Assembly (NCBI GenBank): GCA_026419785.1
Contig: JAODTK010005634.1
Coordinates: 124,001 to 188,000, forward strand
Direction of reading: 5' to 3'
From: Sclerodactyla briareus
Lineage: Eukaryota; Echinodermata; Holothuroidea; Dendrochirotida; Sclerodactylidae
DNA: 64,000 nt
Shown here: positions 1 to 64,000 of the stretch, piece after piece
Numbering within the stretch: the stretch's first letter is position 1
Layout of the letters: the number at the start of each line of letters is the position of its first letter
Notes under the pieces: model-generated
The model's database searches: none
The model's input: the letters and a program-made list of their open reading frames with translations, nothing else
What the model was told of the DNA's origin: nothing
Program-made: the position numbers and the translations under genes

Positions 1-131
1 ATGGACGTCTGCCTCCAGAGCTCTGAGAGCATCTGCGAGTTCCCCTCCATAATGCTGGCAGAGCCACCGGTCACGTCTGTGATAGGACGGAGGAACACGG
101 CCACCATATCTACGGGGGTGTCCGCATACAG
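1..131 (+). CDS. DAPK1: DAPK exon (leftmost, possibly truncated by window edge)
   Basis: Open in frame 1 from base 1 and ends at TAC AG followed by gtaatg, a good 5' splice site, in phase 2. It encodes a segment containing SVIGRRNTATISTGVSAYR. Whether the exon starts before base 1 cannot be seen. Confidence 0.7.
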
Positions 132-3100
132 GTAATGCTATTTATGAGCAGTGCTGAGGATTATGTTAAATTGTGTGTCATTTTAAGACAAGAACAATTA
201 TATTTCAGTGAATAATATAATATTTTTAGTACGGAGGGCGGAGGCTGCTCATAGACGCTTACAAAGTAAATAGTGCAATTCTCTCCTAATGCAGAGGCTG
301 CCCATAGAGTTCACACAGTAAGTATGCCATGTACTCCTGAAATGGAGGCTGCCTATAGACTCTACACAGTAAATAGTGCAATTCTCTCTTGATGAGGATA
401 TAAAGTGCAATTTTGCACACAGAAAGACAATAGTAATAGGTACTCTAATCACATCATATCAAGTGCATGTCACCCCCCCAAGCTCATTTACGTCGGATCA
501 ACCTGTTTTTGTTGTTTTAGCGATCAGAAACTGATCGGAAACCACTTAACCAGTTGCAGATTCAACTGAGTTACACACATCCTTGTGTGTATTTGGGAGG
601 GGGGGGGGAGGGGGTTGCAGGGTCTAATAAGCATGAATTGGAGCCCTTACGTACTGGCATTTTCAGCTATAGCTACGACTACAGTAAGGGAACTCACACC
701 CCCCTTCCACATATCAAGTGATGCCATTGCATTCAAGTCACATATCTTTCCTGATCTCCAGGTCAGTGAGTACACCACCATTCTACCAGTTGGGCTGTTC
801 TGTAGGGTACAGATGGCCCTGAGGAGGCACTTGAGCATGAGGTGGTGGACACAGACCACGGACCTGACACTCTGGAAGGATGGGGCCAAGTGCTCGGTGG
901 GACCATAGAGGCTATACTGGGACTGTGCAATGAGGGACATAGTGTTGACATCAAGTTAGGGTCCATGCATCCTTGATATCGCCAATTCACATCTCTTAAA
1001 AGTGATGCTTTCTTCCCTTGTCACGCAAATGTCTTGTCATTTTTACAAGCTCTCAACACAACACCAGTGTTGTAGTCGAGGCCGGGCCTCGAGGCCGATT
1101 TTGCCGGCCTCAGCCTCGGCCGCGTTTCTTTCCGAGCCACCATACCTACAGTGTACAAGGTGAAAAGCTGAGCCCGGCCTCGGCCTCGTTGGTGCGGCCT
1201 CGACTAAACAGTCCCTTTTCCTGCACAACCCCTTCGTAAACACGGTTGCCGGATTAGTTATTATTCAGATTTTATTTGGTGTGAATTCTAGGGGTTCAGG
1301 AAGGCAAGTGATGCTCATTAAGGAGCCCTGGCTGTATTGAATGTGGATGAGCACTGGCGATTACTTGCCTTCTCTTCCAGACCAGTGCTCAAATGATTTT
1401 GAGGCAGAGGTGTAAACCAATCCCAACTTGAGTCTGATCTAGCATCCAGACTCAGAGGAGTTCAGGTGATTGGGAGCACTGGATGGATATAACTACAAAT
1501 GTTGATCCATATATCGATGCCTTCCAGACATGTGCCCCCCCCACCCCCAGGGCACCCTCCCCCACCCCCAATGAGCAGGTGATCTGGCAGTGAGGTGTTG
1601 GTATTGTGTTGTTATGGCCATACCGAGTTTTTGATAACATTGGGTAGAAGCGTCGGCCTTCCACCCGGGATACTTGGGCTTGATCCCGTCGGTCATACCA
1701 AGACTTCAAAATGGAACCTGTTTTGCCTTCTCGCTGGGCGCTCAGCACAAGGGATTGGAGCAGGGACAAACGAGGGGTAGGCAACTTGCAAGTTGCCGCC
1801 TGCCTGTGATAACCCCCACCCCACAGTTAGGTACCACCAAAGAGGCATCGCCCTAATCCGTGTACCTGGTGAGGGATTCGCAGCGGATAATTAGGTGCAT
1901 ATCCAAGTCGCACCCTTTGGGCCTTGAATAGGACGATCCTCTGCTCGGCAAGTAGACCATAGAAAATAGAATAGTAAGGTCTTGATCACAGGTTCAATCC
2001 TGCTGTACTGGTTTTTACACAAACTCTATTCCAAAGTTGTTATTGGTTTTGGTTAGTAGTTTCACTGACTAATTGGGTTGCCTCAATTCAAGAATCTTGT
2101 ATTCCATATAATAAAACAGAATTTCTTTTTTTCCATTTATTTGATGTAGGTCAGAGGTCAGAGGAGAGCAGACAGGGGTGTTTCATCTTCCTAGAGGACC
2201 TCATAAACCTCGTGAAGCAGGTCGCCCAAGAGAGCTATCCCAACATGCAACTCAACCACGACATTCTCAGCCCTGCCCAGCTGAAACTCCATGACAGGTA
2301 ACTAACATTCACAATCTCACAATCCGCCATGAACATAGCTACCAGGCAAATCCCACTACTGTCATAGCTTATGTTTATTAACTAGTTTCTGCAGACTGGA
2401 TAAGTCAAGGAATTCTATGAAAACTTCAGAAGTTATGGAAGTAGTCGGGGATCGATGTGAAAACACCCATCTCACACTCCAGTTAATTCCACAGCAAAAG
2501 AATAAATGATTCCCCATGATGTACAGTATATCTGTGATTAATCTACCATCTGCTTCACTAAGCTCTCACTTTGCTTCAATGAGCTCTGCTCCCATCCAGT
2601 CACACTTTGGGTGCTCAAATGATTTTCCATTCTTCTTTGAACCTTCTAAGCCAGTGCTGCTGAAGTTGCAAGGAAGGGTAATTACTAATTGGATTCCTGG
2701 CTTGATTAGACGTCACTCAGTTTCCTTGATGAAGATATTGTGTCAGGCTTTCAAGCAGCTGGTGAGACCTCACCTGGAGTATATATTCTCTCCAAGTATG
2801 GAATCCTCATTTCTTGAGAGATAGGCATGAATTTGAAAATGTTCAACGGAGGGCCGCTAGATTAATTCACTGTCTTAGATTAATTCACTGTCAGAGATTC
2901 ACCTTACGAGGAAAGAATAGGGCATCTTGGTCTAACTTTCATGGAGCTGAGACATTTATGGTGATTTGATTCATGTTTTTAAAATGTTTATGGATTCAGG
3001 GCTATCTTCTTTCACTATTTCTTTGAGTTTTCCAGAGTTACCACCAATAGGGGTCCTTGCCTCAAGCTTCATGGTAAACGCTGTAGATTAGACATTCAGA

Positions 3101-4337
3101 AATATTTCTTCCCACAGAGAATTATTTATGAGTTGCTCTGTCTAAGAGGGTAAATGCATTCAAGAATAGTCTTGATCATTTTTTCAAGAATTGTAGCGAA
3201 TTCTTATCAAAGCATCTGGGTTGTTCTTCTCCTTTTTTGGGATGCTGTGGTTTCAGATTCTTTCATGACAATTTTGTCCTTCCTGACCCCTCTTCACTAA
3301 ACCAAACTAAACAGAGTAAGACAGGTTCCTCCCCCCCCCCCCCCTCTCAGCCTCAAGGCATAGGGGAGGAAGGAACCTGTCCCACTCTGTCTGAATATCC
3401 ACTACAAATGGAAAATCGTTAGGAGTCATCAAAATGGCAAAGAGAAACATCATTGTGGAAAAGTCATGTCCCAGGAAAATTACTTAGTGGGTCAAATGAT
3501 TTAGAAATCCAGACCCACCCACCTTCTCTCCACCCCCACAGTTAAGTACCACTGGTTTAGAGGCGTCTCTTGGCGTCATCTCACAGGTTCCACCTTGTCA
3601 AGGCACTACCGAAACACGTGGTTTACATCTAGTTGTTTTGTGTGGGAGGTGACTAATGGGGAGGACAAAGCTTGGAAGAGAGACACAAGTTTCATGGTAT
3701 CCGCCAACCCATACTATTCTTAGTAACTTTGAACTCAGAACCAACCAATTGTGTCTTCCTATTTCACCATTTCTTTCTCACATAGGTATGTGATGAGCTA
3801 CGAGCCTCACTCCATCTTCCGGGCCCAGATGTCAGAGCAGCGGACCATCACCAACAAGATCACCTCGCAGGAGGAGTAATTCCGGGACATTTTCTCCTTG
3901 GCAATGAGGCAATAGAGTATAGCCTGGTCTCAGGACTGGACCTCTACATCACAGAGCTCCCCACCCTCGTACGGAGGCACCTGGCACGATTGCTGGACCC
4001 CCCAGAACCCCTGGGAAAGGACTGGTGCCTCTTGGCCCTCAAGTGGGGCTACAAGAACAATGCCCAACCTGGACCCCATGGAGGTTCCCTGCAGCACTGA
4101 CCGAGCCGAGAGCCCCACGGAGCGGACCCTGCTCCGGTGGAGCCAGGTCTGCAAGGAGGCCACGATTGGCCACCTCGTCGAGACCCTGCAGAGCTGGGGA
4201 GAGACGATGCGGTCAAGGTCGTCTTGAACTCTGCGCCGCTCTTCAAGTTCCTGCCCGACCCGCAGATGCTGGACGAGGTCGGGATACCGCACTCTGGCAG
4301 CTCCAACAACTCGACGAGCACCGTAGCCTCAAGATGA
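1..4337 (+). CDS. DAPK1: Death-associated protein kinase (DAPK1-like), C-terminal exons, partial
   Basis: DAPK1 is a Ca2+/calmodulin-regulated Ser/Thr kinase of apoptosis and autophagy signalling: kinase, CaM site, ankyrin repeats, Roc-COR-like region, death domain and Ser-rich tail. Only the C-terminal part is here; the kinase end lies left of the window. Three exons are readable: 1-131, 2150-2297 and 3786-4337. The last carries the family block around RLLDPPEPLGKDWCLLAL, which starts the death domain, then a block ending TIGHLVETLQS, and closes with SSNNSTSTVASR, close to the known SISSVVSR-type DAPK1 terminus. The exon 2/3 junction is in phase (AG|G, giving R-YVMSYEP). Reading needs about one base added or removed at several points, plus a TAA near 3880, so it is either sequence error or decay. 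It converges on the Amt1 gene. Assignment to DAPK rests on the death domain and tail; the exact paralog is inference. Confidence 0.85.
1073..1206. mobile_element. 130-bp TA-flanked inverted-repeat element (MITE-like)
   Basis: The segment 1075-1204 starts GTCGAGGCCG and ends CGGCCTCGAC, which are reverse complements, and is bracketed by TA at 1073-1074 and 1205-1206. The interior is dense in GAGGCC/GGCCTC. Non-autonomous, no ORF. TA flanks fit a Tc1/mariner-like or similar cut-and-paste family; the superfamily is inference. Confidence 0.6.
1261..1357 (+). repeat. Dispersed repeat, copy 1 (pair with 8065-8158)
   Basis: Shares, in order, TTCAGATTTTAT-like, GGGGTTCAGG, AAGTGATG..CATTAAGGA/CATCAGGGA, CC.GGC.GTATTG and GTGGATGAGCACT with the reverse complement of 8065-8158. 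It looks like a dispersed short element; a SINE is possible. Confidence 0.6.
2150..2297 (+). CDS. DAPK1: DAPK internal exon
   Basis: Bounded by gatgtag before and gtaact after. It encodes CFIFLEDLINLVKQVAQ and LSPAQLKLHDR, resembling the FLEE...LSPSQL stretch ahead of the DAPK1 death domain. Joining to the previous exon in phase needs one base less in the GGGG run near 2176-2179; an alternative acceptor a few bases downstream (about 2157) would also restore the frame. Confidence 0.75.
2690..3200 (+). mobile_element. CR1-type LINE fragment, C-terminal end of ORF2 (degenerate)
   Basis: Frames read LGLIRRHSVSL-like, then QLVRPHLEYIFSPSMES, VQRRAARLIHCL, PYEERIGHLGLTFMELR, TTNRGPCLKLHGKRCRLDI and QKYFFPQRIIYE. 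This is the standard C-terminal order of CR1/Jockey-group reverse transcriptase ORFs (RPHLEY, QRRATRLI, YEERL..L.L..LE.RR, R.D.RK.FFSQR). Broken by stops and frameshifts, and lacking the RT core, it is a dead 5'-truncated copy in a DAPK intron. Confidence 0.8.
3786..4337 (+). CDS. DAPK1: DAPK terminal coding exon with death domain
   Basis: Acceptor cacatag|G. Reading order: RYVMSYEPHSIFRAQMSEQ, then a TAA near 3880 after SQEE, FRDIFS, a frame change, GNEAIEYSLVSGLDLY, RLLDPPEPLGKDWCLLAL, a frame change near 4060, NLDPMEV, SPTERTLLRWSQ, ATIGHLVETLQS, a frame change near 4198, RDDAVKVVLNSAPLFKF, and the tail SGSSNNSTSTVASR with TGA at 4335-4337. At least three indels and one stop break an otherwise continuous domain about 185 codons long. 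A death domain is a homotypic protein-interaction module. Confidence 0.85.
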
Positions 4338-4901
4338 AGATGAATGTGTTGGGGGAGGAGAGGATCTTCACGTTCATCACCAGAGATGAGGTCCCATCTC
4401 AGCATGATTATTGAGGGGATGACATGCTTGCTGTTGGTAACCTTTTCGGGGCATGTTTTGAGCATGATGAAGGAGCGGGGCTTTCACAAGAAATCTACGT
4501 CCTCAATTCATTGAGGACTGCTTCATCCAGATGAGGAGGAACCAGTGAGACAGAATTGGTGTGCTTGACATATGGGCTAGAGTAGGTGTGGCTATCTCTC
4601 AGCAGCAACGAAACCCTTGCTGGTGGGCCCTGGAAGAAAAAGAATGGGCTGGAGGCATTAGAGCCTCCTGAAAGAGGTGATCTGACAGGAGTCTTTGTAC
4701 TCTTGTAATTTAGAGACTTATCATGACACAGATGCATGCGTTGGTGTGGCCTCTAACATTATCGTCTCTCTTTTTACCATGTAGCTGCAATGTCTATGAT
4801 AGGCAAGGCAAATGAAGGGAGGGAACACTTGGGACGGAGCAAAATTTGAAAGACACTGTATCACACATGTGGGTGATGTGAAATTAACACCTTAAGGATA
4901 G

Positions 4902-5477
4902 CTGCAGGTTGGATACAACAGAGGTTATATCATAGAGATTGGAAAACTGTATCTATAAGTCCAAGCCATTTCAATACAATGTTCCTATGTGGAGTTATTG
5001 CCTTCAAAGTTCGGTCCATTATGCAGAGAAATTGGGGAGAAACCCAATTGGACAATAACGCATGACGTAACACTCGGACAACCCGGGAAGTTATGTATTT
5101 CATTGTTTACTTTTTGTTTAATTGTCAACCATCTAGCAGAAGGTCTGTTGTCTTTTTCCTACCAAAGTAACCATTAACAACTACCAACCCACTACAGCAA
5201 TCCTCTTCCATAGATCAAATGCATTATGAAGTGAGAATAATGTGTGAGTTTCAATAGAAACCAAAGAATATTGGCAGAGTTGTGCAAGTATGACATCAAT
5301 TCATAATGCATAATGGGATGCTTTTTGATCTTGCGCAATACACATGCACAAACTTCAATGGACTGTAACTCTGTAACGGAAAGTCGTATGGACTTCGGGT
5401 TTGGACTGACACATTCAGTTTTTCTCCAGCTATTATATGAGGCCTCTTCATGATCCATCCTGCAGTTGTCCTTCAAG
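4902..5477 (+). repeat. Dispersed repeat, about 0.58 kb, copy A
   Basis: Aligns along its whole length, same orientation, with 45303-45896. Shared blocks include GGAAAACTGTATCTATA, GTGGAGTTATT, AGAAATTGGGGAGA, CTACCAACCCACTACAGC, GATGGGATGC-like, GGAAAGTC.TATG and ATCCTGCAGTTG. No TIRs or ORF seen. Probably a transposable element fragment of unknown class. Confidence 0.8.
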
Positions 5478-8064
5478 ATGTACCAGCCTTTCGTGCACCG
5501 CTGGTTTCGTCTTGCTGTTGTGCCACTTAGGTATTGCCCTATTGTGAGTCCTGACGTGGTCTCAGGCAACTGCCTAACCTAACCTTTGGAAGGTTGGTAT
5601 CCCTCCGGGCAAATACTCCATGAAAAGGATATAAAGGAGATGGAGCCCCCCTCTCCCAGGTCTGGGAGAATCCATTATATCTATGTTATATCCGGTCTCT
5701 GTTAGGGGGTAGGGTTAGTTAGGGGGGTGGCTACCATTTCATATCTGAACAGTCAAGTTTTTTGTGTGTGTTATAATGAGCTCATTGCATTCTGGTCAGC
5801 AGGTAGTTATATACCATGACAGACCATGTGATCAGTACCTTAATGAGTGAAGACTGCTGATTGCAATAGTTTCTTGTTACTGATGAGTTAAGAGGCTGTC
5901 TTGTAACCTGCCTTATGTCACAACTAACTTGAGTTACTCTGAAAAGCAATGTTGATGTGGCTAATGTCCTACGTAGCCAATTATTCGATATCATAATTAG
6001 AGGACGGGACGTAGTAGGCTGTATAGATAGCTACAGTTATTTTATGCTAAAATGTGTTTTGTATTTTTTAGGTTTTTGTTCCATTAGCTCTTGTTCCCTC
6101 CAGTAGGACTGACAGTTTTGTGCAATTTTAATGTTGGTAAAGCCTGCTTGACCCAGTGGGAGAGCCCAGAAAGGGCTTTAGGGTCCTACCCTCCCCATGA
6201 TCAAAGTGCCTGACTGTTCATTGGGAGTTTTTTTTTGGCACAATTGTTGCATCATTCTGATTCTACAATCCCATAAAACAGATCCGTGGATGACGACCAC
6301 AACAGCTTCCCCTACCCCTCCCCTGCCAAAGCCATTGGGAGTACTGGGGTAGGTCTTGGTTTCATTCACAGACTTCGGGTCCTCCATTAGAACCAGACTT
6401 GATGAAGACCAGAGGTGTAGCTACCTCTGAGTATCTGGATTCGGTAGTTTATGATATTATGATCACATTTGTATTTCATCAAAATATTTCATCCAACAAT
6501 AGTTATATCCAGTGCTCATATAGCACTTTTCCACATCAAAGACATGCTTGAAGCAATTCAAAGATATTACCCCTGATCATTAGTGACTTGTCACACCGGT
6601 ACTATACAGCACACACCTCTTTGCTTGTTCCCTGCCGACACACCATTTCATACATGACCTTATCGTGTCTCCACCATTCCCAATAGGGATGCCACATACG
6701 GTGCTTGCTACTCTTCACAGGTCACCTTACAAGGTACCCACTTTTACAACGTGGGTGCATGGTACAATTCGGGAGACATGACTTGTCCCCAGATATTTGA
6801 TGCGTTTCAAACTCACAATCAATGGTCTTGGAGTCCAGAGCCAAGTTCAGAGCTCCAATGACTGAGCTAATCGACCTCTTATTTCTGTATGCTCCCGCAA
6901 TATTCATTCAAAGCAAACAAAACAGTGCCTTCTTGGACTCTGCTGCATTGCTGTAGACATTCCAGACCTAGGACGACATACTGCCCTTCAAAATTTTATG
7001 CTGTCGCTACTGAACTAGCGAAATACATGGATTGCACTTCATTCGAAATGCAACTGTAGTGCGAGTAGTGAAATAATTCCCCCCTCTGCATGCAATATCC
7101 TCATCAATTAAAATTCATGCCCTTTTTGGATGTTTTGAAGGGAAGCATGTGATATTACTTTGCGATCCTCGCCATATTCGCACCATCATGTTTCTATAAT
7201 TATCCGCAATGCTACAATATTTTTCTCTTCGAGCAAGTATCTCTCCTGCAGCACTGTTTTGCAACAGAAGTGTGCTAAGCCTAAACGACTAACAGTATGT
7301 CATGGTTATCCCGGGAGCAATTGTGTCCACAGTTGTAGACTATGTTCCACTGCCCCCTCTCCTTTCTTCTTTACCCACTTGTGGGGATTGGGCAATGATT
7401 TAGAATTCTTTATCAACTTACACATGGAACACACATCTCAAAGTGCTCCACGTTGTTACACCTATCATCAGTGCTTTGTGAACCCTTACTATATATTAGT
7501 TTGCTTCTTACTGTTTCACGATCCTTTCAGTTCTGCTACTGCTATGGAGGGCACTCGCTAAGGTCTCCTTGTGAGTGGCAATCATGAGGACAGGCCTCGT
7601 CTAAAAGCGCTGTGGCAAGAACCCCTCCGGCTTTTGATAGGATCTGAGCTTGCAATCTACAATTTCACAAACAATGATTACCTTTCACCTTTAAACTAAG
7701 GTTTACAGTATACTCACCCTACTAGCCCTAGAGATCTAAGCAATTCTGTGTTTGTTGGGAGCTGGCGACCAAGCTATTCCATTCATGCCAGCTAGTTGAG
7801 AGCCCCACTTACCCAATATATATCCCAAACTTGTTGTTATTTTCAAGATATAAGATGCTATAAGTCTTGTTAGTCAGCTGTGAGCAGTCACACTTTATAC
7901 TTTATACTTTTCTCTTTCAGTTTCTGAGAAAGTGGTCAGATCCGGGAGTTCACTTATCATTCTCCAGAGGGGGGCGTGAAGTGGTAGTCCCAGGAGGAGA
8001 AGGTTAGGATTAGTTGCACCCCTGCCTGGATATCACTAGTCGAGAAGAGACAGTGAGTTAACCC

Positions 8065-8158
8065 CAGTGCTCATCCACAAACAATATGGCCGGGGTTCCC
8101 TGATGAACCTCATATCTACTTGTCCCCCTGAACCCGTAGAAATCAGATAAAATCAACC
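8065..8158 (-). repeat. Dispersed repeat, copy 2 (inverted relative to 1261-1357)
   Basis: The reverse complement shares the ordered blocks listed for 1261-1357, ending GTGGATGAGCACTG. Located 3' of DAPK. Confidence 0.6.
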
Positions 8159-9789
8159 TCCTCCCCGGCACTCTTGAGTTATGGTAGCAATTAAATTATG
8201 GTATAATTTTGCAAATAAGGAAAAACAACAACCTGTCAATAGTTACAGTGACTAATCATGTTTTTTCACTGAAAATTTTCTTTGTCAAACCAAGAAATGG
8301 CTTTGTCTCTATGTGAGAATCCCTACAGCTTTTTAGGTGTGAAATGACCTGACCATGCTTTATTGCTGACATCACTCAAGATCGTCTGTGCAGGTCTGGG
8401 TTCTTCATAACATTTGTAACACCTTGTCACATTGATAAGGCCTCAATTCACTATTTGCCAAAACATACCGATGCAGATGACGTAACTTGGGGATTGTAGT
8501 TATATACCAGTGTTCAAGACTTCTTATACTACACAGGCTCTTCTCTCTCTTGTTCAGCCTGGGATGTAATAGATTTTTTGGGGGATTGGATTGGATTATT
8601 AAAAATCAGGGCGCATCTATAACCAGATTATCATATGAAACTGGTCATCTCTCAACATGATTGTCAGCTGCCTAAACAACACTTGATCCTTGTATGTACC
8701 AGTTTCCAATAATAAATGTTTTTACTGAATGCCTGCTGAGAATATAGAAGAGAAAACATTTCTATTGAATGTGCCATAAATGTTGTTTATATTAAAGGAG
8801 AATAATCTTTTTATATCCAGAGAAAAATGAACAATCTAGTCACTCCTACTGTGGCTGTTGTACAGAATGTATACATAACGTCATGTACATAAATAGGAAA
8901 TTGTAAATGTCAAAGAGATTATGTGGACAATCTGTATCATCTATCGTCCAAGCTCTTCCTTGTAATATTATTTATATTTTTGTTACGAGCTCCTGTACAG
9001 TCGTCTATCTTCACTAAACACAAAATTATGGTAAAAATAAGAGAATATGTACATCTGACTTTTTTTTTACAGTTAGCTGAAATGAATGAACAAATAAATA
9101 TCCACTTATTCTTGCTCTTCATTTGCAATAATGCTTCATATGTACCGTAGTATACATTTTTCCATATGGAGATATATACAATTGAACACCCCTGTGAGCA
9201 AATCCATTGGAAAGCACCTACGCCATGCCATATGCAGCCACAAGCACCACTTTGCGCAGGGGATTTCCATGCCACACTGAGTTTTGTGCATGTGGCTGTT
9301 CAAACATTCATATAAAATTCTGGCCAATAACCAATTGTTTCTGATAAAATAATCCGTTCGCTTAATATCATCTACTCCTATATCTATGGTGTAAGCCCCA
9401 ACCCTAGACATGAGTGGTCCCGAGACCCAGGCCTGACCTGATGTTCATTGACCTAGATGACCCTTGACTTGACCCCAAACACAATAAGGTTGAGATGTAC
9501 TCAATCTTGAAACCCTCAAAACAAATATGAGCCTGATCTGTTTATGCTGGGCCGAGATATCGTGTTCACAGGCCAGGGGTACACATGCACATGGCATCGA
9601 CTCGGTGCGCGCGAGCACTCCTACCTAATCAGCAACACAGGCCAAGTTATCCATCCCCTGTACTCTCCCTCCATGTCATGAACTACCTAAACGGTATTCG
9701 ATACCCTATCCCCGTGGTGACCGTTCGCTGCCATCTCGGGCGGATGTATCCTAGAGGGGGTAGGTTGTAACAGTGAACACTGGTTTATT

Positions 9790-33807
<24,018 letters not shown>

Positions 33808-35118
33808 CGTCACGAAGGAACGTCACCCCCGGGATTTATCGGGAGCTGTAATTTAAACGCACGAAAACGATAAAAGGTAAACACGATATGTATACTGACC
33901 ACCGTTGTTCTTCGTCTTGTTTTGTCATTAAAACAAAATGATGGATCATTTGAAATGAGGCGAATATGATAAGCTAAGGATAACAAAATGTCACAGTTCA
34001 AACCGACGTGAATACGGACTTAAACCCTAGTAGAGACTCCCTTTCCGAAAGGAACAACACCGCTATTGGTATCTGTGTGTTAAAATCTTTGAAAGACTCA
34101 CATCTCGCGGTACCCAGCGGATAATGGACGGTTGTCGTTAACACGACGTCACGAAAAAAACCGTCTAGCTGGTAGATCGGAGCTAATTTGACATTGGGTT
34201 ATTATCGCAACGATATAACGTATCGGTATCGGGTTGACGAGGTTCGCTATCCTGAATCTGAAACCATGCTCTTATTTGTAAGGGCAACAATAGTGGGACA
34301 CTGACTCACAGCAAGCGGGCACACCTGGCCATGATCCCATCACGACGTGGGATCTTCCAAGAGGATTCCGTCCGCTTGCTGATCATGTGACATTCAACGC
34401 CCTTCAGCCGCATACTAAGGCATACACGAGACTAAAGGCTCTATGGAAAAGCAACGAGCAGGATATCGGCGCAATGATCACAAGCAGTGATGATATTGGG
34501 ATGAAGTGAAGAGAGCCTCCAGGAGAGAAGTGGAAGCTCAATGCTACCAAGACCTACACAAAGAGTGTCCTAGGAGACCCGCTAAAGGGGCAAAATAACT
34601 CAATAGGTGGGCTCCATTACAAGAGCAGATATCCACAGACTTCTACTTACCAAGTCGACGGCGTGGCAGAAGGTCAGAGGAAGTTGATGAATGAGGAACG
34701 TGCGCGGGGCTCTTCGAGTACCCCGCACCGAAACTGTAAATTGACACCATAGCGCTCATCACAGCGGTACGAGACCAGGCGTTGAATACAAAGAACCACC
34801 GACGACCGCATGAGAGTTGTCGCCTGACAGCAAGTGCAAGATGTGCAAAGTGGCAAATGAGACAGTCAACTGGTCAAATCAAACAGGTTCAAATCGGCTG
34901 CCAGGAAGCTAACCGGGACAGAGTGTCTTGAAGAGACACAACAGCGAGGCAGCAGCCACACTGGTCCATTGTAACCACCAAGCACCAAACCAGGCGCAGT
35001 ACTGGAGCCAGAAAATTACCCCAATACACTGGGTTGCGAGGTTGCGAGTAGATAGGATCATCTCAGCAAGAAGACCTGACAATATCGTACTAGACAAGCC
35101 GGCAAGAAGAGCAAACCG

Positions 35119-36206
35119 TAAGTGGGCTTTCACACCGCCAGCGAAGCGAAGCGAAGCGAAGCGAAGCGAAGCGAAGCCGAAGCGAGCGAAGCGAGGCGAG
35201 GCGAGGCGAACCGAGCGACTACGTAAAACGGAATTGAAAACACATGATCATTCGCCTCGAAAGGTTTTTCACACCCCAGCGAGCGAAGCGAAGCGACTCG
35301 ACTGTTCGCTAGACTCGCTCGGCGTAATGCCAGTTGACCGATTATTTCGCTCGAATCGCTATGACCGACTACACGTGCATTGGTTTTTTTTTGGATGTTT
35401 TCATTGGCAGGCTTAAGAATAGTGCACGTATGTAAGCTTTTGTATGTAGGCGTTTGATCTACTACAGTTAGGTAAAGATGCGTCGAACATGCAGCGGCAA
35501 TCGGCAATGAAGATTTGGTAGCTGAAAAGGAGTCATTGTGGAGAAGAAGTCACCCGCACGTCGGGGTGGAGTCTAACCAAAGGTTTGTTAGGTGTGAATG
35601 CTGTCAGTCCACCACTCTGCCAACGCCCCTGTTCACATCCTAGTTTCCACGTCCAAGTTCCGGGACGTTGACTGACATAGAGGTCAGTCATTTTGGCGGC
35701 CCGAGATGAGTGGTTTGCCGTGCAGTAGACGAGATGTGTTCTATGAATTCACATGACGATGCACCCAACTAGCGCCCTCACTGGGAACTATAAAGAAATA
35801 GAACAAAATGAAAATACCCTACCTCAGATGTATACAATGACGACGGATATAGGAGCGTGCCGGCTTACAGACAGAAAATCGTCGTGTGAACTTTTCTCGA
35901 TCTGTCTCAAGTCCCTCATAAGGTGATTGTAGCCCATATCGCACCTATGAGTGTTGATTTGGTGCACCCACTGTCGTAGCTTTTTTTACGCGCCCATCCA
36001 ACAAGATGAAAGCAGCTACGCGCTTGCTTTCCCACTCTGTACACGATGAAGGGCGCGGTGACTTATAAAGCAACTTGAGAAGTAAAATGGAAACGTCCAT
36101 TCGCCTAAGCTGGATTTCGCTCGCAGTGTAAAGCACCGCGAGGAGTCCAATCGCACCGAGGGATGAAACGGATCGGCTTCGCTTCGTGGCGGTGTGAAGC
36201 ACCTTA
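35119..36206. mobile_element. TA-flanked inverted-repeat element, 1.08 kb (GCGAA-array type), nested in the LINE
   Basis: Element 35121-36204 between TA at 35119-35120 and 36205-36206. Left end AGTGGGCTTTCACACCGCCA; right end, reverse complemented, AGGTGCTTCACACCGCCACG. Next to the left TIR lies a GCGAA array (35141-35210), with a second TCACACC..GCGAA block at about 35267-35300 and GAAGCGAAGCC at the right end. Deleting the element and one TA restores RRAN-R-IDVAISDD in the LINE. An internal minus-strand ORF (35945-36202) is not a recognised transposase. Confidence 0.85.
35141..35210 (+). repeat. GCGAA pentanucleotide array
   Basis: About eight GCGAA units degrading into GCGAG/GCGAGC variants, subterminal in the transposon 35121-36204. 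Confidence 0.9.
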
Positions 36207-38888
36207 TAGATGTGGCGATCTCAGATGACTGAAACTCACAAGTAGCGAAGGAGAGAAGACCATGAAGTATCAAGACCTGAAGTTGGATATTCAAAGGCTA
36301 TTGGATGTGGAGGCAAAGGTTGGTATAGTGGTTGAGTGGGGCCTGTGGGCGTAACCAGAAAAGCCACTTTCTAAGAATTACAGAAACGCACAACTGGAGG
36401 CAGTTGGTGAAACATACTATTTCGAAAAGAGCCCACGTCATAAGGAGAAGTCTAGCCTCTAGAATCCGGGTAGATCCCGGAGGTTGCGAGGAAAGTTGTA
36501 GGTATATAATAATAAAGGGCCCGCAGCCCCCGGAGAGTTGCAGGATCTCATCGGCATCTCTGAGAATCTAAAACTATTCAGTTGTTTCTTTCTCCAAATA
36601 TCTAGCAAGGCAAAATCGTTAGTGAAAATGATCAAAAATATGACTAAAAATCTCCAAAATATCCATATCCGTAGGAGTTCAGGAAAATGTTCATCATAAT
36701 TGCTGGGAAAAAATCATAATATGTACCCCCATACATATATACCCATATATATAGCGATTTATTGCAGTTAAAAGTTCCCACCTACTGCTTCATTTCAGAG
36801 GCCACAAGACCACATCTCGTCAACATTCAAATGAGTAATGTAGAGTAAGGTCATTGTGTGAAATGCCAAACATGAAGCAAACACTGTTTTTAGTCTTGCG
36901 TATACGATGCGGCCGATAGACTTATATTTGAAGTTTTAACATTTCCTGCGTTAAATTGTGGGCGTCCGATTTCCAGTGAGGCGATAACAACTCTCAGAAC
37001 GATTTTTTGTCACTCTTTGATTACCCTGGACTGAAGAAAGCGCTTATGAATACTGACTCTGCCAGAAAAAAACTTTCTTATGTCCCCATGTGTATTCGTA
37101 TCGTTAAAAAAAAGAGAAAACAGTGCCATTTAATGTTTGCCGAAAATTACTATTTGCGTCAGGTGAAAGTCGGTTCTGCCAACCGTGCGATATTGGAATT
37201 ATTTACAGTTGAGGCCATGCACAAATATCACTCAGTGAAAAATAAAATGGAATGTTAGAAGCATGACACTTTTAATTCAAATCGAATATCCTCACCTCGA
37301 CGAGAAAGTAACATTTGCCACTTCGAAAGAAAAGAGAATCATTGGAAGACGTTATTGTTGTATAAAGCAGGTTAGTGTAGCCTACACGAGCAGTTGGGAG
37401 GTTAAAGAAATGCCACAGTCATATGCTACTGCAAGTGTAGTAGAATGAGCAGTATTACCAGAATAACTTTCCCAGTCCAAAGAGAGGGGGGGGGGGCGAA
37501 GAAAATCGGCAGACATTTTGTTTGGCGAAAAGTTGGGCAACATATAGACAACGTTTAAAGATAATTACGGGTGTCCGAACCAAAGCCTGGAAAACGTGCA
37601 TTTCTCTGTAGGTGTCTTGTCTCAGTGAACTGCAAGCGATTGGAGCAACCGTGTATGCCACCCCCTTCTCAAATTTGGGAGTTGAGTGTATAGATTATGC
37701 TAGAGAGGAAAAGTTTAGTGACAGCAAACATATGACTGAAATAGCAACTGGATCATTTTTTTATTGTCCCCACGGGGCTATGACATTTGGCAGAGAAAAA
37801 AATACAAACAATAGAGCTCAATGAGTCATTGTTAAAAATATAATAACTGGGCGATAATGATCCATTAGACAATGTAGACTAAACCACGAACCTGAACAAA
37901 AAAGTCACGAAACATTGTACATTAGTATACCTATTCACAATTTTTTGCACTTAGACAATCTTATGTAAAGTGTTGTGTATAAAACGACCGGATTTGCGTA
38001 TTTGAACGCAATCAGGTGTATTGTATTATTAACATATAGTTGGATAATGTGGCAAGTACGGACTGTGCAGCTGTAGAGCTCACACAATTTTTCCAGGGGA
38101 ATAGTTATTAATAATGTTCAGTATAAATTTTACGTAAAATACAGCGGATTTTAACAGAAACGAAAATGGGCAGGACCTAGGGCCTTCACAATATTTTCCC
38201 TATTCGACCTACCTTAAAATGAGGTGATTTTTAACCTCCACCGGAAAGGGGGGGGGGGGGGCGCAAAATTATTACCCGCTCAATGGGCAACTACCTGGCG
38301 AGTGTCATTGAATTCAAGTAAAAATCTACATAATTATGAATGTTCAACAATAATATCACGATCAAGAGGTTCTGAAGGTTCAAAAGTTTTTTGTCGCAAT
38401 AAAAAGTACCCTGACATGATCGATGTGATCGTATTCAATTGAGCAATTCGCACCTGTCAGGATCCAGAGATGAAGTAGTGGAGGGGGTCACTTTGCCGAT
38501 GTCTCATAGAAATGACAATATGTTCACACAGCAGGTGTTCTGGGTTTTTTTTAAACATGAGAATAAAAATGCACTCCAAAGGTGGGTGCATGGCATGTAA
38601 TATGGCTAGCGAGCGTTAACAGGCAGCCCCCCCCCCCCCCATTGCTGGGAAAAAGCGAAATTTGCAAGCAATAATCGACAGGGACGGTTGCCAGGAAGTA
38701 TCACATAAAGGCGTTTTCGTACATTTCCGACACATCCACAATCTCCAGGCAATTAACAAGCGTACCGGTACAGCAACACTTATTTTTGGAGGAACAACTG
38801 AAAACGACAAAGAGAAGATACATTTAGATTAACGGCTGTACAAGGCAACAAGATGAAAGACATACTCATGCCAGCTATATCATAGGAA

Positions 38889-38937
38889 GAATAATAATAT
38901 AAACTAATAAGAATAATTAATAATAATAATAAAATAA

Positions 38938-38972
<35 letters not shown>

Positions 38973-38998
38973 GAATAATAATAATAATAATAATAATG
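38889..38998. repeat. (AAT)n microsatellite
   Basis: About 110 bp of AAT/TAA units with a few AAG and AAA interruptions. Confidence 0.95.
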
Positions 38999-40912
38999 CT
39001 TAAAAAAATAGTTGTTCCGCTGGGTTCTTAGAAATGGACTTTTCAATCTCAGGAGCAAAGCTAAAAGAATGGGTCCAAATTGTTAATATTGAGGAAGCTT
39101 TTTTCCAGTTGCACTTTGAAATGAAAAATTATATGATAGCATGAGAAGAAATTTTACGATGCTTCCGCAATGCTTATACCCAAAGAAAAACATCGTCTTC
39201 GATAATACAAAAAAATGAAATCCATATACTCAGATCTACATCCAAATTGAAGGAGGACGTAATATGACAGTCTCAAAAGAAGCTGTTTCTATTGTTTTTT
39301 TTTGAGCAAATTGACAAAAGGGACAGAAGGACTCGCTATCATTTCATCATAAATAGCCGAGCATTAGTACCAAATATATATGTTCACACCGAATTGAAAA
39401 TTGCAATTAGGTCTAATCACCTGAATAACAAACATTGAAAAAATATTAACGAATTTTTCTAGCATTAAAATCATATTTCCATTTCTGAAGAGAAAAGGTA
39501 GGTACAGTCATTCTCATACTGATCATAGGCTCCACCGGGAGAGAACGCGGACATGGATTCAACTCACCAACCAAGTCTCTTTAAAGTTCGGGACGGATTA
39601 ATTCATAAAGGTTTTTCAGTTGTATACTATAGGCACTGCCGGAAATTAACCAATTATATAACGTAAAAGGGGGGAAGAGAAAGCGGGACTCGAATTATAG
39701 TCTTCAACTATTGCTGCCTATGTGCACGGGGGGAGACCATCATTATATCCCGCAACACTTTAAGTGTTCGGGGATAATTATGGTTCTGGGGTGTTGTAGC
39801 CGCGTCCCGCCGCCGCGGGCCGGAAAAATTAGGGTTAGCGCCATAACTCTTTTAACGCTTTTTCCGATAGATCTGAAACTTACACATTTCATACTAGCAA
39901 AATCTCGGATGAGGTTCGAAAGTGGTAGGCCGTCATGATGTCTTGCTACCTCTATGTGGAGGTTTGACGAAAAAAATAGAGTCTGATAGGTCTGATTTAC
40001 ATGAATCTTGGTTGGGCGATGACGAAAGTTGGTTCCCGCAAAAAAAGTGACGGAATTATTCAAGGCTCCACCAGAGGTCAAATTGCATTTATTCAATTTT
40101 CTTTTTCAACTTGTCGGATTTGAAACCAAACTTGGTGATGTGAATGCAGTTGGTCTCGAAAACAAGGTAGGGATTCGGAGTCTCACCAGAGGTCGAATGG
40201 ACATAAAATTTAAAGGATGCTCTGCCGGAGCGAAGTCTACATGCAAGGGCCATTTATGGGGAAGATACACGTCGGCGGTTACCCGCCTGCACATGTCTAG
40301 TTATGATATAGATCATGTACATGATTATTCCTGTTTTATGCATAAAATTACTTATAAAAGACAGCAGTACTATTATTAATCTCGATGTCAGGAGTGTATT
40401 CAGAATTATAATTCTCAAAAAATTGGTCCGACCTTTTTTAATTAAACCCAAACAACTGAAAATGGACCGGGCGTTACAAACATTATAACCAAGGATTTTT
40501 CAATGCCAGGATATCAGTCGTCTTGTATTGATACTGAATTAAAAAAGGCTGTTTCCCCCATCGCTAAATAAAAAATAATCCATCAACGAGGCCGAAACAC
40601 CATTACTCTCACATTAGTACCTACCACGCCTACGTGATCTTTATTATTTTATATTATACAATTCATACAGGTTTGAAAGACTCGGTTAGCTAATAAGTAA
40701 TATATTACCCGAGGCCCTGGGTTAAAAAATGTAAAAAGTCAGAAAGGAAACAGTAATAAAGAGAATGCTATTAGAAACATTTGAAAAGACCAGATTAAAA
40801 AAGACACTAAGTACAGAAAATGAGCTGAAATAAACATGTCAAATGTCGCCTAAGTGCGACATGAGGAACTAATACACGAGACTATCATCGAACTATGACA
40901 GACCATTACTAT

Positions 40913-42720
40913 ACCCCCCACCGACATGTGCCACCTTGTGCCATACATGTCATATGAGTTTGTCATGATCTTACAACCTATTGACTATGTACCCTTTCCA
41001 TATGCGTTTACTTGCTGTCCCCCCCACTACCGGTTGTCATATCCCCCCAACTTCTCGTCACTCCCACAATGGTTCGTGTCATACACTCAATCCTTCTTCC
41101 CCCCCAGCTGTCCCACCCAATACTATCATCCCTCTGTCCATAAACTACTCAAACTACCCCACCCCGCGATATTTTACTAATATAAACTATGATGCCTGTA
41201 TTCACTCCCCTCCGGCCCTATCGCGTGTATTCTTTGGCCCCCTCAATCCACTAGACTAGGTTGTTCACCCACCCACGCTTACCCCCACCCGCTACTGAGG
41301 AACAACCCCACCACCCTCTCACGATTGCGATTAAACGCCTACCACCCACCTCTCCAGCGACACCGGACGGCACCCAAATTGCCGACAGATTGTCCAGACA
41401 CATGTTTCCGGGGGAGGGTATCCTTCTGCCCCTGAGGAGCACTTGGCTTTCCTCGCAGTTTTCAATCGTCCATAACTTTGCCCCTACATGTTGCTCCACC
41501 GAACAGTTTCAACCTATGGAACACGAGTTGAGGGCACGAGGATGATGTTTACCGTTTGGATGTATAAAACCTGTATACCAACGCCCAATTAATCACGATA
41601 TACTGTAACTATCGGAGGTGTCAATCTATAGTGTTTTACAAAATCTGGTTATTTCATGAACACCAAACGGACTCCTGTTATTTGTCCGCATGATACGACA
41701 AGTGAAATCAAGTGTTAATTAAATCTTTCTACAACGTTGCCCAGCGGACTACCTATGCCGTTGGCACCAGCCGCCCAAAGTTACGTGCCCCCCCGCCTTA
41801 GCCACCGTAAGCACGACAACAAACCTTACACACTTGGCTCGCCGCTACCACTTAGCACGAAGAGATCCCTCCGGCCAGCCCCCTTTGCCCAGCAATGTGT
41901 AGCCACTCAACCTATGCGCCCCCTCCACACACACCTCATGGACCCCGAACACCACTCACACTTTACCCATATCCGACACCTACTTGACCCACGCGACAGT
42001 CCCCCGGCCCACCACGGGCCCACTTTTGAAATTCTTTTATAGAGCTACCGACCTCAACCCGCGAACAGATCCCAGGACACCTCAACAATTCACCTGCGCA
42101 CCATCACTCCCCAACCATCCACAAACTGCTACTGAGGGCCACTCAAAGCGAATCCTGAAATTGCTCATCCAGCCACGCGGATCACCAGGTGGCGCCACCC
42201 CACCCCCCCCCCCCCCCCGTCAACCATAGAACACGCGTGGACTCACGGAAGGCCAGCCAAGACACAACCCCACAACCAACTGCCAACTCCCAACTAGGAC
42301 TATTACAAACCATCGACGCCTTAACGCACAACCCCTCTGTCACTCTCAACCGATAATGACGAACAAACCAGGACAGACACCCACTCCCAGAACCCATGGG
42401 ACCCACTGCCCAATCTACACACAACACACTGGGGTATTTTACCCACCACATCTGCCTAAGGTACCACAAAAGTATACAAACCGCCACCACCTCCCCCCAT
42501 AGGTCCTAGAAACACTCGAAACTGCCCACCCTTGAGCACCACTATGTGGGGGTCAACACCTACTCCCTTGGATATCCGGAACCCTTCTACAGACACCCCC
42601 ACACATAACACTCAGTCCCCTTGACAATTGGCTATCACAGTCCAGAATTGAGTTTTCACTCCCACACTCCACACAGATAACACCTCAACGTGTCCTGTAT
42701 GGTTACCACTGACCTGAGCA
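40913..42720. other. Strongly C-rich, G-poor strand-asymmetric block
   Basis: Along nearly 1.8 kb the + strand is made mainly of C and A with CCC and CAC phrases and few G, unlike either side. Five overlapping open stretches of 80-100 codons on the + strand (Pro, Thr and His rich) are explained by this composition. No domain recognised. It contains a C16 run at 42203-42218. Confidence 0.7.
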
Positions 42721-45302
42721 CCCTTCCAGCGTATGTGGACCAGTGTCCTGAACTCGTTACCTTCATCGATAATGGGAAACTACCATCACCAATGGACATC
42801 TCCCATTTTCTTAGGGAAGCTCTCAATTAAGGGTAAGTCCTGTCCAAGCAAAAACACACTCTCCCCTTCATCACATTTGGAATGTGACGTGCTCCATCAC
42901 ACAACCGCCAACATACCCTGCATGCATGAAGGGTTATCAGCTATCTGGATAGTAGGCCCCTCCTTCCTGGAAAAACGAGGTTAAACACGCCGTGATTTCG
43001 GTCCACCTGATTTGTAGGATTGTTGAGTTTGTTCTAACCCACACATACCACTGTTGTTTAATGGCAGCACTATTTATAGACAAGTAGTACGAGCAAATGG
43101 TAAGACTAGGGGGGCTTTCTCCAGCTACGACCCATTCCTTTCATGGCTGGACCTACGAAAACACAAGCATTTGTATGATAGTGCTCTGAACCGTCAATAC
43201 TTTTTTATCGTGTTATTGATGACATTTTTTGTTTAAAAACCTGGCACTATGGGGAGGAGTTCTATCGTGCCTTCATCACTGCCTGCGGTTTTTTGAATGA
43301 AACCCATCAAACGATGCAAATTTTCCAGTACGGGAAATTGAATTTCGGATTTCTTAGTCAGCATCTGTAATGGCACCATATAGACACCATTTGCATGGTA
43401 AACCCACTGATCCCATAGTTATCCGACTTTGCCAGCTCTCATCCGATTCAGCTAAAAAACAGTGGGTATACGCTCACTGTACAGGATACGAGCATAAATA
43501 TTCAACTCAGTCGATAATGTGACAAGCATATAGATCACCATTAGCAGTTATTTGTGCTTTTAATTATTCACTGTGGTGGTTTACACTGCTATTCTTTATA
43601 TCTTTCACATTGAGCACACGAGAAGATCACTTATCACATGTATCGGAGTAGCCGTAGCGTGTGAGGCCTAATAGGACAAAGGGACATTCGAGTTAAGCAA
43701 ACAGGATAGGCCTACAAGCACATATGTATATACGAAACCGTACTCACGGAATTCGTTACGGTCCTACGTTGTTTCACTTCGCTCATTATTCGTGTCATTT
43801 CGCAGCGAAGGGTTAGATTTGCGAGTCCCTGTGTGAATGCTCGGTTTGTTAACTACGAGCTAGGAAGATTCCGTTGTTGATTTCTATCATTCGCCCAGGC
43901 CCTGTTCCGTGTCTCGCAATCGCCATATCCTTGAATGGGAAACTTATGACAAAGATTACCGCGCAAAAAAAAAAATAACTCTCCGCCTCATCAGCAAACA
44001 TCTATCCATCACGAAAGCCCCCATTTTTTAAATTGACTCGAGCATTAGAGTAATGGTCATTGAGAGTATAGGGCCGAAAATAGGTACATTTCATGTCATT
44101 GAATGTTTATAAGAAGCGCAATGTTCAAAAGGCGTTTTTTTCCCAGATATCCTGGTTGACTGGTGAGTTTACAGTACTAGATCACTTCATGGGAAGTAAG
44201 TGTGAAATTCATCAATTTAATTTTTTAGCGCAAAAAAAAGTAAAATATCCAGGTTTTCCTCTTTGGTTCGTATCAGAGTAACAAACACATTTCGAACGAA
44301 CGTTTTGTTTCATCTATTTGTGTATATGAGGTCTTTGACTACGACGCGGGTGTACGCCTTTATCAAGTTGCGGTAACGCCCGACGCAGTCGATTTTTTTT
44401 TCTTCAACACTAGTAAAATCATTGTTTGGCTGGCGTTATATATTCATTGGTTTGCCGTAAATAATGTAAATCTGTAGAGAAGCAATTGGACATCTCGTAT
44501 ACCCATACCCCACAGTACGCATGGTAAATACTGATCATACAGAACACGTGTTAAACCACGAATCACTACCGCGTGTATTTCAACATCAGATCCTGTTCGA
44601 AGAAACTATACCCATATAGTGGAGAGCTCATAGTTATTTACTGAATGGGATATGAAAAGTTGCACGATATCGCGATTCGTCCCACTGTGAATATCGACAA
44701 CCTGTTAAATGACCAAAAAAAAAACCAACAAACTTGTTTCGTATTGACGTAAAAATTAATGGCCAATGACGTTTTAAAATGAACATCTATTGCGTTGACC
44801 ATTCGCATTTTCTCTCTGTGACCTGTAGTTCATTGTAGTAGCTCCGAGTGTGAAATGTATGTCGCCGTAACTCAATTACACATATCACTGGGGCCGTCTG
44901 CATGTGCATACACCACCTACAAATAGATTGCGTAAATATGTCACATGAAGGCCGTGTGATGAGGCGCAACATCGAACGGTATTTCTGATTGATAGTGGTA
45001 TGGTATTGATCGACATATTCTTTGTTAGGGCGTGAAATTAGGATTACGGATCAGGAGAAATGTTCATAAGACTTCGGTGCCATCAACCATTCAGCGTTGT
45101 GTTTACACTATATCAGTTCATGGATTGTGCATTAATTACAGAGCCTACTTTTTATTGACTGTTTCTTGTTAAAGTCAATTTGCCAGTAGTATGTCTTTTG
45201 TAAGATTAGTTACAAGGGATTACAGTTGAATAAACACTTATAAATAAAACTAATCCCGGATGACTTGGGATCGGAAAAACAGGATGAAAAAGTTAAAGGA
45301 CA

Positions 45303-45896
45303 ACTGCCAGGCTGTGGATATAACAGTCGTAATTGTGGAGAATGGAAAACTGTATCTATAGGTCATAACCCCATTTCAATACGAGGTTCCAATGTGGAGT
45401 TATTAGCCTTCACAATTTGGGCCATTAGGCAAAGAAATTGGGGAGAGAGGAAATACCAATTGCGCAATTAACGCATGGACGTCACACATGGACCAAACAG
45501 GAAAAATTATGTTATGTATTTGATTGTTTCATTTTGTGGAATGAGCCAACATTTAGCCGAAAGTTCGGTTTGTCCTTCTCTCAAACAATGTAAAATCAAC
45601 ACCTACCAACCCACTACAGCGATCCTATCCCAAGACTAAACTTATCGAAGTGAAAATAATGTGGGGATTTCAAAAAAAAGAAACAAAGAATGTTGGCAGG
45701 GTTGTGCAAATTGACATCATTATTTAATTTGCATGATGGGATGCATTGTGATCTTGCAAACACATGCTTCACATACCAACAAACTTCAAATGACTATAAC
45801 TCTAAACGGAAAGTCCTATGAACTTTCGGTTTGGACGGACGTATTCCGTTTACCAGCTATTAAATTATATACAAATCATCCTGCAGTTGGCCTTTA
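45303..45896 (+). repeat. Dispersed repeat, about 0.59 kb, copy B
   Basis: Second copy of the sequence at 4902-5477, same orientation, diverged by many substitutions and small indels. Its left part begins CTGCCAGGCTGTGGATA and its right end reads ATCATCCTGCAGTTGGCCTT. Confidence 0.8.
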
Positions 45897-46076
45897 ATTC
45901 AACAGGAGAAATGACTGATGCAGTTTTGCAGGACTTTAGTGATCGAGTTAGGCGGGTGAGCATGGGTCCATTCCCTGTGGTCGCTCGCTCGTATGAGGAG
46001 GGGTGCTTTAAGATGGCATGTAGGTGGATAGTATGAGTGGCCTTCCGCGGTCACATGCTATCATAAGTGGGTGTTT

Positions 46077-46092
46077 GCGCGCGCGCGCGCGC
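46077..46092. repeat. (GC)8 tract
   Basis: Alternating GC, eight units, followed by GT/GA-rich simple sequence to about 46150 (GAGTGAGTGAGTG). A potential Z-DNA former. Confidence 0.85.
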
Positions 46093-47049
46093 TTGTGGGT
46101 GTGCGTGGCGTATGAGTTGAGCGAGTGAGTGAGTGGGGGAGTGAGTTGAGTAAAGAAAGAGTGAACCCCTGTGCCGATTGTCAATGCTCGATCGGGTGAA
46201 GAGGACGAATATTAATGGATGGGTATCATTATCGGTTTGATAAAACCTGTGTTGTGTCAATAGCGCGAACTTGTACAGTTACTTAATGAATGGCCGCAGT
46301 GAAACACTCTCGTCATATAGTATTACTGGTCTCATAACGTTTGGGCGCGCAACATCGCCCCTGCTGCATGATAACATTTAAAATTAAGGGTACGTCAATA
46401 ATACGACAAAAGGAGCTGAAAATGCATGTATAAACGTGTTATGTCGAACCATAGATCCGAACATGCCCCGTTAACACGGATTAAACTGAATCGGAGACAA
46501 ATTATTGTCGAGATAGGCGCACTGCTCTATATAGTGCAGAGACATTAAACAACTGACACAAGGCGATCAGGACAATGATAATAAAGTCCATTGTGATTTC
46601 ATTAACGGAAGAGAGGGGAAAAAAAAGATTTATAGTTCAATACCTCCATCAGACTAATACATCGTGAACAGTGTAAGGCGAATATTACGGCTACTGAGGT
46701 TCGCCTAATAAAGGTTACACTTTGATTGGTTAGGGAACAGTCAGGGTTGATTTGTGTAAATTGCAGACTGAGATATAATGGTTCAAGATTCTTGTCAAAG
46801 AGAGAAATCAAGGAGGAAAGGAAATGACGTTCTGTGAAAATTCGGTCAAATTCGTTGGAAAAAACGGTTTAAGGCCAATATATCACGATTCTTTCTGAGA
46901 TATGTTCGCAGTCCATGGTTATTTCGGAGAGAATGGCATAATTGCACACTGTGAAAAGTCGGCACGTGCTAATTTGCGGAGGAACACTATAAGAAAATAG
47001 TTCTTCTACTTTTTATCCACGTGTCCTTTGCTTTGACCCTAGGAAGGTA

Positions 47050-48100
47050 GAGGAAGGTAGGATCTATATAGGGCATATTGGGCACAAGTACATTAAAAAA
47101 CTATAAACCTTCAACTGTTTGCATCAAAGAGTTACCACGTTACATGCGCCTCTCGATTTGGCCATCTGTGTGCACTTAGGTGACATTGGCCCGGATGCTA
47201 AGAAACGATATGGGAGCACCACTCCATATGGCAACCTACATGAACCATTTAATTGCGTGTTTAATCTTTGCCTCAAGTATGGTACGCGGTTCACAAGGTT
47301 TTTAAGACGTCGAATGTGTTGACTTAGATGACCCCGCGAATATGACATAGAAACAATGAGGATGATCTAGCATATGAAAAAAAAAATTCACGACTGGTAT
47401 GGGTCTTACCACCATTCTGTTGCAAATCGTAGTTATTGTGTTTCAAAAGGGTTTCCAGGGCTCCGCCTTCGTTAACATAGGAACTAACTTGCAGAACGAT
47501 AGGGATTATCTCCTTCACATGACCAGCCTACAATTCAGGTAAAGCTCATGCATCTATCCCGGTAAAACATTATCGTATTCACATAATTTTAAGGCTTTGA
47601 CCTCTGTTGACCTTTGACGAGAGCAAAGCAATGGTAATCATCATGGGCAACCTACAAGGCATGTGGGTAATTCTCACCACTTTATCGCGGCAGTGTCGTG
47701 GAGTTACAAGGTTCTCAAACTTGTTCGCAAGTTCGCAAAAAAGTTTCAAACGTGACCTTGTTGGCTCAGTGACCTATGGACCCGACCTATAAACAATAGG
47801 AATGGTTCCACTCCACATGGTAAACCTTCGTGCTAAGATTGAGCTCTTACATGATTTCGTGCACGATTATGATGCCAACAAGGTGTATAGACTTTGACCT
47901 CTGATGACCTTCAGTGACATGTACTGAATCCAAAAAAAGGATCATCGCTCCACTAGCCACCCTTATGACAAATATGTGCTCTTACGTCAAATTGTTGCAC
48001 CAGTTTCAGCTTACAAAATTTTTCGATTTTGGCACTACTTTGGGACCTTGGGTTGGTCCTTGGACAATAGGGTATTCTTTCCTGCATACAGCCTAATTTG
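47050..48100. repeat. Tandem repeat of about 0.29 kb with TGACCT DR4 pairs
   Basis: TGACCT-N4-TGACCT occurs exactly at 47598-47613 and 47895-47910 (offset 297), with a degenerate TGACTT-N3-TGACCC at 47320-47334 (offset 278). Sequence between them shares CCACTCCA(C/T)ATGG and similar phrases, suggesting three diverged units. Confidence 0.55.
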
Positions 48101-49688
48101 AAATTCCGAAAAGAAAGGGAAATAGACAATTATAATAATATTGACTAATGTTCAAACGTCGATGTTGGGCATAGACCAAAAGGAATCAGGGCAAGGTTGC
48201 GACCAATCTCACGACAACATGTTCTCGCCTCCATTATGATTTCGCGATTTGACTGATTCCGTTGACGGGCTATAATTATTTATATTTCCGGTATGACCCG
48301 ACTATTGATGGCATATTAATTTATCTTAGCGTATAATTTGACATATTGATTGAAAGAAGTGTTAGTCGGCTCCTTCTTGTTTCCTATTTTGAAAGAAGGG
48401 TTTTATTGAAGATCTGTTCTATTCTGAAACTGCAATCCGTTAAAAATACAGAGAGTCTACAATCATTAGGCAGAAAATAATAGGGATTGTGGGGTATCGA
48501 ACTTTTAAAAGCAATTCCTCATATCTTTAGAGGAACATGTCACTTTACCGTGATTTCAAACAGTCTTTTCATTTCGCTCTGAGGACTCTACAGAGATTTG
48601 GGTTTTAAGTGTTTAGATAAGCTCAGATAATTCGCTCAACCTACGCCTACTGCCTACTTATAGAAGTATATGTAAGGAGATTTCCTAGAGCTTTGATATT
48701 CCTTGTAGTACCGCTATAAAGCTTCATCTTATACCATAACAGTCGACTGACTCGAAAGTTATAAAAACAAAACATTAACTTTCAAATTGACACGTAAACA
48801 TCTATAATTGTTTGTCATGTTACCAAGTTACAAATCTGCCTCCACTTAGAAATGAACTGGATGTTATTTCTAACACGGTGGAACCCAAGTTAACGATATT
48901 GGTGATTCTAAGCGCGTAGAGAGGGAAAGTAAACGTGAGGAATGAACCTTGACACTCACAAAGAAATTAACGAGATTCTCTCTTTAGATCTCGAACAACT
49001 ACTAACTTCTATAGACAAAATTTCCCTCTGATGGTTGATTACCCCATGGAAGGAGAGGGAAGGTACCAAATAATATAGACTAACAAGGAAATATTTTTCA
49101 TGGCGGTCAATACATGTCTTGGTTATAACTGGGCGATAATTGTATGAATATATTATGGAAGAAATGGTATAGAAATGCCGATTTTCTACTAAAATAAGAT
49201 TGGCCCGAATATCATTCGAATCGACTAATGTATGGGCATCACTCTATCACTCTTTTCTTTTCTTGTACCACTATTTTTCATATCTGTCTATTCGAAACGG
49301 ACAAGGGATTTTGGCCCTAATTCTCGCACTTAACAGAACAGAAAGTCTCTGAATATTTGGTGGAGTACATCCCCCCCCCCCCATCTTTATCTTGAAATTA
49401 AAAACAGCACATATACACAAATGATGATCGCCAGACGAGCTCGGCCGCTTCTGTACTGGCTACTTCATCATGGGCGAGGCCCTGTTGATATAGAAGAGAA
49501 CACGATACGTCAACAATCTATCAATATCTACTAGACAGTGTAGGACATGAAGGACAAAGAGAAGGCTCTCTCGTCGAAGTGCCTGGAGCTGGAGAGGAAG
49601 ATGTGACAAAATCGATGAAATGTCCTAATTATATCACCGACCCAAAGTACCACACGACGAAGTCAGAGGAATCTTGCATTTATGCCAG

Positions 49689-49706
49689 TGTGTGTGTGTG
49701 TGTTAT

Positions 49707-49763
<57 letters not shown>

Positions 49764-49813
49764 GTGTGTGTGTGTGTGTGTGTGTTGTGTGTGTGTGTGT
49801 GTGTGTGTGTGTA
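49689..49813. repeat. (GT)n(AT)n(GT)n compound microsatellite
   Basis: GT at 49689-49702, AT at 49709-49748, GT at 49749-49813 with two GTGG/GTTG slips. Confidence 0.97.
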
Positions 49814-52800
49814 AAGCCTGACTGGTAATACACTATAACTCTACCCCACCTGGGATGATGAAGCTCATACTGGGCATGTGCATGTTGCTCCCCATTAACT
49901 CTATAATTTTTGGGGTCAGGTCAGAGATCATCTGGAGTCACCAGAGGTCAAAGTTGGAAACACTGTAAAACACGATGGCTGGTTCGATCAAGTTGATATT
50001 TTGGTCTATTTTTTAAATTTCCGGGGAGTACAGGAACCGTATTGTTTTTTGTGTGGATCGCGGTACCTTGTTAGAGTAACCCCTCCTTTGATTAGCGAAT
50101 GGCAGTCATTCAAGGGAGTGTCCTATGAGAGGGAGCTAACGCACAAGAAAATCGTCAGTTATTTATTCTAAACATGTGAAATGCCCTTTGTAATGCATGA
50201 TTGTATACGGTTTCCAACTCGACTAAACATTGCAAAAAGTAAATAGATGTAAATTCCTCTCTTCTCTGTGCTCAAGCCTAATTTGTCCCTGTTCCGGTTC
50301 CTTCCACATTGTTAGCCTGTCGGCCTATATAATCAAGTGGTCTAGATGTTCAAGAACCAAACCTTGAGACATGATTTTGCAATTTTTAATCAAAATAATT
50401 AAAAAATTTACAAAGTGTTCCATTTCGTAATGCGTTCCTGAAATTATCAGTTAACAGTTAACTACACTAAGGAGGTATAACAAAGTTATATTGGTTTCCA
50501 ATACCATTAGTAGCTTACTTTCCTCTTGAGAATATTTCCTTCCAATATAGATGCTTGATCAGCCTTGTATGTCATCATGCTTGTTCGTTTGTATTATAAA
50601 GTAATTGGCAGCTAGATCCAGGCTCTGTCACCGATTGTGGCTTGTAAACAGCAGTATGGTACTCCAGAATAATTACCCAGTCAGCCAGTACGTAAGGTGC
50701 TGCATAGAAGTGTAGAGGCTGTGTGACATGCCGCGCCAGAGAAACGCTCGCATCGACGCGTTTTTGCTAAAATGGATTCGGAGAATGTTTAAATGGGCTA
50801 CGAGGCCGAAGGCTTCATCAAAAGTAAGGCGTTATCCAGTGTGCTCCATGTCAGTGGTGGACTGCATGCGGTCAATTACAGTCTATAAATCTCAAACTGA
50901 TTTCAAGAGAATTTGAGTGCCCCAAAAACCACAATTCCGCACAGCAGTCAAATTACAACGAAATAATATAATGATAACGCCCAGTTCAAATTTAGGCTGA
51001 TTAGCTATTGGCCGCGAAACCATTTTTAACATTTCCCGAACGACTCGTTGGAACAACACGTTCAAGTCCTATCTTAGGTATGATGGAACAAATTATTCAA
51101 CTTCAGCTGCCATTTTTTCATTAATTCCTTGACGAAGTCAGAGAAAAATATTCACGGAGAACCCATTGTTTTTTGGATCATGTCAAAGGTCTCGGAGTCT
51201 ATCGGAAGTTAATCGGAGGTCCACAGAAATCTGGAAATTTCAACATGATGAGGTTGAATGCGTGTTCTGATCCACCCGTTTTCGTTTGTGGAGTGTGGTT
51301 ACAGCTTTTTTAGGGGAGTGTAAAGGCAGAGTTTGTGTTTGGTGTGTGATTGAAACCATTTCTGTATGGAAAAAGTAATTATTTTGAGAGATCAATGTTT
51401 TGGAATGTTCTTATTTTAGCACGTAGACACAAAAGCAAGACCTAGATCGAAGTTCTCCCACTTTGAACATGTTCGTTCCATGAAATGAGACATGATCCCA
51501 ACTTTTCTTGGGGTCAGGTCTAAGGCCAACGGCTACAAACATGTCAAGACAACAATGATCAGATTGATAAGGTCAGGACGGTTCCAGGAAACAGTGACCA
51601 GGTTGCTATACTGATTACTCAAACTTGCATATGACTGGAACAATATGAAACATGTTCTGAATGATTCTTGAAGAGCCGTGCCGATGGGAGGATATTTCTT
51701 CATTGGTCGAAGGTGGCTCTCATCCCTACCCCTAATACTTATTCCCCAGCAACAAGTAAAACATCGAACGGTATGCAAATATAATTCTTAAAACAAGAGG
51801 ACGTTGGAAGGCCGATCACGGCAGGCGTTAAGAAGTCTGCGCCTTACAGAGAGAACCAGAATAAAAAACACGTGTATAAACATTTTACAATCGAACTATC
51901 ACAAATACTCATCACAAAAAAAGCCAGATCACTTGTGCTTCGTGAAAGGTCTACAGTTTTTTCTCGAGGTAACTGATTTCAATGAAGCAACTGGAAACCC
52001 CCATAACAGTCTTTACGTCTGCAGGAGTTGAGCAAAAGACTCCCTGACCTCTTTTACACCGGTACACCTGAAGCGTGCTCGGAATTAGCAACTGCGCCAA
52101 AACCGCGTTAATTAGGCACCACCCTCTAGTCAAGTAACATCTAAATGTTAATTTACTTAAGTAGCTATCCGTCAGTACAAGGTCTGGTGACATTAGCAAT
52201 GCGTGAATTTTTTTTAGAATGTACCTAGGTCGTTTTCATTTCCTGTCGAGTATAGGTAAGTACTCCTTCCAGGCAATAGGCTAATGCACATCGTACGAAA
52301 ACGAATACCATTCCTTTGAAAACGTGATTTTCTCACAAAAAGGGGAGGGGGTAATTAGCAGAACGGGCTACTACGTCTATTGTTTGTCATGGTGTTTTGA
52401 AGTGCTACTGACATCCTATGCGGCTGTAGTGTTTTTGTGACTTTCTGGGACGACCATCTAACCAATTCGACCGATAAACCAACCCACCGACCAACAAAGA
52501 TTACCTGTTGCTCGAGAGTCTCCTCGGTGAAATCTGGTAAGAAAAAAGTTTAGAATATGCTTCGAATGACCTAACAAGAATCACAACTGACAATCGCAAA
52601 CTCACAAAACGGGATTGAGGTTTACCGAGGTGATAATCTCTAACTGTCGGAATCTCCGAAATTATTTCTGCCTTGTTGAAGCCATTCTACCAGCCACTGA
52701 AGATGTATTTTTTTGCGCAGCTCTGCTATCACGTGGGAAACTGATTTGCCACTCACAGTGGCTTATCTGTGATGCCTCCGTTCACATCGCAATATGACAG

Positions 52801-54070
52801 CGCGACGGTCGTATCGAAATTATCCGAGTGGGAGAGAAGGGGAATTACACCGATATCGTGATATTCATTGTGCTGCTCTCATTCAATGGCGTGGTACTTT
52901 TTCTTGTGCATTTTTTCAGTGGAGGATAGCACAATACTCGTTTTAATGTAGAATCATGTTTATATTCTATTCTATTAGGAAGGCAGTTTAGAGTAACAGT
53001 TACTTGGAAGCCTAAACTCAACAACATTTAATTAGACCGTATGGCTATACGTACGTACGTAGCCTCGAACTGTTTTTACTGTTAGACGCGTTTCTTACAT
53101 TTCTGGATTTACAGGAAGGGAACGGCTATTGAAATACGGCCATGCGGACGAGGATGGGAAAATTTGACCACATTCTCAGTACGTGTCAACAGAAGAGTAG
53201 GACTACGTATAGTTAAGCTTGTATATACCCTGAATAATAACCAAACAAAGGTAATTGTACTCGAACCCATACCCGTGTTTAAACAGATAATCGTTTTCAA
53301 CAATTGCGTTTAGCTATACTTACCGCTCAAGTGTGTGAAATATATACGTTATGCCGGCGTTTTGTACACTAGGCCCAAAAAAAAAAGAAAAAAAAAAAAA
53401 AAGGGGGGGCAAGATATCAAGAGACCTATACAAAGTATCTATAAGACAGTCTACCATTACTGTACTAACGAGGCAGTGGTCCACCGAGCAAATGGGGGTT
53501 ACTAGTTTAACAAAACGACCGTAAAGTTCGTTTTCAATCTGAGAAAAAGAAGAAGTTGTCATGTGAGTCTGGTCATAGTAAAGTCAATCACATTAGTAAA
53601 CCGGTTGATGAGAAGAAGCAATTGGACGTGGCCTCTGACCTCGTCTCTGCAATGAGCGTAATCTGGATCTGCATAAAATGGTTCATTTGCAGTAGGATAA
53701 TTCTGCTTCGATCAGAAGGGACAGAATCACGTGACCTTGTACTACATCATTTGTGGAAGTAAACAGAGCTATTCGAGGAACTTCATCAGGAATACAAAAG
53801 TTCAATTTGGAAGAAGCAGACATATGTGAGTTTTGACTTCATCATCCGCGTGTAGATAGCTTAAGTCTGGTGATGCAAGTATTATTCTAATTCACGGTAT
53901 TTGTACATTTATTCCTCCCTCACGTCTACTTTTTGTAACCACGCCCAATCCACTGAACTAGTTGCATTGAGAGCAAGATAAAGAGAAAACTACATAAGCA
54001 CATCTTACACATACCAGGCAGATCCGAGCAGGTATTGGGGAAACCGGTTCCTCCCCCATAATACAACCTC

Positions 54071-54668
54071 ATGGACATTTCTACCAATTCAACCGATGAG
54101 GTACTCGAATGACATTGATGACATCATCGTTTGCGTCATCGGATGTATGACGTCGACCACGACGTCATTCACACCGTCGACGAACGTTCCCGACTTACGA
54201 CGCTGGGACGACGCCACCTGGATCCTGACTAGTGCCTTCATCATTTTCACGATGCAATCGGGGTTCGTCTCCTCGAGGCTGGGAGCGCCTCCCGGAAAAA
54301 CGAGGTCAACATCATGGTCAAGAACGCCGTGACGTCCTCTTCGCGGATTCACTACTGGATGTTCGGGTTCGGGCTCAGCTTCGGCGAGGACGAGGGCACG
54401 AACGCGTTCCTCGGGGTTGGCTACTTCTTCGTCGACTCGGCGCGGAACGAGCAGGACATCGGGCATCTCTTCTCGCTGTTCTTCTTCCAGGCGTCGTTCG
54501 CGACTACCGCGACGACGATCGTAAGCGGTTCGATGGCGGAGCGAACCAAGCTAGAGAGCTACATCCTATTCTCCTTCCTGAACACCTTCATCTACTGTAT
54601 CCCAGCCCACTGGATCTGGAGCGAACACTACGGCTGGCTCAAGAAGATGGGGGCCACCGACATAGCAG
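54071..54668 (+). CDS. amt: Amt2 first coding exon (long)
   Basis: Spans what Amt1 divides among its first four exons: N-terminus to the end of helix 4-5, ending ATDIAG|gtgagt. Start uncertain: ATG 54071 (MDISTNSTDEVLE, then needs one base to continue as DIDDII), 54096 or 54147; I prefer 54071 because it has G at +4 and yields an AMT-like acidic and polar N-terminus. One C is missing at GFV(LL)EAG and three single bases within AVDVLFAGFTYW. The 54314-54739 frame runs past the donor into intron. Confidence 0.92.
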
Positions 54669-57600
54669 GTGAGTATAGCTCGGGCCGAGTTTATAAAGGA
54701 CCTATGATCTATTATTCGTATGTGTTAGTTGGGTTGTAGTGTAATAGGGTCGTCAATGAGGATTTTATTTCTCCCCACCCATCAGAATAAAATAAGCTAA
54801 ATACAATGTTTCCAGGCGTGGACCCTAGTTGTCCGTAGACTACCTGAATGCATCAGAGTTAAATTTTTCTCTACTAATTTTGAATGAAAAAATCACCGAT
54901 GCACCAAATGTACTAAAACTATAGGTTTTTACACCCTATTAGGGCCTGATTAATTTTGATGTGGGAATCTTTCACTTTACTAGTTTTACAAGGTCGTCAG
55001 ACGCTCGCCGGTGTGACCGCAAATGACAAAAGTCCATTAGGCAAATGGGAACACGTATACCAAGCAGGAGCTTCATCAGTCAAGGCCTGGTCGCGCTGAC
55101 GTGCCTACGAGCATAAATTAGGCAAAATATGAATTTCTCAATTTTGTACCAAAATATTCCGTGGTCAGTCCAAATAATGAGGCTTCTGTAGTCCTCATAG
55201 TGATATCTTAACCGGGCAAAACTCCTGATCTATCGTGTTCGCGAGGGTTATAGAGTTCAATGAATTAAGCACTCACTGCTGAAGGAAATTATTCATGTAC
55301 ACTTTCAATACATAAACAGAATCAGTTGAATAAAAAGAGGGCTTATACTCAGTCTAAGTATCTGTGTCAATTTCTTCAAATTCTTTATGAGGAATTCACC
55401 AGGTATTTGGGTATGGATAGTCTGAGTGGTTTACAGTACATCGCAGCCTAGTAGTTAATGGATTCCATTATCCTTCCGATGCTATCTATGAATATAAATA
55501 AGATCTACAATGCTGCTTATAATCATATGTGCTCCTTCACCACGCGGTTGTATATCCGGCTTCGATGGTCACGGCCGGCTGAAGAAATTCGAAGAGCTTC
55601 ACCTGTGCAACCGACTGACGAAAATTGGCTGTAATCCACTAAACAACAGGAGACTGCCCACGGTCTGCTTAATCTTGAACATTCTTCCCCGATACTGATT
55701 ATTACATACTATGTCTACTCTTCTATGTGTGAATGAGTTGGCAATAGAAAACACGGTTCCCTCTGGTTCGGAGCAGAGGAGTTGTTTCTATTATTGTAAA
55801 CATTGATATGAAACAAACGGTCCTGGAATGATTCTGAAAGGCCGTATAATGTTTTTTTTCAGTAACAGTCTAAAAGACAACCCTTGTAGTGGACTTTGAT
55901 TGGAGTGTAACGTCACATACCTTTGTCCCTGTATAGTGGAATGAACTACAATATCAGGGTAGTAATAATGGAACAGCACATTCATTGTCTTCACGCTGCT
56001 GGTACTATTCCAACGATCTTGTAGCCTTTTTTAGTCCTTTTCCCGCAAGTCTGCATTGCTTAGTCTGTTAGTGTCACTATGCTTCATGATATATGTTCTA
56101 GAACAACTTAAATATCAAACCAACCGGAAACTAGACGTCACTAATAAAGATGCCAATGTTTTAATGGAAATATTTACTTCCTCATTGGCAATATTGTTTG
56201 TGTACATTCTCAAGCCGATTCTTGATCAGATTGTTTTTCTCTCAGGTTTTGCCCCATTTTGTGTTTTTCGGGGGGGGTCAAAATGTCTGGCCTTGTATTT
56301 AAAACATGACAAAGAAATCATACATTATTCCGAAAACGGTTGGCCGTCTTCTTCTCCAATATCAAATATACATTTTTGTCATATGCGGACCATAAACGAC
56401 ATGTTTATTCCCCTTCACTAATTATTCATTGAGCTATTTATATAACACCTCTATGGAAACAAGGAATATCTTATCAAGAGGTTTCTCCCCGGTTCTCCAT
56501 GATCTTATGCTTATTGTCTGGAAAATTGGTTTCCCATTCGGGATAGAGGTTTTGCCATGCGGAATCACATCACTTACTCTCTCCGACATCATGTCAATTA
56601 ATTTAACGAATACATCCCGCAATTAACCGCTATTTATTTCTAAAAAGTTTGCCATTTCAAGGGACTGATCAATTATTGGTACATAGGTGCTGTAAACAAT
56701 GTCAGTTTTAAGATTCCAGCATTACTACAGCTGTCGACATCATCAGCATCATCATCCCAAAACCACCCATCATCTCATCATCAATCACCATCATCATCAT
56801 CATTATCGTTATCGTTATTGCCCTCGTCGTCGTCGTTCATCACAAATCATCATCATCATCATCACTTTCATCATTATCACTGTTTTTTACGCATCATCAT
56901 CATCATCATCCTCATCATCAATCATCATCATCATCATCATCATCGCATCATACATCATCATCATCCTCATGCATCATCATCATCATCACATCACCATCAT
57001 CATCATCGTCATCATCATCATCCCGTCATCATCATCATCATTATCGTATCGTCATCGGTCATCATCACATCATCATCATCACATCATCGTCTCGTCCACA
57101 TCATCAGCATACATCATTCATTATACTCCTTAGCATCTTATCATCATTCATCGTCATCATCATCATTATCATCATTATCTCATTATCATCATATTCGTCA
57201 ATCATCAGCATTATCATCATTATCTCATCATCTCCATTATCGTCATCCTCATTATCATAATCATCATCATTCGTCAATCATCATCTCCTCATCATCATAT
57301 CGTTCATCGTCACATCATCATCATCATCATCACCGTCCTTAATCGTCCAATCGTCATCATCATCATCATCCTTATATCGTCATCGTCATCATCGTCATCA
57401 TCATCATCATTATCATCCAATCGCATCGTCAATCGTCATCATCATCACATCATCAATCATATCACACCGCATCATCATCATCATCATCATACACAGCATA
57501 TCGTTCATCATCATCATCGTCAGCAATCAGCATCATCATCATCATTATTTACCGGGGTCTTCTCATCATTATCTCATCATCATCAGTTGCGTCATCTACA

Positions 57601-57812
57601 TCATCATTATCATTATCCTTATTCTCATTAATTATCATCATCATCAGTAATATCATTATCACACCATCACATCCATTTATCCATCATCACATCATTTATC
57701 GTCACTTCTCTTCTTCCCCATGTGATCACTTAGTCAGTCCTATTATCTCATCCATGGTGGCATGTCATCATCATCTCATTATCGCAGATCATCATCATTA
57801 TCGTCATCATCA

Positions 57813-57849
<37 letters not shown>

Positions 57850-57937
57850 TGATCATCACATCATTAATCGTCATCATCATCATCAGCGTCATCGTGTCAT
57901 CACGTCATCATCGTCATCATCATCATCATCATTATCG

Positions 57938-57972
<35 letters not shown>

Positions 57973-60900
57973 TATGTCATTATCGTCATCGTCATCATCA
58001 ATCCTCACCAGTCCACCATCATTCACTTTTATCATTATCAACCCTCCGTTAGCATTCACCATCATTATCCTATCATCTTCGACCCGTTCGTTTGCTTCCT
58101 CATCTCCATTCCATAATCGTAAACACGATCGTCGCCTCTTCATTATCATCGCTTATCACTACACACAGCATCCTCTTCTCCACCTTTCTATCATCAAAAC
58201 CACCATTATCATCACTGTCGTTTTCAATAATCCGTCTTCCTGCATATGTACTGCTTCGTAATGCGCTATGATGCAGTAAGCTTAGTGATTCGTATCCCTT
58301 AACAAGTGCGTCAGTGGTTCACCTGGTTGGGCGGGACTGACGCGGGCGTTGGTCCTAAACGGGGTGATGCTTGGACCACGCAACGGACGATTCGACAAGG
58401 AAGGGGAAGCCCCCAAGATGAGGCTCTCCGACCAACGCCATCTTTGGACTCTTCAATGCTTCTGGTGAGGATATGTCTGAAATGTTCTCTAAACTGTTTC
58501 GCACTCCAAAAAATGATCATCGCTCAAACAATTTTGAATAAACTATTTTGACATCTATGTCAAGGCGAACTGGAATGCTAAACATTGACTCAAATTCCCC
58601 GAGGGAATGAATTGTTGTTAAATGATTCAACGACTAATGTGTTGATAATTTTGTTCAAAGGGCTAATTGAAAAATCAGTAGTAATTCCTATATTGAACAC
58701 TCTGGCTTCGCATTAATGATAATGAAAGTGAGAGTTAAAACTCCCCGTAAAAACATTGAAAGTAGTCGGAGATATGTACTACTATTCTATACATTTACGT
58801 AATAAACAAAAGAGATGAGGAATAGACATAAATAAGAGAGTTACCCTACTAATACGAAACTCAAGTCTTAATTTGTTTGATCTAGTATGCTTATAGTTTG
58901 TAATATAATCACAGGGAAGCTTCCTAACCTGCGGGGTATTCATTACTCTCCCTATCATTCGTTCGAAAAAATGTTCTAGAGTTCTCAGCCCTCGGATGTC
59001 CACGCTGCCATTAACATCAGCTTGGAGGCCCGCGAGGAAGGATAGCGCTGCAGGTATTCGAAGTCACAAGTTCAAAACTCTTTGTGGCTTCAACGGTTGT
59101 CGACATTATGGGTATTTAGAAATGTCAGAATTACAGCACCAGTAATTGCATGAGACCACATCAAAATGGTAAGAATATAGGTATTTTGTTCAGAGCAATG
59201 GAGCAAGACGATTAATTTCAAACATAACGAATCAACCTGTCCACTTTGCTAACCACCGGGCTAGATAAGGCCGGTCATTGTTGGACGTGTCTTCATACAA
59301 GGGGACAATGGGAACTCAGTGGTTTAGGATAACCACGTTTCCCTAACCTATTGTGCCATCACTTTCGCCGGACTATAGTACAACGTGTTTAGCAATTGTT
59401 ACCTACTGAACACATGCCAGTCAGCAATATTCTTTTGATTATATATGATATGAACATCTAGTAAAATAACCGTATGTTCAATCTAACTTAGTTAGTTAAG
59501 AAGGTCATGTAAATGTCAATTGTTTCGACTTTCTCTTCTCTTTCTCAAAATTTATAAGCAGAATACGCTCAAGATGTTAGCACGGTTTGGGTAGGCATTT
59601 CAACGTTTAATCCACTGTTTTCTAGAGTGTATTTCAACTGTTCACGCGATGTAAATTGTGAAGGATTATGCGGAGTAGTATTAACTATCCTTGATTGAGT
59701 AATTGCTGTCATCCCATAGTTTGGAATCGATTAGCTAAAAGTAGCATTTCAGAAGTGCGGAGGGGGGTTTTGCAGTATGGCATTGCAAAGTAAAGAGTTT
59801 TATTTTCAAGCATCAATATAGAGCAAATTATAATAAGTAATTAAAAATAACTTTAAGATGATGACGAACGACCATGGAAAATGCAACAGCTCAAATTTAT
59901 AACAGTTTATGGCTCGTCATGATGAAGATATTCCATAGAACCCTAGCGGATATCTTTGTCTTGATTTGACTTATAAACACTGTGTTCATGGGAACCCATT
60001 CTCCATGTCTGCAATTCGAATAGGCCCTATAGCATACTTGAACACTTCCACTGTGCATGCTCACGTGAGCTAGGCTTAGGGAGTAATGACCGCACTCGAG
60101 CATCGGTGCTCATGGAATTCTCAAATTTTTCGAACAGCAGGACCCAACGGCGTTGCTACAGCGGCGGGAGGAAGCGTTGAGCGTTGTTTCTACTCCTAGT
60201 TTCTTTCTTCTTGGCTCACATGTCTGCAATAAACATCTTTAAACTATGTTTGGAAAATCTGAATATTTATTTTATCCATCGCAGTGGATGAACAAAGTCC
60301 CAGTAACTACTGGTAAATTGGATAACGTGACTGTTGATTAGTTGCTGATTGTAGTACTGGAAATGAGCCCGAACTTGGGTCGAGATCACAGAAGATTTGG
60401 TTAGATTGGTTATGGCTCCAATCGGCAAATAAATTCCGGGTCAATATGACCCAACCGTTTCCAGAATCGTTATATTACCGAGCTCCTCACATGGATCAAT
60501 TATCGTAGGCTGATACATTTCGAAACTCTTCACACCCTCTAGATCGCTCGGTAGGCGGGTTATAGCACCCCATCTAACGTGTGATTGAGGTAGTACAAAC
60601 ACAAAAAAAAGTTGTTCATTGTGGCATTATAGTAGATTTACCGCATATTCACACATGTATCTTTTCATTACATTCCTACTTGGCTTTTATTTGTGTGGGA
60701 TCCAAGGGGTTCTACGGACAGTACCTGTGGGGATCAGAGGGGAAAGCCATTGGGCGTTACATGACCTTCCAATTTGGGGGCAGAAATTTTTGCCCGGCCG
60801 GATTTGTCAGTCATCAGAATCCACCAGTCAGCAGAAAAATTCAGGCATTTCCTCACTTTGCTTTTCTTCCCAATTTTTTCCCATATTTACAACGCCTGGT

Positions 60901-62384
60901 AGAAAAAAGCCATTTAACTTGGAAATTTATACACTTTGGCTATTCGATTCCAAATTCGGGAACGCAGTATGAAACAGGTGTTTACTCTCTTCGACGTTGG
61001 GCCATAGTTGGTCAAACAGGGCGACGAACTAGGCTGACGATTTCGTGAGTCGCATTCTCTCCGTCATTTGCTCAGAAGCGCGGGTTGTGTTGTGATTTGG
61101 TTTAGTCAACTGAGAACGTCTCGCAATCGGAAAAAAAAAAAAAAGGAATGGTAACGACGTGATTGCGAAATCGAAGAGTGAATGCTTGGACGAATGATCA
61201 CGATAGAAGATGTACAATAATCAGTTGCCTGCGCGGCTGGGTCCAAAAATCTTATGGTCTTATCAATCTCGTCCTGGTATGTCTCTCATCGGATAGGGGG
61301 TTACACATGTGGGTAAGAGCAGTCTTTTTTACCATGGCAAAGTATATCTGTCTTACAATTCTCAAATTTGATTCCACTCGAATCAGCGTAACAACTGTGA
61401 TATAAAATCGGGCATGTGCCTATTATTTTTTATTACTGTCCGGAAAAGTTGGTGGGGGGCAAACGATTGCTACCGCCCCCCCACTTTCGAAGTGGGGGGG
61501 GGGAACAAATCTCCCCGTCCCCCACCTGTTGACGCCCATGGAACCATCTATATTGACAATGATTGGAACATATGTGGGACCCATCAATATTGTCAATTAC
61601 TAAAATATATGTGGGCACCCATCAATAATCCCAATTTCCCAACTCTTCATCAGTCATAATAACAATGGATGGGGAAACGTGTTTGCAGAGAATCATTGAC
61701 TCAAGTCACCAAACAATGAGCAAACGTCATTGGACCAATCGCTTGGTTGGTACCCAAATTTCTTCAATGCCGTAACGTTAGGCCAACACAATACAGCTAA
61801 CCAATAGCTGGTACACGATGGGCTAACATCCCAGCCTATGTCTATGCCTATGCCTGACCAACCGCCTATGAGCATCCAACCGTATGAGCTGTGGGTGTTT
61901 GGGTGATCAACAACGTTTGTCAACGATGGCACAACGTTTTCATGCTACCAGAGTAGTGCACTCCCACTAAAAGTGCTTTTGAAAAGTCACCCTCCATATT
62001 TTTTTCTCATCTATGTGTGATTTGCTACTTCATTCAGGTGAAGGTAGGTGTGGGTGTTTTTTTTTTTTTTGCTTCATATTTGTTCCCACATTCGATGGGT
62101 TCCGTTCATTATCCTACGTAAGGGGTAATATCATTTCACAAGCTTTCAGTAACTTTCAGGTAGTACTCTTCTAGCCATTATTCCCTCCCTTATCGTTACC
62201 ATGGTTTTATATGTGTTTTATGGTCCAAATAAAGTTCGGAATCAATAATTCAACACTCTCTAGAGTGTTATGTTACTTTACACCACACTATGTAATATAG
62301 CACATCTATATCGAAATGTGTAAGAATTGGGAAAAAGGGTAAGTTTTGGTTATTATTATTATATTATTATTATTATTATTATTA

Positions 62385-62423
<39 letters not shown>

Positions 62424-62639
62424 CATTATTATGGCCTTTTTCCTTCAACAATCTGCTGAGTGGTCATTTCTACCTTCCTGGTACCGGGTTTTTTTTACCT
62501 CGGCCTCTGGATTCCTACTACCCCCTAACCCACCCGGACTCTGGGAGATCGAGCACTCGTCTCAGGATGTGGGCACTTACAAGTATCGCTGTCTTTATCA
62601 GAGGGAGGGTTCGGTGTTTTCCCCGGGGAGTATTATTAA

Positions 62640-62674
<35 letters not shown>

Positions 62675-63663
62675 TTATTATTATTATTATTATTATTAAT
62701 ATTATTATAGGTGGGGATGGCTCGGTTTCAACTGTGGCAGCACCTACGGGATAACAGAGAAGAAATGGGTTCTAGCGACAAGGTTGCTGTGAACCATGTC
62801 TGACGGAATGATCCTCGTGTTAAATAGTAAATTGTGGAATCGAAGTTAGATCTCCATCGAAGTGTTTCTATTTGGCTGTTCTTATCGCATAGAATTGGTT
62901 GTGTATCGGCAGGGTTGTGGACTTGGTTATTTACTGACAACAAACCTGTCTTACTAGGCAATCGTGGAGCACTATTGTGAATTTCTTCAACATGTTCAAG
63001 TAAATATCCCCTCTGCTAAACCAAGTGTTGGATTGGTTGCGTCTATACGTACATTAATAGACTCAAGCTCGTCCAGAAGTGCGTGTTGCCTCTCCATTGG
63101 CTTCTATTTTAGGTCTTTCGAATTCTGGCTGAACGAGATACTTGTAACCGAGAATATCGATGATATTGTCTGGTCTGGTTTCTGGTGATAGTGAGTTTTC
63201 TATATCAGTATATATATTTTCAACCATCGACCCAGCTAAATGAAAGGAAAGTATCGCCTGAAAAAAAATAAATAAAAACGCCTCAATACTACCCAAATAT
63301 TACGTCATTGACCACACTCAACTGGAATACCCAAACTTGTCGGAATAAAAAGTCGAATACGTAGGTCTACGCCGACATACGCGAAGATACTGCATACGAT
63401 TTCTGCACTGCTTGGCTATTCTCAACCTCTTCGCTAGGATTAGAGCTAATATCTGATATAAATAATATGTACATGCACTGACTGATGGGTTCGGTATATT
63501 CCAAGGCCATCTCTTTTGAATGAAAGTGCATACCTTAAAATCACTATTCTTGCTGTATTATAGAATCTAATGTGAGCATTTCATTTATGCGCAGGTCTGC
63601 AGTTTCAACGATTACTGCATCGATAGGAGGGGGGAATGGTCGGCATTAGTTTCAGGTAAGAGA

Positions 63664-63745
<82 letters not shown>

Positions 63746-64000
63746 CTAATATAATAATGAAATAATACCAATACAGAAAATTTTTAATTAAATTCCGCCC
63801 ATCCTTAACCTTTCCACTAACAGGAAGTCCTTCAATTAATCTTCTTTCTGATAGATGGTTACGACTGTCATGGATCAATATCTTGAGTTAGCCAACCGAT
63901 TACGTGAACCAGTTAACTTGGGTCGTCACTTCCTGTACTAAATTACAGTATAGCCACCACAACCATCTAGTATGTCATTTTTGAAATAAGATACGAAAAA
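54071..64000 (+). CDS. amt: Ammonium transporter, AMT family (Amt2), 5' part, continues past window
   Basis: Second AMT paralog, divergent from Amt1. Exons: 54071-54668, 58307-58464, 62711-62782, 63595-63655; about 290 residues, up to helix 6-7 of 11. Signatures: DDATWILTSAFIIFTMQSGF, EAGSASRKNEVNIMVKNAV, YWMFGFGLSFG, FFFQASFATTATTIVSGSMA, CIPAHWIWSEHYGWLKK, SVVHLVG with the first pore-histidine counterpart, LGPRNGRFDKEGEAP, WGWLGFNCGSTYG, KKWVLATR, ITASIGGG. Frame is lost in exon 1 near the helix 1 end and again in the VLF.G.TYW stretch, where three single-base losses return it to frame; exon 2 has at least two changes and exon 4 one extra G. Splice sites are good. The second pore histidine and C-terminus lie to the right of the window. 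An AMT, not an Rh glycoprotein, by motif set. Confidence 0.93.
54669..58306 (+). other. Amt2 intron 1
   Basis: Contains the degenerate CAT-trinucleotide satellite at 56738-58000 and an unrecognised open stretch at 56056-56421. Nothing else seen. Confidence 0.6.
56738..58000. repeat. Degenerate (CAT/ATC)n satellite, about 1.26 kb
   Basis: Nearly the whole segment consists of ATC/TCA/CAT triplets with CGT, ATT and CAA variants and frequent phase shifts, producing His-, Ser- or Ile-rich phantom ORFs. Weaker traces continue to about 58220, just before Amt2 exon 2. Confidence 0.95.
58307..58464 (+). CDS. amt: Amt2 exon 2
   Basis: Acceptor aacaag|TGCGTC, possibly with one G lost, donor CTTCTG|gtgagg. 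Encodes ASVVHLVG, then after a shift TDALVGVVLNGVMLGPRNGR, RFDKEGEAPKM, NAIFGLF and ML. An extra T in CTTCTGG breaks MLW. Corresponds to the first two thirds of Amt1 exon 21786-21997. Confidence 0.85.
61474..61503. repeat. GC-rich hairpin
   Basis: Seven C followed by ACTT-TCG-AAGT and ten G: a stem of about 12 bp with a three-base loop. Could be a simple inverted repeat or structure-forming DNA. Confidence 0.7.
61546..61630. repeat. Short tandem duplication, about 45-bp unit
   Basis: Two imperfect copies of ATATTG(A/T)CAAT....ATATGTGGG..CCCATCAATA in succession. Confidence 0.75.
62350..62433. repeat. (ATT)n microsatellite
   Basis: About 27 ATT units with a few interruptions. Confidence 0.95.
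62629..62709. repeat. (ATT)n microsatellite ending at a 3' splice site
   Basis: About 26 ATT units running into ATAG, the acceptor of Amt2 exon 3. Confidence 0.95.
62711..62782 (+). CDS. amt: Amt2 exon 3
   Basis: Acceptor attattatag|GTGGGG, donor GACAAG|gttgct. Open: WGWLGFNCGSTYGITEKKWV, LATR. The acceptor is formed directly at the end of an (ATT)n microsatellite in place of a normal pyrimidine tract. Confidence 0.9.
63595..63655 (+). CDS. amt: Amt2 exon 4
   Basis: Acceptor tatgcgcag|GTCTGC, donor TTTCAG|gtaaga. Encodes RSAVSTITASIGGG and, if one G of the six-G run is extra, MVGISFR. The matching Amt1 exon (16347-16489) continues uninterrupted for about 30 more residues, so Amt2 has an extra intron here. 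Confidence 0.87.
63665..63745. repeat. (ACT)n-(AAT)n compound microsatellite
   Basis: About 17 ACT units followed by about 10 AAT units; it begins 9 bp after the donor of Amt2 exon 4. Confidence 0.96.

Follow-up and report, generated by a model that had tools for sequence, protein, structure and literature searches.

A probable PIF/Harbinger-type deletion derivative nested in a decayed RLE-type LINE of the holothurian Sclerodactyla briareus

LINEs of the RLE type (R2 and relatives) show a PDX12-14D spacing. Their CCHC and KX2KY motifs are taken here as defined in PMC5678591. PIF/Harbinger transposons, of the PHIS superfamily, have two genes, one for a transposase and one for a Myb-like (Myb/SANT) or MADF protein, according to PMC9710019. 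PMC4482050 gives their target duplication as 3-bp TWA, and describes the transposases as similar among PHIS groups. ISL2EU, also of the PHIS superfamily, has an A|AT|T duplication and a YqaJ partner, in contrast to TWA and MADF as read for the family described here.

The window is a stretch of 64,000 nucleotides from S. briareus, and the genome searched is the assembly of 319,486,128 bases in 3,171 contigs, in which the window is C2877:124001-188000. An element of 1,084 bp at 35121-36204 interrupts an RLE-type LINE, itself decayed, in its C-terminal part, and a TA abuts the element on both sides, at 35119-35120 and 36205-36206. Deleting 35121-36206 yields ...PDNIVLDKPARRANR-IDVAISDD followed by a stop, for a joined reading of RRANR-IDVAISDD. 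The sequence-only reading took this for a DNA transposon that had inserted into a LINE of the RLE type; re-reading the window reproduces its coordinates, sequence and join, and the nesting is real. Our main reading, which we hold with a probability of roughly 0.85, is that an internally deleted, non-autonomous PIF/Harbinger transposon was cut and pasted into an ageing LINE at TAA, duplicating TWA, and later decayed. The parts of the locus, with the evidence for each in brackets, are as follows.

34511 to 35120, plus strand: 5' side of the host LINE, with linker, CCHC remnant, the PD half of PD-X14-D and decayed C-terminal coding (genome matches, frames, consensus)
35121 to 36204, no strand given: putative non-autonomous PIF/Harbinger-type DNA transposon, 1,084 bp, ends AGTGGGC...GCACCT (sequence, inverted ends, family copies)
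35121 to 35153, plus strand: left terminal inverted repeat, outer (arms and other copies' ends)
35140 to 35218, no strand given: AGCGA subterminal tandem array, 16 copies
35267 to 35296, plus strand: inner second copy of the left end, present in other copies too
35515 to 35559, plus strand: MADF (Myb/SANT-like) gene-start remnant, LVAEKESLWRRSHPH (11/15 identical to the L088 ORF)
35875 to 36048, minus strand: PIF/Harbinger-like transposase gene-start remnant, two internal stops (consensus match and L088 match)
36120 to 36137, minus strand: inner second copy of the right end, decayed (by-eye reading against other copies)
36176 to 36204, minus strand: right terminal inverted repeat, outer (arms and other copies' ends)
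35119 to 35121, no strand given: left target-site copy, read as TAA, the A run with the element's first base being one A short (sequence, empty-site consensus GTAATAG, inference)
36205 to 36206, no strand given: right target-site copy, TA read as TAA minus one A, the next T being that of the LINE's TAGATG (sequence, GTAATAG, inference)
36207 to 36473, plus strand: 3' side of the host LINE, with the second catalytic D (IDVA) and the KTMKY motif, up to the expected stop codon (frames, relatives, consensus)

The LINE 5' flank as a query has 68 matches in the genome, a count that includes the window and in which one locus may contribute several pieces. Nineteen other LINE loci were cut out, 68-82% identical to the window, with the earliest match outside the window beginning at query base 132. 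Of the 19, 17 align continuously over the insertion point without the element; the exceptions are L068, which is gapped there, and L081, which fails to align. One locus, L080, spans the point, yet has a different insertion shortly downstream. The consensus of the 19 has a CX2CX8HX4C knuckle (CRLCKVADETVNHLISAC), PD-X14-D (PDIIVIDKQERRATVID) and KTMKY, so that the host is like RLE-type LINEs in CX2CX8HX4C, PD-X14-D and KX2KY of its genome consensus, the window copy itself being decayed. Pfam gives zf-RVT alone, sub-threshold at 17.8 bits against a cut-off of 27.5, and the best PDB match is an R2 protein, weak at E = 0.16. No match to reverse transcriptase came from four LINE frames further upstream or from a piece of the consensus, and that domain was not recovered. 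The motifs thus support an RLE-type host, with no strong database match.

The LINE relatives also bear on what the join can say about the duplication. The consensus across the junction is RRATVIDVAIPADMN (GAGCAACAGTAATAGATGTGG), and at the insertion point it is GAGCAACAGTAATAGATG (RATVID), where the window has GAGCAAACCG-TA...TA-TAGATG. The window has one A gained upstream of the junction and one A missing at the junction, and the frame is open over the junction because these two indels compensate; it meets a stop eight codons further on. The joined reading had been taken as exactly the expected continuation of the LINE, which the consensus contradicts, and the unbroken frame is partly luck. 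By-eye counting of the junction bases in the 17 crossing relatives gives GTAA in 13, GTAT in 3 (L071, L074, L076) and GGAT in 1 (L072), with a consensus of GTAATAG at the target; in L071, L074 and L076 one A of the pair is gone without any insertion. Either a 2-bp TA duplication minus one A, or a 3-bp TAA duplication minus one A per side, yields the same joined sequence, hence the frame cannot separate the two. How long a target-site duplication was, in other words, is not proved by a frame that stays open over the join.

The element ends are the inverted repeats TTCACACCGCCA and TGGCGGTGTGAA, paired at 12/12, plus a 14-base pair of arms, and are imperfect overall. At up to one mismatch the 12-base arm occurs in the window at these two sites only (expected 0.35; 3 of 100 shuffles reach two). 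With the element as query the genome has 53 DNA matches, a number that counts the window and several pieces per copy, and the ten best others are 72-84% identical. Searching with the end pattern at up to 3 mismatches finds 32 genome matches, against 0 for the reversed control. Most of the listed ends are AGG(T/G)GC...GCACCT, with AGGTGC or AGGGGC on the left, where the window has AGTGGGC; one subfamily of copies has AGGGGCTTTCACACCGCAAGCGATTC as its left end. Terminal inverted repeats starting with A or G are as expected of PIF/Harbinger. The sequence-only reading had defined the ends to the base; they are right to within about one base, and other copies have them too. Many copies have an inner second end, on the left about 75-105 bp inward (about 140 in the window) and on the right about 62-75 bp inward, a doubling in which the family differs from PIF/Harbinger and its Tourist-like derivatives.

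A few matches to the ends lie elsewhere. The 17-base end pattern occurs at 8 loci on viral contigs, which we take as chance because they match the element region over no more than 19 bases. A literature text search with a 13-base end sequence had a sole match, to a paper on a Vibrio small RNA. At L066 1400-3025 (G000:C3098 near 152917) there is a tandem array with units of about 95-110 bp by eye, several starting with the family end motif (GATTGTTTAGGTGCTTTCACACCGCCAGCTACTGTAAC...); the array has the look of a satellite that started out from the end of a transposon.

What kind of element this is can be asked of its coding remnants. Remnants of two gene starts survive in family copies and face each other, that of a transposase on the minus strand and that of a MADF gene on the plus strand. 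Twenty-three aligned pieces, 22 of them from 17 other loci and one from the window, gave a consensus for their 3' halves. Its minus strand reads MYRVKNKRVAAFILLDGRVKKRRQWVHHINTR and, one frame over, ...ERYGEYNHLMRDLRQDREKFHDYFRLYPDTFDELHELIRHRIQRR, which we take to be the N-terminus of PIF/Harbinger transposases. This consensus has 32 genome matches, with pieces of a single copy counted apart, and the window is among them at C2877:159875-160048 on the minus strand (E = 2.9 × 10−7, 53% identity to the family consensus, two internal stops). Pfam is silent on the transposase start, and its PDB matches are chance only (best E = 0.072, ion channels); nor did Pfam give a transposase match for any of eight pieces taken from the element and its relatives. 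Reading this start as PIF/Harbinger draws on its motif together with the MADF partner. That partner is clearest in a diverged relative, L088 on C1216, where one strand bears this same start of the transposase (18/26 identical to that of the window) and the other a MADF ORF. The L088 ORF scores 28.1 bits against PF10545 (MADF_DNA_bdg), over a cut-off of 22, covering profile positions 1-37 of 84, so the second gene of PIF/Harbinger is seen in the family as the start of its domain only. Weak, below-cut-off matches of family pieces to DUF5090 and SNAPC3 are disbelieved.

The family had been called uncharacterised, and if that meant of unknown kind, the gene remnants point instead to PIF/Harbinger. 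The likeness to PIF/Harbinger and its Tourist-like derivatives lies in TWA as the best-supported duplication, ends starting with A, remnants of a transposase and a MADF gene, and the form of a non-autonomous deletion derivative. It differs from them in that DDE exons were not seen in the pieces read, where a putative DDE_Tnp_4 transposase shows as an N-terminal remnant on which Pfam and PDB are silent, and in that no autonomous partner was located. No copy with both family ends and a DDE domain (PF13359, DDE_Tnp_4) was found in the genome, and all 14 genome matches to PF13359 are on contigs where end searches at up to 3 mismatches found no family end. The one PF13359 locus fetched of the 14, L087 (G000:C3170:232000-237500), is of the ISL2EU type: it combines a DDE_Tnp_4 exon with a YqaJ domain (E = 1.4 × 10−8), and no end resembling those of the window-element family was found in it. 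The 6.6-kb copy on C1338 (L020) was tried as an autonomous element and rejected, there being no PF13359 on the contig and no transposase match in the two of 13 listed ORFs that were scanned. Between element bases 857 and 861 it has about 5.6 kb of extra DNA (L020 1961-7580), which for those same reasons is probably a further insertion nested in the element.

The duplication itself we compare over the 17 copies in which both ends can be read. Reading and pairing were done by eye, with ends presumed to pair with the nearest suitable one on the contig, up to 6.6 kb apart. The count leaves out one-ended copies, L033 (two ends from oppositely oriented pieces), L061 (tandem left ends, no outer right end) and L088 (diverged, TGA against TAA or AAG). 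In L056 and L065 the boundaries were set so as to accommodate bases missing from the end motif, and L020 is read strictly, as no match, in the main figure. The left and right triplets are:

window GTA/TAT; C1048 TTA/TTA; C1338 TTA/TAG; C2663 TAA/TAA; C2354 TAA/TAA; C1832:250008 TTA/TTA
C1832:334143 GTA/TAC; C1127 TTA/TTA; C2341 TTA/TAC; C3115 GTA/TCA; C837 TAA/TAA; C1059 TAA/TTA
C2532 TTA/TCA; C3085 TAA/TTA; C2979 GAA/TTA; C1530 CTG/CTA; C2193 GTA/ATA

Identical 3-bp flanks occur in 6/17 copies, all of them TTA or TAA, where shuffles give 3.0 (P = 0.029). Without the window the figure is 6/16 (P = 0.041), and with a one-base tolerance for C1338, taking L020 as a match, it is 7/17 (P = 0.010). 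The test is modest at these values, and its main weakness is the 11/17 copies in which the triplets are not identical, although mutated duplications are expected because the copies are old. Identical 2-bp flanks, all TA, are found in 4/17 copies (the window, C1338, C1832:334143-337904 and C2341), which is chance, as shuffles give 4.1 (P = 0.73). The family shows the 3-bp TWA of PIF/Harbinger in 6/17 copies, while the window copy alone reads GTA/TAT, with TA common to both sides. A different duplication in other copies was named in advance as grounds against a TA target duplication, and that is what the TTA or TAA triplets amount to; the supposed proof of TA falls, given also that a decayed 3-bp duplication leaves the same empty site.

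A Tc1/mariner-like (Stowaway-type) element would make a true 2-bp TA duplication, and by strict reading the four copies just listed have TA on both sides. At the window site alone this reading is the cheaper by one base change, as TAA costs two single-A losses and TA costs one. Across the family it fares worse, since identical 2-bp flanks are at chance, the six TTA/TTA or TAA/TAA copies would demand an element-end length that depends on the site, and remnants of MADF and a transposase start are the PIF/Harbinger gene pair. We consider a Tc1/mariner-like origin very unlikely, while placing it marginally ahead of the other alternatives. A single decayed copy, as here, can suggest the wrong transposon superfamily.

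Some other group of PHIS (ISL2EU, Pangu or NuwaII, with AT, ANT or C|TNA|G duplications), as against PIF/Harbinger proper, comes just behind it and is likewise very unlikely: the similarity of transposases across PHIS groups (PMC4482050), the ISL2EU copy in the same genome, and the TCA, GTA and CTA flanks of some copies would all suit it, against which the identical triplets are solely TTA or TAA, the partner remnant is MADF, and YqaJ had no match among the family ORFs scanned. Least probable of all, in our judgment, is a loose stagger, in which most copies duplicated TWA and a minority (the window, C1832:334143-337904, perhaps C1338 and C2341) truly TA only. If true, it would be intermediate between the 2-bp and 3-bp PHIS groups, perhaps allowed by the doubled ends. 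For the window, an ordinary 3-bp duplication seems more likely than a 2-bp TA, and TAA fits the site because the LINE target consensus is GTAATAG.

Under the PIF/Harbinger reading, then, the element would have inserted by cut and paste at TAA of an RLE-type LINE copy that was already ageing, presumably with a 3-bp stagger that duplicated three bases (TWA). Going by the superfamily, an autonomous relative would have supplied the transposase and MADF protein that moved it in trans, the element itself keeping just two gene starts that face each other from its two ends. Later decay of the transposon and of the target-site copies, with two single-base losses, would have left a scar resembling a 2-bp TA. 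The divergences fit an element younger than the LINE that holds it, both consensuses being rough: the window element is 17.5% off its own consensus over 627 sites (K2P 0.20), and the host LINE copy 23.7% off its own over 784 sites (K2P 0.29). This reading would add to the genome a Harbinger-type family of low copy number whose ends are doubled.

Elsewhere in the window there are LINEs and microsatellites, and a dispersed repeat pair at 4894-5476 and 45296-45897 that is 74% identical over about 620 aligned bases. An imperfect CAT-repeat tract of 1.26 kb with several frames open lies at 56738-58000, and an ammonium transporter exon (PF00909, E = 1.1 × 10−33) is found at 54233-54739.
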